A stretch of 63,552 nt of DNA from Peptostreptococcaceae bacterium (GTDB taxonomy: Bacteria > Bacillota > Clostridia > Peptostreptococcales > Acidaminobacteraceae), in NCBI GenBank assembly GCA_027064135.1, contig JAMOQG010000011.1:1-63552 (forward strand), in the 5' to 3' direction. The position numbers were made by a program, and so were the translations under genes. The notes under the pieces were generated by a model. It was not told the DNA's origin and ran no database searches. It saw only the letters and a program-made list of their open reading frames with translations. Shown here piece after piece: positions 1-63,552 of this stretch. Every line of letters starts with the position of its first letter. Within the stretch, counting starts at the first letter, position 1.

Positions 1-19
1 TATCATGGATATGCTTAAA

Positions 20-43
20 AAACCAGTTCAGAACTGGTTTTTG
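20..43. terminator. Hairpin with T-runs on both sides
   Basis: A perfect 10-bp inverted repeat (AAACCAGTTC/GAACTGGTTT, one base between the arms) is followed by T-runs on both strands. It fits a bidirectional intrinsic terminator for a gene left of the window. Apart from this and the spoVS terminator, nothing else is recognisable in bases 1-173. Confidence 0.55.
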
Positions 44-144
44 TAAAGGTTTTATTTTATAATATTTTAAAAAAAGAAACTTTTTTTCTGACTTAACTCA
101 TGACTGAAGTCAAAAGTGTGCAGTCAGATTTCATCAATCTGCAA

Positions 145-175
145 TGAAAAAAAGAATTCTCAAATGAGAATTCTT
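145..175 (-). terminator. Terminator of spoVS
   Basis: A 10-bp stem (AAGAATTCTC/GAGAATTCTT, 4-nt loop) is followed on the minus strand by a run of seven T. The stem overlaps the spoVS stop codon by two bases. Confidence 0.8.
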
Positions 176-443
176 AACTTTGTCTTCGCGGTTCAACAAT
201 AAATTTGATAGCTGTTCTTTCTTCTCCATCAATGACTATATCAGTAAAAGCTGGAATAGTAATTAAATCAATACCTGAAGGTGAAACAAAACCTCTTGCA
301 ATAGCAATAGCTTTTACGCATTGATTAATAGCTCCAGCACCAATAGCTTGAAGTTCTGCTGATCCTTTTTCTCGTATTACTCCTGCAATAGCACCAGCAA
401 CAGAATTAGGGCTTGAATTAGATGATACTTTAAGTGTACTCAT
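174..443 (-). CDS. spoVS: Stage V sporulation protein S (SpoVS)
   Basis: SpoVS is a small Alba-fold protein needed for normal spore coat and cortex formation in Bacillus, and is widespread in Bacillota and some non-sporulating phyla. The 89 residues are full length and highly conserved: the SSPNSVAGA block near residue 10, QAIGAGA near 32, AIARGFV near 46 and DGEERTAIKFIVEPR at the C-terminus. GAGG sits just ahead of the ATG, so the start is secure. The gene is monocistronic between two terminators. It suggests sporulation ability but does not prove it. Confidence 0.95.
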   Translation of the reverse strand: MSTLKVSSNSSPNSVAGAIAGVIREKGSAELQAIGAGAINQCVKAIAIARGFVSPSGIDLITIPAFTDIVIDGEERTAIKFIVEPRRQS

Positions 444-520
444 TATTACCTCCTCAATTATTATATATATTACTACATTCTATTTCCTTTATACCCTATA
501 ATAAAAATTAAAAACATTTT

Positions 521-554
521 TCAAAAAAAATAAAAGTGGATAAATCCACTTTTA
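521..554 (-). terminator. Terminator of rny
   Basis: The stem AAAAGTGGA/TCCACTTTT with a 4-nt loop lies just after the rny stop and is followed on the minus strand by a long T-run. Confidence 0.8.
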
Positions 555-563
555 TAATTGTTA

Positions 564-2123
564 TTATTTTGCATAATCTGATGTTCTTGTCTCTCTAATA
601 ACTGTAATTTTAATTTGTCCTGGATAATCAAGCTCTTCTTCAACTTGTTTTTTAATATCTCTACAAATTAACACCATATCATCATCACTTGCATCCTCAG
701 GTTTAACAAGAACTCTAATTTCTCGTCCTGCCTGAATAGCATATGAAGATTCTACTTTATCATAACTATTAGCAATATTTTCAAGACCTTCCAATCTTTC
801 AATATAATTACCAAGTGTCTCTCTTCTAGCGCCAGGTCTAGCTGCAGATAATGCGTCTGCTGCAGTTACAAGAACTGCTTCAACTGTTTCTGGTTCATAA
901 TCGCCATGATGTGTGCTCATTGCATGAATTACTTTTTCATTTTCATTGTATTTCTTAAGTAATTTCATGCCGATTTCGACGTGTGTTCCTTCCATTTCAT
1001 GGTCAACTGCTTTACCAATATCATGAAGTAAACCAGCACGTTTTGCAATTCTTACATTCGCTCCTAATTCAGAAGCCATTAGGCCTGCTAAATACGAAAC
1101 TTCTAAAGAATGTTTTAAAACATTTTGCCCAAAACTCGTTCTATACTTTAATCTACCAAGCAATTGAACTAATTTCGGATGTAAATTGTGTATATTTGCT
1201 TCGAATGTAGCATTTTCTCCAACTTCTTTGATTTTTTTATTAAATTCACTAGTGGCTTTATTAACCATTTCTTCAATTCTTGCTGGATGAATTCTTCCGT
1301 CAATTATTAATTTCTCTAAAGTAATTCTTGCGATTTCTCTTCGAATTGGATCAAAAGACGATAATATAACAGCTTCTGGAGTATCATCTATAATTAAATC
1401 AACACCAGTTAATCTTTCAATAGCTCTAATATTTCTTCCTTCACGTCCAATTATTCGACCTTTCATCTCATCATTTGGTAAATCAATTATTGAAACTGTA
1501 TTTTCGGAAACAAAATCTGCAGAACATTTCTGTATAGCATAAGAAATGATTTTTTTTGCGTTTTTATCTGCCTCTTCCTCAGCCTCGTGATTTAAACGTT
1601 TTATCATAGAAATTTTTTCATGTTGAACTTCTTTTTCAACTTCAAATAAAATTTGTTTTTTTGCATCTTCTAAAGTCAATTCTGAAATTCTTTCTAATTC
1701 TTCAATTTGTTTTTGATACATTTTAGATATTTCATTTTCTTTTTTATCTAAACTAGATTGTCTAGAGCTTAATTCTTTAGATTTAAGTTCTAATTTTTCT
1801 TCTTTTGTACCTAACATATTGCTTTTAATTTCTAAATTTTCTTCTTTAGTTAAATTTCTATCCTCTAAACGTTTGATTTCAAGGCGTCGTTCTTTTGCTT
1901 CAATATCCAATTCCCCTCGTAATTTATGAATTTCTTCTTTTGCATTTACAATCAGCTCTTTAGAGATTGTATCAGCGTTTTTTTCTGCTTCTAAAATTAA
2001 TTCCTTAGATTTTATTTCTGCACTAAGTATAATTTTTTCGGCAGTTTTCTTACGGAAAAAATATCCAATTCCAAAAAATAATGGAATGATAATAATGATA
2101 GCCGGAATAATAAAAGTATTCAT
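564..2123 (-). CDS. rny: Ribonuclease Y
   Basis: RNase Y is the membrane-anchored endoribonuclease that starts mRNA decay in Bacillota. The 519-residue product has an N-terminal membrane helix (about residues 5-23), a long charged coiled coil (about 30-200), a KH domain with [15 protein letters not shown], and an HD domain with [12 protein letters not shown], giving the HD metal-binding pair. Length is normal for the family. The start at 2123 is preferred because GGAGGTG lies six bases upstream; an in-frame ATG 14 codons earlier has no good ribosome site. The gene is alone between the activase and its own terminator. Confidence 0.97.
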
Positions 2124-2225
2124 TTTTTCACCTCCATTGTTCCTATTAGAAATATAATTAAACATATTTCTGCATCAATTTTATATTTTTTCTACTACTA
2201 TGTCAAGGTGCTAAAATATTTAATG

Positions 2226-5200
2226 TTAAATATTTGATTTTGCAGTTGATAACATTAACTTAATTCTGTTTATTTGGTTAGTGGCACTTGATCCAGGATC
2301 ATAATCAATTGGAGTGATATTTGAATTTGGAAATTGACTTGTAATTTTTTTAATCATTGCTTTTCCAGTAATATGATTTGGTAAACATGCAAAAGGCTGG
2401 ATACAAGCAATGTTTTTAACATCAGATTCAATTAATTCAATCATTTCAGATGTTAAGAACCATCCTTCACCTGACTGATGTCCAAGAGATAAAATATTTG
2501 ATGCTTTATCAGCTAACTTATCAATTGAAATTGGAGCTGAAAATCTTTTAGATTCATTAAGTGATTTTTTCATATCCTTTCTGAAATATTCAATAAACTT
2601 AATTGCAATTTTACTAATAACACTTTTTGTATTTGACTCAAATAACATATCTTTTCTAATTACAGAATTATATGCACTATAAAGCATAAAATCAGTAAAA
2701 TCTGGAACAACAACTTCTGCCCCCTCACTTTCTAAATATTCAATAAGATTATTATTTGCTCCAGGATGAAATTTAACTAATATCTCACCAACAATTCCAA
2801 CTTTTGGTTTTTTAATTTCATTCAGCTTTATATTATCAAAATCATGAATTATGTTTTTTACATTATTTTTAAAACTCGTTATTTTTCCATTTACTAATGA
2901 ATCAAGTGATATTCTTTCCCATTTTTCATAAAGTTTATTTACAGAACCCGGTATTGTTTCATAAGGTCTTGTTTTTAATACTACTCTTGAAAGTAAATCA
3001 CCATAAATTAAAGACATTGTTAATTTAACTAATAAATTTTTACTTATTTTAAATCCGGAATTTTTCTCAAGACCTCCTGCATTAAGTGATATAACCGGTA
3101 TATGATTCATACCTGCGTCTTTTAGAGCTTTTCGTATAAAAGCAATATAATTAGTTGCTCTACATCCACCACCTGTTTGAGAAATAATTACAGCTAATCT
3201 ATCAGTATCATATTTATTTGAATTAATAGCTTCCATAATTTGGCCAACAACAATAACAGAAGGATAGCATGCATCATTATGAACATATTTTAAACCTTCA
3301 GTGACTGTTTTTTCAGTGGTTTCCTTCAATATTTGCAAATTATATCCTTCAGATTGAAATGATTTTTCTAAAAATTTAAAATGCATTGGAGCTAATTGTG
3401 GAGATAAAATAGTATATTTGCTTTTCATTTTTTTAGTAAATTCAATTTTTTTGCATAAAGGTTTATTGTTTACTAATAATTTACGTTTATTCATTACGGC
3501 TAATAAAGATCTTATTCTTATTCTAGCAGCACCAAGATTGTTTATTTCATCAATTTTAATATTTGTATAAATTTTATTATTTCTTTCTAGAATTTCCTTA
3601 ATTTGATCAGAGGTAACAGCATCTAATCCACATCCAAAAGAATTTAACTGAATCATTTCAAGTGAATTTGTATTTGAAACGTATTTAGCAGCATTATATA
3701 ATCTTGTATGATACGTCCATTGATCTACTATTCTTATTGGTCTATCAACTTTTGTTAAATGTGCAATTGAGTCTTCTGTTAATACAGGAATATGATAATT
3801 TTGTATTACTTTCGCTATTCCATGGTTAATTTCAGGATCAATATGATAAGGTCTACCTGCCAAAACAATACCTTTTAAATTGTTTTTTTCTAGGTATGAA
3901 ATTATTTCATTGCCTTTTTCTCTAATATCATTTTTATAATTTTCGAGTTCAAGATAACTATTATTAAGAGCAATTTTAAGTTCATTTTTGCTATGACCAT
4001 ATTTTGAAAAAATTTCTATGATTTTTTTAAGCATTTTGTCTTTATCATAAATTGGATAAAAATTATTCATATAATTAACATCATTTTCAGTTAATGAGTC
4101 TAAATTTGCTCTAATTGTTTCTGGATACGAAGTAACAACAGGACAATTAAAATGATTATCTGCATTGTTATCTTCTATTATTTCAAAAGGAATTGAAGGA
4201 TAAAAAATGTTTTTAACTCCTTTTTTTACTAAATCTTCAATATGACCATGAACAAGTTTAGCCGGATAACAAATTGATTCTGAAGGTATTGAAGTCATTC
4301 CCATCTCAAATAGTTTTTGACTGCTTCTTCCAGATAAAGTAACTTTATATTTTAAGTCTGTGAAAAATCTAAACCAAAAAGGATAATTTTCATACATATT
4401 AAGAACTCTTGGAATTCCGATTTCTCCATTAATAGCTTCTTCGTCTGTTAAAGGTTCATAGTCAAAAAGCCTTTTATATTTATAATCATACATATTATAA
4501 ACATCATTTGATTTATTTTTTATTCCTGCTCCTCTTTCACACCTGTTTCCAGAAATAAATTTTCGCTTATCATTAAAAGTATTTATTGTTAAAAGACATT
4601 GATTTCCACACAATTTGCATCTTGTATTAGTTTTTTTAACTGTAAATTCTTTAAGTTCGTTCTTACTTAACAAAGTAGTTTGATAATCTTTTGTAAATCT
4701 TTCTTTTGCTATTATTGCAGAGCCTAATGCTCCCATTAATCCTGCAACATCCGGTCTAATAACTTCTTTATCTAAAATTATTTCAAGTGCTCTTAAAACA
4801 GCATCATTGTAAAAAGTTCCACCTTGTACAACAATGTTTTCCCCTAAATCTGCAGTGTTTTTAAGTCTAATAACTTTAAACAGCGCATTTTTAATTATTG
4901 AATATGATATTCCAGCAGCTATATCACCAACTGAGGCACCTTCTTTTTGTGACTGTTTTACACGTGAATTCATAAAAACAGTACATCTTGTTCCTAAATC
5001 AACTGGCGTTTTAGCAAAAAGAGATTGCTTAACAAATTCATCTATTGGTAAATCTAAAGATTTTGAAAAAGTTTCAATAAACGAACCACAGCCACTTGAG
5101 CAAGCTTCGTTAAGCATAATACTTTCAATAACGCCATTTTTAATTTTAAGGCTTTTCATGTCCTGACCACCAATATCAAGTATAAAATCAACATCTTTTT

Positions 5201-6434
5201 GATACATAACTCCAGCTCTATAATGTGCTATTGTTTCGATTTCCGAAAAATCAATTAAAAAAGATTCTTTTAATAATTGTTCGCCATATCCTGTTACAGC
5301 TGAACTCACAATTTGTGCAGTTTGTGGAAGTTTTTCATATATATCTATTATTGCATCTTTTATTGTCATAAGAGGCTGTCCTAAATTATTTGAATAAAAT
5401 GAATGTACTAAAGTATCATTTTCATCAAGTAAAACTAATTTTGAAGTAGTCGATCCAGCATCTATTCCAAGAAAAAGATTTCCTTTTGCTTGAGATATAT
5501 CTATATGATTTATACTTGTTTTATCGTGTCGTTTAAGAAACTCATTATAATCATTTTCATCATTAAAAAGTGGCTTTAATGTGTTAATAGAATTGTTTGG
5601 TGCAGTTAGAAATGAAGATAGCGCTAAATATAAAATATTACTTTTTATTGGTTTTGATTCAAAAGCACTTAGTGCAGCTCCAATTGCTACATAAAATCTT
5701 GAATTAGTTGGAAAGATTACTTCATTTTCTTTTAAATTTAAAGTTCTAGTAAAAGAATTTCTTAATTCTGATAAATATGTTAAAGGTCCACCAAGATATG
5801 CAATATTCCCTTTAATTTTTTTCCCAGCTGAAAGGCCGCTTATTGTTTGATTAACAACAGCTTGTAATATTGAAGCAGCAATATCGCTTTTAGAAATTCC
5901 TTCATTTATTAATGGTTGAACGTCAGATTTTGCAAACACACCACATCTTGATGCGACTGGATAAATTGTTTCGTAATCTTTAGCTAATTCATTTAGGCCT
6001 TGTGCATCAGTATTTAAGAGTATTGCCATTTGATCAATAAATGCACCAGTACCACCTGCACATGCGCCATTCATCCTTTGGTCAAGATTTAAACCAAAAT
6101 AAGTGATTTTTGCATCTTCTCCACCTAGCTCAATTGCAACATCTGTTTCTGGGATGAATTTTCTAATTGCTTTTGTAGATGCAATAACTTCTTGAATAAA
6201 TTCAATATTAAAAAACTCTGATATTAGCATTCCGCCGGAACCAGAAACTTTAATATTAATATTTTTGTCTATTATTAGATCTTTAATTTCTAAAAACATT
6301 TCATAAAAAATGTTTTTTATGTCTGAATTATGTCTTTTATAAGTAGAGTATGTTATATTATATTCATTATCTAAAATGACTATTTTTATTGTTGTTGAAC
6401 CGACATCAATTCCTATATTTAAATTATTTTCCAT
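2226..6434 (-). CDS. Large acyl-CoA dehydratase activase (BcrAD/BadFG ATPase, DUF2229)
   Basis: This 1402-residue protein joins two ASKHA ATPase modules to a DUF2229/HgdB-like C-terminal half. Module 1 has DVGSTT near residue 10, GGEDAK near 104, NGACAGGTGAF with Cys125, and SRCGVF with Cys164; these cysteines sit where HgdC ligates its bridging [4Fe-4S] cluster. Module 2 repeats this with DAGSTTSKL, GGQDMKS, Cys445 and Cys484. A CxxCxxxC group plus a fourth Cys follows (606, 609, 613, 632). Known small activases deliver electrons with ATP to 2-hydroxyacyl-CoA dehydratases; the role of these giant forms is not established. The start is set by AGAAGGTG before ATG. It lies 11 bases after the hydrolase gene, so both are probably cotranscribed. 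No dehydratase gene is in the window. Confidence 0.85.
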   Translation of the reverse strand: MENNLNIGIDVGSTTIKIVILDNEYNITYSTYKRHNSDIKNIFYEMFLEIKDLIIDKNINIKVSGSGGMLISEFFNIEFIQEVIASTKAIRKFIPETDVAIELGGEDAKITYFGLNLDQRMNGACAGGTGAFIDQMAILLNTDAQGLNELAKDYETIYPVASRCGVFAKSDVQPLINEGISKSDIAASILQAVVNQTISGLSAGKKIKGNIAYLGGPLTYLSELRNSFTRTLNLKENEVIFPTNSRFYVAIGAALSAFESKPIKSNILYLALSSFLTAPNNSINTLKPLFNDENDYNEFLKRHDKTSINHIDISQAKGNLFLGIDAGSTTSKLVLLDENDTLVHSFYSNNLGQPLMTIKDAIIDIYEKLPQTAQIVSSAVTGYGEQLLKESFLIDFSEIETIAHYRAGVMYQKDVDFILDIGGQDMKSLKIKNGVIESIMLNEACSSGCGSFIETFSKSLDLPIDEFVKQSLFAKTPVDLGTRCTVFMNSRVKQSQKEGASVGDIAAGISYSIIKNALFKVIRLKNTADLGENIVVQGGTFYNDAVLRALEIILDKEVIRPDVAGLMGALGSAIIAKERFTKDYQTTLLSKNELKEFTVKKTNTRCKLCGNQCLLTINTFNDKRKFISGNRCERGAGIKNKSNDVYNMYDYKYKRLFDYEPLTDEEAINGEIGIPRVLNMYENYPFWFRFFTDLKYKVTLSGRSSQKLFEMGMTSIPSESICYPAKLVHGHIEDLVKKGVKNIFYPSIPFEIIEDNNADNHFNCPVVTSYPETIRANLDSLTENDVNYMNNFYPIYDKDKMLKKIIEIFSKYGHSKNELKIALNNSYLELENYKNDIREKGNEIISYLEKNNLKGIVLAGRPYHIDPEINHGIAKVIQNYHIPVLTEDSIAHLTKVDRPIRIVDQWTYHTRLYNAAKYVSNTNSLEMIQLNSFGCGLDAVTSDQIKEILERNNKIYTNIKIDEINNLGAARIRIRSLLAVMNKRKLLVNNKPLCKKIEFTKKMKSKYTILSPQLAPMHFKFLEKSFQSEGYNLQILKETTEKTVTEGLKYVHNDACYPSVIVVGQIMEAINSNKYDTDRLAVIISQTGGGCRATNYIAFIRKALKDAGMNHIPVISLNAGGLEKNSGFKISKNLLVKLTMSLIYGDLLSRVVLKTRPYETIPGSVNKLYEKWERISLDSLVNGKITSFKNNVKNIIHDFDNIKLNEIKKPKVGIVGEILVKFHPGANNNLIEYLESEGAEVVVPDFTDFMLYSAYNSVIRKDMLFESNTKSVISKIAIKFIEYFRKDMKKSLNESKRFSAPISIDKLADKASNILSLGHQSGEGWFLTSEMIELIESDVKNIACIQPFACLPNHITGKAMIKKITSQFPNSNITPIDYDPGSSATNQINRIKLMLSTAKSNI

Positions 6435-6445
6435 TATTTCACCTT

Positions 6446-7339
6446 CTATTTTTCTAACCATCCTAAAATGTCTCCATAAACTATTTCTCTTCCTATTTCA
6501 TTTAATGTTTCATGTCTATAATCTTTATATAAATGACTTTCAACATCTGTATATTTTGAATAATATTTAATTATTTTTTTAATATCTTTACCATAATTAC
6601 CAACTGGATCTTCAGTACCCGAAATTATCATTAATGGAATGTTAACATTAAAATAATCATCTTTAATTATATTTCTAATTCCTGAATATAAATCTCTATA
6701 GAAAATAATAGGCATTGATTTAAATGAAAATTCATATTTAGAAAACTCATTTAATTTATCAATATCTCTAGTTAGCCAACTTTTAACTTCTGAATTTTTA
6801 AAGTGGCTATCGTAACCATTAAAAGATAAATTTTCTACGAACTTTGAATCGTAAAAAGGACCTTTTATATTTAAAATAGTATTTGCAATATTATAACCTA
6901 AAGAAATAAGCAACTTACCAGGATTGCCTGTGCCAGAAATAATTGCACCTTTTATTTTTGCTTTACTAGAATAATTATATATAAAATCTCTTAAAATAAA
7001 TGAACCCATTGAATGTCCTAATATATAGATATCAAGGTCATTAAATTCATTTTTGATAAATTCATTTACCGTCATTACATCATTTACAACTTTGTTCCAT
7101 CCATTTTTATCAGCAAAATAACCTGTTTTACGTTTTTGCATGCTTTTACCATGACCTCTATGATCGTGACCAACAACTGTGTAGCCATTTTCTACAAGAA
7201 AAAGTGCAAATTCCTCGTATCTTTCTATATATTCTCTCATACCATGTAAAATATGAACAATTGCCTTTGGATTATTAGTTTTCCAAATTTTAATGAAAAT
7301 TGTGTGATTGTCATTAGTTTTTAAATATTTTTCTGCCAT
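6446..7339 (-). CDS. Alpha/beta hydrolase, monoacylglycerol-lipase-like
   Basis: A 297-residue Hydrolase_4 (S33) family protein. HGMREY near residue 32 supplies the oxyanion loop and HDHRGHGKS follows. The nucleophile elbow is GHSMGS (Ser110), the acid is likely the Asp in GTEDPVG, and the base is the His in YRHE near the C-terminus. Family members cleave monoacylglycerols or lysophospholipids; the substrate here is unknown. No signal peptide is seen, so it should be cytoplasmic. A good ribosome site (AAGGAGATG) precedes the ATG. It is the first gene of a two-gene unit with the activase and diverges from plsY. Confidence 0.85.
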   Translation of the reverse strand: MAEKYLKTNDNHTIFIKIWKTNNPKAIVHILHGMREYIERYEEFALFLVENGYTVVGHDHRGHGKSMQKRKTGYFADKNGWNKVVNDVMTVNEFIKNEFNDLDIYILGHSMGSFILRDFIYNYSSKAKIKGAIISGTGNPGKLLISLGYNIANTILNIKGPFYDSKFVENLSFNGYDSHFKNSEVKSWLTRDIDKLNEFSKYEFSFKSMPIIFYRDLYSGIRNIIKDDYFNVNIPLMIISGTEDPVGNYGKDIKKIIKYYSKYTDVESHLYKDYRHETLNEIGREIVYGDILGWLEK

Positions 7340-7417
7340 AACATCATCTCCTTGATACTATATTCTACCATAAATTCAATTAATATTGAAATAAATGATA
7401 AAAAGAAAACAATATTC

Positions 7418-7426
7418 TGTTATAAT
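7418..7426 (+). promoter_or_regulatory. Extended -10 promoter of plsY
   Basis: TGTTATAAT, a perfect extended -10, lies 22 bases before the plsY ATG, giving a very short leader. No good -35 is visible, which is common for extended -10 promoters. The same TGnTATAAT form recurs ahead of several other genes in the window. Confidence 0.6.
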
Positions 7427-7448
7427 GTTACTAATGAGAGGAGATTAT

Positions 7449-8030
7449 ATGCAAAAATATTTGTTATTGATTGTTATAGGATATGTACTTGGGTCAATCC
7501 CTTTTTCTTACATTGTAGGTAAATTACTTAATAATATTGACATTAGAGAACATGGTAGCGGTAATGCTGGTGCTACAAATGCATTTAGAGTATTAGGTGT
7601 TAAAGGTGGGCTTCTTGCTTTTATAGGAGATTTTATTAAAGGTGCTATAGCTGTTATAATAGGCAGATTACTTTTTGGTCTTAATGGTGGGTTGTTAACT
7701 GGATTATTTGCTGTAATTGGTCATTGCTATCCATTCACTTTAAAATTTAGAGGCGGCAAAGGAGTAGCAACTACAGCAGGAATTATAATTGCTGTTAATC
7801 CATTAATGGGATTATTATTAATAGCGTTTGAATTTTCAATTATATTTATTACTAGATATGTATCATTAGCATCAATCCTTTCTGCATTTGCATTCCCGAT
7901 TTTAAGTTATTTATTTGGAATGGAAAAGAATTTTATTTTTCTTTCAGTATTTTTAGCGTTGTTTGTAATTTATAGACATAGAACTAATCTGAAAAGATTA
8001 TTAAATGGTAATGAGAAAAAAATAAAATAG
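7449..8030 (+). CDS. plsY: Glycerol-3-phosphate acyltransferase PlsY
   Basis: PlsY is the membrane enzyme that transfers the acyl group from acyl-phosphate to glycerol-3-phosphate, the first step of phospholipid synthesis. The 193-residue protein has the family signatures GYVLGSIPFSY at the N-terminus, GSGNAGATNAFR near residue 37, the FRGGKGVATTAG loop near 103, and about five membrane segments. The start is the ATG after GAGAGGAG; upstream in-frame codons overlap the promoter. It is one of the few plus-strand genes and ends in a shared terminator. Confidence 0.96.
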   Translation: MQKYLLLIVIGYVLGSIPFSYIVGKLLNNIDIREHGSGNAGATNAFRVLGVKGGLLAFIGDFIKGAIAVIIGRLLFGLNGGLLTGLFAVIGHCYPFTLKFRGGKGVATTAGIIIAVNPLMGLLLIAFEFSIIFITRYVSLASILSAFAFPILSYLFGMEKNFIFLSVFLALFVIYRHRTNLKRLLNGNEKKIK

Positions 8031-8050
8031 AGAATTAATCTCTATTTTTT
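8024..8050. terminator. Bidirectional terminator plsY / convergent gene
   Basis: A 10-bp stem (AAAATAGAGA/TCTCTATTTT, 5-nt loop) with a T-run on the plus strand and A-rich flanks serving the minus strand. It lies between the two convergent stop codons. Confidence 0.8.
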
Positions 8051-8994
8051 TTGTATTTCTCTTTTATAATATTAAAAAGTGATTCTCTTTTATCGTGAAT
8101 ATTAACATCTAAAGTAAATTCACTATTTATTAATTCACTATAATAACTTGAGAATATACTTGAAAAAATTGTTTCTTTTTCATTAAGAACTATTTTTTTA
8201 TACTGTTCTTGAAGTTCTTCTATTAATTTATTTTGTTCATCAAAAATATTTACATAATCAGTTCCATAAATTAAAAAATCAACATTATTAATATAAATTG
8301 AATATATTTCTGGATATAAAATAGAATTGCTAAATTTATTTAAAAACAATTCCGAGATATAAATATTATTATACACATATTCCCATTGAATCCTTATATT
8401 TTCATATGCATTATAAGTATTATTTTTAATTTCAAGAAATGTTATTAATTCATCATTTAATTTGTCTTTATATTTCAAAAAATAATTATAATTAATTTGT
8501 AAATGAAATTTTCCGTTATCAAAAGAAATAATATAACCTCTTAAATAAAGGGAATTTAACCTACGTCTTAATTGAATATCATCTAATTTCCTTAAATCCA
8601 ATATCTGACAATTTATTCCATATTCGTCAATTAGTGAATTCTGAATATTATTATTTTGAATCATTTGATCATGAATTGATAAATTATTAAATTGAAAATC
8701 AATAAATTTAATAATTAATAAACTCAAAGTATTGCTATTAATATTTTGATAATAAATTGAAATGAATTCAAGTAATTCTGTTTCATTTGCATTTAAAGAA
8801 AGTAATTCACTAAATTTTCCTACTACTTTATAATTTATATTTAAATTTTCTATTTCTTTTTTTTCATTAATATTATTATTTTCAATAGAATCATCAAAAT
8901 TCGAACTTATTTCTGAATCAGATCGTAAATCAATTAATGAAAATATTATCATGAAAAAAAATATTAACATGGCTAAAAAAAATTTTTTTAACAT
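8035..8994 (-). CDS. Membrane-anchored protein of unknown function
   Basis: I do not recognise this 319-residue protein. It begins with a hydrophobic segment (about residues 4-22) led by two lysines, which fits a signal anchor or signal peptide without a lipobox Cys, followed by an acidic, Asn-rich stretch (about 25-50). The rest is charged and probably mostly helical, with no cysteine-pair, Walker or protease motif that I can see, so it is likely exposed outside the membrane. It is monocistronic, convergent with plsY and divergent from thrC. Confidence 0.6.
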   Translation of the reverse strand: MLKKFFLAMLIFFFMIIFSLIDLRSDSEISSNFDDSIENNNINEKKEIENLNINYKVVGKFSELLSLNANETELLEFISIYYQNINSNTLSLLIIKFIDFQFNNLSIHDQMIQNNNIQNSLIDEYGINCQILDLRKLDDIQLRRRLNSLYLRGYIISFDNGKFHLQINYNYFLKYKDKLNDELITFLEIKNNTYNAYENIRIQWEYVYNNIYISELFLNKFSNSILYPEIYSIYINNVDFLIYGTDYVNIFDEQNKLIEELQEQYKKIVLNEKETIFSSIFSSYYSELINSEFTLDVNIHDKRESLFNIIKEKYKKNRD

Positions 8995-9088
8995 AATTAC
9001 TCCTTCAACATTTAGTATATTAATTGTACCATTTTCGAAATATATTTGAAATAAAAATTAGTGAATTCTTTTAAAATGTTAAAAATTA

Positions 9089-9097
9089 TGTTATAAT
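9089..9097 (+). promoter_or_regulatory. Extended -10 promoter of thrC
   Basis: TGTTATAAT lies 46 bases before the chosen thrC start. No T-box, attenuator or other leader structure was recognised between it and the gene. Confidence 0.55.
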
Positions 9098-9142
9098 TCT
9101 AAAATACAGTTGTATGTGTGTGAAAAACAGATTGGAGTTTAT

Positions 9143-10624
9143 ATGAATTTATTAACATCTACTAGAGATAATGAAATTTCAATAGATTATACTAATGCCA
9201 TAATAAAGGGATTAGCTGAAAATGGTGGTTTGTTTGTTCCAAAAGAATTTAATGAAATTGATTTTTCTAACCCTAAATTTTTAAATATGGAATATAAAGA
9301 TTATGTAATCGAGGTAATAGGTAATTTTATTAATGATATTGATTATAAAGATTTAAAAAAAATTGTAGATATTTCTTATGATAATAAATTTGATAATAGT
9401 GAAATAGCTCCATTAAAGAAAATTAATGGAAAATTTATTGTTGAATTATATCACGGGCCAACTCTTGCTTTTAAAGATATGGCATTATCAATTTTGCCTA
9501 ACTTACTGAAATTTTCAAAAGCAAAAAATAATATTAATGAAAAAACGGTTATTCTTACAGCTACATCAGGTGACACTGGAAAAGCAGCTCTTGAAGGCTT
9601 TGCCAATATTGAAAATTTAGACATTATTGTTTTTTTCCCTATGAATGGGGTTAGTCCTATTCAAAAAAGACAGATGTTAACACAAAAAGGTGAAAATACT
9701 CATGTGTTTGGTGTAGATGGTAATTTTGATGATGCACAAAGTGCAGTAAAAAAAATATTAAATGATAATAATTTCAAAAAAATTTTAAAGGAAAACAATT
9801 ATGCGTTTTCTTCTGCGAACTCTATCAATATTGGAAGATTAATTCCGCAAATTGTTTATTATATATCATCATATTTTAAATTAGTTAAATTAAATGAAAT
9901 AAAATATTCTGAAAAAATAGATGTTATAGTTCCAACAGGAAATTTTGGAAATATACTTGCTGCAAAATATGCAAAAAATTTAGGACTTCCGATTGATAAA
10001 TTGATTTGTGCTTCAAATGAAAATAATATTTTGACGGATTTTATTAATACTGGAGTTTATGATTTAAATAGAGAATTTATTAAAACTATATCCCCTTCTA
10101 TGGATATTTTAATATCAAGTAATTTAGAAAGGCTTTTATTTCATTTGGCTGATAATGATGCTAAAAAAGTTAATAAATTAATGGCTAACTTAAAAGATAA
10201 CGGTATCTATGAAATTGATAATAAAATGAAGAAAAATTTAAATGATTTTAAAAGTTATTATTGCAATGAGTCAAATACAAAAGAAACTATAAAAAATGTT
10301 TTTGAAGAAAATAATTATTTAATTGATCCTCACACAGCTGTTGCGTATTATGTGTGTGAAAAATATCAAAATGAAAATAATTGTAATAATAAAGCCTTAA
10401 TTGTATCTACAGCTAGCCCTTATAAATTTCCTATAAGTGTTGCGAAATCATTAGAGATATATGAAAAAATAGATGATTATAAATTGTTAAAGAAAATATC
10501 TAGTTATACTAATACAAAAATTCCTAATAATATTATTTCAATTGAAAATGATGAAATAATTCATAATAAAAACATTTTAATTGATGAAATGAAGAAGAAT
10601 ATTCTTGATTCATTAAACATTTAA
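9143..10624 (+). CDS. thrC: Threonine synthase
   Basis: A PLP enzyme that converts O-phosphohomoserine to threonine and phosphate, last step of threonine synthesis. The 493-residue protein belongs to the longer, E. coli/yeast-like class. It has NGGLFVP near residue 28, HGPTLAFKDMA with the PLP lysine (Lys111), and the phosphate-binding TATSGDTGKAA loop. GGAG lies 7 bases before the chosen ATG; an in-frame ATG 11 codons earlier is less likely. It stands alone, with no hom or thrB beside it. Confidence 0.95.
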   Translation: MNLLTSTRDNEISIDYTNAIIKGLAENGGLFVPKEFNEIDFSNPKFLNMEYKDYVIEVIGNFINDIDYKDLKKIVDISYDNKFDNSEIAPLKKINGKFIVELYHGPTLAFKDMALSILPNLLKFSKAKNNINEKTVILTATSGDTGKAALEGFANIENLDIIVFFPMNGVSPIQKRQMLTQKGENTHVFGVDGNFDDAQSAVKKILNDNNFKKILKENNYAFSSANSINIGRLIPQIVYYISSYFKLVKLNEIKYSEKIDVIVPTGNFGNILAAKYAKNLGLPIDKLICASNENNILTDFINTGVYDLNREFIKTISPSMDILISSNLERLLFHLADNDAKKVNKLMANLKDNGIYEIDNKMKKNLNDFKSYYCNESNTKETIKNVFEENNYLIDPHTAVAYYVCEKYQNENNCNNKALIVSTASPYKFPISVAKSLEIYEKIDDYKLLKKISSYTNTKIPNNIISIENDEIIHNKNILIDEMKKNILDSLNI

Positions 10625-10630
10625 TATGTT

Positions 10631-10658
10631 TTGACTTTGATTTTAATTATGGTATAAT
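10631..10658 (+). promoter_or_regulatory. Promoter of selC
   Basis: TTGACT, 16 bases, then TATAAT, also with the TG of an extended -10. The predicted transcript would begin about ten bases before the mature tRNA. It is one of the strongest-looking promoters in the window. Confidence 0.75.
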
Positions 10659-10676
10659 TGTCTATGTTGACGATTT

Positions 10677-10773
10677 GGGAGTAGATGGGTGCTGGTGTGC
10701 CCACTGGTCTTCAACACCAGCTTGAGGAGTTTAGAGCTTCTCAGATGAGTTCGATTCTCATATATTCCCGCCA
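10677..10773 (+). tRNA. selC: Selenocysteine tRNA (anticodon TCA)
   Basis: This 97-nt sequence folds as tRNA-Sec: an 8-position acceptor arm (seven pairs plus a G-A at the eighth), a D arm closed by TGGG/CCCA, an anticodon arm CTGGT/ACCAG with a seven-base loop holding UCA, a long variable arm (GAGGAG/CTTCTC), a T arm ATGAG/CTCAT with TTCGATT, and an encoded CCA end. It reads UGA as selenocysteine together with SelB. Its seryl charge is converted by SelA with selenophosphate from SelD, all encoded within the next 8 kb. Confidence 0.96.
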
Positions 10774-10776
10774 AAC

Positions 10777-10808
10777 AAAAAAGTAGAATTTATTAATTCT
10801 ACTTTTTT
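10777..10808. terminator. Bidirectional terminator selC / GerMN gene
   Basis: A 14-bp perfect stem (AAAAAAGTAGAATT and its complement, loop TATT) with T-runs on both strands, starting four bases after the tRNA CCA. Confidence 0.85.
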
Positions 10809-11665
10809 TTATCATTTATACTATTTTCTAATGAAATTTTATAAAAACCATCTTCTAAAATTATTTGCCAATTCTTATAAATAAATTCGTTTTCTAAATT
10901 TTCATATTTATATACAGCAATACTATAATTACTATAATTTTGAGTAAATGAAATTATTTTATTATAATTTTTTATTTCATTTATGAATTCATTTGTTAAT
11001 ATTTTAAAATCATTATAACTTATTTTATTTTTTGATGTTTCAGATAGTAGCCCATATGCTAAATCATATCTTTCTACGGATATATAATCTATAAACATAT
11101 TGACAATATCAATTGGAAATTCAATTTTTTGATATAATAACCATTCTAATCTTGGAAGTGGATTTCTTAAATTATAGCCTAACAATTCTTTATTAAATTT
11201 TTCACCATTAAATAAAATTTGAACTTTTAAAACATCTTCTTTTTCAGTTACTGTATTGACTAAACTCCAAATATAAAGATAGAAATCTTCTTCATTAAAA
11301 AGTGAATAGTCATTTTTATTTACATCTAAATTAATATAACAAATATTGTTAAATGTTTCAATATCATTAATAGAAAAATTAAAATCAAAAATAGATTTAT
11401 AATTTTTATTCTTTGCTCCAATTGCTAAATTTTGAACCATAGTTGTTTCAATTGCTTCATTTTTTACTATCATAGTTCTTACTTCGGATTTAATGCCTTT
11501 CTTTCCTACAAAATACAGATTTGTATTTAATCTAACTATATCTAAAGAGGGATCAATATAATTCTTTTCTTCTATTTCTTCGATATGTGGAAGATTAATA
11601 TAAGTTAAAAAAAATAGTAAAAGAAAAAAAGAAAATAAAAATAATAATTTATATACTTTTTTCAT
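10799..11665 (-). CDS. GerMN-domain membrane protein
   Basis: A 288-residue protein with an N-terminal membrane segment (about residues 5-24) and an exported region. Residues about 45-155 match the GerMN pattern: LYFVGKKG, a conserved-type EVRT strand, and a VNTVTEKEDVLKVQILFNG end. GerMN domains occur in the germination protein GerM and in lipoproteins beside cell-envelope two-component systems. The C-terminal ~130 residues are unassigned. AGGTG precedes the chosen ATG, one base after the kinase stop, so the two should be translated together. The product may be a sensor partner or target of the pair; this is inference. Confidence 0.65.
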   Translation of the reverse strand: MKKVYKLLFLFSFFLLLFFLTYINLPHIEEIEEKNYIDPSLDIVRLNTNLYFVGKKGIKSEVRTMIVKNEAIETTMVQNLAIGAKNKNYKSIFDFNFSINDIETFNNICYINLDVNKNDYSLFNEEDFYLYIWSLVNTVTEKEDVLKVQILFNGEKFNKELLGYNLRNPLPRLEWLLYQKIEFPIDIVNMFIDYISVERYDLAYGLLSETSKNKISYNDFKILTNEFINEIKNYNKIISFTQNYSNYSIAVYKYENLENEFIYKNWQIILEDGFYKISLENSINDKKK

Positions 11666-11666
11666 T

Positions 11667-13100
11667 CTATACACCTGCCATATTTTTATTTGGTATTATT
11701 ATATTTATTTGAGTACCAAAGTTTATTTTGCTATTAATTTCAATTTTTCCTTTATGAAGTTCGATTATTTCTCCAGCAATAGATAATCCTAAACCTGTAG
11801 AACCTCTGTTAGTAGCTCTAGATTCATCAACTCTATAAAATCTATCAAATAGGAATGGTATGTCTTTTTCAGGAATGCCGATACCTGTATCCTGAATAGT
11901 GATTTTAATCGTTTCAGTCGTTGAGCTTAGGCTAATAGTAATTCCACCATTTTCTGTATATTTAATGCTATTTCCAATGATATTTATTAAAACACGTTGA
12001 AATTTTGATCTATCAATAAAAGTTTGGACTTTTATATTTTCTTCGAAATTCAAATATAAATTATCACTATCTGCAATAGGTTTTAAAGAGGAAATAACTT
12101 CTCTAATTAAAAAATTCAATGATGTTAATTCATATTTAAAAGAAATTTCATCTTTTTCTATATCAACAAGATAAAGAAGATCGTCAATTATTCTACTCAA
12201 TCTATGAAGTTCGGAATTGGTATCTTTCATAAATTCTTTATATAAAGATTCATCACATTTTTCGCAGTTAATAATAGTATCTGATAATATAATCATTGAA
12301 GTAATTGGAGTTCTTAATTCATGAGATACATTAGAAACGAATTTTTTTCTTCTTTTTTCTATTTGTTGCAGTTTAGTTGTTAAAAGAGTAAACGAATTTG
12401 TTAATTGAGTTATTTCATCTATTTTTATATTATTAATTTGAATAATATCATTTTGGCCATAAATTTTCTTAACAGACTTATTAAGAGAAACAATTGGCTT
12501 ACTAATAAAATCTGCAAAAATAATGCTAATTAAACCCGTAAAAATAATGGAAAGTAAAGAAATAAATAATATAATACTCATTGTAGAATATATATTATCA
12601 TATACATCATCAATGTTTGTTGACATAAACAATATTCCTGTAACATTATTATTTTTTAAAATTGGTGAAGCAATATATGCAAATTTTGATTCTTTAAAAC
12701 TATAAATATTTGATGCTTCAATACCATTTAAAGCTGATTTCACTTCATTAAGTCTAATTATATTCTTATTTATATCTATATCATTTGAATCAACAAGTAT
12801 ATATCCATAACTATCTAATATCATAATTCTAGAGTTGATGCTAATACTATATTTTTTAATTAGAGTGTTAACATAATTATTTGAATATTCATTTACTTGC
12901 AAAGTGTTAATATAAGAATCACTTTGATTTGCAATTACATTTGATTGAACTTTTAAAAATTCAATTCGTTCATTAATATTCTTATTTAAAAAAGTTACAT
13001 ATAAAAACATGTTGATAATAAAAAGAATAATCAACAGTAAAGTTAAGTATGTACTTAATAATTTCCATTTAATACTATAAAATTTAGAGCTAATTTGCAA
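11667..13100 (-). CDS. Membrane sensor histidine kinase, WalK/PhoR-like
   Basis: A 477-residue kinase with two membrane segments (about 14-36 and 175-198) around a ~140-residue extracellular sensor that looks like a single Cache/PAS-like fold. A HAMP linker (about 198-250) follows, then HisKA with FVSNVSHELRTP (phospho-acceptor His260), the N box IIGNSIKYTENG, the G1 box DTGIGIPE, the F box and G2 STGLGLSIA. All catalytic boxes are intact. It overlaps the regulator upstream by 11 bases and nearly touches the GerMN gene downstream. The stimulus is unknown. Confidence 0.9.
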   Translation of the reverse strand: MQISSKFYSIKWKLLSTYLTLLLIILFIINMFLYVTFLNKNINERIEFLKVQSNVIANQSDSYINTLQVNEYSNNYVNTLIKKYSISINSRIMILDSYGYILVDSNDIDINKNIIRLNEVKSALNGIEASNIYSFKESKFAYIASPILKNNNVTGILFMSTNIDDVYDNIYSTMSIILFISLLSIIFTGLISIIFADFISKPIVSLNKSVKKIYGQNDIIQINNIKIDEITQLTNSFTLLTTKLQQIEKRRKKFVSNVSHELRTPITSMIILSDTIINCEKCDESLYKEFMKDTNSELHRLSRIIDDLLYLVDIEKDEISFKYELTSLNFLIREVISSLKPIADSDNLYLNFEENIKVQTFIDRSKFQRVLINIIGNSIKYTENGGITISLSSTTETIKITIQDTGIGIPEKDIPFLFDRFYRVDESRATNRGSTGLGLSIAGEIIELHKGKIEINSKINFGTQINIIIPNKNMAGV

Positions 13101-13779
13101 AATAGTATCCTACCCCCCACTTTGTAAGAATATATTTTGGTTGTGAAGAATTTTCTTCTATTTTTTCTCTTAGTCTTCTAACGTGTACATCTACTGTTCT
13201 AACATCTCCAAAATATTCATATCCCCATATTTTTTCAAGTAGTTCTTCTCTTGAAAAAACAGTTCCTTTATTTGTAAGTAAAAGAAGTAATAAATCAAAT
13301 TCTTTTGCAGTAAGAATAATTTTAGTTTCTTTTAAAAGAATTTTTCTGCCTAGCATATTAATTTTAAAATCATCTATTGTCATTTCGCCAGAATTATTTG
13401 GTTCGCTTGAAATATTAAATGTTGTTCGTCTTAATATTGCTTTTATTCTAGCTTTTAATTCAAGCATATTGAAAGGTTTTGTAATATAGTCATCAGCGCC
13501 ATATTCAAGTCCTAGAATTTTAGATGAATCATCACCTTTTGCTGTTAACATAATAATTGGAACCATAGTTGTTTTTCTAACTTTCTTACAAACTTCTAGA
13601 CCATTCATTTTAGGAAGCATAATATCTAATAGAACTAAATCATATTTATTATTTATTATTTTTTCGTATGCTTCTGCTCCATCAATTGCAGTATCCACTT
13701 CGTAATCTTGTTGCATTAAATTAAATTTTAAACCTTTTAACAATATTTCTTCATCGTCTACGATTAATAATTTACTCAT
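13090..13779 (-). CDS. OmpR-family response regulator, WalR-like
   Basis: A 229-residue regulator with a receiver domain (Asp52 as phospho-acceptor in LVLLDIMLP, Lys101 in ITKPF) and a winged-helix DNA-binding domain. The stretch WGYEYFGDVRTVDVHVRRLR closely resembles WalR/YycF, the envelope-stress regulator of Bacillota. Its ATG overlaps the selB stop (ATGAGTAA), and AAAGGAG for it lies within selB. It is thus the third gene of a selA-selB-regulator-kinase-GerMN unit. The classic partners walH and walI are absent. Confidence 0.9.
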   Translation of the reverse strand: MSKLLIVDDEEILLKGLKFNLMQQDYEVDTAIDGAEAYEKIINNKYDLVLLDIMLPKMNGLEVCKKVRKTTMVPIIMLTAKGDDSSKILGLEYGADDYITKPFNMLELKARIKAILRRTTFNISSEPNNSGEMTIDDFKINMLGRKILLKETKIILTAKEFDLLLLLLTNKGTVFSREELLEKIWGYEYFGDVRTVDVHVRRLREKIEENSSQPKYILTKWGVGYYFAN

Positions 13780-15685
13780 TTATATTTACTCCTTTTTTTA
13801 ATGTTCTAACATTTTCATTTCTAACAGTTATATTAATTGAATCAAAATACTCCAATAAGGGCATAACAACTTTTCTTGAAGAATTAATTAAATCTCTAAA
13901 TTCACCTAATGAAATTGATTCGTTTTTAATTAGATAATCAATTAATAGTTTCTTTGATAATTCAATAAAATGTGAATGGAGAGTAATCGATTGATTGATT
14001 CTAATTAATTTCTTTTCACTAATAAGATTTGTATAAATAATTTCATAATTTTTACTTATATTTAATTTATCGAAAACCTCTATTAATTTTAATGGGGTAA
14101 ATTTTGCGTTATAATAGTAATTTAAGATTTCATTATATATATGTTTTTCTTTTTCATTATATGATATTTTAAAATCAAAAAGAGATACTAAAGATTCATT
14201 TAGCTTAACTATAGAATTATTAACAGAAATTTCTAATAGTGAATCGAAATGTTTTTTATCTAAGTCTCTAAAAATTTTCTTTCTTATTTCTTCTTTATTT
14301 ACTCCACTTGATAAAGAATTGTTTAAATGAAACTCTTTTAAAAAATCAATCATATTATTTTCTAATTCAACATAATGCCTTATAGAATAATATGTATCTC
14401 TAATATTTATAATCTCATTGCTTTTTAATAAATTTTGAATTTCATAATTTATTGTATCTTTTGTTAATCCGGTTTCTTTAGTGATATTTGAAATATTATT
14501 AATTGATAAAAAGTTGTTATAAAGAAAATATTCAATTATTTTATTATAATTAGCATTATCAATTATTTTCAATTCATTTAATATATTTTCTTTGAATCTT
14601 TTATGATAAACAGTTTTTGATTTTAAAATTTTACCGCCGCCTATTGTTTCAAGTGGAGAATAAAATCTTATAACAAATTTATCATTGTATTTGCAAACAA
14701 TATTATTTTCGAGCTTTAATTGAGCGAATGCTGAATCACCAGGCATAATCAATTCTCTATCAAGAATACTTATTCTGCACATTACTTCAGTTGTTCCAAT
14801 ATATAATCTTAATCTTGTATTATTTTCAATTATTCTTTCAGTAGTTTTTAATGTACTGAATCTTACATCAATAAGATCTGTTTCAAAATAAGTGTTTTTA
14901 GGAGCAATAACATCTCCTCTTTTAATATCTTTTTTATCTATACCAGGTAAATTTATAGCAACTCTTTGTCCAGAGTGTGCAATTTTAACGTCTTCATTAT
15001 GTACTTGAATTGTTCTAGCTTTTGAAAGTTTATTACTTGGAAATATTTCAATTTCATCATTTATTTCAATCTTTCCTTCAACTAATGTACCAGTAACAAT
15101 AGTACCTAAACCTTTAATAGAAAAAACTCTATCAATTGGAAGTCTAAAGTCTGAACTAGAATTATGAATTTTCTTTTGTTTAAATTTTTCAAAAATTATA
15201 TTTTTCAGTTCACTTATTCCTTCGTTAGTTTTAGTTGAGGTTTCAATAATTGGTGAATTTTCAAAAATAGTTCCTTTTACATAATCTTTTATATCTTCTT
15301 TCACTAGTTCAATAAATTCTTCTTCTACTAAATCTTTTTTAGTAATGCATATAATACCATTTTCAATATCTAAATATCTTAAAATATCGATATGTTCTTT
15401 TGTTTGAGGCATAATTGATTCATCAGCAGCAATTATTAATAAAACAAGATCGACACCACTAACTCCAGCTAACATATTTTTAATAAATTTTTCATGACCT
15501 GGTACATCTATAATCCCAATTTTATTTCCATCAGGAAGATCAAGGTATGCAAAACCTAAATCAATTGTTATTCCTCTATCTTTTTCCTCTTGAAATCTAT
15601 CTGTTTCAATATTAGTGAGAGCTTTTACAAGAGCGCTTTTTCCATGATCAATATGTCCGGCGGTACCTATAATAAAATTAGACAT
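13772..15685 (-). CDS. selB: Selenocysteine-specific elongation factor SelB
   Basis: SelB delivers Sec-tRNA to UGA codons by binding a downstream SECIS hairpin. The 637-residue protein has an EF-Tu-like GTPase domain: GTAGHIDHGKS (P-loop), DRGITID, DVPGHEKF and TKKD. EF-Tu-like domains 2-4 follow, and the C-terminal ~250 residues are predicted winged-helix repeats for SECIS binding. GGAGGT precedes the chosen ATG, which overlaps the selA stop by eight bases, indicating translational coupling. Complete and in its normal selAB order. Confidence 0.97.
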   Translation of the reverse strand: MSNFIIGTAGHIDHGKSALVKALTNIETDRFQEEKDRGITIDLGFAYLDLPDGNKIGIIDVPGHEKFIKNMLAGVSGVDLVLLIIAADESIMPQTKEHIDILRYLDIENGIICITKKDLVEEEFIELVKEDIKDYVKGTIFENSPIIETSTKTNEGISELKNIIFEKFKQKKIHNSSSDFRLPIDRVFSIKGLGTIVTGTLVEGKIEINDEIEIFPSNKLSKARTIQVHNEDVKIAHSGQRVAINLPGIDKKDIKRGDVIAPKNTYFETDLIDVRFSTLKTTERIIENNTRLRLYIGTTEVMCRISILDRELIMPGDSAFAQLKLENNIVCKYNDKFVIRFYSPLETIGGGKILKSKTVYHKRFKENILNELKIIDNANYNKIIEYFLYNNFLSINNISNITKETGLTKDTINYEIQNLLKSNEIINIRDTYYSIRHYVELENNMIDFLKEFHLNNSLSSGVNKEEIRKKIFRDLDKKHFDSLLEISVNNSIVKLNESLVSLFDFKISYNEKEKHIYNEILNYYYNAKFTPLKLIEVFDKLNISKNYEIIYTNLISEKKLIRINQSITLHSHFIELSKKLLIDYLIKNESISLGEFRDLINSSRKVVMPLLEYFDSINITVRNENVRTLKKGVNINE

Positions 15686-17093
15686 TTTTACCTCCATCAG
15701 TTATTTCAATAAATGCCTTTTTAATATTATTAAATTCAATTTCTTCAATAGTTCTTAAATCTAATAAAAATGTTTCGTTTTTTACTCTACCAACAACAGG
15801 ATATGAGCAATTTCTCAGTGATTTTGCAATAACATTAGGTTTCATATTGTCAATGCAAATTTTAAGAGCATATGTTTTTAATCTTGTTAAAGGCATAGAA
15901 CCTCCTCCAACTTGCGATTCATCTTGAATCATTTCAATATGAAGATTTTTAATATCACATAAAATATTTAATAATTTTTCTGCTTTATGAATAATTTCTG
16001 CAATATTAATTGTTAAATTTCTAATTGTAGGAATATTTAATTTTGCAGTTTCAATATCTAAATATTGTCGAAATGTAATTTCAAGTGCGGCTAAAGTCAT
16101 TTTATCAACTCTAAATGCACGTGTTAATTGATTATATTTCATTTGCTCTATATATTCTTTTTTACCTATTATAATTCCAGCTTGCGGTCCACCAAGCATT
16201 TTATCACCGGAAAACGAAATAACATCAACACCTGAATCTACTACAGATTTAATTGTAGGCTCAGTAGATTTAAAGTAATCTGAAAGATCAAAAAGTAGTC
16301 CGCTTCCTAAATCTTCATATACCGGAATATTACTTGCTTTCCCTAAATTAACAAGATCTTCTCTTGTAACAGATTCAGTAAAACCCATTATTCTATAATT
16401 GCTCGTATGTACTTTTAATAAAAGACTAGTTTTATCAGTAATTGCATTTCTATAATCTTTAAGATGCGTTTTATTTGTAGTACCTACTTCTACTAAATCA
16501 GTATTACTTAACTTCATAACATCAGGTATTCTAAAAGAACCACCAATTTCAACTAGTTCACCTCTAGAAACAATAGCTTCTCCATTTTGAGATAAAGTAT
16601 TTAAAACTAACATTACAGCTGCTGCGTTATTATTTACTACCATTGCACTTTCTGCGCCAGTTAATTGACATATCAATTTCTCGATATGGTTATATCTATG
16701 CCCTCTTTTACCTGTTTTCAAGTCAAATTCTAAATTTGAATATCCAGAAGCAATTTTATAAACTTCCATAGCAGTATCTTTATTAATACATGATCTTCCA
16801 AGATTTGTATGGATTACAACACCGGTACCATTGATTACGTTTTTAAGATTCATTTTATTATATTTTAACGCATCATTTATTATTTCCTTAACAATAATTT
16901 CACAATTAATTACATAATCGCTATAATTATTATCAGTTAAATCTTTTATATCATTTCTGATATTATCTAAAATTTTATTAATTGATATCTTTAAAATATG
17001 TAAAGAATTGCTTTTTAAATATTTGATAGTTTCATCATGATTTAAAATATCATCTACTTTAGGTATTTTTTTATATAACTCTTTTTTACTCAT
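15678..17093 (-). CDS. selA: L-seryl-tRNA(Sec) selenium transferase SelA
   Basis: SelA is the PLP enzyme that converts Ser-tRNA(Sec) to Sec-tRNA(Sec) using selenophosphate. The 471-residue protein is full length, with NLGR near residue 97, the GHRY block near 131, and SFSGDKMLGGPQAG carrying the PLP lysine (Lys298). GAGGAGG lies before the ATG. It heads a tightly packed unit with selB, behind its own promoter and a terminator that separates it from selD. Confidence 0.97.
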   Translation of the reverse strand: MSKKELYKKIPKVDDILNHDETIKYLKSNSLHILKISINKILDNIRNDIKDLTDNNYSDYVINCEIIVKEIINDALKYNKMNLKNVINGTGVVIHTNLGRSCINKDTAMEVYKIASGYSNLEFDLKTGKRGHRYNHIEKLICQLTGAESAMVVNNNAAAVMLVLNTLSQNGEAIVSRGELVEIGGSFRIPDVMKLSNTDLVEVGTTNKTHLKDYRNAITDKTSLLLKVHTSNYRIMGFTESVTREDLVNLGKASNIPVYEDLGSGLLFDLSDYFKSTEPTIKSVVDSGVDVISFSGDKMLGGPQAGIIIGKKEYIEQMKYNQLTRAFRVDKMTLAALEITFRQYLDIETAKLNIPTIRNLTINIAEIIHKAEKLLNILCDIKNLHIEMIQDESQVGGGSMPLTRLKTYALKICIDNMKPNVIAKSLRNCSYPVVGRVKNETFLLDLRTIEEIEFNNIKKAFIEITDGGKNV

Positions 17094-17118
17094 TATTCCT
17101 CCTCATTTGTTCGCTACA

Positions 17119-17127
17119 ATTATATCA
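17119..17127 (-). promoter_or_regulatory. Extended -10 promoter of selA
   Basis: On the minus strand TGATATAAT lies 25 bases before the selA start and after the selD terminator, giving the selAB unit its own promoter. No convincing -35 was seen. Confidence 0.55.
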
Positions 17128-17133
17128 TAGTTT

Positions 17134-17168
17134 TAATAATAAAAATAGAAAGCAAATGCTTTCTATTT
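17134..17168 (-). terminator. Terminator of selD
   Basis: A stem of about 11 bp (AAATAGAAAGC and its complement) overlaps the selD stop and is followed on the minus strand by TTTTTATTATT. It separates selD from selA. Confidence 0.75.
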
Positions 17169-18200
17169 AACATAAATATATTTTTCTTTTTTTTCTACAA
17201 TTTCGCCTATAACACTATATTCTGTTTTTAGATTTTGATCTAAATATTCAAGCAGATTATCTAATCTATCTTCAGGAATTGCCATTAATAGCCCACCAGA
17301 AGTTTGAGGGTCAAATAGAATATCTTTAGTCACTTCTAAAACATTGTCAAATTGAACAAAATCTGAAACATAATGTCTGTTATCGTATGCTGCAGCAGGA
17401 ATTATTCCGATTTCTGCATTATCTATTGCACCATCTATAATATTAATCTTATCAGTTTCTATAATGGCAGATTTATTACTGCCCTTCATCATTTCATAAA
17501 GATGTCCTAATAATCCGAAACCTGTTACATCAGTTCCAGAATTTACTTTAAATTTTCTCATTGCATCTCCAGCAACATTATTCAATGAAGCTGTGTTAAA
17601 AACAAGATTTTTTATTTCAACGTCATCTAATAAATCAGCTTTTAATGCAGTTAAAAGAATTCCTACTCCCAATGGTTTAGTTAATACTAAAACATCACCT
17701 GTTTGAGCGTTTGAATTGCTAATGATATCATTAGGGTGTATTTCACCTGTAACAGATAGTCCGTATTTAGGTTCATCATCTTCAATCGAATGTCCACCTA
17801 CTAATACAGCTCCTGCCTCAATTACTTTTTCTGCACCACCAATTAATATTTGTTCAAGTATTTCATTATCAAGACAACTTGGGAAGCCAACAATGTTTAA
17901 TGCTATTATAGGTTTTCCTCCCATTGCATATATATCACTTAAAGCATTTGCAGCAGCAATTTGCCCATAATCATAAGGATTATTTACTACTGGAGTAAAA
18001 AAATCTAATGTTTGAATAATAGCTTTGTCATCAGACACTTTATAAACAGCTGCGTCATCTGAAGTATCAAAACCTATTAATAAATTTTCTGAATTCAATT
18101 TTGGAATATTTCGCAAAACTTGCGATAAGGTCGCGGGACCTATTTTCGCGCCTCAACCAGATGCTTCTGTATATTGAGTTAATTTAACTTCTTTATTCAT
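17163..18200 (-). CDS. selD: Selenophosphate synthetase SelD, itself a selenoprotein
   Basis: SelD makes selenophosphate from selenide and ATP. Read from the ATG at 18200, which has GGAGGTG upstream, the 345-codon frame crosses one TGA at codon 16 (18153-18155). The local sequence EASG-Sec-GAKIGP aligns with the active-site GCGCK loop of E. coli SelD (Cys17), and the catalytic Lys follows at 19. After that come the DDAAV, GQIAAANALSD, GGHS and DPQTSGG motifs of the AIR-synthase-like fold. The first Met after the TGA would remove the catalytic loop. A SECIS-like hairpin follows the TGA, and selA, selB and selC are close by. Confidence 0.95.
18120..18155 (-). promoter_or_regulatory. Sec codon and bacterial SECIS-like hairpin in selD
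   Basis: From the UGA on the minus strand, an upper stem of five pairs (AGGUC/GACCU, 18137-18141 with 18128-18132) closes a four-base loop. A bulged U (18142) lies on its 5' side, and a lower GCGA/UCGC pairing spans 18146-18149 with 18122-18125. The bulged U and short upper stem match the known bacterial SECIS plan recognised by SelB. The fold was drawn by hand. Confidence 0.75.
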
Positions 18201-18221
18201 ATTACACCTCCACAAATAAAT

Positions 18222-18230
18222 ATTATAACA
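18222..18230 (-). promoter_or_regulatory. Extended -10 promoter of selD
   Basis: TGTTATAAT on the minus strand lies 21 bases before the selD ATG and just after the comEA stop, so selD can be transcribed independently of comEA. Confidence 0.55.
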
Positions 18231-18241
18231 TATTATTAAAA

Positions 18242-18808
18242 TTAATAAATAATATTTTTAATTTGATTTAGTTTTTTTTCACCAATACCATTAACATTTA
18301 ATAAATCTGTTATTTTATTAAATGAGCCATTTTTATTTCTATAATCAATAATTCTTAGCGCAATAACATCACCGATTCCATCTATTTTAGTTAACTCTTC
18401 CTTTGATAATTGATTAAAATCAGTTAATGTTAATTTATTATTATTTATATTAGTGTTAATAGCTTCCGTTTTACTTGGTATATATATTTTTAAACCGTCC
18501 TCTAATAATCTTGCAAGATTTATTCTCCTAGAATCTGCATTTTCAGTTAAACCACCTGCTTTTGTTATTAAATTATCAAGTCGATCATCTGATTTAACAT
18601 CATAAACACCCGGATTGTTAACCTCTCCATCAATATGTACTTTATAGTTTATAGGAACATTAATTTGCATTTCAACTTGCTTTTCATTAACATCGATATA
18701 CATATTATTTTGTTTATAAATTATTCCAAATTTTGTTAATATTACTAAAATTACTAGAATTAGTATAATTACAGTATCTTTGCTTTTAATTTTAATATTC
18801 ATATTCAT
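18242..18808 (-). CDS. comEA: ComEA-type DNA-binding competence protein
   Basis: A 188-residue membrane-anchored protein with one N-terminal transmembrane helix (about residues 11-29), an SLBB domain (HIDGEVNNPGVYDV to LKIYIPSK, about 57-116), and a C-terminal double helix-hairpin-helix with LTKIDGIGDVIALRIIDYR and NVNGIGEKKLNQI. This is the ComEA layout; ComEA binds external DNA and passes it to the ComEC channel. No comEC or comEB is adjacent, so competence cannot be inferred. AAGGAGG supports the start. It lies directly upstream of selD with no obvious functional link. Confidence 0.88.
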   Translation of the reverse strand: MNMNIKIKSKDTVIILILVILVILTKFGIIYKQNNMYIDVNEKQVEMQINVPINYKVHIDGEVNNPGVYDVKSDDRLDNLITKAGGLTENADSRRINLARLLEDGLKIYIPSKTEAINTNINNNKLTLTDFNQLSKEELTKIDGIGDVIALRIIDYRNKNGSFNKITDLLNVNGIGEKKLNQIKNIIY

Positions 18809-18876
18809 TTAATTCCTCCTTGTATTCATTTTACATATTTATTTTTAGTTTTACAATGAAAATTATTATAAATTTA

Positions 18877-18885
18877 TGCTATAAT
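18877..18885 (+). promoter_or_regulatory. Extended -10 promoter of the carboxypeptidase gene
   Basis: TGCTATAAT, a full extended -10, lies 25 bases before the TTG start of the downstream gene. A TTTACA further upstream is too far away to act as its -35. Confidence 0.55.
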
Positions 18886-18909
18886 ATACTGAGACAAAGG
18901 AGTGGTAAA

Positions 18910-20223
18910 TTGAATGTAAAAAATATTACTATAATTATAATTATATTTTTATTATTGATAAGTAGTTTTTCGTTTTCTATAGAAGAACCTGAAAGTTATG
19001 ATATAAATGCAGAAGATATAAAATCAGAAGCAGCAATTTTAATAGATGCTAATACTGGACAAATATTATTTGAGAAAAAAATTCACGAACAATTATATCC
19101 AGCAAGTACAACAAAGCTTTTAACTGCTTTAATAATTGCTGAGAATGTAAATTTAGATCAAGAAGTTATTATTGATAAGTTATCTCCATTTACAACAGGA
19201 AGCAGAATATATGTACAAGAAGGTGAAATATTTACTGTTGAACAATTATTAAATGCTCTTTTAATAGAATCAGCAAATGACGTAGCAAATGCTCTTGCAA
19301 TATACTATTCAGGTTCTATTGAAGAATTTGCGAAAGTAATGAATGAAAAAGCTATTTCTTTAGGTACATTGAATTCAAATTTTGTTAATCCAAATGGATT
19401 AAATGATAAAGAACATTATACAACTGCTTATGATTTAAGTTTAATTGCATATGCTGCTTATCATAATGAAATTATTAAATCAATAGTTTCTAAATATACT
19501 TATTCTATACCGCCAACAAATAAAGTAGATGAAACAAGATATTTGAAATCGTCAAACAAATTTTTATATAGTAAAAGCAATAAATATTTATTAGATTATA
19601 GAGGGAAAAAGATATTTGCTAAATATGATATTATTAATGGTATGAAAACGGGATATACAGACGATGCAAAAAATTGCTTAGTATCATCTGCAAAATTGGA
19701 TGGTAGAGAATTAATAGCAGTTGTATTAAAAGCAACAGGAAGAAATATTTATACTGATTCAAGAAAGTTAATTGATTATGGATTTAATGAATTTATAGAG
19801 AAAGAATTTTTTAAAAAAAATGAAAAAATAAAGGATTTACAGTTAAATAATTTTAAAAAATCAAAAATAGATGTATTAACTAATGAGAATGTAAAAGTTC
19901 TATTAAAAAAGGATTATCAACAAAGTATGATTTCAACTGAAACTATTATTTCTAAATTAGAATTACCATTAAAAAAGAACGAAGTAATTGGATCTTTTAA
20001 AATAACTTATAACGATAAAATCATTTCCACTTTTGATTTAATATCTAATATTGCAGTTGATAATTCGGTTTTATTAAGTGATGAAACTGTATTTATTGAA
20101 AAAAATAAAAAATTTAATTATATGAACTTACTAAGTATATTTTTAAAATTAGTAATTTCATTTTTAATTTGGCGAACTATTATTACGATAATTAGATTGA
20201 AACTTAAAAAGAAATATTTGTAA
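18910..20223 (+). CDS. D-alanyl-D-alanine carboxypeptidase (PBP5/DacF type)
   Basis: A low-molecular-weight penicillin-binding protein that trims the terminal D-Ala of peptidoglycan stem peptides. I place the start at TTG 18910, after AAAGGAG, which gives a clean 437-residue protein with a signal peptide (about residues 1-24); longer in-frame starts overlap the promoter. Motifs: SxxK in PASTTK (Ser66, Lys69), SxN in ESANDV (Ser121, Asn123), and KTG in GMKTGYT. A PBP5-like C-terminal domain and a final membrane helix followed by lysines anchor it outside the membrane. The exact paralogue (DacA, DacB or DacF) is uncertain. Confidence 0.92.
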   Translation: MNVKNITIIIIIFLLLISSFSFSIEEPESYDINAEDIKSEAAILIDANTGQILFEKKIHEQLYPASTTKLLTALIIAENVNLDQEVIIDKLSPFTTGSRIYVQEGEIFTVEQLLNALLIESANDVANALAIYYSGSIEEFAKVMNEKAISLGTLNSNFVNPNGLNDKEHYTTAYDLSLIAYAAYHNEIIKSIVSKYTYSIPPTNKVDETRYLKSSNKFLYSKSNKYLLDYRGKKIFAKYDIINGMKTGYTDDAKNCLVSSAKLDGRELIAVVLKATGRNIYTDSRKLIDYGFNEFIEKEFFKKNEKIKDLQLNNFKKSKIDVLTNENVKVLLKKDYQQSMISTETIISKLELPLKKNEVIGSFKITYNDKIISTFDLISNIAVDNSVLLSDETVFIEKNKKFNYMNLLSIFLKLVISFLIWRTIITIIRLKLKKKYL

Positions 20224-20225
20224 AT

Positions 20226-20255
20226 AAAAAACACATATCAATTTATGTGTTTTTT
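20226..20255. terminator. Bidirectional terminator
   Basis: A 12-bp stem (AAAAAACACATA and its complement, 6-nt loop) with T-runs on both strands, between the convergent carboxypeptidase and fic genes. Confidence 0.85.
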
Positions 20256-20861
20256 TTAATAAATTATTCTATTTAAAATTGTATTTAGTGAATCGTATTC
20301 TTTAAAAGTTGCATTTACAAAAGAATTAATTAAATTATCCTTAGAAATAAACCACCAATTTATTCTATAACCATTAAAAAGAGCTAAGTTTCTATAAAAC
20401 TCTCTTATTACTCGCCCATTTCCTTCTCTAAATGGATGGATATAATTAAGTTCTCCTAAATAATAAGATGATCTTTTAATAAAGTCTTCTTTTGAGTAAT
20501 CAATTAAATAATTTTCTTTTTCTAAATTTTTAAAAAGTATAATTAAAAAATTTTTAATATCATTATGATTAATAAATTTTGTATAAACTGGTTCTGTTTT
20601 TTCTATATCTTCTATTCTTAAATTACCAGCAAAATCATAGATATCTTCAAACAAGTATTTATGAATTTTTTTAAGATGAGTAATATTAAAAGTTCCAGTT
20701 ATTGGTCTTTCGTATAGAGCATCTATTTTCATAAAAGTTAGTTCTTTTTCAACTTTTTTAAGTTTATCATAATCTTTTATGTTTAATTTATTTTTAAGAA
20801 CAGATGAATCAGCATAACAATAAATCGAATTAGTTGTAGAACTTCCATAATCTTCTTTCAT
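20256..20861 (-). CDS. fic: Fic-family AMP transferase (toxin)
   Basis: A 201-residue Fic-domain protein. The core motif HPFREGNGRVIR (His142, Glu146, Asn148, Arg150) has every residue needed for NMP transfer to a target hydroxyl. Preceding helices include FAGNLR near residue 77. Length fits class I Fic toxins, whose inhibitory helix sits on a separate small antitoxin. Such a gene ends two bases before this ATG (see 20863-21033). The target is unknown; the VbhT relatives act on gyrase and topoisomerase IV. The module has its own promoter and terminator. Confidence 0.92.
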   Translation of the reverse strand: MKEDYGSSTTNSIYCYADSSVLKNKLNIKDYDKLKKVEKELTFMKIDALYERPITGTFNITHLKKIHKYLFEDIYDFAGNLRIEDIEKTEPVYTKFINHNDIKNFLIILFKNLEKENYLIDYSKEDFIKRSSYYLGELNYIHPFREGNGRVIREFYRNLALFNGYRINWWFISKDNLINSFVNATFKEYDSLNTILNRIIY

Positions 20862-20862
20862 A

Positions 20863-21033
20863 TTATAAAAACTGCCTATATTTTAACAAAATACTGTGAA
20901 TTACCTCTTCTCTTGATATTCGATTATAGTGAATGTCGTAATATTGTTTTATAGTAGTTTCGGTTACTTCTAAGTCTTCGAATTCTAAAGTAGCTCTAAT
21001 ATTTTTAAGATTGTTTTCTAGAATATCATTCAT
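20863..21033 (-). CDS. VbhA-like Fic antitoxin
   Basis: A 56-residue ORF immediately upstream of fic, short enough for gene callers to miss. AAAGGA lies ahead of its ATG. It contains an ATLEFED segment near residues 14-20 that fits the Fic-inhibitory (S/T)xxxE(G/N) motif, with D in place of the final G/N. LEVTE and the SREEVIHSILLKY helix match the layout of antitoxin VbhA-domain proteins. In known systems the Glu of this motif blocks ATP in the Fic active site. One base separates its stop from the toxin start, the usual antitoxin-first order. Confidence 0.8.
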   Translation of the reverse strand: MNDILENNLKNIRATLEFEDLEVTETTIKQYYDIHYNRISREEVIHSILLKYRQFL

Positions 21034-21058
21034 ATTTCACATCCTTTTATATATAAAT

Positions 21059-21067
21059 ATTATATCA
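21059..21067 (-). promoter_or_regulatory. Extended -10 promoter of the antitoxin-fic module
   Basis: TGATATAAT on the minus strand, 25 bases before the antitoxin ATG and after the helicase stop. It gives the module its own promoter. Confidence 0.5.
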
Positions 21068-21093
21068 TAGAATCTTAAATAAAGCTATATATT

Positions 21094-22269
21094 TCAACGT
21101 CTTTTTGATGATTTGTTATTAGTGTTTTTATTTGTTATTTTATTAGCTAAATTTCCTTTATATAATATTTTAAGATTGATTTCAATACCAAATTCATGCT
21201 GAATTCGGTGTAAATAACCAACTTCATATTCAGTTGCAAGAGAAATTGCAGTACCTTTTTCTTTTTCTCTTCCGGTTCTGCCGATTCGATGTAAATATTC
21301 ATCTGTTTTTTCAGGTAAATCTAAATTAATAATATGTGTTATACCTTTAATATCAAGACCTCTTGCAGCAATATCTGATGCTATAAGGATATTTGATTTT
21401 CCATTTCTAAAATTAACAATTGATTTTTGTCTATCAAGTTTTTCTTGTGCACCATAAAGACCAACAGTCTTTAATTTGTGGAAATTTAATTTATTAACTA
21501 CATCTTGAATAATTTCGTTTCTATTAACGAATACAATTGCTTTTTCTGGATTAATACTTCTTATTACTTTTCTCAACATATCAATTTTATCTCTTCTTTC
21601 AACTTCAAGATAGTAATGGTTTACATTTTTATTAATTAAATTTTCTTCTACAAAAATTAAAACTGGTTCTTTCATCATTTCTGTAGCAATATTTACAATA
21701 TCTTTTGGCATAGTAGCCGAAAGCATAACAAGTTGTCTATCTCTAAGAGTAGTTTTTATTAATGCTTTAGTTTGAATTATTGAATTATTGTTAATCATTC
21801 TATCGGCTTCATCAATAACAATAGTCTTTACTGTATGAGGCTTTAGTTTTTTAAGCTTGATTAACTCAAGCATTCTACCAGTTGAACCTACAGCAATATG
21901 TGGTTTAGTTTTTAAATCATTAACTTGTCTTTTTATATTTACTCCACCTATTAGGAGTGATGACCTTATACCAAGATTTGAATTTTTAGCAAGTTTTTTA
22001 ATTTCATTATTTACTTGAACACTTAATTCATGCGTTGGTGTTATAATAATAGCTTGTAATTTTTTTTCTTCCGGTTCTATTTTATTAATAATTGGAAGAA
22101 GATATGCAAGTGTTTTACCACTACCTGTTTTAGATTGTGCAATGATATCTTTTCCTTCCATAAATATTTCAATCATTTGAGATTGAATTTTCCTTGGCTC
22201 AATTATATTGTCTTTTTTTAAACCGTTAATTAAACAGTCTTTTAATTTGATTTCTTTAAATGAATTCAT
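21094..22269 (-). CDS. DEAD-box RNA helicase
   Basis: A 391-residue ATP-dependent RNA helicase with both RecA-like lobes: a Q-motif region with PRKIQSQMI, Walker A AQSKTGSGKT, the DEAD box VIDEADRM, motif III LSATMP, and HRIGRTGRE as motif VI. The C-terminus is short and basic (Lys/Asn-rich, about 15 residues) with no extra RNA-binding domain. It is close to the CshA/CshB/RhlE group, which acts in ribosome assembly, RNA decay and cold growth, but the subgroup cannot be fixed by eye. Monocistronic and divergent from the SEC-C gene. Confidence 0.93.
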   Translation of the reverse strand: MNSFKEIKLKDCLINGLKKDNIIEPRKIQSQMIEIFMEGKDIIAQSKTGSGKTLAYLLPIINKIEPEEKKLQAIIITPTHELSVQVNNEIKKLAKNSNLGIRSSLLIGGVNIKRQVNDLKTKPHIAVGSTGRMLELIKLKKLKPHTVKTIVIDEADRMINNNSIIQTKALIKTTLRDRQLVMLSATMPKDIVNIATEMMKEPVLIFVEENLINKNVNHYYLEVERRDKIDMLRKVIRSINPEKAIVFVNRNEIIQDVVNKLNFHKLKTVGLYGAQEKLDRQKSIVNFRNGKSNILIASDIAARGLDIKGITHIINLDLPEKTDEYLHRIGRTGREKEKGTAISLATEYEVGYLHRIQHEFGIEINLKILYKGNLANKITNKNTNNKSSKRR

Positions 22270-22421
22270 TATTCTACCTTTCTATATATTAATCACTTTC
22301 AATTCATAAGTTTATTACGTAATATCAATTTTGTCAAATTCAACTTTAAATAAGTCTTTTATTTTTTTAATTTTATGATACAATCATTTAGGATATAAAA
22401 GTCGTTTGAAAGGAAGAGAAT

Positions 22422-22925
22422 ATGAGCTTAATTAATCAATGGAAAGAATTAGTAGAAAATAGTGCAACTCAAGAGGAATATAATGAATTTTGGAATGATT
22501 ATATACCAAAAGAACAGAGTAATTATGAATATCTTTTAAATAATTCTAAAGAAAAAATAAAAGGAAATATAAAAGAGCTATCTGAAAAATTCAACATGGA
22601 TTCAGTAACGTTTCTAGGTTTCCTTGATGGAATAAATTCAAGCCTTACATCTGAATTATCACTTGAAGAAATTGAAGAAGAAACTGAAATTGAATTAAAT
22701 GTTGATTTTGAGAAACTTCTTTATAATATGTATGATGCAAAAGCAGATTGGTTATATACTTTAGAAGATTGGAAACTTGTTTTAGATAGTGAAACTAGAA
22801 ATGAAATTCATAAAAAATTTAATGAATCAAAAATATTTGTTAATTCTGATAAAAAAATCGGAAGAAATGACCCATGTCCTTGTGGAAGTGGTAAAAAATA
22901 TAAAAACTGCTGTATGAATAAATAA
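22422..22925 (+). CDS. SEC-C metal-binding domain protein
   Basis: A 167-residue acidic protein ending in a SEC-C zinc motif, [16 protein letters not shown], like the tail of SecA. The N-terminal ~140 residues are helical, acidic and unassigned. SEC-C tails bind zinc and can contact SecB or ribosomes, but stand-alone proteins of this type have no firm function. AAAGGAAGAG precedes the ATG and a TGATACAAT-like -10 lies upstream. It ends in a strong terminator shared with ridA. Confidence 0.85.
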
Positions 22926-22926
22926 T

Positions 22927-22966
22927 AAAAAAAATCGGAAGATATGATACAACCTTCCGATTTTTT
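22927..22966. terminator. Bidirectional terminator SEC-C gene / ridA
   Basis: A 13-bp stem (AAAAAATCGGAAG and its complement, 12-nt loop) with T-runs on both strands, between convergent genes. Confidence 0.87.
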
Positions 22967-22977
22967 TAATTTAAATA

Positions 22978-23361
22978 CTATTTTAAATATGCCACCATTT
23001 GAATTTCAACATCTGCGCCAAGTGGAAGTTTTGCAACTTCAAAAGCAGCTCTTGCAGGTTTGTGATCTGTAAAGAATTCAGCATAAACTTCATTCATATC
23101 ACCGAAATCACCCATGTTTTGTAAAAATACAGTTGTTTTAACAACATTTTCTAAAGTAGTACCAGCTTCTTTTAAAATTGCTTTTGCATTTTCTAAAGAT
23201 TGTCTAGTTTGATCTTTAATTGAAGTAGTTACCATTTTACCTGTTTCAGGATTAATTGGTAATTGACCTGATACATAAACAAAATCTCCTGCAATCATAG
23301 CTTGTGAATATGGACCTACAGCAGCAGGTGCATTGTTAGTGTGAACTTTTTTTAAACTCAT
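22978..23361 (-). CDS. ridA: RidA family reactive-imine deaminase
   Basis: RidA (YjgF/YER057c) hydrolyses reactive 2-aminoacrylate-type enamines and imines released by PLP enzymes. The 127-residue protein is full length, with GPYSQA near residue 16, YVSGQLP, and the active-site strand KPARAAFEV including the Arg that binds the substrate carboxylate. It overlaps the upstream regulator by one base (TAATG), and AAAGGAGG lies inside that gene, so the two are translationally coupled. Confidence 0.95.
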   Translation of the reverse strand: MSLKKVHTNNAPAAVGPYSQAMIAGDFVYVSGQLPINPETGKMVTTSIKDQTRQSLENAKAILKEAGTTLENVVKTTVFLQNMGDFGDMNEVYAEFFTDHKPARAAFEVAKLPLGADVEIQMVAYLK

Positions 23362-23990
23362 TATTTTCCTCCTTTAATCTCATCTAAATAATTATATATT
23401 GTGTATTTGGATACCTGAAGTATATCTGCAACATAATCAATAGCACCTTTAATTAAAAAAACACCTTGTTTATCCAAATCATTAACAATTATAACTTTTT
23501 CATCTTTTGATAAATAAATAACCGGTTTGCCAAAACTGTCTATCGTAGCTTTTACAGTATCACTTAAAACAACGTTAATTTTATTTTCAGTTGTTTTTTC
23601 AGTTTTATTATTCCCTATCTTCATGATATCATCAATTAAACTTCTTGCAGCAATAAAATCAGTAATATCAATATTAATACAAAGACATCCAATAAACTCT
23701 CCAGAATCATCTTTAATAAACATAGTTGAAGATTTTAAAACTCTTCCATCAATAGTTTTTTCTGAATAATTTATTATATCTGAATCAATTTTGCCTTCTC
23801 GAACTTTATTTAAAGATAATTTTGTCATTGGACTGTTTATTGTTCTTCCAGTAACATGTCCGTTTTCAATTGCTACAATTGATTTTTTTAAATCTTTAAA
23901 TTCATGTAATACCACTTCACAATTTTTACCAAATGTTCTAGAGATACCAGTAACCATTGGAATAAATTTTAAAATTATTGGATTAACCAT
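23361..23990 (-). CDS. YheO/DauR-type transcriptional regulator
   Basis: A 209-residue regulator with an N-terminal YheO-like PAS domain (HEF near residue 29, then a CLCINIDIT strand) and a C-terminal HTH (about 160-205, including YVADILQVSKYTIYNYLDEI). DauR of Pseudomonas controls D-amino-acid catabolism and YheO-like proteins are often beside RidA. It lies between leuS and ridA on the same strand with minimal gaps. A role in amino-acid or imine metabolism is inferred from the family and the ridA neighbour. The ribosome site (AGGG) is weak. Confidence 0.85.
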   Translation of the reverse strand: MVNPIILKFIPMVTGISRTFGKNCEVVLHEFKDLKKSIVAIENGHVTGRTINSPMTKLSLNKVREGKIDSDIINYSEKTIDGRVLKSSTMFIKDDSGEFIGCLCINIDITDFIAARSLIDDIMKIGNNKTEKTTENKINVVLSDTVKATIDSFGKPVIYLSKDEKVIIVNDLDKQGVFLIKGAIDYVADILQVSKYTIYNYLDEIKGGK

Positions 23991-23996
23991 ATTGCC

Positions 23997-26459
23997 CTAC
24001 TTCACTACAATATTAACTAAACGTTTTGGAATAACAATAACTTTTACAACAGTTTTTCCATCAGTTAATAATTTAATTTTATTAGAATTAAGTGCAAGTT
24101 TTTCTAAATCATCTTTATTTATGTTTGCATCTACTTCAATTTTGTCTCTCATTTTTCCATTAACCTGAATTACAATTTCCAAAGAATCTTTAACTAAAGC
24201 AGCTTCATCATAAGTTGGCCAAGAATGCGAATGGATTGAGCCTTCATTACCAATTAACATCCATAATTCTTCAGTAAAATGTGGTCCAAATGGAGCAAGA
24301 AGTAATAAAACATTTTCTACTGCTTTATTCAATAATTCACTATTGATTTCAGGCGCATTTTGAGTGTATTTGTACATTACATTAACAAGTTCCATTATAA
24401 AACTAATGGCAGTATTAAAATTAAATCTTAATGAAACATCATGAGTTACATTTTTAATTACTTCATTTAATTTATAGTTTAAGTCTTTGTCAAATTTATT
24501 ATTAATTGTAATATCACCAGTTTTAAGAATATCTTTATGTTCTTCAACAAATCGCCATACTCTATTAATAAATCTAAATGAACCTTCAACCCCGTCATCA
24601 CTCCATTCAAGATCTTTTTCAGGCGGAGATGCAAATAAAACAAATAATCTTGCTGTATCAGCACCGTATTTGTCAATTATTTCTCTAGGAGTAACAACAT
24701 TTCCTTTAGATTTTGACATTTTAGCACCATCTTTTAATACCATTCCTTGAGTTAAAAGATTATCAAATGGTTCATCAACTGGAGATAATCCTAAATCAAA
24801 AAGAACTTTTGTAAAGAATCTTGCGTATAGTAAATGAAGTATAGCATGTTCTACTCCGCCAATATATTGATCAACACCCATCCAATATTTAGCTTTATCA
24901 AAATTAAAAAGTTCTTTATCATTTTTACTATCAGTATATCTTAAAAAATACCATGATGAATCAACAAAAGTATCCATAGTATCAACTTCTCTTACAGCAG
25001 GTTTTCCACATTTTGGACATACAGTATTCATAAATGTTTTTGAAGTTTTAAGAGGTGATTCACCTTTTCCAGTGAATTTAACATCTTTCGGAAGTTTTAC
25101 AGGTAGATCTTCTTCATTAATAGGTACTTCTCCACAGTCTTCACAATAAACAATTGGAATTGGAACACCCCAATATCTTTGTCTTGAAATTAACCAATCT
25201 CTTAATTTAAAATTAACTGTTTTCTTTCCAATACCTCTTTCTTTTAAATCAATAGAAATCTTATCAATTGCTTCCTTATTAGTCATGCCATTAAATTTAT
25301 CAGAATTTATCATAATTCCTGGCTCACAGAAAGCTTCAGTTAAATTTTCAATATCTATTGAATCGTCATTTGATTTTATTACAGGTATAATTTCTAAATC
25401 ATATTTTTTAGCAAATTCAAAATCTCTATCATCATGAGCTGGAACAGCCATAATTGCGCCAGTACCATAACCCATCATTACGTAGTTTGCAATGTAGATA
25501 GGAATTTCTTTATTATTAACAGGATTTATTGCGAAAGCTCCAATAAATAGTCCTTTTTTTTCTAAAGTAGTAGCAGATCTTTCTATACTAGATAATCTAT
25601 TTAATTCGTTTAAAAATTCATTTACTTTTGGCTCATATTCAGTTCCAGCAACGAGTTCGTTTACGTATGGATGTTCAGGTGCCATAACCATAAAAGTGGC
25701 CCCATATAGTGTATCCGGACGCGTAGTAAATACTTTAAGATCTTTATCTGTATTTTTCACTTTGAAATCAACTTCTGCACCGTATGATCTGCCTATCCAG
25801 TTTGATTGCATTAATTTAACTTTATCTGGCCAACCATCTAAATTATTAATGTCATCAAGTAATCTATCAGCATAATCAGTAATTTTAAAATACCATTGAC
25901 TAAGATTTTTCTTAGTGACTTCACTACCACATCTTTCACATGCTCCATTAACAACTTGTTCATTAGCAAGTACAGTTTCACAGCTAGGACACCAGTTAAC
26001 AGGTGACTTAGTTTTATATGCTAAACCTTTCTTGTAAAGTTGTAAAAATATCCACTGTGTCCATTTATAATACTCTTCAGAAGAAGTAGCAACTTCTCTA
26101 TCCCAGTCATAACTAAGACCAAGTTCATTTAATTGTGTAATCATTTCTGAAATATTTTCTCTAGTCCATATATCTGGATGAATACCATTTTTTATTGCAG
26201 CATTCTCTGCTGGTAAACCAAAAGAATCCCATCCCATTGGATGAAGAACGTTTTTACCATTCATTTTCTTAAACCTTGCAATAACATCTCCAATTGAATA
26301 ATTTCTAACATGCCCCATATGTAATTTTCCTGATGGGTAAGGAAACATTTCCAAGCTATAATATTTTTCTTTCGTTTCATCTTCAACAACTTTGAAAGCT
26401 TCTGTATCTTTCCAATGTTGTTGCCATTTTTTTTCGATTTTTAAAAAATTATATGACAT
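23997..26459 (-). CDS. leuS: Leucyl-tRNA synthetase
   Basis: A class I synthetase that charges tRNA-Leu. The 820-residue enzyme has the HIGH-type motif HMGH near residue 50, the KMSKS loop, a CPSC/CERCG zinc module, and an inserted editing domain with [12 protein letters not shown] and the [15 protein letters not shown] block. The start at 26459 follows AAGGAG by 8 bases; an in-frame GTG three codons upstream overlaps that ribosome site. Length is normal for the bacterial form. It sits behind a T-box leader, so expression should rise when uncharged tRNA-Leu accumulates, probably together with the two genes downstream. Confidence 0.97.
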
Positions 26460-26479
26460 TCTTTTCACTCCTTCATAAC

Positions 26480-26640
26480 AAAAAACAAAAAAGGCACCTA
26501 TTTACATAGAGACGGATAAACCGTGGTACCACTCTAATTTGACATATGTCCTCGTGTGTTTTTAAAGGTAACAAACCTGTATTTCTATAAGGTTAATTCA
26601 GAAAATAATTATATTGATTCACAGCTACCATCAACTCTCT
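26480..26640 (-). promoter_or_regulatory. T-box leader of leuS
   Basis: The minus-strand transcript starts with AGAGAG and GGUAGCUGUGAA, typical of T-box Stem I. It later carries the T-box proper, GAGUGGUACCACGG, which pairs with the tRNA acceptor end in the antiterminator. A terminator stem (around GUCUCUAU and AUAGGUGC) with a U-run follows just before leuS. The downstream gene makes a leucine specifier likely. A CUU triplet followed by A lies in a hairpin loop at about 26590 and is a candidate. Confidence 0.93.
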
Positions 26641-26647
26641 AAAAAAA

Positions 26648-26676
26648 ATTATAAACTTACTACTTCTTATTGTATA
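26648..26676 (-). promoter_or_regulatory. Promoter of the leuS T-box transcript
   Basis: TATACA, 17 bases, TATAAT on the minus strand, with the predicted start seven to eight bases on at the AGAGAG that opens the T-box. It lies just inside the rsfS-leuS gap. Confidence 0.65.
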
Positions 26677-26695
26677 TATAATTATAATATTTATT

Positions 26696-27058
26696 TTATA
26701 GATTTTCATCTAAAATGTCAATATCAATTTTTTTCGCATCATTCCACATTCTATCTAGATTATAATAATCTCTTTTTTCTTCGCTAAAGATATGAACAAC
26801 AAAATCAATAAAATCAAGTAATATCCATCCAGATTCATTATTTCCTTCAAAGTGTCTTAATTTAATTCCATTTTTAGAAAGTTCTTTTCTTAAATAATTT
26901 GAAAGTGCACCGACGTGTTTATTTGAAATTCCTGTAGTAAAAATCATATAGTCAGTATAAGGAACAATTCCTGTTACATCAACAAGCGAAACGTTGTATC
27001 CTTTTTTTTCGTCTAAAAATTTTGCTGCTTTTATAGCATTGCCTTTAATAATATTCAT
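26696..27058 (-). CDS. rsfS: Ribosome silencing factor RsfS
   Basis: RsfS (YbeB/Iojap) binds L14 on the 50S subunit and blocks subunit joining under nutrient limitation. The 120-residue protein is full length, with DVTGIVPYTDYMIFTTG near residue 24, a GNNESGWILLDF strand, and DFVVHIFSEEKRDYYNLDRMW at the C-terminus, all diagnostic. It is the last gene of the obg-yhbY-nadD-yqeK-antiporter run and precedes the separately controlled leuS. Confidence 0.95.
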   Translation of the reverse strand: MNIIKGNAIKAAKFLDEKKGYNVSLVDVTGIVPYTDYMIFTTGISNKHVGALSNYLRKELSKNGIKLRHFEGNNESGWILLDFIDFVVHIFSEEKRDYYNLDRMWNDAKKIDIDILDENL

Positions 27059-27069
27059 AAAATCTCCTT

Positions 27070-28065
27070 CTAAATTGCGATATTTAATAAAATACCTAAG
27101 TAAACAATATATGTTCCTAAAATAGCGAAGCCTTGTGATTTATAATTTTTTTCTTTTATTATTACTGGAAAAATAAATAGAAATGCCATTAGCAATGACA
27201 CCGGAATATCTAGTTTCAAGCTTTGTGCAACATCAACAAAGTTATGTCCCATAATATCAAATGAATATTTATTTATGATTAAACCATTTTCAGAAAAAAA
27301 TGATGCTGTTGGAATAATCAAAATATAGTTTAAAATATTAGCACCGATTATATTCCCAAGTCCAATATGATGATTACCTTTTACAATGGAACTAATCCCA
27401 GTAATTAATTCGGGTAAAGAAGTACCAAGTGCAACAAGTGTTAATGCAATAATACTTTCAGGAACATTAAAATGTTTTGCAATTATAACACCGTTGTCAA
27501 CTAAAAAATTAGCGCCAACAATGATAAATAATAGCCCAAAAACAAATTTTAAACCATTTTTAATAAGTGAATCAGTTGATTTATCAATTTCTTCAGAAAT
27601 AATTGTATTAGAATTTTTAGCTAATCTTATATTTAGAATAATATAAATTAATAAAAGTAAAAATAAAAAAACAGATTCATACTTAGAAATTACTAAATCA
27701 ATTGAAAAATAGAAAACACTAGAAATCGAAAAAATTAATAGAAGTCCTTTTTTAATATAGTTATTTCTATTAACTTCTCCTGATGCAAAAATTATAATTA
27801 GTGAAGCAACAAGTCCGGTATTACATATTGTAGAGCCTATGGCATTACCTATTGCTATATCGGAGATACCTTTTAAAGATGCATTAACAGACACAAATAA
27901 TTCCGGTAAAGTAGTTCCTAAACTAACTATAGTAGCTCCTATTATTATATGCGGAATTCCTGTAATCCCTGCTAGCCATACAGCAGCATCAACAAACCAA
28001 TCTCCACCTTTAATAATTAATATTAATCCAATTGCAAATAATAAATAAACTAAATACATATTCAT
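27070..28065 (-). CDS. Calcium/sodium antiporter family protein (CaCA, YrbG-like)
   Basis: A 331-residue membrane protein of the CaCA superfamily with about ten transmembrane segments in two homologous halves. Each half carries the ion-binding alpha repeat: GATIVSLGTTLPELFVS near residue 43 and ALTLVALGTSLPELITG near 203. These exchange Ca2+ (or K+) for Na+ or H+. It sits between yqeK and rsfS, where many Bacillota instead carry an LCP-family (LytR) gene. No specific tie to its ribosome and NAD-related neighbours is evident. Confidence 0.92.
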   Translation of the reverse strand: MNMYLVYLLFAIGLILIIKGGDWFVDAAVWLAGITGIPHIIIGATIVSLGTTLPELFVSVNASLKGISDIAIGNAIGSTICNTGLVASLIIIFASGEVNRNNYIKKGLLLIFSISSVFYFSIDLVISKYESVFLFLLLLIYIILNIRLAKNSNTIISEEIDKSTDSLIKNGLKFVFGLLFIIVGANFLVDNGVIIAKHFNVPESIIALTLVALGTSLPELITGISSIVKGNHHIGLGNIIGANILNYILIIPTASFFSENGLIINKYSFDIMGHNFVDVAQSLKLDIPVSLLMAFLFIFPVIIKEKNYKSQGFAILGTYIVYLGILLNIAI

Positions 28066-28074
28066 AAAAAACTC

Positions 28075-28635
28075 CTAATCTAATAATCTGTTTCTGAGTT
28101 CAACGCTTTCTACATAAAGTTTTTCTCCTTTTTCTAAAATATACTTAATTGATTTATCTAGTGCAACTATCATTGCTGCTTCCACATCAGTATAGGCTAG
28201 TTTTTTTATTTTATAATATCCACTAAATACTTTTCTATTTGGTTCTATTAAATCAGCTAAATATAAAATCATATCAAATTTTGACATATTTCTATCTGCA
28301 AAAGTATGATATCTAATTGAATTTAGAATTATTTCATCGGTTACATTGAATCTTTCTTTAATTAATTCAGCACCAACTGGCCCGTGACATAAATCTTTAG
28401 TATATATTAACATTGGATCTAAATCTAAATTATATTCTTTAACATATTCTCTTAATTTTTCATTTGAATACATTTTAGCATAATCATGCAAAAAACCTGC
28501 AATTTTAATTTTTTCAACATCTTCACCATGAATTTTAGCAAGTTCCATAGCAGTTTCCATAACACCTACTGAGTGTTTGTATCTAAATTTATCATTGGTT
28601 TTTAGCTCTTCAATAATCATATTAATATCTTTCAT
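28075..28635 (-). CDS. yqeK: YqeK, HD-domain Ap4A hydrolase
   Basis: YqeK enzymes are symmetrical diadenosine tetraphosphate (Ap4A) hydrolases of the HD superfamily. The 186-residue protein has the metal ligands in HSVGVMETA near residue 20, FLHDYAK (His-Asp pair) near 48 and CHGPVGAELI near 84, plus RYHTF near 108. It follows nadD by eight bases, the near-universal order in Bacillota, and they are cotranscribed. Confidence 0.94.
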   Translation of the reverse strand: MKDINMIIEELKTNDKFRYKHSVGVMETAMELAKIHGEDVEKIKIAGFLHDYAKMYSNEKLREYVKEYNLDLDPMLIYTKDLCHGPVGAELIKERFNVTDEIILNSIRYHTFADRNMSKFDMILYLADLIEPNRKVFSGYYKIKKLAYTDVEAAMIVALDKSIKYILEKGEKLYVESVELRNRLLD

Positions 28636-28642
28636 AAATCAC

Positions 28643-29251
28643 CTACCTATAATAATTCATTTCATTAATGTAATTTATTACATCGTTATCGACCATATAT
28701 TTCACTGATTTGTTATTCGAAATTCTTTTTCTAATATCTGTAGAGGATATTTGAATTAGTGGCATTTTAACAACTAAAATTTCTACATCAAATTCCTCAT
28801 TAAACGCAATAATCTTATTTTCTATTTCATTTTTATTAAATTCCGTTCTTTCAATACACACTAGTTTAACTAATTTAAAAATTTCTGTATAATCTTTCCA
28901 AGTATCAAAATTCATTAAAGAATCTGCACCAATAATAAAATAAATTTCTTTTCCCTTTAATTTACCGTTTAATAACATTTTTAAAGTATTAATCGAATAA
29001 TTTGTTGCAGAGTTATTAATTTCATAATCAAGAACATCAAGAAAATCATTATTTTTTGCAGAAATTTGACACATTTTCAATCTATCAATTCCACTTAATA
29101 AATTTTCACTAGTTTTATGTGGTGGATTTTCATTAGGTAAAAGATATACTTTATCAAGATATAATTCTTCATAAGCATATTGGCACATTAATATATGACC
29201 AAGATGTATTGGATTAAATGAACCGCCTAAAATTCCTACTTTATTATTCAT
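28643..29251 (-). CDS. nadD: Nicotinate-nucleotide adenylyltransferase
   Basis: NadD makes nicotinic acid adenine dinucleotide from NaMN and ATP in NAD synthesis. The 202-residue protein starts with the nucleotidyltransferase GGSFNPIHLGH motif (the HxGH type) and ends with ISSTDIRKRI, the ATP-binding signature. PNENPPHK near residue 40 contacts the nicotinate side in homologues. Complete, in the yhbY-nadD-yqeK order. Confidence 0.96.
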   Translation of the reverse strand: MNNKVGILGGSFNPIHLGHILMCQYAYEELYLDKVYLLPNENPPHKTSENLLSGIDRLKMCQISAKNNDFLDVLDYEINNSATNYSINTLKMLLNGKLKGKEIYFIIGADSLMNFDTWKDYTEIFKLVKLVCIERTEFNKNEIENKIIAFNEEFDVEILVVKMPLIQISSTDIRKRISNNKSVKYMVDNDVINYINEMNYYR

Positions 29252-29253
29252 AG

Positions 29254-29550
29254 TTATGCTCTAGGTAACTTAATAACCGCTTCCTCGCTATTAGGTCTAT
29301 ATAATACTAATTTTTTACCAATTGCCTGAACGAAATCAGCATTTAATTTTTCTGCTAATTCATTTGCAACTTCCTTTGGTGTCATATAATTATTATTTAA
29401 AATATTAATTTTAACTAGTTCGTGATCTTCCAAAGTTTTATCTAATTGCTCAATGAAATTATCTGATAAGCCATCTTTTCCAATTTGTAAAAGTGGATTT
29501 AACTTATTTGCCATTTTTTTTAAGTAACTTCTTTGTTTTCCATTTATCAT
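29254..29550 (-). CDS. yhbY: YhbY-type CRM-domain RNA-binding protein
   Basis: A 98-residue CRM-domain protein. YhbY associates with pre-50S ribosomal particles. It shows GKQRSYLKKMA at the N-terminus, the QIGKDGLSDNFI loop and a LVLYR strand, with the GxxG-type loop typical of the fold. I use the ATG after AAGGAG; a TTG six codons earlier overlaps that ribosome site. Cotranscribed with obg upstream and nadD downstream. Confidence 0.93.
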   Translation of the reverse strand: MINGKQRSYLKKMANKLNPLLQIGKDGLSDNFIEQLDKTLEDHELVKINILNNNYMTPKEVANELAEKLNADFVQAIGKKLVLYRPNSEEAVIKLPRA

Positions 29551-29560
29551 ATTTTTCTCC

Positions 29561-30835
29561 TTATTCAATATATTCTAATTCGTAACCTTCAATATTGACA
29601 AGATCTCCATCTTCTATTCCCATTTTTCTTAAACGATCTAAAACATTTTTATGCTCAAGAACTCTATGAAATCGACGCATAGATTCAAGATTATCAAAGT
29701 CAGTTGAGAAAACTAATCTATCCATTGAAGTGCCAGTAACATAATAAATACCGCGTTTTACTTCTATGTCGATTACTGAAGCTTCTTTTTCTTCAAAAGT
29801 AACAATAAGTTCAGAATCATCAAATAATGGTATTACTTCAACAGTATCTAATAATTCAGTTGCTCGTTTTAATAATGAATTAATTCCTTTGCCGGTAGCT
29901 GCAGAAATCGGAAAAACCTCAATCCCTCTTTTATTCATTTCTTCAGTAAAAACTTTTAAATTATCGTTATCCTCACTTAAAAGATCAATTTTATTAGCTG
30001 CAACTATTTGAACTCTTTTTGCTAATTGTTCATTATAATGCTCAAGTTCAGCATTAATTTCATCAAAATCTTTAATTGGATCCCTTCCTTCAATACCAGA
30101 AACATCTACAAAATGAATTAAAATTTTAGTTCTTTCAACATGTCTTAAAAACTCAAAACCAAGTCCAATCCCTTTTGAAGCTCCATTTATTAAGCCGGGT
30201 ATATCTGCAATAACAAAAGATTTTCCTGGTATTGAATTCACTACACCTAAATTTGGTTTAATTGTTGTAAAATGATAATTTGCAATTTTTGGTGTTGCAT
30301 CAGTAGAATTCGAAAGAAAAGTTGATTTTCCAACATTTGGGAAACCTAAAAGACCTACATCTGCAATAAGTTTTAACTCTATTGTAACTTCCTTTTCTTC
30401 ACCTGAAAATCCAGGTTCACTAAAGTTTGGAGTTCTTCTTGTTGGAGTTGCAAATTTTCTGTTTCCACGTCCACCACGTCCACCTTTAGCAATTACTGCT
30501 TCTTCACCTGGTTCAGTTAAATCTGCAATAATAATATCATTTTCATCTTTTACAATAGTTCCAGGAGGCACAGGTAAAATTAAATCCTTACCACTTTTGC
30601 CATAGCAACTTTTCTTTTGACCGTGTTGACCACTTTCTGCTTCAAATTTATGTTTGAATTTAAAATCCATTAATGTTCTCATTCCGGAATTAACTTTGAA
30701 AATTACGCTTCCGCCTCTTCCACCGTCTCCACCATCTGGACCACCATCTGGAACATATTTTTCTCTTCTAAAAGCTTTAGAGCCGTCTCCACCTCTACCA
30801 CCGATAACTTTTACTGTTATTTTATCTATAAACAT
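29561..30835 (-). CDS. obg: GTPase Obg
   Basis: Obg is an essential GTPase for 50S maturation and stress and sporulation signalling. The 424-residue protein has the glycine-rich Obg fold (GGRGGDGSKAFRREK onward, residues 1-157), a G domain with GFPNVGKST, the DIPGLI switch and NKID, and a C-terminal OCT domain (about 345-424), as in Bacillus Obg. It has its own leader after the rpmA terminator and starts the obg-yhbY-nadD-yqeK-antiporter-rsfS run. Confidence 0.97.
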   Translation of the reverse strand: MFIDKITVKVIGGRGGDGSKAFRREKYVPDGGPDGGDGGRGGSVIFKVNSGMRTLMDFKFKHKFEAESGQHGQKKSCYGKSGKDLILPVPPGTIVKDENDIIIADLTEPGEEAVIAKGGRGGRGNRKFATPTRRTPNFSEPGFSGEEKEVTIELKLIADVGLLGFPNVGKSTFLSNSTDATPKIANYHFTTIKPNLGVVNSIPGKSFVIADIPGLINGASKGIGLGFEFLRHVERTKILIHFVDVSGIEGRDPIKDFDEINAELEHYNEQLAKRVQIVAANKIDLLSEDNDNLKVFTEEMNKRGIEVFPISAATGKGINSLLKRATELLDTVEVIPLFDDSELIVTFEEKEASVIDIEVKRGIYYVTGTSMDRLVFSTDFDNLESMRRFHRVLEHKNVLDRLRKMGIEDGDLVNIEGYELEYIE

Positions 30836-30856
30836 ATTACACCTCTCTTTAATAGC

Positions 30857-30885
30857 ACATATAAATGGAAAATGGACTTATATGT
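30857..30885 (-). promoter_or_regulatory. Hairpin in the obg leader
   Basis: A nine-pair stem (ACATATAAG with TTTATATGT, one G-U) lies about 20-50 bases before the obg ATG, close to its AGAGAGG ribosome site. It might be regulatory or incidental in AT-rich DNA. Confidence 0.3.
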
Positions 30886-30944
30886 AATATTAATCGCTAT
30901 ATAAATATTACAACTTATTAAAATTTTCCAGTTGTTAAATAAAG

Positions 30945-30978
30945 CAAAAAAAATGTCCATCAAAATCAGGATGGACAT
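30945..30978 (-). terminator. Terminator of rplU-prp-rpmA
   Basis: A nine-bp stem (ATGTCCATC/GATGGACAT, 8-nt loop) followed by eight T on the minus strand, directly after rpmA. Confidence 0.87.
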
Positions 30979-30985
30979 CTATTTT

Positions 30986-31267
30986 CTATGCTTCGTATAT
31001 ACTTACTTTTTTTTGTTTTTTATTTTTTCTTTCAAATCTTACTACTCCATCTGTCATAGCAAATAAAGTATCGTCTCCACCTCTGCCTACATTTGTACCA
31101 GGGTGTATTTTTGTTCCTCTTTGTCTTACAAGTATACTACCTGCAGATACTCTCTGTCCATCAGCTCTTTTTACACCAAGACGTTTAGACTCACTATCTC
31201 TACCATTTCGTGAACTACCTACACCTTTTTTACTGGAAAATAACTGAAGATTAAATCCTTTTATCAT
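30986..31267 (-). CDS. rpmA: Ribosomal protein L27, with Prp-cleaved N-terminus
   Basis: L27 lies near the peptidyl-transferase centre. The 93-residue product carries the Bacillota N-terminal extension [10 protein letters not shown] ahead of SSKKGVGSS. This extension is removed by the protease Prp, encoded directly upstream. In Staphylococcus the cut exposes the residue after the LQFF-type sequence; here cleavage after Phe10 is expected by analogy. The core [18 protein letters not shown] is standard. Ends in a strong terminator. Confidence 0.97.
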
Positions 31268-31603
31268 TCAATTCACCTCCTGGTTAATTATGGTTATATA
31301 ATTTTTATACGAATTTTGAATTCCTTTTACACCGATCAAAAACGATTTAAAAAGCAATTCAACATCTTTATCAATATTTTTAGGATTAACTTTGATAAAA
31401 GTATGCCCAGCATCAATTTTGTAATCAAAATCCTTAAGATTTGTTAATTCATATATTGAAGCTAGAGTTGTTTGAGCTAATACTGAAACACCAGCACAAA
31501 CAATATCTTTACCATGTTCATCATAATGTGCATGTCCGGAAATATCGAAACCAACAATATCCTTTTTTGCTTTATAAATAACAACCACTAGATTATCGTT
31601 CAT
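31268..31603 (-). CDS. prp: Ribosomal-processing cysteine protease Prp
   Basis: Prp (YsxB family) removes the N-terminal extension of L27, an essential step in S. aureus. The 111-residue protein keeps the catalytic pair: His24 in GHAHYDEHG and Cys36 in VCAGVS. Its position between rplU and rpmA with almost no gap is the conserved arrangement, and the L27 here has the matching extension. Confidence 0.94.
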   Translation of the reverse strand: MNDNLVVVIYKAKKDIVGFDISGHAHYDEHGKDIVCAGVSVLAQTTLASIYELTNLKDFDYKIDAGHTFIKVNPKNIDKDVELLFKSFLIGVKGIQNSYKNYITIINQEVN

Positions 31604-31605
31604 AA

Positions 31606-31917
31606 TTATAAACTAATTGTTTCGATTTGAATCTTAGTATATGGTTGTCTGTGACCACGTTTCTTTCTGTAACCTTCTTTGTTTTTATATTTAAAAACGA
31701 TTACTTTTGGTCCTTTTCCATTTTCAATAACAGAAGCTTTAACTTTTGCTGATTCCACATAAGGGTTACCAACAGCTAATTCTCCATCTTTAGAAACAAG
31801 TAAGACATTATCAAAATCAATAGTTTCTCCTGCTTCAACTTCTAATTTTTCAATGAATAACTTATCACCTTCTTGAACTCTATATTGTTTTCCACCAGTT
31901 TCAATTACTGCGTACAT
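31606..31917 (-). CDS. rplU: Ribosomal protein L21
   Basis: A 103-residue large-subunit protein with [14 protein letters not shown] at its N-terminus and [19 protein letters not shown] near the C-terminus. GAGGAGGTG just upstream fixes the start; a GTG-type start further upstream would overlap it. It is the first gene of rplU-prp-rpmA and sits behind an L21 leader and an unusually perfect promoter. Confidence 0.98.
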
Positions 31918-31924
31918 ATTGCAC

Positions 31925-31990
31925 CTCCTCATTTAAGACTCGCCAACAGCTAGGTAACTAAAAGTTTTTAACCCGTGTTGTGCGGTTACC
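31925..31990 (-). promoter_or_regulatory. Ribosomal protein L21 leader
   Basis: The minus-strand leader contains GGUAACCGCACAACACGGGUU and CUAGCUGUUGGCGAGUC, matching my memory of the conserved L21 leader RNA of Bacillota, which is thought to bind L21 for autogenous control. It lies entirely between the promoter start and the rplU ribosome site. Confidence 0.85.
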
Positions 31991-31996
31991 TCAAAT

Positions 31997-32025
31997 ATTA
32001 TATAGTATTTCACATCTAATGTCAA
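31997..32025 (-). promoter_or_regulatory. Perfect consensus promoter of rplU
   Basis: TTGACA, exactly 17 bases, TATAAT on the minus strand: a fully consensus vegetative promoter, about 30-60 bases upstream of the L21 leader core. Confidence 0.9.
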
Positions 32026-32053
32026 ACGCTATTTATAATAATATGTTAATAGG

Positions 32054-33385
32054 TTAAAATGGTTTATGAATAATATTAATAACATCTGAAATTACATATT
32101 TTATATGTAATTTGTTGCTATTTAAAAAATCATTATAAGACTGATTTGAATTTAAAAAGTCAATACAGTTTTTACTACAATTTACTTCAAGTTTTTTTGA
32201 TTTGCTAGTACGTATAATTTGTAATAATTTAGAAAATATAAGATCAGCTTCATACTTTGTATCTGAAAATAAATTATTTAAACTCTTATTTTTATATTGC
32301 TTTGTCATTTCTAATAAACCTGTTTTTGTGAATCCAAAAACATTAAACTTACTCTTATATTTATTAAGCTCATAATAAAATTCATTAATAAGTTTTTTCT
32401 GAAGAGCAGCATTTTTAAAATTAATAAGATCAATAATTATTATTCCGCTAATATTTCTAATATTTAATTGTTTAGCAATTTCTTTAAGTGCATATGAATT
32501 TACTTGATAAAGTCCATTTAAATTATTATTTGAAATGAATTTTCCTGAATTCACATCAATAACAGTTAAAGCTTCAGTATAATCAATTTTTAAATTTATA
32601 CCATTTTCTAAATATATAGTATCAGTATTTAAGTAAAATAAATCTTTTGAGAGTGATAAATTTTCCTTGTAAGTAATATTAAAATAATGATTGTCCATAG
32701 CTATTAATTCATCATAAATGTCCATTGAATTAACAGTAATGTTTTTGATTGAATAATAATAATCCATAATGAATTGAGTATATTCGTTATTTGTATTATA
32801 GACCATCTTATTACTAAGTCTATGAGATTTTTTTTGGTTGATTTCATCCCATATTACTAATAAATTCTTTAATTCTTCTACAATTTTGTCCGATTCAATG
32901 TTTACAGCATTGCTTCTTACAATAATTCCATAAGTTTGTCTAATTTTATCAAGTTTTTCAGATAATTCTCTTACTTTATTTCTATCAGTAATTTTTTTTG
33001 AAATATAAATTTTATTTCCATGTGGAAGTAAAACAACATTATTACTCGGAATTGAAACATCTTCAGAGATTTTCGCTCCTTTTTTATCAATTGAGTTTTT
33101 ACTAACTTGAACAATTATTTCATTTCCTAATTTATATTTGTTACTAATTTCTTTTAAAGTTAATTTACCTTTAATATCTTTAAAATCTAAATATGCATTT
33201 TTTTTTAATCCAATATCAATAAAAATAGATTTCATATTTGGTAAAATATTTATTATTTTACCAATATAAATGTTGCCAATTAAATTTTTATCTGAATTAA
33301 AAGCATAATTAAAATCGAAAAGTTCGGAATCTGTATTTAATTTTACCTTTGTTGAAAATATATTTTTATCAATAAATAATTCCAT
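32054..33385 (-). CDS. rng: RNase E/G family ribonuclease lacking the Zn-link
   Basis: A 443-residue member of the RNase E/G family with an S1 domain (GNIYIGKIINILPNMKSIFIDIG, about 37-59) and an RNase H-like/DNase I-like core. The two catalytic aspartates are present, Asp277 in TVIDVNSGKF and Asp319 in IIIIDLINF. The CPxCxG Zn-link that should follow LLEMTKQ is absent, replaced by an unrelated acidic stretch (about 365-443), so dimer or tetramer assembly must differ or be lost. It follows the TIGR03936 gene and precedes rplU, a common position in Clostridia. Confidence 0.85.
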   Translation of the reverse strand: MELFIDKNIFSTKVKLNTDSELFDFNYAFNSDKNLIGNIYIGKIINILPNMKSIFIDIGLKKNAYLDFKDIKGKLTLKEISNKYKLGNEIIVQVSKNSIDKKGAKISEDVSIPSNNVVLLPHGNKIYISKKITDRNKVRELSEKLDKIRQTYGIIVRSNAVNIESDKIVEELKNLLVIWDEINQKKSHRLSNKMVYNTNNEYTQFIMDYYYSIKNITVNSMDIYDELIAMDNHYFNITYKENLSLSKDLFYLNTDTIYLENGINLKIDYTEALTVIDVNSGKFISNNNLNGLYQVNSYALKEIAKQLNIRNISGIIIIDLINFKNAALQKKLINEFYYELNKYKSKFNVFGFTKTGLLEMTKQYKNKSLNNLFSDTKYEADLIFSKLLQIIRTSKSKKLEVNCSKNCIDFLNSNQSYNDFLNSNKLHIKYVISDVINIIHKPF

Positions 33386-33393
33386 ATAATCAC

Positions 33394-34101
33394 CTAAATT
33401 ATTGGGACTTGTTCTGAATTCACATTTTTAAATATTTCTTGTCTTTGAATATTGATAAACTCATCAGATAATTCAATATTTGCATATTCAATAAACTTTT
33501 TAACTATTACATCCGGTTGCAAATTGCCATTTGAACCTGTTTTAACATTGATTTTGAATATCATTTCTTTGTTATTTGTATTCAATAAAAAAACATTATT
33601 GATAAATTCAACTATATTTTTTGTTATTGGTTTTTTCTTTCTTCTAATTTTTTCCCAAATTATTTCATCTTGAGCTAAAAATTTATTTAATTTTTCTCTA
33701 ATATCATCTTCTTCATATTGTCTTTCAGTAGTTATTTTAAGAATATAAGATGCGTCACTTACAATTGCCATTATAGAGTTTTTAGCAGTTGAAAAAGTAG
33801 CATCAATAAATTTAATTCCTACCGGTAAAAACGATGGGTCAATTTCTGTTATTTTTCTTAAATCAAATTCTTCTGTAATTCTAACTTCAAAATATTCGCC
33901 TTTTGATGAAGTTCCAACTGATAATGGTGCAGCAAAAGCAATTTGAGGTTTTGGATTATATCCACTTGAATATTCTAAAGGAAGCTCAAGCCTTCTTAGT
34001 ATCCTTTGAATAATACCAGAAAGCTCTAAATGAGCTAAATACTTAGCATAATTAATTTTTTCATATTTAACTATTAATTTCAGGATAACAATCACCACCA
34101 A
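33394..34101 (-). CDS. TIGR03936-type protein (DUF2344), radical-SAM linked
   Basis: A 235-residue DUF2344 protein with KYLAHLELSGIIQRILRRLELPLEYSSGYNPKP split across residues 19-51, diagnostic of the family that occurs beside or fused to TIGR03960 radical SAM enzymes. Function is unknown; association with RNase G and ribosomal genes suggests an RNA or translation role. It overlaps the radical SAM gene by 35 bases. The start is uncertain: two GTG codons open the frame and no ATG with a good ribosome site is near. Confidence 0.85.
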   Translation of the reverse strand: MVVIVILKLIVKYEKINYAKYLAHLELSGIIQRILRRLELPLEYSSGYNPKPQIAFAAPLSVGTSSKGEYFEVRITEEFDLRKITEIDPSFLPVGIKFIDATFSTAKNSIMAIVSDASYILKITTERQYEEDDIREKLNKFLAQDEIIWEKIRRKKKPITKNIVEFINNVFLLNTNNKEMIFKINVKTGSNGNLQPDVIVKKFIEYANIELSDEFINIQRQEIFKNVNSEQVPII

Positions 34102-35920
34102 TAATTTGTTTGTTCACTCCGCAGTTAGTACAATAATTTCTGCAATCTGTTGTAAGTTTTACTTCTAAAGCTTTTTCATTTTCTTTAATTAAATATTCTT
34201 TAGTTACACCACAATCTAAATGATCCCATGGAAGAATTTCAGAATAATCTCTTGTTCTTGTGTTATAAAAATAAGGGTCAATATTTAATAATTCAAATGT
34301 TTCAAGCCATAAATCATAATTGAAATATTCTCTCCAAGCGTCAAATTTACATCCTTTTTCATATGCTTTTATGATAACTTCATTTAATTTTCTATCTCCT
34401 CTTGCAATTATTCCTTCTAAAGAACTTTCCCAAGATCCATGATAATTATAATTCACATTTCTATTAGTAATTTTTTCTTTTAAAAACTCATGTTTTTCAT
34501 TTAATTCTTCTACAGTATCTTGTCCAAACCACTGGAATGGTGTAAATGGTTTTGGTACAAAATTTGCTGTTGATATTGTAACAGTTGGTTTACCTTTTCT
34601 TAATGATTTATCAACGTTATAATACATTTCTATAGATTTTTCTCCTAAATCAGCAATACCTTGAATATCTTCATATGTTTCAGTAGGAAGCCCAAGCATA
34701 AAATACAATTTTACTCTTTTCCAACCATTTTCAAATATTTCTGATAAAGTTGATGTTAAATTTTCTTCAGTTACACCTTTATTTATTACATCTCTTAATC
34801 TTTGTGTTCCAGCTTCTGCTGCAAATGTTAAACCAGTTTTTCTTACTTTTTGAATGTCTTTTAGAATATCAACTGCAAAAGAATCAAGCCTTAATGAAGG
34901 AAGTGATAATCCAACTTTTTTAGATTCATACTTATCTACAAAATCAGTTACTATCCCTTTAACTTCACTGTGATCTAATGAACTTAATGATGAAAGAGCA
35001 ATTTCTTCAAATCCTGTATTTTTAATTAAAGTATCCATTTTTTCTAATATATCTTCTTTTGATCTTTCTCTAATAGGTCTATAAAGCATACCCGCTTGAC
35101 AAAATCTGCATCCTCTAGTACAGCCTCTAAATATTTCAATCATTGCTCTATCATGAATAACATCTTGAAAAGGAACAATAACTTTTTTTGGATAATAATA
35201 TCCATCAAAATTTCTAATAATTCTCTTTTTAATTAATTTAGGGACATCTTCAAAAGATGGTTTAAATTCTTTTATTGTTTTATCTTTATTATATGAAACT
35301 TCATATAATGAAGGTACATAAATACCTTCAATTTTTGAAGCTTCTCTTAAATAAGTTTTTTTTGTATAAGTATTCTCTTTTTTCATTAATTTATAAAGTT
35401 CTATTAATTCAATATTAACTTCTTCACCTTCGCCAATTACAAATAAATCAATAATTTCAGCTATTGGTTCAGGATTATAAGCATTCGGTCCACCAGCAAG
35501 AATTATAGGCATATCATCATCTCTATCCTTTGATCTAAATGGAATATTTGAAAGATCAAGCATTCCTAAAATATTTGTATATGATAATTCATATTGTAAC
35601 GTAAAACCAATAAAATCCATTTCTTTTAAAGGCGTCTTTGATTCCAAAGTAAAAAGTTCCATGTCATTTTTTCGAAGCTCATTTTCCATATCTTCCCATG
35701 GAGAAAATACCCTTTCACAAAATATATCATCTCTTTCATTTTTTAAATTATATAAAATTTGAAATCCTAAATACGACATTCCAATTTCATAAATATCAGG
35801 AAAAGCAAGAACAAATCTAACCATTCCTTCTGTAATTTCCTTATTATAACTATTAATTTCACCACCAATGTATCTTGATGGATTTTGAACATTTCTAAGT
35901 AATTTGTCTAGTTTTTCCAT
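34067..35920 (-). CDS. TIGR03960-type B12-binding-like radical SAM protein
   Basis: A 617-residue radical SAM protein with an N-terminal B12-binding-like domain (AGGPNAYNPEP near 142) and a radical SAM core whose cluster ligands are Cys267, Cys271 and Cys274 in FRGCTRGCRFCQAG. The C-terminus has an extra CRNYCTNCG cysteine group. The family (TIGR03960) is found with DUF2344; its reaction is unknown. The C-terminal 35 bases overlap the DUF2344 gene, which suggests strict coupling of the two proteins. AGAGGAG precedes the ATG. Confidence 0.9.
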   Translation of the reverse strand: MEKLDKLLRNVQNPSRYIGGEINSYNKEITEGMVRFVLAFPDIYEIGMSYLGFQILYNLKNERDDIFCERVFSPWEDMENELRKNDMELFTLESKTPLKEMDFIGFTLQYELSYTNILGMLDLSNIPFRSKDRDDDMPIILAGGPNAYNPEPIAEIIDLFVIGEGEEVNIELIELYKLMKKENTYTKKTYLREASKIEGIYVPSLYEVSYNKDKTIKEFKPSFEDVPKLIKKRIIRNFDGYYYPKKVIVPFQDVIHDRAMIEIFRGCTRGCRFCQAGMLYRPIRERSKEDILEKMDTLIKNTGFEEIALSSLSSLDHSEVKGIVTDFVDKYESKKVGLSLPSLRLDSFAVDILKDIQKVRKTGLTFAAEAGTQRLRDVINKGVTEENLTSTLSEIFENGWKRVKLYFMLGLPTETYEDIQGIADLGEKSIEMYYNVDKSLRKGKPTVTISTANFVPKPFTPFQWFGQDTVEELNEKHEFLKEKITNRNVNYNYHGSWESSLEGIIARGDRKLNEVIIKAYEKGCKFDAWREYFNYDLWLETFELLNIDPYFYNTRTRDYSEILPWDHLDCGVTKEYLIKENEKALEVKLTTDCRNYCTNCGVNKQIIGGDCYPEINS

Positions 35921-35929
35921 AATTCTCCT

Positions 35930-37039
35930 CTAATTCATTTCTGAGCGACGCATTCTTCTTACGTATACACTAAATGCCATTCCAATTGCAATAAAATTTG
36001 TAACCATAGAACTCCCACCATAACTGATAAATGGTAACGTAATACCTGTAACAGGCATCAAACCAATTGTCATTCCAATATTTTCGAAAATTTGAAATGC
36101 AAACATAAACATAATACCATAAATTATTAATCCTCCAAATTTATCCTTTGATTGAGAACCCATTTTCAAAAGTTCAGTTAATAATACCAAATATATTATA
36201 AGTATTAAACTTGTTCCTACGAACCCTGTTTCTTCACCAATAACAGCATAAATAAAATCTGATTCTCTTACTGGTAAATAATTATATTTATGATAGATTC
36301 CTTTAAATATTCCTTTTCCCCAAAGTTGTCCGGATCCAATTGTAATTTTTGATTGCATTACATGATAATAACCTGGCAATGATGAATCATTTGGATGTAG
36401 AAAAGCATCTATTCTTAATTTTTGATGAGGTTTTAAAAATTTGTAAATAATTGGTATTGAAGCAGCAAAAGTCAATGTACCGCCAAATATAATTTTTAAA
36501 TTTAATCCAGCCATAAATAACATTCCAATAAATATTACTACAAAAACAAGTGCTGAACCTAAATCAGGTTGTTTTAATAAAAGAATTAAAATCGGAAGTA
36601 GTATTATTGAAGGCACAATTAAATCTTTAATACTTTGAAGTTTTCTATCTTCTTTTGAAAGATATTTTGCTAAAACTACAATAAAAAATAATTTTACTAA
36701 CTCAGATGTTTGCAAATCAATTGGACCTAAGTTTATCCAACTTCTTGCATTATTTCTTACAATTCCAAGTCCAGGAATATATACACTTAATAAGAGCAAA
36801 ATTGAAATTACATATAAAAACCAGTCAAAATTTCCAAGCATTTTGTAATCAATTATTAACATCATAAACATTATTACTAATCCTAATAAAAAAGCTATAC
36901 TTTGGACTTTTATAAATCTATTTATATGGTTAAAATTTGCATCGGTTGCACTTAATACCATAAAAGCACTTATAATAAAAAGTAAAAGAATTAATACTAA
37001 AACTTTATAATTTAGATTTTTTACATATTGAATAAACAT
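35930..37039 (-). CDS. rodA: Rod shape-determining protein RodA
   Basis: A SEDS-family peptidoglycan glycosyltransferase, 369 residues with about ten membrane segments. Family signatures include QTSELVKLFF near residue 115, KQPDLGSALVF near 156, SDFIYAVIGEETGF (the functional acidic loop) near 252, and LPFISYGGSSM near the C-terminus. RodA works with the class B PBP (MrdA) encoded four genes upstream. A terminator separates it from minE. Two RodA/FtsW/SpoVE subtypes are close; the mre context favours RodA. Confidence 0.93.
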   Translation of the reverse strand: MFIQYVKNLNYKVLVLILLLFIISAFMVLSATDANFNHINRFIKVQSIAFLLGLVIMFMMLIIDYKMLGNFDWFLYVISILLLLSVYIPGLGIVRNNARSWINLGPIDLQTSELVKLFFIVVLAKYLSKEDRKLQSIKDLIVPSIILLPILILLLKQPDLGSALVFVVIFIGMLFMAGLNLKIIFGGTLTFAASIPIIYKFLKPHQKLRIDAFLHPNDSSLPGYYHVMQSKITIGSGQLWGKGIFKGIYHKYNYLPVRESDFIYAVIGEETGFVGTSLILIIYLVLLTELLKMGSQSKDKFGGLIIYGIMFMFAFQIFENIGMTIGLMPVTGITLPFISYGGSSMVTNFIAIGMAFSVYVRRMRRSEMN

Positions 37040-37055
37040 ATTAAAACCTCTTTTA

Positions 37056-37080
37056 CAAATAAAAACTCCCTAAAAGGGAG
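37056..37080 (-). terminator. Terminator after minE
   Basis: Stem CTCCCT/AGGGAG with a three-base loop, followed on the minus strand by TTTTTATTT, between minE and rodA. Confidence 0.8.
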
Positions 37081-37082
37081 AA

Positions 37083-37358
37083 TTATCTGATTCTTTCTAG
37101 TCTATTAATCGGAATATTGGCAACTAAAGTTGACTTTGAAGATCCTTGTTTTCTATCTCTTGTAATTTCTATATCAAATTCTTTTTCATTAATATCCACA
37201 TATTCAGATAAAATTCTCATAATATCGCTCTTTATTCTGTCAATTAATTCAGGAGAGCAATCAGATCTATCATGAACAAGTACTAATTGTAACCGTTCTT
37301 TAGCGATATTTTTACTACTGGGTTCATTTGAAAAAAACTTTTTAATAATATTTAGCAT
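37083..37358 (-). CDS. minE: Cell division topological specificity factor MinE
   Basis: A 91-residue MinE with an amphipathic N-terminal membrane/MinD-binding segment (LNIIKKFF), the contact helix ERLQLVLVHDRSD near residue 21, and a C-terminal topological domain. MinE drives MinCD oscillation, keeping division at midcell. It is last in the minCDE cluster and just before the terminator. The presence of MinE rather than DivIVA-only control is usual in Clostridia. Confidence 0.95.
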   Translation of the reverse strand: MLNIIKKFFSNEPSSKNIAKERLQLVLVHDRSDCSPELIDRIKSDIMRILSEYVDINEKEFDIEITRDRKQGSSKSTLVANIPINRLERIR

Positions 37359-37371
37359 AATTAATCCTCCC

Positions 37372-38169
37372 CTACTTACTCAATTTAAAAATTTTCAAAA
37401 CTTTATCCATAAAGTTAGTCGGAATACTAATATCTAGTAATGGAATATCTTCACCAGTAATTCTTCTAGCAATATTCATAAATGCTTTAGCAGATAATGA
37501 ACTTTCATCTTTTACAACAGGTTCACCTCTATTAGTACTAATAACAACAGCTTCATCATCAGGTACCGCACCTATTAAATCAATAGCAAGAATATCCGTT
37601 ATATCATCAATCGAAAGCATGTCGCCACGTTGTACCATTTGCATTTTTATCATATTTACAACTAATTTTATATCATTAATATCATTTGCTTCAAGTAGGC
37701 CAATTATTCTATCAGCATCTCTAACAGCAGATACTTCAGGAGTTGAAACAACAATTGCTCTTTTAGCAGCAGCTATTGCATTTTTAAAGCCCCTTTCAAT
37801 TCCAGCTGGACAATCAATTAAAATATAATCAAATTCATCTCCTAATTCTTCAACTAATGCTATCATGTTTTCAGGCGAAACAGCTTCTTTGTCTTTTGTT
37901 TGAGCAGCAGGCAATAAATAGAGACCTTCCAATCTTCTATCCTTAATCAAAGCTTTTTTTGCAGTACAATTCCCAGATGTTACGTCAACAATGTCAAAAA
38001 CAATTCTATTTTCTAATCCTAAAACGACATCAAGATTTCTAAGACCAATATCTGAATCAATAACAACAACAGAATTGCCTAGCTTTGCTAATGCAGTACC
38101 TATATTAGCAGTTGAAGTTGTTTTTCCAACACCACCCTTACCAGATGTAATAACAATAACTTCACTCAT
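37372..38169 (-). CDS. minD: Septum site-determining ATPase MinD
   Basis: A 265-residue ParA/MinD ATPase with the deviant Walker A SGKGGVGKTT near residue 8, DSDIGLRNLDVVLG (switch region), the DCPAG motif and a C-terminal amphipathic membrane-targeting helix (FMDKVLKIF). It recruits MinC to the membrane at cell poles. Between minC and minE. Confidence 0.97.
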   Translation of the reverse strand: MSEVIVITSGKGGVGKTTSTANIGTALAKLGNSVVVIDSDIGLRNLDVVLGLENRIVFDIVDVTSGNCTAKKALIKDRRLEGLYLLPAAQTKDKEAVSPENMIALVEELGDEFDYILIDCPAGIERGFKNAIAAAKRAIVVSTPEVSAVRDADRIIGLLEANDINDIKLVVNMIKMQMVQRGDMLSIDDITDILAIDLIGAVPDDEAVVISTNRGEPVVKDESSLSAKAFMNIARRITGEDIPLLDISIPTNFMDKVLKIFKLSK

Positions 38170-38184
38170 ATATATCCTCCGTTT

Positions 38185-38799
38185 CTAAATTTTTTTAATT
38201 TCAATTCTATTATCATTGACATATGCTTTTTCAGGAGATAATTCTCTGGATATACCATCATTATCTGGCGCTCTAGAAATCAAATTTCCAATTCTTATTT
38301 GGCTTGGAGCTAATAAATTAGCAGCAATAAATGCTTTTTCATCACCATTTATACCAGCATATGCAACTCCTCTTAATTTACCGAAAACAATAATATTTCC
38401 TTTTGCTTTTAATACAGCACCAGGATTTACATCACCAAGTACTATAATATCACCATTGCTATTTATCTCATTTCCAGATCTTAATGTATGTTCAACAAAA
38501 GTAGTATCATTTTTAATGGATTCAATTTTATTGCTATCCACCACTCTATTATATGAGAAATTCTCTAAAGTTAAAACATTTATTTTAAATATTTCAATTA
38601 AAATTTTTTCTAATGAAGCTTTTTCAGAATAATTTAGCTTTTTACCAATAATTCCAACTAAATTTGCGTTTTCAATTAAAGATGAGTGTTGTTTTGATTT
38701 TTCTTCTAAACTTTTTAGAATAGAATCAAAATCTGCAGTTTCTTTAATTTGTAAAATTAATCCCTCGCTAACACCTTTAAAGTTAATAATATTTTTCAA
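38185..38799 (-). CDS. minC: Septum site-determining protein MinC
   Basis: A 204-residue inhibitor of FtsZ assembly. The C-terminal half is the right-handed beta-helix with SGNEINSNGDIIVLGDVNPGA and GNIIVFGKLRGVAYAG repeats (about 112-150), the part that dimerises and binds MinD. The N-terminal ~100 residues form the FtsZ-inhibiting domain, which is less conserved. First of minCDE, directly after mrdA. Confidence 0.95.
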   Translation of the reverse strand: MKNIINFKGVSEGLILQIKETADFDSILKSLEEKSKQHSSLIENANLVGIIGKKLNYSEKASLEKILIEIFKINVLTLENFSYNRVVDSNKIESIKNDTTFVEHTLRSGNEINSNGDIIVLGDVNPGAVLKAKGNIIVFGKLRGVAYAGINGDEKAFIAANLLAPSQIRIGNLISRAPDNDGISRELSPEKAYVNDNRIEIKKI

Positions 38800-38825
38800 A
38801 TTATTACTTCCTTTCCATGATATAT

Positions 38826-41660
38826 TTACTGATTTTCTACTGGTTCAAGTTTGAAATAGTCACCAATTATTTCTCTTGCCACTGGAGAAGCATAATTACC
38901 ATGACCTCCTTGTGGAATTAAAATAACAACAGCGATTTCAGGGTCATCATATGGTGCAAAAGAAACATACCAGGCGTAATCTGAATAACTTATTCTATAT
39001 TTATTTATCATTTCATCAGTAAGTTCTTCTGTAGATAAATTTTTAATAGCTTTTCTCATTGCATGACTTTTATTTAGATATCCATTTTGAATTAAAACAC
39101 GTATTTCATTTGATAATTCTTGAATTTTTTCTAGATCAGGTTCTTCACTATTCTTTAATTTATTTTTTTTTAATTCTAAATTAGCAAGTTCTTCGTTTCT
39201 TTCGATTAGAATATTTATAGTTTCCTTTTCAACATCTGCAATGTTTAATTTAGAATCAATTAAATTTAAATTTTCAGTTAAATATTTTATTTCATCAATC
39301 GGTGGAATATTACCTTCTTTTTCTGCGGTTCCAGTTTTACCGGCTACTTTAATCGGAAAATTTTTAAAAGTAGAATATGCAGATCCACCAGGATAATTAT
39401 TAACTTGATACATTCCTTGTTTCAAATGTTGAATATATTCATTATTTAATTCATTAACAACTTTTTTTCCGTTATCTTTAATTAAAGATAAATCTAATAA
39501 TTCTCCTCCATTTGCAATAGAAGTAATATATTTAGCGATTTGAACAGGTGTGTATTGATGTGAACCTTGACCAATTGAAAGGTTTAAGGTATCTCCTTCA
39601 TACCACTGCATAAGATTAAAATAATCATATTTAATTATATCAGCAAGTTCTGATATTTTGTAAAAATCACCTAAAGCTCCTAATTTTTCTAATCTTTTTA
39701 TTATTATACCACGAGATGGGTTTTCATCAGACCAAGATATTATTTCATTTATTATATTTTTAAGTTTATCTGAATTTGAAACTATATTTTCATCAAAATA
39801 TTTTGAAAGAACAACTTCTAATTTCTTTCTAAGATAATATTTTACTAAATTTTTCTTTTTTTCAGGATCAGGTACACCTTTTACGACTTCTGAAATTTCT
39901 ATCCCACTACCTTTATCAAGTCCGAATTCTTTTGAAATTTCGATCAATTTACTAGCATCCATTTCAAAATTTAAATTTCTATCATGATAATAATCATATC
40001 CGTTTCCAATGTTAAAAAAATAATAATTACATGAAACTTCAATAGCTTTATAAAGATCAGTTAATCCGTGTTTTGCGTGATATGAATTCCAAAGCCAACA
40101 TCCATAGGAGTTATTTCCGATTTTTACAAATCCGTCAGAGAATAATTTCATAGCTGGATTTAATCCTTGCGATAAAGCGGCATATCCCGTAATCATTTTA
40201 TAAACAGACCCTGGTTGAACAGCAGTTCTTGTAGCATTATTATAAAGTGGTCTTGGTGCTAAAGGATTATTTTTATTAACAGGATTTAAACTATTCCAAT
40301 CTTTATTCGAAATACCCGTTGCAAACAAATTAAGGTCAAAAGTAGGTACACTTGCCAATGCAAGAATTTCACCATTTTTTACATTTACAACTACTCCTGC
40401 TCCTAATTGTGCACCTTCAAATTTTTCTCTATAATTATAATTACCCCATTTTGAACTAAATTCAGTACCATTTGATATTCCATCAAATGCTCGTTTTAGA
40501 TAGTTTTCTAAATTTTTTTGTAGATCAATATCGATTGATAATTGAACATCATTACCAGAAATTGCTTTTTTATTTTCAAGACCATCGTATTCATTTTCTA
40601 CATCTTTTATATATTGCCCTAACGCATTTACCTCAATGTATTTATAACCGTTCTCACCATTCAAATCTATTTCAAATGCATTTTCAATGCCAGTTTTACC
40701 TATTAATTGATTTTCATTATAATCTAATTCTTTAATATATTTATCAATTTCACTTTGCTGCGAAATATGTCCCATATATCCCATAATATGTGAGCCGATA
40801 TCATTATTAGGATAGTATCTAATAGGTTTGATTTCAATTGTTATTCCTAATAAATCCATATTTAATTCATTAATTTTCGATGCTGTTTCACTTGAAATGT
40901 TTTCTGCAATTATAACAGGTTTATATTTTTGATAACCTTGTGAACTTATAGCATATTTCAGAGTAAGAATTTTATATATGTCTTCATCTGAATAGTTTTT
41001 AGGAATATGGTAATAAGATTTGTTTTTAATAATCTCAAATGCTTTTTCAGCCGTTATATCATAGGAAATATTAAAATCATCTAAAAAATTTTCTTTTTTA
41101 ACATCATATGTAAATTTCATTTTTGAAATATTAATTGGTAAATAGACTCCTTGTAAATGTAAGAAATTACTAGCTTCGTAATCATTTAGTTCCTCTGATA
41201 GAAGATATTTTTTACGCAAAGAGTTGAAAACGTCTCTTGCAGTATCAGTAGATGAAAAATCATTATCTAATAACCATTTTATTCTATCAATATCATAAAC
41301 AAATTCGTAAGTGTTATTAGTTATTTTAATAGGAAATTCTAAATGCGTTTCATTATATGAATTTAATATATTAAATATTTTTATTGCAACGTCAGAGATA
41401 TTCAAATTTTGAATTCCTGTTTCCAAAAATTTCACATTAAAGCTTATCTTATTACCAGCAAGTAATTCTCCATTTCTATCTCTAATTTCTCCTCTAGTGG
41501 CAAATGTTTCTATTTTAGTTATTCTATTATTAAGCGATTTATTATTATATTCTTCTCCATCAATAATTGTAATATTGTAAAGCCTTAAAACAAATATTGA
41601 AACTAAAAAAATAAAAAATACTAAAATAAATATTTCTCTTTTTTTCATATCATTAAACAT
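38826..41660 (-). CDS. mrdA: Class B penicillin-binding protein 2 (MrdA)
   Basis: A 944-residue transpeptidase for lateral wall growth, partner of RodA. One N-terminal membrane helix, a PBP dimerisation region with TRGEIRDRNGELLA, then the transpeptidase: SxxK PGSVYK (Ser485, Lys488), SCN (543-545), and KTGTAE (775). The protein is about 300 residues longer than Gram-negative PBP2. One insert lies between GSGIEI (584) and GDTLNLSIGQG (689), and another Glu/Lys/Leu-rich, coiled-coil-like one of about 90 residues lies between KTGTAE and SDYAWYVSFAP (895). AAAGGTGAT fixes the ATG at 41660, just after the mreD stop. Confidence 0.95.
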   Translation of the reverse strand: MFNDMKKREIFILVFFIFLVSIFVLRLYNITIIDGEEYNNKSLNNRITKIETFATRGEIRDRNGELLAGNKISFNVKFLETGIQNLNISDVAIKIFNILNSYNETHLEFPIKITNNTYEFVYDIDRIKWLLDNDFSSTDTARDVFNSLRKKYLLSEELNDYEASNFLHLQGVYLPINISKMKFTYDVKKENFLDDFNISYDITAEKAFEIIKNKSYYHIPKNYSDEDIYKILTLKYAISSQGYQKYKPVIIAENISSETASKINELNMDLLGITIEIKPIRYYPNNDIGSHIMGYMGHISQQSEIDKYIKELDYNENQLIGKTGIENAFEIDLNGENGYKYIEVNALGQYIKDVENEYDGLENKKAISGNDVQLSIDIDLQKNLENYLKRAFDGISNGTEFSSKWGNYNYREKFEGAQLGAGVVVNVKNGEILALASVPTFDLNLFATGISNKDWNSLNPVNKNNPLAPRPLYNNATRTAVQPGSVYKMITGYAALSQGLNPAMKLFSDGFVKIGNNSYGCWLWNSYHAKHGLTDLYKAIEVSCNYYFFNIGNGYDYYHDRNLNFEMDASKLIEISKEFGLDKGSGIEISEVVKGVPDPEKKKNLVKYYLRKKLEVVLSKYFDENIVSNSDKLKNIINEIISWSDENPSRGIIIKRLEKLGALGDFYKISELADIIKYDYFNLMQWYEGDTLNLSIGQGSHQYTPVQIAKYITSIANGGELLDLSLIKDNGKKVVNELNNEYIQHLKQGMYQVNNYPGGSAYSTFKNFPIKVAGKTGTAEKEGNIPPIDEIKYLTENLNLIDSKLNIADVEKETINILIERNEELANLELKKNKLKNSEEPDLEKIQELSNEIRVLIQNGYLNKSHAMRKAIKNLSTEELTDEMINKYRISYSDYAWYVSFAPYDDPEIAVVILIPQGGHGNYASPVAREIIGDYFKLEPVENQ

Positions 41661-41664
41661 ATTA

Positions 41665-42141
41665 TCACCTTTCAATAAGCTTGGTTTTAACAAATTTGTA
41701 GATGATAATCATCCAAATCACATTTAAAACAATTTCTATAATTAAAATATTAAAAAATTCATAAATACCATATGATAAATTCATAATTGACAAAAATATA
41801 AAAAATATTGAATTATACATCACTGTAGCTACTGAAATTAAAAAAGCAGGTGAAATAACACTTACTTTATTAAATACACTTTCTAAATTAGTAATTGTTA
41901 GTGCAACTATTAGGTATAAAAAAATATTAATACCAATATAAGGACTTAAAAATAAATCTTGAAGAAGTCCAGCAGTTACAGAATATATGACAATACTTCG
42001 GATGTCAAAGTATATAACAAAAATTACAATTACAATTAAATTAAGATTTGGTATAATATCAGCAATTCTGAAATGTTGAATAACAGTACTTTGCAAAAAA
42101 AATATAATTAAATTTAAAAATAAAATTATTTTAATTTTCAT
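41665..42141 (-). CDS. mreD: Rod shape-determining protein MreD
   Basis: A small, very hydrophobic membrane protein of about 158 residues with five or so transmembrane segments, the usual MreD form. It lies in the elongasome cluster mreB-mreC-mreD-mrdA. Sequence conservation in this family is low, so the call leans on context. It overlaps mreC: the ATG at 42141 is ten bases before the mreC stop ends. A GTG four codons earlier is an alternative start. Confidence 0.87.
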   Translation of the reverse strand: MKIKIILFLNLIIFFLQSTVIQHFRIADIIPNLNLIVIVIFVIYFDIRSIVIYSVTAGLLQDLFLSPYIGINIFLYLIVALTITNLESVFNKVSVISPAFLISVATVMYNSIFFIFLSIMNLSYGIYEFFNILIIEIVLNVIWMIIIYKFVKTKLIER

Positions 42142-42979
42142 TAATCCACTCACTTTTTTCTTTATCCATTGTAATTACTGTAACAACATTTATATTTTTA
42201 AAATCAACACTTGGTTTAACTGTAATTTCTTTCAAAAATTCATTTTTATCATCTGATATATCAATGATTTTACCTATAAGAATTCCTTTAGGATATATTC
42301 CTTGACCAGTAGTAATTATTTTTTCACCAATTTTAGTTGTAGCATTGGGATCAAACAAATTTCCAAATAGCAAACCATTTTCAGAAGATCTAATGAATCC
42401 TTGATATTTTGAATTAACAGATATAGTTTCAAAAGATATATTACTTCTATTATCAATTAACGAAATAACTTTTGAATAATTATTTCCTACTTCATACACT
42501 TTGCCAATTAGGCCTTCAGACGATATTACAACACTGTATTTTTTTACGCCTTGCTGAGTGCCAGCATTTATCGAAAAAACATCGAACCAGTTTCCCATAT
42601 CTTTTGATACTACATTACAAGTAACATAATTTTCAAATTGGTTTTCAGATAGATAATTCAAATTTTCTTTTAATGATGAAAGCTCCAATAATTCAGAGTT
42701 AGTTAAACTTAATTTAATTAATTCTGAATTCAATCTTTTATTTTCTTCCTTTAAAAATTCTATCTTTTTTTTAGTGTTAAATATTTCTGATATACCTTTA
42801 ATTTTTTTAGAAGTTGAATCAGAGACATCAAATAATATCTTTTGCACTGGTATAATTATATTTGAAGATAAATTTTCAATTATAGAAATGCTTACTCTTC
42901 CACCATTTGAATAACCAATTGAAACCAATAAAACTATTCCTGAAAGAATTATTATTAAATTTCTTAATCGTTTATCCAT
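42131..42979 (-). CDS. mreC: Rod shape-determining protein MreC
   Basis: A 282-residue bitopic protein with an N-terminal membrane helix (about 8-24), a coiled coil (about 68-108) and the beta-barrel periplasmic region typical of MreC, including YVTCNVVSKDMGNWFDVFSIN and GLIGKVYEVG. MreC scaffolds PBP2 and RodA. Between mreB and mreD in the standard order. Confidence 0.94.
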   Translation of the reverse strand: MDKRLRNLIIILSGIVLLVSIGYSNGGRVSISIIENLSSNIIIPVQKILFDVSDSTSKKIKGISEIFNTKKKIEFLKEENKRLNSELIKLSLTNSELLELSSLKENLNYLSENQFENYVTCNVVSKDMGNWFDVFSINAGTQQGVKKYSVVISSEGLIGKVYEVGNNYSKVISLIDNRSNISFETISVNSKYQGFIRSSENGLLFGNLFDPNATTKIGEKIITTGQGIYPKGILIGKIIDISDDKNEFLKEITVKPSVDFKNINVVTVITMDKEKSEWINEN

Positions 42980-42988
42980 GATTCAATC

Positions 42989-44023
42989 CTACTTTCTCAA
43001 TGTTTTTGTAGAAACAAATACATTTTGTAGTAAATCATAGTGTTCTAAAGCTTTTTCAGTACCTTTAACAACACAATCAAGAGGATCTTCACTTACAAAA
43101 ACTGGCATTCCTGTTTCTTTAGCTATTAATAAATCAAGACCTTTTAATAATGCTCCCCCTCCAGCTAACATAATACCTTTTAGCATAATATCTGATGCAA
43201 GTTCAGGCGGAGTATTTTCTAGTGTTAATTTAATTCCATCTATAATAGCTTTTACTGGAATTGCAATTGCTTCTCTAATTTCACTTGAAGTAACTGTCAA
43301 AGTTTTTGGTAAACCGTTCACTAAATTTCTTCCAGTAATATCCATCTTTTTATTTTCAATGTCAAAAGCAGAACCAATTATTGTTTTGATGTTTTCACTA
43401 GTTCTTGATCCAATCGACAGTGAATATTTTTTTCTAATATAATACTCAATAGATTTATCAAAATCATCACCAGCAATTCTAATTGAACGACTTGTTACAA
43501 TTCCACCTAATGAAATTACTGCTATTTCACTTGTTCCACCACCAATATCAACAACCATATTTCCAGATGGCAAAGATACATCAAGACCTGCGCCTATCGC
43601 TGCAGCCATTGGTTCTTCAAGTAAAAGTGCTTTTTTAGCTCCAGCAGATAGTGTTGCTTCAAGTACAGCTCTTTTTTCAACTTCTGTTACATCAGACGGC
43701 ACACCAACTACAACTCTTGGCTTAACTATAAAAAATGATTTCTTAACAGCTTTTTTAATAAAATACTCTAACATTTTTTGTGTAACATTAAAATCAGCAA
43801 TAACACCTGCGCGCAACGGTCTAATTGCTTGTATATTGCTTGGAGTTTTACCGATCATATCTTTTGCAGCTTGTCCAACTGCTAAAATTGTGTTGTTTGT
43901 TATATCAATAGCAACAACAGAAGGTTCTGAAATTATTATACCTTCACCTTTAACTGCAACTAATGTATTTGCAGTTCCTAAATCTATACCAATATCTTTT
44001 GAAAATAAGCCCAAATTTCTCAC
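42989..44023 (-). CDS. mreB: Actin-like cell-shape protein MreB
   Basis: A 344-residue actin homologue with the phosphate loop DIGIDLGTANTLV at residues 10-22, DIGGGTSEIAV (phosphate 2) near 164, and the adenosine motif MLAGGGALLKGL near 289. MreB filaments guide lateral wall synthesis, so the cell should be a rod. First gene of mreBCD, three bases after radC. Confidence 0.97.
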   Translation of the reverse strand: MRNLGLFSKDIGIDLGTANTLVAVKGEGIIISEPSVVAIDITNNTILAVGQAAKDMIGKTPSNIQAIRPLRAGVIADFNVTQKMLEYFIKKAVKKSFFIVKPRVVVGVPSDVTEVEKRAVLEATLSAGAKKALLLEEPMAAAIGAGLDVSLPSGNMVVDIGGGTSEIAVISLGGIVTSRSIRIAGDDFDKSIEYYIRKKYSLSIGSRTSENIKTIIGSAFDIENKKMDITGRNLVNGLPKTLTVTSSEIREAIAIPVKAIIDGIKLTLENTPPELASDIMLKGIMLAGGGALLKGLDLLIAKETGMPVFVSEDPLDCVVKGTEKALEHYDLLQNVFVSTKTLRK

Positions 44024-44025
44024 CT

Positions 44026-44715
44026 CTAAATTAAATTGTTTTCCTTAAAACTGAAATGTTGATTATTACCAATTATAATATGGTCTAAAACATTAATACC
44101 TATAATATTTCCAACTTCAGTAAGTCGTTTTGTTATTTCTTTATCATTTTTGCTTGGTTTAGGATCACCACTTGGATGATTGTGAATAAATAAAACCGAA
44201 GCAGCAGATTTTTTTATTGCGTATTTATACACCTCTCTTGGATGAACGATAGAAGAATTTAAATTTCCCATAGAAATAATTTCAGTGCTAATTAATTCGC
44301 TTTTAGTATTTAAAAGAACAGTAATAAATTGTTCTTTTTTTTCATATCTTAATTCATCCATAAATATATTACAAACATCATTAGGAGATGTTATTTTCAT
44401 TTTCTTTTTTTTAGAAAATGCAGAAATTCTTTTATTAAGTTCAAGGGCTGCCAATATATTACAAGCTTTAGCCTCACCAATTCCTTTAATAGTTATTAGT
44501 TCTTCGAAAGTTATATCTGTTAATCCAGATAAACCACCAAAAGTATTTATCATTTCATTACTCAATTCAATTGCATTTTGATTTCTATTACCAGTGTGAA
44601 TTAATATTGCAATTAATTCAGCATTTGATAATCTATTAGTACCTTGATTAATCATTTTTTCTCTTGGTCTTTCCAAAATAGGCATTTCTTTAATCATAAA
44701 ATAATTAGCTTTCAT
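44026..44715 (-). CDS. radC: RadC-family JAB-domain protein
   Basis: A 229-residue DUF2466 protein with an N-terminal helix-hairpin-helix (ITIKGIGEAKACNILAALEL) and a JAB/MPN metal-binding domain with HNHPSGDPKPSKND. Members were once called DNA-repair RadC, but deletion studies in other species do not support a RecA-like repair role; the function is unclear. Located between maf and mreB, as in many Bacillota. Confidence 0.93.
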   Translation of the reverse strand: MKANYFMIKEMPILERPREKMINQGTNRLSNAELIAILIHTGNRNQNAIELSNEMINTFGGLSGLTDITFEELITIKGIGEAKACNILAALELNKRISAFSKKKKMKITSPNDVCNIFMDELRYEKKEQFITVLLNTKSELISTEIISMGNLNSSIVHPREVYKYAIKKSAASVLFIHNHPSGDPKPSKNDKEITKRLTEVGNIIGINVLDHIIIGNNQHFSFKENNLI

Positions 44716-44723
44716 TTTTCCCC

Positions 44724-45299
44724 CTACAAAATGTTGTAATTAAAATGTTTAATAAGAATTGAATTTAATCTATTTATTGGTAAACCAATTACATTGAAGA
44801 AGCAACCATTAAATTTACTTACTAGTAAAGTTCCTATACCTTGTATAGCATATGCTCCAGCTTTTCCGAATGGTTCACCAGTTAAAATATAATTTTCTAA
44901 AATATTATTAGAATTATTTTTAAATATTACACTTGTTTTTTCATAATCAACTATTTTAATATTCATTTCTAAATTTATAAGTGCCAATCCAGAATATACA
45001 AAATGCTCTCTATTATTTAGTGATTTTAACATATTTAAAGCCTCTTCAGAATCTCTTGGTTTTCCAAGAATATTACCATCAATAACTACAATTGTATCTG
45101 CAGCAATTATTGTTTTATCAGGATACTCTTTTGCAATTTCATATGCTTTTTGATAAGCAATAGACATTGCATTGTTTTGGGGATTTATAGAAACATCTAT
45201 TTCTTCAGCAGTTTCTTTCACAGTCTGCATGAACTTTATATTCAACATATTTAATATTTCTTTTCTTCTAGGTGACTTTGAAGCTAAAATAAATTCCAT
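44724..45299 (-). CDS. maf: Maf-family nucleotide pyrophosphatase
   Basis: A 191-residue Maf/HAM1-like enzyme that hydrolyses non-canonical or house-keeping NTPs (dTTP/UTP or m7GTP in subfamilies). It has the N-terminal ASKSPRRKEIL phosphate-binding motif, AADTIVVIDG near residue 67, and GEPFGKAGAYAIQGIG. Just upstream of radC and mreB, the conserved position. The exact substrate subfamily is not decided here. Confidence 0.94.
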   Translation of the reverse strand: MEFILASKSPRRKEILNMLNIKFMQTVKETAEEIDVSINPQNNAMSIAYQKAYEIAKEYPDKTIIAADTIVVIDGNILGKPRDSEEALNMLKSLNNREHFVYSGLALINLEMNIKIVDYEKTSVIFKNNSNNILENYILTGEPFGKAGAYAIQGIGTLLVSKFNGCFFNVIGLPINRLNSILIKHFNYNIL

Positions 45300-45304
45300 A
45301 ATAC

Positions 45305-45547
45305 CTACAACTTTCTATAAATAACTATTGCTAAAATTATTCCAATTACACTTGAAAGACTTAATTTCATTTGAAATCCAAAAGTTAAATTAAATATTGC
45401 CAAATCGAGGTTGAAATTATTTATACCAATTGATTTTGAATAATTAAGAATTTCTGCATATTTACTCAAATAATCACCTAAAATTCCACCAAATATTAAC
45501 CCTATTAATAAAAAGATTAAAAAAATAAATATATTATCTTTTTTCAT
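45305..45547 (-). CDS. DUF4321 membrane protein
   Basis: An 80-residue protein with two membrane helices (about 5-25 and 58-78) and the DUF4321 pattern LIGLIFGGILGDYL near the start and LTFGFQMKLSLSSVIGIILAIVIYRKL split across the end. Function unknown; it commonly precedes maf in Clostridia. It is the first gene of the maf-radC-mre-min block, after the rnf terminator. Confidence 0.8.
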   Translation of the reverse strand: MKKDNIFIFLIFLLIGLIFGGILGDYLSKYAEILNYSKSIGINNFNLDLAIFNLTFGFQMKLSLSSVIGIILAIVIYRKL

Positions 45548-45641
45548 AAATACTCCTTAAATATTAAATATACATCATTATACATTTTACCATTAATTGA
45601 TCAGTTATTAAAGCTTTTTGTTATTTTGTAATATTTCCTTG

Positions 45642-45677
45642 CAAATAAAAAACCCCACTCTTTAAAGTGAAGTTTTT
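45642..45677 (-). terminator. Terminator of the rnf operon
   Basis: A 12-position stem (AAAAACTTCACT with AGTGGGGTTTTT, two G-U) and T-run on the minus strand after rnfB. Confidence 0.83.
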
Positions 45678-45682
45678 TGATA

Positions 45683-46672
45683 TTAAATGTTTTTCATTAT
45701 AATTGTATCTTTTGGACAAGCTTCAATACACTCACCGCATCCAATACATTTTTCAGGATCAATTTTATGTTTTCCTTTTATTTCACCTTCAATTGCATCA
45801 ACTGGACATCTTTTCTTACAAAGTGAGCAACCTATACAATTTTCTTCTTCAATAAATGCGACCATTTTCTTTGTTTCATCTGCACTAATTGCATTAGTTG
45901 GACATTTTTCATAACATATCATACATTGAGTACATTTTTCATAATCAATTGATGCTATGTTATTTACAACATGAATTGCGTCAAATGGACAAGATCGTTC
46001 ACAAATACCGCAAGCAATACATGCAATATCACAGTTTTTCTTAACAAATCCACCCTTTTCCTCATTTTTACAGTCTACTACAACGTGTTGAGTAGCAGGT
46101 ACTAATTCAATTAAGTCCTTTGGACAAATTTCAATACATGCACCACAAGCTGTACATTTTTCATAATCAACTTCAGCAACACCTTTTTCATTTATATGAA
46201 TTGCATCGAATTGGCAAACTGATACGCAATCACCTTTACCTAAACATCCAAAGCTACATGCTTTGGGTCCAGATTCTAACATGTTTGCAGAAATACAGCT
46301 TTCTAATCCAGAATATTCATATTTGATTGCACAATGATCTTTATCACCTTTACAAAGTACTCTAGCAATCATTTTTTCACTTTCTTCAATTTCTACACCA
46401 AGTGCATCACCAATTTTTTCGGCGACCGATTCTCCGCCTACAGGGCAACCGTTAGGTTTAGCATCACCACGTACAACTGCTTCAGCAAATTGCATACATC
46501 CTGCATAACCACAACCACCGCAATTAGCAGATGGTAAAACTGCATATACAGCTTCAACTTTTGGATCTTTCTCAACTGCAAATTTTTGTGAAGCAAAAGC
46601 TAATCCTGCTCCAAAAACTAATCCCATGCTAGCTAAACTTAATCCAGCAGATAATATATTTTTTACATCCAT
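45683..46672 (-). CDS. rnfB: Rnf complex subunit B (ferredoxin:NAD+ oxidoreductase)
   Basis: The ferredoxin-facing subunit of the Na+/H+-translocating Rnf complex. The 329-residue protein has an N-terminal membrane helix, a first CGGCGYAGC cluster followed by Cys in GCPVGG, then a long row of ferredoxin-type cysteine groups: CTACGACIEICP, CIACGICERSCP, CTQCMICYEKCP, CIGCSLCKKRCP and CIGCGECIEACP, plus a CSFGC..CVSVC group. This matches the long, cluster-rich RnfB of acetogens such as Acetobacterium. Last gene of rnfCDGEAB. Confidence 0.97.
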   Translation of the reverse strand: MDVKNILSAGLSLASMGLVFGAGLAFASQKFAVEKDPKVEAVYAVLPSANCGGCGYAGCMQFAEAVVRGDAKPNGCPVGGESVAEKIGDALGVEIEESEKMIARVLCKGDKDHCAIKYEYSGLESCISANMLESGPKACSFGCLGKGDCVSVCQFDAIHINEKGVAEVDYEKCTACGACIEICPKDLIELVPATQHVVVDCKNEEKGGFVKKNCDIACIACGICERSCPFDAIHVVNNIASIDYEKCTQCMICYEKCPTNAISADETKKMVAFIEEENCIGCSLCKKRCPVDAIEGEIKGKHKIDPEKCIGCGECIEACPKDTIIMKNI

Positions 46673-46693
46673 ATTATTTCTCCTTTCATAAAA

Positions 46694-47275
46694 TTATACT
46701 AAACCTTGGAATCCTAAAAATGCGATTGACATTAAACTTGCAGTTATAAGTGCAATTGGGAAACCTTTAAACGGTTCTGGAACATCTGAAAGCTCTATTT
46801 TTTCTCTAATACCTGCAAATAAAACTATTGCAAGTGCAAAACCTATAGCACCACCCATAGATCTAAATATAGTTTGAACCAAATTTAATTTATCATCAAT
46901 ATTTAATATTGCTAAACCAAGTACAGCACAGTTAGTTGTAATCAATGGCAAAAATACTCCAAGCGCTTGATATAAAGTTGGAGAAATTTTTTGAAGTACT
47001 ATTTCAACAAATTGTACCAATGATGCAATTACAAGAATAAATGCAACAATTTGAAGATATTCTAAATGAAGGGGTACCAATATAAAATATTGAACCATAT
47101 AAGTAATAACACCAGCTATCGTCATTACAAATGTAACTGCCATTCCCATACCTATTGAAGTGTCAACTTGTTTTGATACCCCTAAAAAGGGACATACACC
47201 TAAAAATCTTGAAAGTACGAAGTTATTAACAAGAATCGAACTTACAAGAATTACGAAAATACTAGCATTTTGCAT
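46694..47275 (-). CDS. rnfA: Rnf complex subunit A
   Basis: A 193-residue membrane protein with six transmembrane helices, a homologue of NqrE. FVLSRFLGVCPFLGVS near residue 19 and ITTNCAVLG near 108 are conserved; the cysteines bind a membrane [2Fe-2S] centre shared with RnfE. Part of the ion-pumping membrane core. Confidence 0.96.
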   Translation of the reverse strand: MQNASIFVILVSSILVNNFVLSRFLGVCPFLGVSKQVDTSIGMGMAVTFVMTIAGVITYMVQYFILVPLHLEYLQIVAFILVIASLVQFVEIVLQKISPTLYQALGVFLPLITTNCAVLGLAILNIDDKLNLVQTIFRSMGGAIGFALAIVLFAGIREKIELSDVPEPFKGFPIALITASLMSIAFLGFQGLV

Positions 47276-47287
47276 ATTATCCCCCTT

Positions 47288-47893
47288 TTAAGCCTTTCTA
47301 CTTTTATACTTATTATTAATAGCCATTAGTATACCTAAAGCTAAAAATGCTCCAGGAGGTAAAATCATAATTAATACAGGTTTAAAACTTGCACCAAATA
47401 ATGAAAAGCCAAAAATACTTCCAGCGCCTAAAATTTCTCTAACTGATCCAAGGATAGTCAACGATAATGCAAATCCTAATCCCATTCCTAAACCATCTAA
47501 AAAAGAATCAATAACATTATTACTATAAGCAAATGCTTCAGCTCTTCCTAAAATTATACAGTTAACAACAATTAAAGGAATAAATAAACCTAGTGCTGAA
47601 TACAGAGCAGGTAAATATCCTTCCATTACCATACCTATAATAGTAACAAAAGTTGCTATTACAACAATAAATGATGGTATTCTGATTTTATTTGGAATGA
47701 AATTTCTTAAAAGAGATATTGCCATATTTGCAAGTACAAGTACTGCTGTTGTAGCAAGACCCATACCAAGTCCGTTTACTGCACTTGTAGTTACAGCTAA
47801 AGTTGGACACATTCCAAGTAATTGATAAAATGTTGCGTTTTCTTTATATAAACCATTTGTAAAAATTTGTAATTTAGTTTTACTCAATTTCAA
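47288..47893 (-). CDS. rnfE: Rnf complex subunit E
   Basis: A 201-residue integral membrane subunit, paralogue of RnfA with inverted topology (NqrD homologue). LGMCPTLAVTTSA near residue 26 and IVVNCIILGRAEAFA near 107 carry the conserved cysteines. Between rnfG and rnfA in the Clostridia order. Confidence 0.96.
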   Translation of the reverse strand: MKLSKTKLQIFTNGLYKENATFYQLLGMCPTLAVTTSAVNGLGMGLATTAVLVLANMAISLLRNFIPNKIRIPSFIVVIATFVTIIGMVMEGYLPALYSALGLFIPLIVVNCIILGRAEAFAYSNNVIDSFLDGLGMGLGFALSLTILGSVREILGAGSIFGFSLFGASFKPVLIMILPPGAFLALGILMAINNKYKSRKA

Positions 47894-47905
47894 TCACCTC
47901 CGATA

Positions 47906-48469
47906 TTATTTTGATAATCCTTTAAATGCATCAATTGCATGATTAACACCTTTTGTTACTGCTTTAGATGTTATTGTAGCACCAGAAATTGCTTTTATTT
48001 CAGTATCACTTGAAGCTGACTTTGAAACGCCAATTTCATTTGTAGTATTCATGCCATTATATTGGCCATAAAATTCAATGTCTTTTGATTTTGCACCTAA
48101 CCCAGGAGTTTCGTTCATATTTCCTATTCTAACTCCAGTTAATTTGCCATCATTTGATATACCAACAATTACTTCAACGGCTCCACCATATCCTTTTGGT
48201 ATAACTTTAAAAACGTATCCGATTAGTGAATCAGATTTGATTGCTGTGTATCCTTCTTGAATAATATCATCTGTAATACCTTTTTGTTCTAAATCAATTT
48301 TTTCAAATTCATCTGCATCTGGCATAACAGCAATTCTTGCTTCTTTATTTGCCATTTCACGTTGTTCAAATATTTTATCTTTTGTAGCATCGTTTGCATA
48401 ACCTAGTGCTAATGCAGCAATTAAACTAATAAGCAAAAGTTTTAATCCTAATGTTATAATTTCTTTCAT
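47906..48469 (-). CDS. rnfG: Rnf complex subunit G (FMN-binding)
   Basis: A 187-residue subunit with an N-terminal membrane helix and an FMN-binding domain. The covalent flavinylation motif ISGATITSKAV is present (threonines 165 and 167; FMN is attached through this motif). GYGGAVEVIVGI is typical of NqrC/RnfG. Located outside the membrane. No ApbE flavin transferase gene is in this window, so it must be elsewhere. Confidence 0.96.
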   Translation of the reverse strand: MKEIITLGLKLLLISLIAALALGYANDATKDKIFEQREMANKEARIAVMPDADEFEKIDLEQKGITDDIIQEGYTAIKSDSLIGYVFKVIPKGYGGAVEVIVGISNDGKLTGVRIGNMNETPGLGAKSKDIEFYGQYNGMNTTNEIGVSKSASSDTEIKAISGATITSKAVTKGVNHAIDAFKGLSK

Positions 48470-49395
48470 TATTTAGCACCCCCAAATATTTTAGGTGTAG
48501 TATATCTTTCAATTATTGGAGTTGCAACATTCATTAACAATATTGAGAATGATACACCCTCTGCCATACCACCATATGTTCTAATTACAAATGTTATCAA
48601 TCCACAGCCAAATGCAAATATTAATTGGCCTTTAGTATTTACTGGTGAAGAAACATAATCAGTTGCCATATAAATAGCACCAAGCATTAATCCGCCTGAA
48701 ACTAAAGAATATAAAGTAAAAGTAAAATCGAATCCGCTAAATATAAAAGTTAATATAGCAAATGTTCCGATATACATTCCTGGTATAGTTATTTTTATAA
48801 CACCACGATATAATAAATAAATACCACCAATTATTAAAAGTAGCGCTGATGTTTCGCCTAAAGAACCGCCAACATTTCCAATAAATAAATCCATTATAGA
48901 TGGTTGCATTTTATCTCCCCAAAGAGTTAATGGAGTAGCAGTTGAAACGGCATCAACACCTGGTGAAATCCAAGAAGTCATTTCTACTGGCCATGATGCA
49001 ACTAAAAAAGCTCTTGCTGCTAATGCTGGATTCATAAAATTTTGTCCTAAACCACCAAAAGCATGCTTAACAATTGCAATTGCAAATATTGCACCGATAA
49101 CTGGTATCCACCAAGGTACAGATGCTGGTAAGTTAAAAGCTAATAATAAGCCAGTTATAACTGCAGACCAATCTGAAATAGTTATTGGTTTTTTTCTTAT
49201 TTTTTGTATAACAGCCTCAGTAGCAACAGCTGTGATAATTGCAAGAAGAATTGTTAATAGTGCATTCATTCTGAAAATATATACACTATACAATGTAGCT
49301 GGTACTAAAGCTATAACAACATCTCTCATAATAGATTTAACTGTTTGATTTGATCTAATATGAGGTGATGATGAAACTATTAATTTTGATTCCAT
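48469..49395 (-). CDS. rnfD: Rnf complex subunit D
   Basis: A 308-residue NqrB homologue with about eight to ten membrane helices and the covalent FMN site STATPL (Thr154 likely). NFMNPALAARAFL near 119 is conserved. It forms the likely Na+ or H+ translocating path together with RnfA/E. It overlaps the start of rnfG by one base. Confidence 0.96.
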   Translation of the reverse strand: MESKLIVSSSPHIRSNQTVKSIMRDVVIALVPATLYSVYIFRMNALLTILLAIITAVATEAVIQKIRKKPITISDWSAVITGLLLAFNLPASVPWWIPVIGAIFAIAIVKHAFGGLGQNFMNPALAARAFLVASWPVEMTSWISPGVDAVSTATPLTLWGDKMQPSIMDLFIGNVGGSLGETSALLLIIGGIYLLYRGVIKITIPGMYIGTFAILTFIFSGFDFTFTLYSLVSGGLMLGAIYMATDYVSSPVNTKGQLIFAFGCGLITFVIRTYGGMAEGVSFSILLMNVATPIIERYTTPKIFGGAK

Positions 49396-49408
49396 ATATG
49401 CCCCCTAA

Positions 49409-50722
49409 CTATTTCTGTTTTTTACTTCTAATTCTATTCTTTGTTAATCTGATTCCTTCTAATAATCTTCTTTTTGAAGGACAAACAAATGAACAAGAGC
49501 CACACTCAATACAATCCATTGCATTAAGTTTTTCTGCTTTTTCAAAATTTCCATTTTCTGCATTTGCACTAATATATACAGGTAATAAATTAATTGGACA
49601 AACTTCAACACATTTACCACATTTTATACATAATGATGGTTCTTCTATAATAGCTTCTTTTCTATTAAACGCTAAAATACCTGAAGTTGTTTTAGTGGAT
49701 GGTACATCAATAGATGAAGTAGCTCTACCCATCATTGGTCCACCAAGTAAAATTTTGCCAGGTTCTTCTTTAAAACCTCCACATTGATTAACAATTTCTG
49801 TAAGATCTGTACCTACTAGAATTTCCAAATTTTTAGGTTCTTTAATAGCACTTCCTGTAACTGTACAAATTCTTTTAATTAATGGCATACCTGTTTTAAT
49901 AGCATCCGCAATAGCATATGCAGTAGCAACGTTATTAACAACAGCTCCAGCCTCCATTGGCAAACCACCTGATGGTACTTCTCTTCCTGAAATTGCATTA
50001 ATTAATTGTTTTTCAGCACCTTGCGGATATTTGGTTTTTAAAGGTTGAATAACAATATTTTCACCTTTTGCAGCTTCAGTCATAACTTTTATTGCGTCTG
50101 GTTTATTGTTTTCAATTCCTATATAACCTTTTTTAACATCTAAAACTTTCATTAATGCTTTTAAACCATAAACTATATCATCAGCTCTTTCAAGCATCAA
50201 ACGATGATCCGCTGTTAAATAGGGTTCGCATTCTGCACCATTTAATATTAACAAATCAATCTTTTTATCTGGTGGCGGTGATAATTTAACATGAGTTGGA
50301 AATCCTGCTCCACCCATTCCGACAATACCAGCGTCTTTAATTATTGCGAGTATTTCTTTTCCAGATAATGTTTCAACAGTACCTTTTGAAGAAACTTCTT
50401 CTGAAATTTCAAATTTTCCATCTGATTCAATAACAACGCAATTTCCCATTCCGCCAGCTATTTTTTCGGATTTAACAGCTTTGACAACACCAGAGACACT
50501 ACTGTGAACAGGTGCAGAAACAAAAGCCAAAGGCTCTCCTATTTTTTGTCCTACCTTTACAAAATCTCCCTTTTCAACAATCGGTTTACAAGGTGCACCA
50601 ATATGTTGACTTAATGGAATTTTTACGATTTTTGGTTCTTCGGCTTTCTCAATAGCTTTTTTTTCACTATATTTCTTACCGTGTGGTGGATGAATTCCAC
50701 CTCTAAAAGTTAAAAGTCCCAA
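49409..50722 (-). CDS. rnfC: Rnf complex subunit C (NADH-binding)
   Basis: The 437-residue NAD(H)/FMN subunit related to the 51-kDa subunit of complex I. GMGGAGFPTHVK near 135 binds FMN/NADH, and two ferredoxin-type groups follow: Cys365/368/371/375 and Cys404/407/410/414. The start is TTG at 50722 after AAAGGGGTG. It heads the six-gene rnf operon behind a clear promoter and a near-perfect dyad. The cell can thus couple ferredoxin oxidation to NAD+ reduction and ion export. Confidence 0.97.
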   Translation of the reverse strand: MGLLTFRGGIHPPHGKKYSEKKAIEKAEEPKIVKIPLSQHIGAPCKPIVEKGDFVKVGQKIGEPLAFVSAPVHSSVSGVVKAVKSEKIAGGMGNCVVIESDGKFEISEEVSSKGTVETLSGKEILAIIKDAGIVGMGGAGFPTHVKLSPPPDKKIDLLILNGAECEPYLTADHRLMLERADDIVYGLKALMKVLDVKKGYIGIENNKPDAIKVMTEAAKGENIVIQPLKTKYPQGAEKQLINAISGREVPSGGLPMEAGAVVNNVATAYAIADAIKTGMPLIKRICTVTGSAIKEPKNLEILVGTDLTEIVNQCGGFKEEPGKILLGGPMMGRATSSIDVPSTKTTSGILAFNRKEAIIEEPSLCIKCGKCVEVCPINLLPVYISANAENGNFEKAEKLNAMDCIECGSCSFVCPSKRRLLEGIRLTKNRIRSKKQK

Positions 50723-50746
50723 TTATTTCACCCCTTTACATTATTG

Positions 50747-50764
50747 GATACTGTATACAATATC
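50747..50764. promoter_or_regulatory. Palindromic operator candidate in the rnf leader
   Basis: GATACTGTATACAATATC is an inverted repeat matching in 16 of 18 positions, with GTATAC at its centre. It lies between the predicted rnfC transcription start and the ribosome site, an effective position for repression. It does not resemble the Rex consensus; the GT-AC core is more like GntR-type operators. Confidence 0.5.
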
Positions 50765-50777
50765 TTTTTACTATTAC

Positions 50778-50805
50778 ATTTTATATTATGTGAATAAAAT
50801 GTCAA
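50778..50805 (-). promoter_or_regulatory. Promoter of the rnf operon
   Basis: TTGACA, 16 bases, TAAAAT on the minus strand, about 55-80 bases ahead of the rnfC TTG start. A full -35 and five of six -10 positions match. Confidence 0.75.
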
Positions 50806-50829
50806 TAGAAAACATTGATGAAAATTTAA

Positions 50830-51594
50830 CTAAATAACATAATATTTAATATATAATTTAATGAAATTTACGATATATTTATCTGTATTAATAGGTATAG
50901 CATTTAGATATGAGTCTTTTATCGTAATTAATTCATTTAGAAAGTTTGTTAATTTATTACCTATCGATTTATTTTCTGTTGCATCTGCAACAATATTTTT
51001 GATATCTTCTTTAATATTATTAAGCCTTTCTGTTTCAATTTGAATATTATACTCTTTAGTTAAGACATTATTAAAATGATTTGAAATATTTTCAATGATA
51101 TTTGTCATATTATTATCATTGTCCGAATAATATGAGATATCATTACCCTTAATAGAAATTTTTTTTATAAATGAATCTTCTATTTCTTTTTTGCATATTT
51201 CTAAGTTTTCTCTTAACGAGTCTTTATTATTACTTGCAAATGAATATACAATATAATTATTTTCCTTTACATAAAACGAATAAATATTATCTGAAGAAAG
51301 TTTATTAGAAAATGCAATTGCATTTTCTTCTTCAGAAAAAGACCCCATCTGAATTGAATAAAAAGATAATTCTTCAAACGAAACAATAATTTTATCTTTC
51401 AATTCCTTTTCATTTACTTTATCAGATCCAATAACATTTTCCACTCTTGAACTATTCTCTTTAATGATAACATCTGAAAATTTATTATTTGAAAGCAAAT
51501 AATATTTTACGCCAAAATAACCAATCATTATTGATATTATAGGAATTGTTATCATAATAAGTATCGAAATTTTAATATTAAATATTTTTTTCAT
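50830..51594 (-). CDS. SPOR-domain membrane protein
   Basis: A 254-residue protein with an N-terminal membrane helix (about 10-30) and a SPOR-like domain (FYSIQMGSFSEEENAIAFSNKL, about 78-150), a fold that in other proteins binds glycan strands lacking stem peptides, often at division septa. The remaining ~100 residues are charged, probably helical, and unassigned. Stop and start overlap with the CheY-like gene upstream by a single base, so they are cotranslated. Confidence 0.75.
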   Translation of the reverse strand: MKKIFNIKISILIMITIPIISIMIGYFGVKYYLLSNNKFSDVIIKENSSRVENVIGSDKVNEKELKDKIIVSFEELSFYSIQMGSFSEEENAIAFSNKLSSDNIYSFYVKENNYIVYSFASNNKDSLRENLEICKKEIEDSFIKKISIKGNDISYYSDNDNNMTNIIENISNHFNNVLTKEYNIQIETERLNNIKEDIKNIVADATENKSIGNKLTNFLNELITIKDSYLNAIPINTDKYIVNFIKLYIKYYVI

Positions 51595-51953
51595 TATAAT
51601 TTACTCAATTCTTTTAACACTATTGTTGCATCAAATGGTTTAACGATAAAGCCTTTTGCCCCAGCTTTTATTGCATCTACAACCATTGATTTTTGTCCCA
51701 TAGCTGAAACCATTAAAATTTTTGCTTCTGGAAAATCATTTTTTATTAATTTAACCCCATCAATTCCATTAACAGGTTCCATGGTAATATCCATGGTAAC
51801 TAAATCAGGTTTGAACTCTTTATATTTATTATAAGCTTCTTTTCCATCTGATCCCTCTGCTACTACATTGTAACCACCTTTTTTTAAAATGTCAGATAAC
51901 ATTCTTCGCATAAACATTGCATCATCAACAATTAATACTGTTTTATTTGACAT
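51594..51953 (-). CDS. Stand-alone CheY-like receiver protein
   Basis: A 119-residue single-domain response regulator with Asp-Asp at 10-11, the phospho-acceptor Asp55 (VTMDITMEP), Ser/Thr in MVSAM and Lys105 in FIVKPF. This is very close to CheY in length and layout, but there are no chemotaxis or flagellar genes around it. No output domain. It sits between an unknown gene and a SPOR-domain gene, so its target may be in the envelope or division machinery rather than a flagellar motor. The kinase is not identified. Confidence 0.9.
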   Translation of the reverse strand: MSNKTVLIVDDAMFMRRMLSDILKKGGYNVVAEGSDGKEAYNKYKEFKPDLVTMDITMEPVNGIDGVKLIKNDFPEAKILMVSAMGQKSMVVDAIKAGAKGFIVKPFDATIVLKELSKL

Positions 51954-51957
51954 AAAA

Positions 51958-52548
51958 TCACTCCTTAAATTTATTTACTAAACTATTAATCATTTCGTTA
52001 TTTTCTTTTGAAAATAAAGCGATTCTTTTTAAATCATAATTATAGAAAAAATCAATATCATAATAATCAAATCTATTGTCATCATTTATTAAATTTGAAA
52101 TAAAATCTCTTTCACTTTTTTCTTTTTGTCCCTTAAAATTAAGACCAATTCTAATGTTAGTATTATATTCCAAATGCAATTTTATTAAATCGTTAAAATG
52201 TTTTAAATCAACAACTGCTACAAGTTTATATGCATATACAGATTTATTCTTTCTTTTAGAAAACATTTTTTCAGTAATTGACTTATTAATAGATTGATCA
52301 TATTTTAAAATATCATATACTATATTATTTTTAGTGAAATACTCAGTCAATTTTGATATTTGTTTATCAATATCTGAGTTATACGTTTCTGAAATATTTG
52401 AATCGAATAATAATATTGCATTTTCAAAATTATTTGTAATGTCCTTTATTACATCTTCTATTACAACTTTTGTTCTACTAAAATCTAAAATATATCGTGA
52501 ATGTCCATCAATTGGTATTTCTAAAACTTTAACTTTTCTCTTAAACAT
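51958..52548 (-). CDS. Conserved-context hypothetical protein
   Basis: I do not recognise this 196-residue protein. It is soluble (no signal peptide or membrane helix), rich in Lys, Asn and Asp, with a predicted alpha/beta pattern: VKVLEIPIDG, AILLFDSN, YKLVAVVDL and RIGLNFKG look like core strands. It lacks a visible nucleotide-binding or catalytic motif. It lies between coaE and the CheY-like gene with gaps of 0 and 4 bases, so it is in the polA-coaE-x-cheY-SPOR run. Confidence 0.6.
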   Translation of the reverse strand: MFKRKVKVLEIPIDGHSRYILDFSRTKVVIEDVIKDITNNFENAILLFDSNISETYNSDIDKQISKLTEYFTKNNIVYDILKYDQSINKSITEKMFSKRKNKSVYAYKLVAVVDLKHFNDLIKLHLEYNTNIRIGLNFKGQKEKSERDFISNLINDDNRFDYYDIDFFYNYDLKRIALFSKENNEMINSLVNKFKE

Positions 52549-53160
52549 TTAATATTTCTCCTTTTTTAGTATTTTTTTTATTTTCTCTAATAATTCTTTT
52601 TTAGTTTCATTGTTTTCAATAACTATATCTGATTTTTCTATTTTTTCATTTAGTGGCATTTGATACGATATTATTTTAGAAGCTTCTGAAATTTCAACAT
52701 TATCACGCTTTATTATTCGAGCAATTTGATTTTCTAATGTAGTGGAAACAAGCCAAACTTTATCAGTTAAATATTGAAGTTTCATTTCAAATAACAAAGG
52801 ACAATCTAGAAATACAACTTTTTCATTATCGCATTTCCTAAAATATTGAATTTGTTTTTCTATTTCCTCAATTATTAAAGGATGTGTAATTTTATTTAAA
52901 ATTTCTAATTTCAATTTATCATTAAATACTATGTTTCTTAATGCTTTTCTATTAAGTGATAAATCTTTATTTATTATTGATTTACCAAAAGATTTTTCTA
53001 TTTCTCTTATTCCTACCGTTCCAATTTCAACAACCTGTCTTGCAATTTTATCTGCATCTATAATTGAATACTTATTATTTGATAGAAATTCAACTACAGT
53101 AGATTTTCCTGAAGCGATTCCGCCAGTGATACCAATCACTTTTAATTTATTTTGTTTCAT
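52549..53160 (-). CDS. coaE: Dephospho-CoA kinase
   Basis: The final enzyme of CoA synthesis, phosphorylating the ribose 3'-OH of dephospho-CoA. The 203-residue protein has the P-loop GITGGIASGKSTV near residue 10, the DADKIARQVVE block near 34, and DCPLLFE near 118. Its start overlaps the end of polA by 14 bases, the common polA-coaE pairing. Confidence 0.96.
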   Translation of the reverse strand: MKQNKLKVIGITGGIASGKSTVVEFLSNNKYSIIDADKIARQVVEIGTVGIREIEKSFGKSIINKDLSLNRKALRNIVFNDKLKLEILNKITHPLIIEEIEKQIQYFRKCDNEKVVFLDCPLLFEMKLQYLTDKVWLVSTTLENQIARIIKRDNVEISEASKIISYQMPLNEKIEKSDIVIENNETKKELLEKIKKILKKEKY

Positions 53161-55798
53161 ACCAACTTTTTCCTTCTTTCATATCGACTACTAGAGGGAC
53201 ATCTAAATTATATGCATTTTCCATTGATTCCTTCAATATTTTTTTAACTTGTTCAAGTTCATCAACTACAACATCAATAATCAATTCATCATGAATTTGC
53301 AAAATTAATTTTGATTTCAAATTCGATTCTTTTAAAGCGTTATTAGTTTTAATCATTGCTATTTTTATTATATCGGCTGCTGATCCTTGAATAGGTGTGT
53401 TTTTAGCTGTTCTTTCAGCAAATTGACGCTTGAAAAAGTTTTTATCATTTATTTCGTTTATATATCGCTTTCTATTTAAAATTGTTGTAACAAAATGGTT
53501 TGTTTTACAATCATTAACAATTTTATCCATATATTCCTTAACACCTGAATAATTAGAAAGATAATTTTCAATATATAATTGAGCTTTTTTTCTACTAATT
53601 TTTAATTCTTCTGAAAGTCCATGATCGCTCATACCATAAACAATACCAAAATTAACTGTTTTAGCCATACTCCTTTCTTCATTTGTAACAGTAGAAATAT
53701 CTTTATTAAACACTTGAGAAGCAGTTAATTTATGAATATCAATATCATTATTATATGCATATACTAGTTTTTCATCATTTGACAGATGAGCAAGTACTCT
53801 AAGTTCAATTTGAGAATAATCAGCACCAATTAAAATATTTCCTTTTGAAGGTACAAAAACTTTTCTGATTTTTCGCCCAAACGGAAGTCTAACAGGTATA
53901 TTTTGCAAATTAGGATTTGAAGAACTAAGTCTTCCTGTAACAGTTACAGTTTGGTTTAATGAAGTATGAATTCTATTAGATGTTTTATTGATTACATCAA
54001 ATAATCCATCAATATATGTTGATTTTAATTTTTGGTATGTCCTATATTCCATAACTAAAGGGATAATAGGATGAACATCTTTTAATTTTTCAAGTATTGA
54101 ATGTGTTGTTGAATAACCAGTTTTAGTTTTTTTAATTGGAGTTAATCCTAGTTTTTCAAAAAGAATAACGCCTAGTTGTTTAGGTGAATTTATATTGAAT
54201 TCTTCTTCAGAAACTTGATAAATTTCTTCTTTAAGAGTATTTACTTTTTCAGTTAATACTACATTCAAATGTTCTAAGTATTCTTGATCAACATTGAAAC
54301 CTTCATATTCAATATCAGCTAGAGTTGATATTAAAGGCATTTCAATTTCTTTAAATAATTTTAATTCTTCATTTTCTTTAAGAACTGCAGAAAGTTTTTC
54401 TTTTAATTTAAATGAAAAATAAGAATAATTTGTTAAATAATCTTTTAAAATAGGAATATCAATATCTTTAAAATTCTTTCGTTTAGCACCTTTGCCTAAT
54501 AATTCTTCTTCAGTAGTGATAGATGTTGTAAAGTATTCCATTACAGAATTTGAAAGAAGATATTTTTTAGTAGATGGTTCTATTAAATATTTAGCAATAT
54601 AAGAATCAAATTCTATTGATTTTAATTTAATACCGAATCTTAAAAGAATTAAACAATCTTGTTTCATTTCATAACCATATTTTTCTATTTTTTCATTTTC
54701 AAAAATATCTTTTAAGTCAATAATATCATTTTCATTTATACTAAAATCAACAAAATAATTATTTTCATTTGTTGTTATAGAAAGACAAATTGCATCATTC
54801 ATTTTAATATCGATATTATCATATATTATTTTAAAAGCAAACTCAGTTGTATTTTCTAAAATATCAGCAAGTTTTTTTGATGAAATAGTTTCAGAAGCTA
54901 TTTTTACTATTTCTTGATTTTCCGATGAGTAGTTTTTTAATCTTGTTATAATACTTTTTAAATCATATTGTTTTAATAAGTCAACGACATCTTCCAAATT
55001 AGGTTTTTTAATAATTAAATTTTCAATATTAAATTCAATAGGAACATTCTTAACTATAGTCGCTAATTTTTTACTTAGAATAGCAGTTTCGGCATGCTCA
55101 ACAATTTTATTTTTTATTCTAACGGATTCAATTTCATCTTGATTAAGAATTACTTCTTCAACAGTATTAAATTGTTTAAGAAGTTTTCTAGTTGTTTTAT
55201 CACCTATTCCCGGAACACCTGGTATATTATCAGCAGTATCACCACATAATCCTTTATAGTCTGGTACAAATTCAGGTTTAACTCCAAAATCTTCAATAAC
55301 ATCATCTGTTTTATAATGTTTTAAATTAGAAATACCTTTTTTCGTATACAGCACAGTAATATTATCATTTACTAATTGTAGAATATCTTTATCACCAGAT
55401 ATAATATAAACTTTCATATCCGCATCACTGCAAATAGTACTTACTGTTCCTAATAAATCGTCAGCTTCAAAACCTGGTAGTTCCATTCTATTAATTCCAA
55501 GCGAATCAAGAATTTTTTTAATAATTGGCATTTGTTCAGCTAATTCATTTGGCATACCTTTTCTTGTCCCTTTATATTTATCGTACTGAATATGCCTAAA
55601 TGTTTTTGCTTTAACATCAAATGCAACACTTAAATAATCTGGTTTGTGATCATCTATCAATTTGAAAAGCATATTGAAAAAACCATAAACAGCATTAGTA
55701 TGAACTCCGTCTTTATTTACTAAATCTGGTACTCCATAAAATGCTCTATTAATTAAACTATTTCCATCTACAATTATTACTAATTTATTTTTCATCAA
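53147..55798 (-). CDS. polA: DNA polymerase I
   Basis: An 883-residue family A polymerase with an N-terminal 5'-3' exonuclease (VDGNSLINRAFYG, PGFEADDLLGT, GDKDILQLV, about 1-290), a 3'-5' exonuclease-like domain (about 310-480) and a polymerase domain with motif A DYSQIELRVLAHLS, the KTVNFGIVYG motif B and QIHDELIIDV motif C. In the middle domain the exo I DxE pair is not visible (YDNID is found instead), so proofreading is probably inactive, as in Bacillus enzymes. First gene of the polA-coaE unit, after tRNA-Leu. Confidence 0.96.
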   Translation of the reverse strand: MMKNKLVIIVDGNSLINRAFYGVPDLVNKDGVHTNAVYGFFNMLFKLIDDHKPDYLSVAFDVKAKTFRHIQYDKYKGTRKGMPNELAEQMPIIKKILDSLGINRMELPGFEADDLLGTVSTICSDADMKVYIISGDKDILQLVNDNITVLYTKKGISNLKHYKTDDVIEDFGVKPEFVPDYKGLCGDTADNIPGVPGIGDKTTRKLLKQFNTVEEVILNQDEIESVRIKNKIVEHAETAILSKKLATIVKNVPIEFNIENLIIKKPNLEDVVDLLKQYDLKSIITRLKNYSSENQEIVKIASETISSKKLADILENTTEFAFKIIYDNIDIKMNDAICLSITTNENNYFVDFSINENDIIDLKDIFENEKIEKYGYEMKQDCLILLRFGIKLKSIEFDSYIAKYLIEPSTKKYLLSNSVMEYFTTSITTEEELLGKGAKRKNFKDIDIPILKDYLTNYSYFSFKLKEKLSAVLKENEELKLFKEIEMPLISTLADIEYEGFNVDQEYLEHLNVVLTEKVNTLKEEIYQVSEEEFNINSPKQLGVILFEKLGLTPIKKTKTGYSTTHSILEKLKDVHPIIPLVMEYRTYQKLKSTYIDGLFDVINKTSNRIHTSLNQTVTVTGRLSSSNPNLQNIPVRLPFGRKIRKVFVPSKGNILIGADYSQIELRVLAHLSNDEKLVYAYNNDIDIHKLTASQVFNKDISTVTNEERSMAKTVNFGIVYGMSDHGLSEELKISRKKAQLYIENYLSNYSGVKEYMDKIVNDCKTNHFVTTILNRKRYINEINDKNFFKRQFAERTAKNTPIQGSAADIIKIAMIKTNNALKESNLKSKLILQIHDELIIDVVVDELEQVKKILKESMENAYNLDVPLVVDMKEGKSWYETK

Positions 55799-55839
55799 AG
55801 CTCCTTTTATCTACTAATATATTATATAACAAAATGATC

Positions 55840-55872
55840 TCAAAAAAGTAAAAAAGTGCATCTATTTGCACT
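55840..55872 (-). terminator. Terminator of tRNA-Leu
   Basis: Stem AGTGCA/TGCACT with a 6-nt loop and T-run on the minus strand, directly after the tRNA CCA and before polA. Confidence 0.78.
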
Positions 55873-55873
55873 A

Positions 55874-55960
55874 TGGTGCGAGAGATGGGAATCGAACCCA
55901 CACGTTCGAAGAACACATGGCCCTCAACCATGCCTGTCTGCCGATTTCAGCACTCTCGCA
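55874..55960 (-). tRNA. tRNA-Leu (anticodon GAG)
   Basis: An 87-nt type II tRNA with acceptor arm TGCGAGA/TCTCGCA, an anticodon arm CATGG/CCATG whose seven-base loop reads TTGAGGG (anticodon GAG), a long variable arm, a T arm GTGGG/CCCAT-type with TTCGATT, and an encoded CCA. It decodes CUU and CUC. CUU is also the candidate specifier in the leuS T-box at 26480-26640. Confidence 0.95.
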
Positions 55961-55974
55961 TTTTAATTATTATA

Positions 55975-56011
55975 TAATAAAAATAATGAGATTTCAATTG
56001 AAATCTCATTT
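55975..56011 (-). terminator. Terminator of the 56025-56300 gene
   Basis: An 11-bp stem (AATGAGATTTC/GAAATCTCATT, loop AATT) with a T-rich minus-strand run. Confidence 0.72.
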
Positions 56012-56024
56012 ATAAAAACTAAAA

Positions 56025-56300
56025 TTAGTTAAACATTCCTTTAATTTTCTTATAATTACTACCATAGATTATTTCCAAATTTTTATATTTGTCTTCGCCG
56101 CTTTTCTTGAATACAACGTTATATTTATCATCCATAGTTGAAGTATTATAATACTCGTATTTTTCATTCATAATTTTCTTAATAAGTTCTACCGTACTGC
56201 TTAGCTCATGTTCTACTTCTTTTGATTCTGATAAAAAGTTTCTTCTAGATTCTTCGCTGTGAATTTTTCCATTCCTATTCTGATAATAATTATTTTGCAT
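56025..56300 (-). CDS. Small hypothetical protein
   Basis: A 91-residue hydrophilic protein with an Asn/Gln-rich start and a helical middle (EVEHELSSTVELIKKIMNEKY). I know no family for it. AAAGGAGAA lies just before the ATG and a terminator follows, which support a real gene. It is downstream of the diguanylate cyclase gene on the same strand. Confidence 0.6.
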   Translation of the reverse strand: MQNNYYQNRNGKIHSEESRRNFLSESKEVEHELSSTVELIKKIMNEKYEYYNTSTMDDKYNVVFKKSGEDKYKNLEIIYGSNYKKIKGMFN

Positions 56301-56373
56301 AAATTCTCCTTTCTAATCAAAATACCTATTTAATAGATACCCTAAAAAAAGAATTTGAATTATTTTTTTAAAA

Positions 56374-57540
56374 TTATTTACACACTTTGTTCCTTCCTGT
56401 TTTTTTTGCTTTATAAAGTAAATTATCAGATTTAATTAAAATAGAATCATAATTTTCCATACTTTTATCAACAGTTGAAACCCCCATACTACAAGTTAAT
56501 TTTATTTTATTATTATTTTTATCAAAAATAGTATGTTCAATTTGAATTCTAATATTTTCAGCTTTTTCATAAGCATAATCTAAAGAGCTATAAGGTAATA
56601 TAATAATAAATTCTTCACCGCCAATTCTTCCTAAAATTTCATTTTCCTGAAGAGAATCGACAATTAATCCTGATATTTCAGTTAATACAACATCACCAAT
56701 AGCATGACCATATGTATCATTAATACTTTTGAAATAATCAATATCAAGAGATATTAATGAGAATACCTCATTTTTTCTTTTGAAATTTACAAATATCCTT
56801 TTTAATTGATCAAAAGCATATATTCTTGAATGTGCCCTTGTAAGAGCATCATAATTTATAATATCTATTAATTTATCATTATATTCTCTTAATTGAATAG
56901 TTCTTTCTTCAACAATATTTTCACATTCATAATACGCTTTAGAATATCGTTTTGAAAGAGTTAAAGAATAAATAAGAATAATTGAAAAAGCACCTATTGG
57001 ATTATTTTCTTTAAAAATATTATTTGGAATAATATAAATTAATAATGCAGTAGAAAATAGAATTAAAAAACCAAGTAAAATTATTTTAGCATCAGATTTT
57101 TTCTTAAATGCAGCTCTAAAAAGTTGAATGAAAATGTATATTATTATCATTATATTAACTGACATATTGAACCGTTGCAATAAAATAATTTTGCTAAATA
57201 AAAATGTTTTAGGTATAAAAATAACATATAAAGATAAAATAAACATATACACATAGAGAATTTTAAATATATTTTTACTGATTTTATTTTCGAATTCTTC
57301 ATTATACATATGTTGTGTAAATTTTAAATATAATATCGGAACAATTATAAAAACAAGAAAAATAAATTTTTCTTTAAAAAACCAATCCGTAACTTTGACA
57401 ATAGTTAGCGCTGAAGAACTAAAAGCTATTAATGAAAAGTATAGTGTTGCATAATTTTTTTTATAAAAAATAAATAAAAACATATGATATATTGCAGTTA
57501 TTAAAAAACAACCTAATAGAAAACCTTCTACTGTAATCAT
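56374..57540 (-). CDS. Membrane diguanylate cyclase (GGDEF)
   Basis: A 388-residue protein with six to seven hydrophobic segments in its first ~200 residues (7TMR-DISM-like), a short coiled linker, and a GGDEF domain. The active site is GGEEF (307-311) with Asp266 in SLDIDYF and GHAIGD. It should make c-di-GMP from two GTP. The RxxD inhibitory I-site expected just before GGEEF is not present, so product feedback through that site is unlikely. No EAL or HD-GYP gene is nearby. Confidence 0.9.
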   Translation of the reverse strand: MITVEGFLLGCFLITAIYHMFLFIFYKKNYATLYFSLIAFSSSALTIVKVTDWFFKEKFIFLVFIIVPILYLKFTQHMYNEEFENKISKNIFKILYVYMFILSLYVIFIPKTFLFSKIILLQRFNMSVNIMIIIYIFIQLFRAAFKKKSDAKIILLGFLILFSTALLIYIIPNNIFKENNPIGAFSIILIYSLTLSKRYSKAYYECENIVEERTIQLREYNDKLIDIINYDALTRAHSRIYAFDQLKRIFVNFKRKNEVFSLISLDIDYFKSINDTYGHAIGDVVLTEISGLIVDSLQENEILGRIGGEEFIIILPYSSLDYAYEKAENIRIQIEHTIFDKNNNKIKLTCSMGVSTVDKSMENYDSILIKSDNLLYKAKKTGRNKVCK

Positions 57541-57552
57541 TTTATCCTCCTT

Positions 57553-58287
57553 TTATTTAGGATAATTCAATTGTTTCTTTTTAATATTTAATAGAACTTC
57601 ATTTAAATATTTATCGCTGTAATATTTTGCCATTGAAAGATTTGTGTCGCTGTAATTTCCACATTCAATTGCAGTTGCACCTGGAATATCAGCATTGAAT
57701 TCTAAAATAAAATTAAACAAATCTTTTATTAATTCAACAATATCTTTTGATTCATAATCACCGTTTAAAATTAAATAAAAACCCGTTCTACAACCCATCG
57801 GACCAAAATAAACAACATTTTCTTTGACTTTCGAATTATTTCTTAAATATGTTGCGCCTATATGCTCAATTGCATGTACCGCTGCAGTTCCCATTACTGG
57901 TTCAATATTAGGTCTTGTTATTCTAATATCAAATGTAGTAATAACTACGTCATTAAAAGTATCTTTTCTTGATACATATAACCCCGGTAAAAGTTTTAAA
58001 TGGTTAATTGAAAAACTTTCAATTCGTTCCATATTTTCATTCCTTTCAAAATCTATAATTAATTTCTCTTTCTCGCTTTTTTTTAGTTTCTTAATTTTAC
58101 TTTCTCTTTTCATTGCTTCTGAACTTGTGCTAAATTTCTCACAATAAGCAAGTTTCACTGGTAACCTTGCTTTTGTGTATTTTGCACCTTTCCCACGATT
58201 ATGATTCTTAACTCTTTTTTCAATATTATTAGTCCATCCAGTATATAGCGAACCATCAGAACATCTTAGCATATATGTATAATTCAT
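57553..58287 (-). CDS. luxS: In-frame GIY-YIG domain / LuxS fusion ORF
   Basis: A 244-codon frame with two complete domains. Residues 1-80 are a GIY-YIG (UPF0213) nuclease-like domain: YTYMLRC, SLYTGWTNN, Arg25, and Glu62 in MKRESKIKKL. Residues 86-244 are a full-length LuxS: HAIEH (138-142), catalytic Cys166 in GPMGCRTGF, and zinc Cys209 in IECGNYSDTNL. No stop codon separates them. A good ribosome site (AAAGGA, 8 bases) lies before the LuxS Met86, so a separate 159-residue LuxS may also be made. LuxS cleaves S-ribosylhomocysteine to homocysteine and DPD, precursor of AI-2. The joining of the two domains is unusual. Confidence 0.9.
   Translation of the reverse strand: MNYTYMLRCSDGSLYTGWTNNIEKRVKNHNRGKGAKYTKARLPVKLAYCEKFSTSSEAMKRESKIKKLKKSEKEKLIIDFERNENMERIESFSINHLKLLPGLYVSRKDTFNDVVITTFDIRITRPNIEPVMGTAAVHAIEHIGATYLRNNSKVKENVVYFGPMGCRTGFYLILNGDYESKDIVELIKDLFNFILEFNADIPGATAIECGNYSDTNLSMAKYYSDKYLNEVLLNIKKKQLNYPK
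58030..58046 (-). promoter_or_regulatory. Internal ribosome site and start of luxS
   Basis: AAAGGA with eight-base spacing to an in-frame ATG lies within the fusion ORF at the exact start of the LuxS domain. It would allow independent translation of LuxS. Confidence 0.6.
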
Positions 58288-58322
58288 TTAATCACCTTTC
58301 TATAATAATTATAACATATATT

Positions 58323-58350
58323 TTGTATATATTTGTTAAAATGTTATAAT
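58323..58350 (+). promoter_or_regulatory. Promoter of the CPBP protease gene
   Basis: TTGTAT, 16 bases, TATAAT with a TGT extended -10, about 20 bases before the GGAGG-led ATG. Confidence 0.65.
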
Positions 58351-58367
58351 ATCAATGGAGGTAAAGT

Positions 58368-59024
58368 ATGAAAAAAGATAAGTATATAGTAATATTTTCC
58401 GTTTTGTTTATTGTTTCATTATATTTTATAGATCAAATACTTCAGGTAAGTTATTTTTATAAAGTAATATTTAAGCTATTTATGATAGCGACCTCGTATT
58501 TAGTTGGTAAAAACTTTTTTAATATGTCATTTGATTTTTTAAGATTCAAAAAAATTAAAAATTATAAAAAAGGAATAATATTATCAATTTTAACATTTAG
58601 TATCATATTTATTGGTTTTTTTATAATAAACAACTTTATGGATTTAGATATTTTAAAAAGCGAATTCATAAATAAGTATAAATTAACTGGATACAAATTT
58701 TTTATTGCATCATTTTATTTAGTTATTATTAATTCGTTTATAGAAGAATATTTTTTTAGAGGTTTTATATTTCTAAATTATAAAAATAGAAAAATAGGAA
58801 ATATCCTTTCTTCAATTACATTTTCAATATATCATATTTCAAATTTTCAAAATTGGTTTGATAATAAGCTTTTATTAATATTACCAATTATCAGTTTAGT
58901 TATTGCCGGTATGATATTTAACTACTTAGTGTCAATTACAGATGATATTTATAACTCATACATTCCTCATATGTTTGCCGATTTATCAATTGTAATTATA
59001 GGATATTTTATCATTATCCATTAA
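58368..59024 (+). CDS. CPBP-family intramembrane glutamic protease
   Basis: A 218-residue membrane protein with about six hydrophobic segments and the CPBP (CAAX/Abi) catalytic motifs: FIEEYFFRG (Glu126, Glu127, Arg131) and SIYHISNF (His156) in the next helix. Members process prenylated proteins in eukaryotes and act in bacteriocin immunity or protein processing in bacteria; the substrate here is unknown. It is a plus-strand gene standing alone with its own promoter and terminator. Confidence 0.88.
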   Translation: MKKDKYIVIFSVLFIVSLYFIDQILQVSYFYKVIFKLFMIATSYLVGKNFFNMSFDFLRFKKIKNYKKGIILSILTFSIIFIGFFIINNFMDLDILKSEFINKYKLTGYKFFIASFYLVIINSFIEEYFFRGFIFLNYKNRKIGNILSSITFSIYHISNFQNWFDNKLLLILPIISLVIAGMIFNYLVSITDDIYNSYIPHMFADLSIVIIGYFIIIH

Positions 59025-59070
59025 AAAGCGAAAACATGTATTGTACAATACTATCTTCGCTTTTTTTATT
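59023..59070. terminator. Bidirectional terminator with a nested palindrome
   Basis: A 10-bp stem (AAAAAGCGAA/TTCGCTTTTT) encloses a 23-base loop, within which lies a perfect 14-bp palindrome (GTATTGTACAATAC, 59038-59051). It sits between the convergent CPBP and oligopeptidase genes with T-runs on both strands. Confidence 0.78.
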
Positions 59071-59071
59071 A

Positions 59072-60766
59072 TTATTTCGTATATTCGTTTTCTTTAATCC
59101 ATTTTGAAATAGGTTTAATAATTTTTCTTATTGTTCCATCCTCAAATGGATTATTTAAATTCGCAAGTTTTATTAAATTTGTAAATGACATACTTCCACC
59201 AGCTTTACAAAGTCTTAAATAATCACTCCATGCGTTTTCTCTATCAATATTAGCTTTATTGAAAAATTCAAAAGCACATACTTGAGCTAATGTATAATCA
59301 ATATAGTAAAAAGGATCGGTAAATATATGACCTTGCCTAAACCAATATCCACCATTATTTAAAAAATCATTATCCTCATAATCTTTATTTGGTAAATATT
59401 TTTTTTCTATCTCTCGCCATTTTAATTTTCTTTCTTTCGGAGTTGCATTAGGAAATTCATATACAAAATGTTGAAATTCATCGACTGTTACTCCATAAGG
59501 AATAAATAAAAGTGCACCTGATAAATGAGCATATTTATATTTATCAACATCCTCTTTAAAGAAATTTTCCATCCATGGCCATGTTAAAAATTCCATACTC
59601 ATTGAATGAATTTCACATGCTTCAAGTGTTGGCCAATTATACTCTGGAATTTCATAATTTCTACTCATATATACTTGGAAAGCATGTCCTGCTTCATGTG
59701 TTAAAACATCTACGTCGCCTGAAGTTCCGTTAAAATTCGAAAAAATAAATGGTGCTTTTTTCTCACTAATAAAAGTACAATAGCCTCCACCTGCTTTTCC
59801 TTTTTTGGATTCTAAATCCATTAATTCATGATCTGTCATAAATTTAAAAAATTCATCAGTTTCCTTGGATAATTCGTTATACATTTTTTTGCCGTTTTCT
59901 AGAATCCAATTTGGATTTCCTTTTGGAGTAGCATTTCCAGACAGAAAATTTAATGGTTCATCATAGTATTTTAATGAATCTAGTTTTAATCTTTTCATTT
60001 GACTTGTTCTTAATTCATTAGCAATAGGAACAATTTCATCATAAACTTGCTTTCTATAATTAGATACCATTTTTGAATCATAATCACTTCTCAAAAGTCT
60101 ATCATAACCTAACTTAATAAAATTCTCATAACCTAATTTTTTTGCAATATTATCTCTTAAATGAACAAGTTCATCATATATCATATCAAATCCGTTTTCA
60201 TTTTCCTCAAAAAAATTAGTTACAGCTTTTTGTGCTTCAATTCTAATATTTCGATCTTCAGATTCGATAAAAGGAGTCATCTGAGATAGATTTCTTTCTT
60301 CTCCATTAAACATTATTTTAGCCGACGCTCTTAATTTTCTGTATTTCGTGTTTAACTTATTTTCTTTTTTTAAATCTTCTAATACATCATCGTTAAATGT
60401 TTTTAATTCTAATTCAATTATATTGAAAAGTTGCTTTCCCCATTTTTCTTCTAATTCATCTCTGTATTTTGAATTTTTAACTGTATTATAATATTCAATA
60501 ACTAAACCTTGATATACTGGTGAAATTTCATCCATGAATTCATTTTCTTTTTCATAAAATTCATCCGTTGTATCAATTGAATTTCTAACTCTAACAATTT
60601 CATGAGTTGTTTCGAATTCATTTCTTTTTTTGTTAATTTTGTACATTATTAAATCTTGTTCTTTAAAAGATTCTGCATTATTAAAGTCATTAATAAGTTT
60701 TTTAAAGTCTGATTTAAATTTTTCTATATCTACTTTTTTGTACTTATATTCTGAAAATTTTTCCAT
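59072..60766 (-). CDS. M3-family oligoendopeptidase
   Basis: A 564-residue zinc metallopeptidase related to PepF/thimet oligopeptidase. The zinc site is THEAGHAF (His357, Glu358, His361) with the third ligand expected in the ...WPTLEACEIHSMSMEFL helix, a Glu at the EACEIHS block. Cytoplasmic, cleaving peptides of about 7-17 residues in known members. GGAGG precedes the ATG. Divergent from glgA upstream only by strand order; it has its own start region. Confidence 0.92.
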   Translation of the reverse strand: MEKFSEYKYKKVDIEKFKSDFKKLINDFNNAESFKEQDLIMYKINKKRNEFETTHEIVRVRNSIDTTDEFYEKENEFMDEISPVYQGLVIEYYNTVKNSKYRDELEEKWGKQLFNIIELELKTFNDDVLEDLKKENKLNTKYRKLRASAKIMFNGEERNLSQMTPFIESEDRNIRIEAQKAVTNFFEENENGFDMIYDELVHLRDNIAKKLGYENFIKLGYDRLLRSDYDSKMVSNYRKQVYDEIVPIANELRTSQMKRLKLDSLKYYDEPLNFLSGNATPKGNPNWILENGKKMYNELSKETDEFFKFMTDHELMDLESKKGKAGGGYCTFISEKKAPFIFSNFNGTSGDVDVLTHEAGHAFQVYMSRNYEIPEYNWPTLEACEIHSMSMEFLTWPWMENFFKEDVDKYKYAHLSGALLFIPYGVTVDEFQHFVYEFPNATPKERKLKWREIEKKYLPNKDYEDNDFLNNGGYWFRQGHIFTDPFYYIDYTLAQVCAFEFFNKANIDRENAWSDYLRLCKAGGSMSFTNLIKLANLNNPFEDGTIRKIIKPISKWIKENEYTK

Positions 60767-60814
60767 TTTATCCTCCTTGTATAATCAACCTTAATAATTA
60801 TATAACAAATAACC

Positions 60815-60845
60815 AAAAAAGGAAATCTTTATAAGATTTCCTTTT
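60815..60845 (-). terminator. Terminator of glgA
   Basis: A 13-bp stem (AAAAGGAAATCTT and its complement, loop ATA) with T-run on the minus strand after the glgA stop. Confidence 0.87.
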
Positions 60846-60848
60846 AGT

Positions 60849-62279
60849 TTACTTTAATAGTTCTTTATATATTTCATTATATTTATCAGCTGATTTTGCC
60901 CAGCTATTATCAGATTTAATACAATTCTTAAATAATTGATTCCATTCAGTATTATCACGATATAAATTAAGAGCTTCTTTTATTTTAAATAATAAGCTAT
61001 GAGCATTGTAATTATCAAATACAAAACCATTACCTTCTTTTGTTTCAGGATTATAATTTTGAACCGTGTCTGCTAATCCACCTGTTTTTCTAACTATAGG
61101 TGCATTACCATATCTTTGTGCTATTAATTGACCTAAACCACATGGTTCATATCTTGATGGCATCAAGAAAATGTCTGCTGAAGCATAAATATTTTTTGCC
61201 ATTTTAGCGTCAAAATATATATTACCAGAAAAATTTTCATAATTATGATCAAACCATTTGAAATCATTTTCAAATTTAGTGTCACCTGTTCCTAATAAAA
61301 CAACTTGCACATCGAGTTCTAAAATTTCTTTTAAAATATGCAAAATTAAATCTATACCTTTTGCTTCTACAAGTCTCGTAACTATTCCAATCATTGGGAT
61401 ATCTTTATTTACATCAAGTCCAAGTTTTTCTTGTAAAATAGCTTTATTTTTTCTTTTCTTTTTATATCCTCTTAAATCATAATTATATGAAATATCAGTA
61501 TCAGTTTTGGGATTGTAATGACTTGTGTCAATCCCATTTACAACACCGACAAGTTTATTGTCAGTAGAAGAAAATAATCCATGTAAACCTTCACCATAAT
61601 ATTCATCTTTTATTTCATCAGCATATGTTTTACTTACTGTTGTAACTATATCAGAAAAAGTAATACCCGCTTTCATAAAATTGATATTTCCAAAAAATTC
61701 AACAGAACCATTATAAAAATGTTCCATATCTAATCCTAATATTTGATCTAATAATATAGGATCATATATTCCTTGATATTTCAAATTATGAATGGTATAT
61801 ACAGTTTTTATATTTTTATATCTTTCATCATTAGCATAATGTTCTTTCATAAGTAAACTAATCATTCCAGTATGCCAATCATTCAAATGAAGTATATCAT
61901 AATTTCTTTCAATATATTTTAAACTTTCAAGTACAGCTTTGTTGAAATAAGAGAATTTCTCACCTTCATCATGATTCCCATAAATTATACTTCGATTAAA
62001 ATAATATTCATTTTCAATAAAATAATAATTAATATTGCCAATTGTTTTTTTCCATAATCCAACAAATGCGTTTCTCCAACCAACTTTCACTTCAAAATCA
62101 GTTATAAACTCCATTCCTTCATTATTCTCTTGGCTAATTGTAGAATACTTTGGAAGAATTACGTCTACGTTATTATTATACTTAAGTAATTCTTGAGGTA
62201 AAGCACCTACAACGTCAGCCAATCCACCTGTTTTAATAAAAGGTGCTACTTCTGCTGATACAAATAAAATATTTTTCAT
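60849..62279 (-). CDS. glgA: Glycogen synthase (ADP-glucose type)
   Basis: A GT5 family glycosyltransferase that elongates glycogen from ADP-glucose. The 476-residue protein begins with KNILFVSAEVAPFIKTGGLADV (split here as FVSAEVAPF and KTGGLADV), the donor-binding loop with Lys15, and has SRYEPCGLGQLIA near residue 375 and KTGGLADTV near 398. AGGAGG precedes the chosen ATG; a longer frame start 15 codons upstream has no ribosome site. It stands alone; no glgC, glgD or glgB is adjacent. A cre-like box lies upstream. Confidence 0.95.
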   Translation of the reverse strand: MKNILFVSAEVAPFIKTGGLADVVGALPQELLKYNNNVDVILPKYSTISQENNEGMEFITDFEVKVGWRNAFVGLWKKTIGNINYYFIENEYYFNRSIIYGNHDEGEKFSYFNKAVLESLKYIERNYDILHLNDWHTGMISLLMKEHYANDERYKNIKTVYTIHNLKYQGIYDPILLDQILGLDMEHFYNGSVEFFGNINFMKAGITFSDIVTTVSKTYADEIKDEYYGEGLHGLFSSTDNKLVGVVNGIDTSHYNPKTDTDISYNYDLRGYKKKRKNKAILQEKLGLDVNKDIPMIGIVTRLVEAKGIDLILHILKEILELDVQVVLLGTGDTKFENDFKWFDHNYENFSGNIYFDAKMAKNIYASADIFLMPSRYEPCGLGQLIAQRYGNAPIVRKTGGLADTVQNYNPETKEGNGFVFDNYNAHSLLFKIKEALNLYRDNTEWNQLFKNCIKSDNSWAKSADKYNEIYKELLK

Positions 62280-62359
62280 ATTTCCTCCTCTTTTTATGTT
62301 ACAGATACTTAATATAATAATCATACCACAATAAAGAGAAATCTAATAGCATATTTATA

Positions 62360-62374
62360 TGGAAAACGCTTTCT
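62360..62374. promoter_or_regulatory. cre-like site upstream of glgA
   Basis: TGGAAAACGCTTTCT matches the CcpA catabolite-responsive pattern WTGNAANCGNWNNCW at all fixed positions but one, and has a near-palindromic GAAAACGCTTTC core. It lies just after the stop of the enoyl-CoA-hydratase-like gene and about 80 bases upstream of the glgA ATG, close to a TGGTATGAT extended -10. Confidence 0.45.
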
Positions 62375-62375
62375 A

Positions 62376-63152
62376 TTATTTCATTTTCCATTTAGGTTGT
62401 TGTTTATTAATAAAAGCATTTACCCCTTCAATTGCATCATCTGTAGTACAAAGAGTTGCAAAATGATTATTTGATAAATCAAGAGCTTTTTCATAACTTA
62501 AATCTTCCATTTTATAAAAAGACTTTTTACCAAGTTGAAGTGCTAATGGACTTTTTTTAGCTAATTTTTCAGCAAATTTTATAGTTTCTATTTCTAAATC
62601 ATCATACGGAACAACTTTATTGACTAACCCTATTCTATAAGCTTCATTTGCATCAATAATATCTCCGGTTAGAATTAGCTCAAGAGTTTTTTTACGACCC
62701 AAACTTCTTAATAACGGAACTGCAGGTCCCATACAAAAAAGACCTACATTTATAGCAGTAGCTCCAAATTTCGCATTATCAGCAACAATTGCTAAATCTG
62801 ATGCAGCTACTATTCCTATACCATTTGCAACGGCATAATTATGAACTGATGCTATTACAGGTTTCCCTATAGAAGATATAGTAGTGTTCATTTTTTCCAT
62901 TAATTCAACCCATTTTAAATATTCAAGATTTGTTTTATCACCTAAAAAATTCACATCAATTCCTGTGCAAAAATTTTTACCGTTTGCATTAATCACAATT
63001 ACATTTACATCAATATCATCTTCAAATTCATATAACGCTTTATTAAGTTCAGAAGCGAGGGAAATATTAAAAGTATTATTCTGTTTTGGTCTGTTTAAAG
63101 TAATCGTACCAACTTTGTCTTTTTTTGAGAGTAAAACACTATTATAACTCAT
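62376..63152 (-). CDS. Enoyl-CoA hydratase/isomerase (crotonase) family protein
   Basis: A 258-residue crotonase-fold protein with the CoA- and oxyanion-hole segments GKNFCTGIDVNF (about 58-69) and NGIGIVAASDLAIVADNAKFG (split, about 110-130). The two catalytic glutamates of standard hydratases align with Gly114 and Ala133, so ordinary hydration of enoyl-CoA is doubtful; other crotonase reactions such as isomerisation or thioester hydrolysis remain possible. GGAG precedes the ATG. The gene is followed by glgA on the same strand. Confidence 0.85.
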   Translation of the reverse strand: MSYNSVLLSKKDKVGTITLNRPKQNNTFNISLASELNKALYEFEDDIDVNVIVINANGKNFCTGIDVNFLGDKTNLEYLKWVELMEKMNTTISSIGKPVIASVHNYAVANGIGIVAASDLAIVADNAKFGATAINVGLFCMGPAVPLLRSLGRKKTLELILTGDIIDANEAYRIGLVNKVVPYDDLEIETIKFAEKLAKKSPLALQLGKKSFYKMEDLSYEKALDLSNNHFATLCTTDDAIEGVNAFINKQQPKWKMK

Positions 63153-63179
63153 AATTTTCTCCTTTTAGTTAATTTTATA

Positions 63180-63215
63180 ACTAATTGCAAAACTATATAA
63201 CTCATTGCAATTAGT
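63180..63215. repeat. Inverted repeat upstream of the crotonase gene
   Basis: A perfect 11-bp inverted repeat, ACTAATTGCAA and TTGCAATTAGT, 14 bases apart, 28-63 bases upstream of the crotonase start and left of the transposase. It could be an operator or mark the outer end of the insertion sequence. Confidence 0.5.
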
Positions 63216-63219
63216 AACT

Positions 63220-63552
63220 TTCTTTCATTTATTTTGAATAGTTTCCTCCAATATGGGTATCTATATATCAACAAATAACAAACAAATTCCCATGAAAGGA
63301 GAAAACTATGTCAAACTTTTATCAACTTTCTTTTTTTGATATCAACAAAGAAACTCGTAAATTTCTTACTGATAATTCAAGTAATTACTTTGAATTATTC
63401 AAAAATTTTATCTCTTTTACTGATATTATTCCTGACTCATTTTATAATCTTTATTACAAAACAATGGGTCGTGATAGAACTTATTCTCTTGAATCAATGT
63501 TTATGTTTTTTATTTATAAAAATTTTCGTTCTATTTCGAAAGATTCAACTCT
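63220..63552 (+). mobile_element. Left end of an insertion sequence (partial)
   Basis: The transposase frame and its AT-rich leader mark the left part of an insertion sequence whose right end lies beyond the window. The exact left boundary is not determined; the inverted repeat at 63180-63215 may or may not belong to it. Confidence 0.5.
63308..63552 (+). CDS. Transposase, N-terminal part (cut by window edge)
   Basis: An open frame of 81 codons from the ATG after AAAGGAG, running off the right edge. It starts MSNFYQLSFFD and contains DIIPDSFYNLYY and MGRDRTYSLESMFMFFI, the N-terminal helical (DUF772-like) pattern of IS1182/IS5-group DDE transposases. CGT arginine codons are present alongside AGA. 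Only the N-terminal part is visible, so integrity and the ends of the element cannot be judged. Confidence 0.75.
   Translation, partial: MSNFYQLSFFDINKETRKFLTDNSSNYFELFKNFISFTDIIPDSFYNLYYKTMGRDRTYSLESMFMFFIYKNFRSISKDST

Follow-up and report, generated by a model that had tools for sequence, protein, structure and literature searches.

The closest described relatives of the gene reported here are in-frame fusions of Slx1-like GIY-YIG domains with other proteins. In the excerpts of Dunin-Horkawicz et al. 2006 (PMC1564403) used here, such fusions are listed with COG4123 and TrmH methyltransferases, together with an insertion in HsdR, and the authors warn that many GIY-YIG fusions may mean mobility and not function. 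Excerpts of a review assign YhbQ of E. coli and YazA of B. subtilis to the Slx1 family; they state that the active site is blocked in Slx1 homodimers, and that binding of Slx4 excludes homodimerisation (PMC7017083). A C. crescentus survey, likewise in excerpt, gives the DNA-repair role of its COG2827 proteins as unknown (PMC1839093). We infer that the small proteins named UPF0213 are the prokaryotic Slx1-like group of PMC1564403, in whose excerpts the name UPF0213 is absent.

The window (the whole 63,552-nucleotide stretch of DNA analysed here) contains a UPF0213-type GIY-YIG domain joined in frame to LuxS (Table 1). It resembles the fusion of a COG4123 methyltransferase with a Slx1-like GIY-YIG domain found in five Lactobacillales in that GIY-YIG shares a frame with another enzyme. 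In the Lactobacillales gene, as the excerpts describe it, GIY-YIG is C-terminal and the partner comes from a recurring gene pair (PMC1564403), whereas the window has it at the N-terminus, in a pairing with LuxS that was observed a single time. Residues 2-77 of the fusion match two solved UPF0213 proteins, PDB 1zg2 (BH0048) and 1ywl (EF2693), whose chains of 107 and 96 residues are too short to hold a LuxS domain.

Table 1. Features of the GIY-YIG-LuxS locus, with positions in the window, and the other in-frame GIY-YIG fusions, with the genomes that carry them.
Feature	Position or genome	Strand	Basis
Fusion ORF, GIY-YIG (UPF0213) + LuxS	57553..58287	-	244 aa; ORF call and Pfam
GAAAGGTGAT, Shine-Dalgarno-like, upstream of the GIY-YIG ATG (58287)	58291..58300	-	Sequence
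GIY-YIG domain, residues 1-77 (UPF0213 / YhbQ-YazA / prokaryotic Slx1-like type)	58057..58287	-	PF01541; PDB 1zg2, 1ywl; invariant columns
Linker, residues 78-85 (8 residues), with the presumed luxS ribosome-binding sequence translated within it	58033..58056	-	Sequence and comparison with other fusions
AAAGGA, Shine-Dalgarno-like	58041..58046	-	Exactly 8 nt upstream of the LuxS ATG (58032); duplex energy -5.6
LuxS part, residues 86-244, with its own ATG; stop codon 57553-57555	57556..58032	-	PF02664, NF002604, alignment
7TMR-DISM membrane domain + GGDEF (diguanylate cyclase-like) gene	56374..57540	-	Pfam; AAAAGGAGG before the ATG
GIY-YIG + tRNA_edit	G029, G017		Pfam
GIY-YIG + APH	G027		Pfam
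GIY-YIG + RidA	G171		Pfam
GIY-YIG + Flavodoxin_2	G209, G364		Pfam
GIY-YIG + DUF6125	G113		Pfam
GIY-YIG + GNAT	G267		Pfam
GIY-YIG + NUDIX	G341, G506		Pfam
GIY-YIG + PALP	G246		Pfam
GIY-YIG + M42 peptidase	G084, G056, G045		Pfam
GIY-YIG + DNA_alkylation	G669		Pfam
GIY-YIG + GltX	G628, G677		Pfam (G628); sequence only (G677)
GIY-YIG + ArsC	G650		Pfam
GIY-YIG + aminotransferase	G769		Pfam
GIY-YIG + TP_methylase/RsmI	G919, G801, G885		Pfam (G919, G801); sequence only (G885)
GIY-YIG + threonine synthase	G1012		Pfam
GIY-YIG + dCMP deaminase	G981, G1005		Pfam
Acyl-ACP_TE + C-terminal GIY-YIG	G167		Pfam
4HBT + C-terminal GIY-YIG	G325		Pfam
Double-zinc-ribbon protein + C-terminal GIY-YIG	G541, G497, G624		Pfam

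Structure of the fusion gene

The ORF runs from an ATG at 58287 to a TAA at 57555-57553, a length of 244 codons with no internal stop. An earlier note on this DNA had described two complete domains in one stop-free ORF, and this is borne out by Pfam matches above the curated cut-offs to GIY-YIG (PF01541, residues 1-74, E 6.8e-20) and LuxS (PF02664, residues 88-236, E 1.7e-58). The eight-base spacing that the note gave for an AAAGGA before the LuxS methionine is also exact (58046-58041 against the ATG at 58032). C-terminal DNA-binding NUMOD modules, by which a table in the excerpts of PMC1564403 recognises homing-endonuclease GIY-YIG proteins, are missing from the ORF, in which Pfam finds just GIY-YIG and LuxS at E <= 0.001.

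Six GIY-YIG residues (Y5, Y15, G17, R25, H29 and E62) are identical in all 32 fused and all 64 stand-alone rows of an alignment that left out duplicates (L001, L031, L049-L051), repeated identical stand-alone sequences and the distant rows of genome G908 (L166-L168), and in which G461, G534 and G175 were entered as stand-alone. The domain thereby has the conserved Tyr, Tyr, Arg, His and Glu columns that form the core of the UPF0213, or prokaryotic Slx1-like, group. Member proteins are small and stand alone (~80-110 aa); the ORF carries LuxS at 244 aa and is therefore a holder of a UPF0213 domain that is atypical as a member protein. At E 0.001 this half is the single match in its own genome. 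We consider it probable that this half, now tethered to LuxS, has kept the activity of a small structure-selective nuclease.

Genome G908 has four matches to a more distant GIY-YIG relative. The three copies examined (L166, L167 and L168) are near-identical, and each falls within a same-strand LSU rRNA match, as if inserted in 23S rRNA.

The LuxS half matches the NCBIfam equivalog model for S-ribosylhomocysteine lyase (NF002604) over residues 85-244 at 224.6 bits, against a cut-off of 158, and a PDB search returns LuxS structures (e.g. 4xch, 1inn and 1j98). It is full-length with its motif residues, as the note had stated: the HAIEH motif (HxxEH), the Cys of GPMGC and the Cys of ECG all occur, and they do not vary across an alignment of seven LuxS proteins. 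The invariant positions include H53, E56, H57, C81 and C124 of the LuxS part, which we take to be the metal and catalytic residues. No other LuxS match occurs in the genome, and a frame at C100 scores over the curated cut-off of the MTA/SAH nucleosidase model TIGR01704 (85.8 bits with frame neighbours). The LuxS half most likely does its usual job, the cleavage of S-ribosylhomocysteine after the MTA/SAH nucleosidase step. It is 63% identical to the LuxS of G070, from another family of the same order. In a LuxS tree the LuxS of the window branches from an unresolved node shared with G070, family-10 and viral-catalogue rows and two same-family rows (G033 and G006), outside a well-supported clade of 14 same-family rows and one family-10 row.

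The statement that LuxS nearly always stands alone needs some revision. LuxS frames in other genomes of the order have the same full-length catalytic domain (NF002604 type) and, among the matches listed, are no longer than 215 aa, which agrees with it; in the 210-aa frame of G033 the LuxS match begins at residue 53, without GIY-YIG. However, a further fusion exists on the viral-catalogue contig IMGVR_UViG_2588253903_000007 (L169:1-1188), where a HAD hydrolase and LuxS share a frame of 396 codons that is open at the contig end. This protein belongs to the same broad LuxS clade as that of the window and likewise has an in-frame N-terminal partner, which there is a haloacid dehalogenase-like hydrolase. 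By eye, the start of the ORF that follows it resembles MTA/SAH nucleosidase. LuxS matches are also present on viral-catalogue contigs of 673, 412, 345, 154, 124 and 52 kb (L182-L187), which are perhaps candidate huge phages.

The 7TMR-DISM-GGDEF gene starts 12 nt past the LuxS stop codon and has its own AAAAGGAGG, for which reason it and the luxS fusion probably form one operon. Among the window's four other neighbours, looked for near luxS elsewhere, only the GGDEF gene found a match, with three hits at two places (G062, and G010 twice) and 27-31% identity; we take these to be chance. A promoter scan was uninformative, with 25 sites against 19.3 +/- 4.2 in shuffled sequences and no terminators.

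Occurrence of the GIY-YIG-LuxS fusion

A search with the 244-residue protein for the same architecture in relatives, which the note had proposed, returned the source genome only: among the matches listed, where a fused relative would be expected near the top, both halves lie in one frame in 1/41 genomes of the family and 1/393 of the order (family included). None of the 43 matching plasmid records or 35 matching phage records covers 80% of the query, and the full 244-aa query found no relative in viral contigs and no second fusion in GTDB contigs. Scanning viral contigs with a LuxS alignment returned LuxS at 22 loci, none of them with GIY-YIG beside luxS in flanks of up to 3 kb, and GIY-YIG is near luxS at 0/34 other luxS places in genomes (L002-L030, L057, L058 and L099-L101; flanks of ~1.5 kb or less). 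The Rosetta-stone pattern, a pair adjacent or fused in relatives, is thus absent from the 34 luxS places, the 22 viral-catalogue loci and the other order genomes. As no relative with a separate, adjacent pair was found, the precursor state at luxS is judged from fusions to other partners.

The genus-mate G001 (86% complete) has neither LuxS nor GIY-YIG detected, yet polA and M3 peptidase went undetected there as well, while YbaB and acylphosphatase were matched. Because polA was missed too, this genome says little and is unusable as an outgroup. The fusion was not found in the literature searched, a body of work with most subscription papers and preprints outside its scope.

UPF0213 fusions to other proteins

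Long GIY-YIG frames were first seen among the matches in the order, and their translations carry other proteins. Altogether GIY-YIG is joined in frame to another protein in 32 genomes, including that of the window, and the partners represent 20 Pfam-named families including LuxS (Table 1); counted among the 32 is G392, whose extension has no Pfam match at 0.001. The families are partly related: a PALP domain occurs both in the threonine synthase of G1012 and in G246, and G167 has a further match, to a thioesterase model similar to the one found in G325. In 27 of the 32 fusions GIY-YIG stands at the N-terminus and in five at the C-terminus, and in 27/32 the join is near the same C-terminal edge of the domain (residue 77-80). 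The fusions to RsmI, RidA, GltX, M42 and others (L160-L162, L102, L135-L136, L109, L146-L147 and others) resemble that of the window in the domain, mostly in the edge, and in a linker that often keeps a start site. They differ in the partner, and several are common to species of one genus, unlike the LuxS fusion. Partners linked to translation (tRNA_edit, GltX and RsmI) occur, and we draw no functional conclusion from them because many other partners occur too. The double-zinc-ribbon proteins (L131 in G497, L133 in G624 and L134 in G541) are ~790-970 aa long, with zinc-ribbon matches and a C-terminal GIY-YIG; the one in G624 has a weak match to phage integrase, below the cut-off (E 6e-4).

Six fusions are common to species of one genus (tRNA_edit, flavodoxin, M42, GltX, RsmI and dCMP deaminase). 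For four of these six, dN/dS is 0.06-0.23 in the GIY-YIG part and 0.015-0.23 in the partner, rough values (dS 0.6 to 2.0) that indicate purifying selection on both halves. Such selection in four species groups means that fusion is compatible with retention of both halves. No second fused species was found for the window, and the claim there is accordingly confined to intact conserved residues.

As a measure of fusion frequency we took the listed UPF0213 rows with an open frame of at least 200 aa, in order, class and phylum samples that overlap and that each include the window. Frames of 150-199 aa were uncounted, and those inspected showed no partner by eye. The best 150 rows of the order, where 263/377 genomes match, include 18 long frames, of which 17 were accepted (G392 in, G175 out). 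Class rows come from 134/391 genomes, and 11/136 are long, with nine accepted (G461 and G534 out); the phylum gave 7/82 long rows, all accepted, from 78/229 genomes. The long frames of G461, G534 and G175 had been candidates for fusions, and were excluded from the counts with nothing recognisable in them by eye.

YbaB, a protein of similar size matched in 219/227 order genomes, served as a control and has no frame of at least 200 aa among 150 listed rows (longest 147). The difference, 17/150 against 0/150 among listed rows, has a Fisher p of 9e-6 with relatedness ignored. YbaB is an imperfect control because it presumably sits in a fixed operon. With a second control, acylphosphatase, 24/71 rows are short frames (68-182 aa) and 47/71 are at least 200 aa, most of them 684-1184 aa, which by their size we take to be the known fusion HypF. 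Small domains in long frames are thus not peculiar to UPF0213; acylphosphatase is apparently a small domain fused often, to one partner, and has limited value as a control, and what distinguishes UPF0213 is how many different partners it has. Fusion is unevenly spread, since none of 37 loci in a GTDB contig scan (14 titled Lachnospiraceae) extends more than 31 aa beyond the GIY-YIG domain.

Origin of the fusions

Separate, adjacent genes are present in relatives for two of the partners, RidA and RsmI; for LuxS, no sister carrying the two genes was found. Fused in G171, RidA is a gene of its own in G320 of the same genus, where it is 83% identical and starts 72 nt past the end of the GIY-YIG frame. 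Within the G171 linker, INIQRGTKM aligns with the stretch before and at the RidA start of G320 (INLQEGNHM if read through). RsmI is fused in three genomes of one genus (G919, G801 and G885). Three others of that family (G972, G948 and G996) have it as a separate gene, with the RsmI match starting 16-38 nt beyond the end of the GIY-YIG frame; the pair seems to share a few bases of overlap in G948 and G972. These unfused neighbours suggest that a stop codon was lost between adjacent genes and that the sequence before the partner became the linker. The rarity of the fused state suggests that the direction was fusion and not splitting.

The linkers themselves point the same way. In the 27 fusions whose partner is C-terminal, Shine-Dalgarno energies were taken for the best in-frame start codon of each linker. 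Their mean is -6.49 kcal/mol; number-matched interior start-like codons give -4.34 +/- 0.42, and 0/10000 draws were as low. Taking one fusion per partner (n=18) gives -7.26 against -4.27 kcal/mol, again with 0/10000 draws as low, and an energy of -6 or below is reached in 15/27 linkers and at 52/333 interior codons. The null was matched for codon number and not for base composition, so purine-rich Lys and Glu codons of the GIY-YIG tail could help the signal. Linker limits were set by hand; the set numbered 21 and then 27 after later fusions were added, with the five C-terminal GIY-YIG fusions left out. In G029, G027 and G341 the best-scoring linker codon is unlike the partner's native start. 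In the window the sole linker candidate is the LuxS ATG, whose energy of -5.6 falls short of the -6 line and compares with -0.9 to 0.4 at five interior LuxS codons. Given this value and the general pattern, the linker of the window is best read as a former luxS leader.

Interpretation

We consider it quite probable that the window gene is a lineage-specific in-frame fusion caused by loss of a stop codon, in which a small nuclease gene was joined to whichever gene came next and LuxS was the partner by positional chance. A stand-alone UPF0213 GIY-YIG gene would have lain directly upstream of luxS, and loss of its stop codon in this lineage would have carried translation through the former luxS leader into luxS. 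Because luxS still has its ribosome-binding site and ATG within the ORF, we predict that LuxS is probably made alone (~18 kDa) as well as within the fusion (~28 kDa); both activities would persist, with functional coupling presumably absent. The GIY-YIG domain would then be one that repeatedly fuses to a chance neighbour, with LuxS as one instance. As the same domain is attached to many different proteins, the LuxS pairing is probably opportunistic and not a new signalling device. This reading builds on what the sequences show: the fused ORF, intact conserved residues on both sides, a luxS start still in place, repeated fusions to other proteins and two cases of unfused neighbours. The note had raised recent stop-codon loss as an alternative, which is supported by analogy with other partners. 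It had also suggested a functional tie of AI-2 or methyl-cycle enzymology to a nucleic-acid module, and this is unsupported: the genomes and luxS loci examined gave no second fusion and no other GIY-YIG-luxS adjacency, and the domain has 19 other Pfam-named partners.

Such a tie, by which GIY-YIG would position or regulate LuxS (or LuxS would do so for GIY-YIG) and thereby connect DNA or RNA with methyl-cycle or AI-2 chemistry, would fit the intact conserved residues of both halves and the GGDEF gene that comes next in the likely operon. Other GIY-YIG fusions persist across species under purifying selection, so that a fused GIY-YIG domain can be useful. With no second occurrence among the 393 order genomes or in plasmid and phage records at 80% cover, no conserved adjacency of the two genes, and so many other partner families, we nevertheless regard it as very improbable. 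An error at the junction that joined two adjacent genes in sequencing or assembly is a little easier to entertain, though still improbable: the draft genome is in 158 contigs and the fusion is a singleton, but like fusions occur in many genomes and six are common to species of one genus. The GIY-YIG tail also contains an A8 run, and the reading frame across it is supported by the conserved K73, which lies downstream of the run, so that the frame is right on both sides.

Two further readings make the nuclease itself the mobile party. LuxS is oligomeric, and one could imagine UPF0213 as a serial hitch-hiker that moves between loci and is kept by in-frame welding to useful enzymes, an oligomeric partner acting as a scaffold that controls GIY-YIG pairing and hence activity; we offer this as an unlikely speculation. 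Least probable of all in our estimation is purely selfish hitch-hiking, whereby mobile UPF0213 nuclease genes persist by attachment to useful host genes and LuxS is one vehicle. The diversity of partners and downstream neighbours would suit it, as would the near-identical distant copies within LSU rRNA spans in G908, and the question of evolutionary mobility and molecular parasites is raised in the excerpts of Dunin-Horkawicz et al. 2006 (PMC1564403). Against it, most matching genomes have a single copy listed, and plain rearrangement with stop-codon loss explains the same facts.

Taken alone, the fusion to LuxS is a curiosity of one genome. The more useful pattern, and the part worth following, is the wider fusion habit of UPF0213: within one phylum (presumably Bacillota), a single small nuclease-like domain has joined 20 Pfam-named families, in most cases by the same edge. 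This bears on the question of 2006 whether GIY-YIG fusions reflect function or mobility, and extends the list of fusions given in the excerpts of that paper to many metabolic enzymes (PMC1564403). It also advises caution with guilt-by-association readings of GIY-YIG fusions, and with naming proteins by their first domain alone.

Genes adjacent to other UPF0213 genes

Two neighbours recur beside UPF0213 genes. A small gene with the N-terminal sequence GFK(D/E)K(L/M)SKTLN comes after the GIY-YIG gene of G003 and after the GIY-YIG-tRNA_edit fusion of G029 and G017 (L046, L056, L117 and L118); it is absent as the next gene at the window. An SbcD-like nuclease gene, recognised by eye from its N-terminal sequence, comes after GIY-YIG, whether stand-alone or fused, in five genomes that share a genus (L103, L145, L148, L150 and L155).
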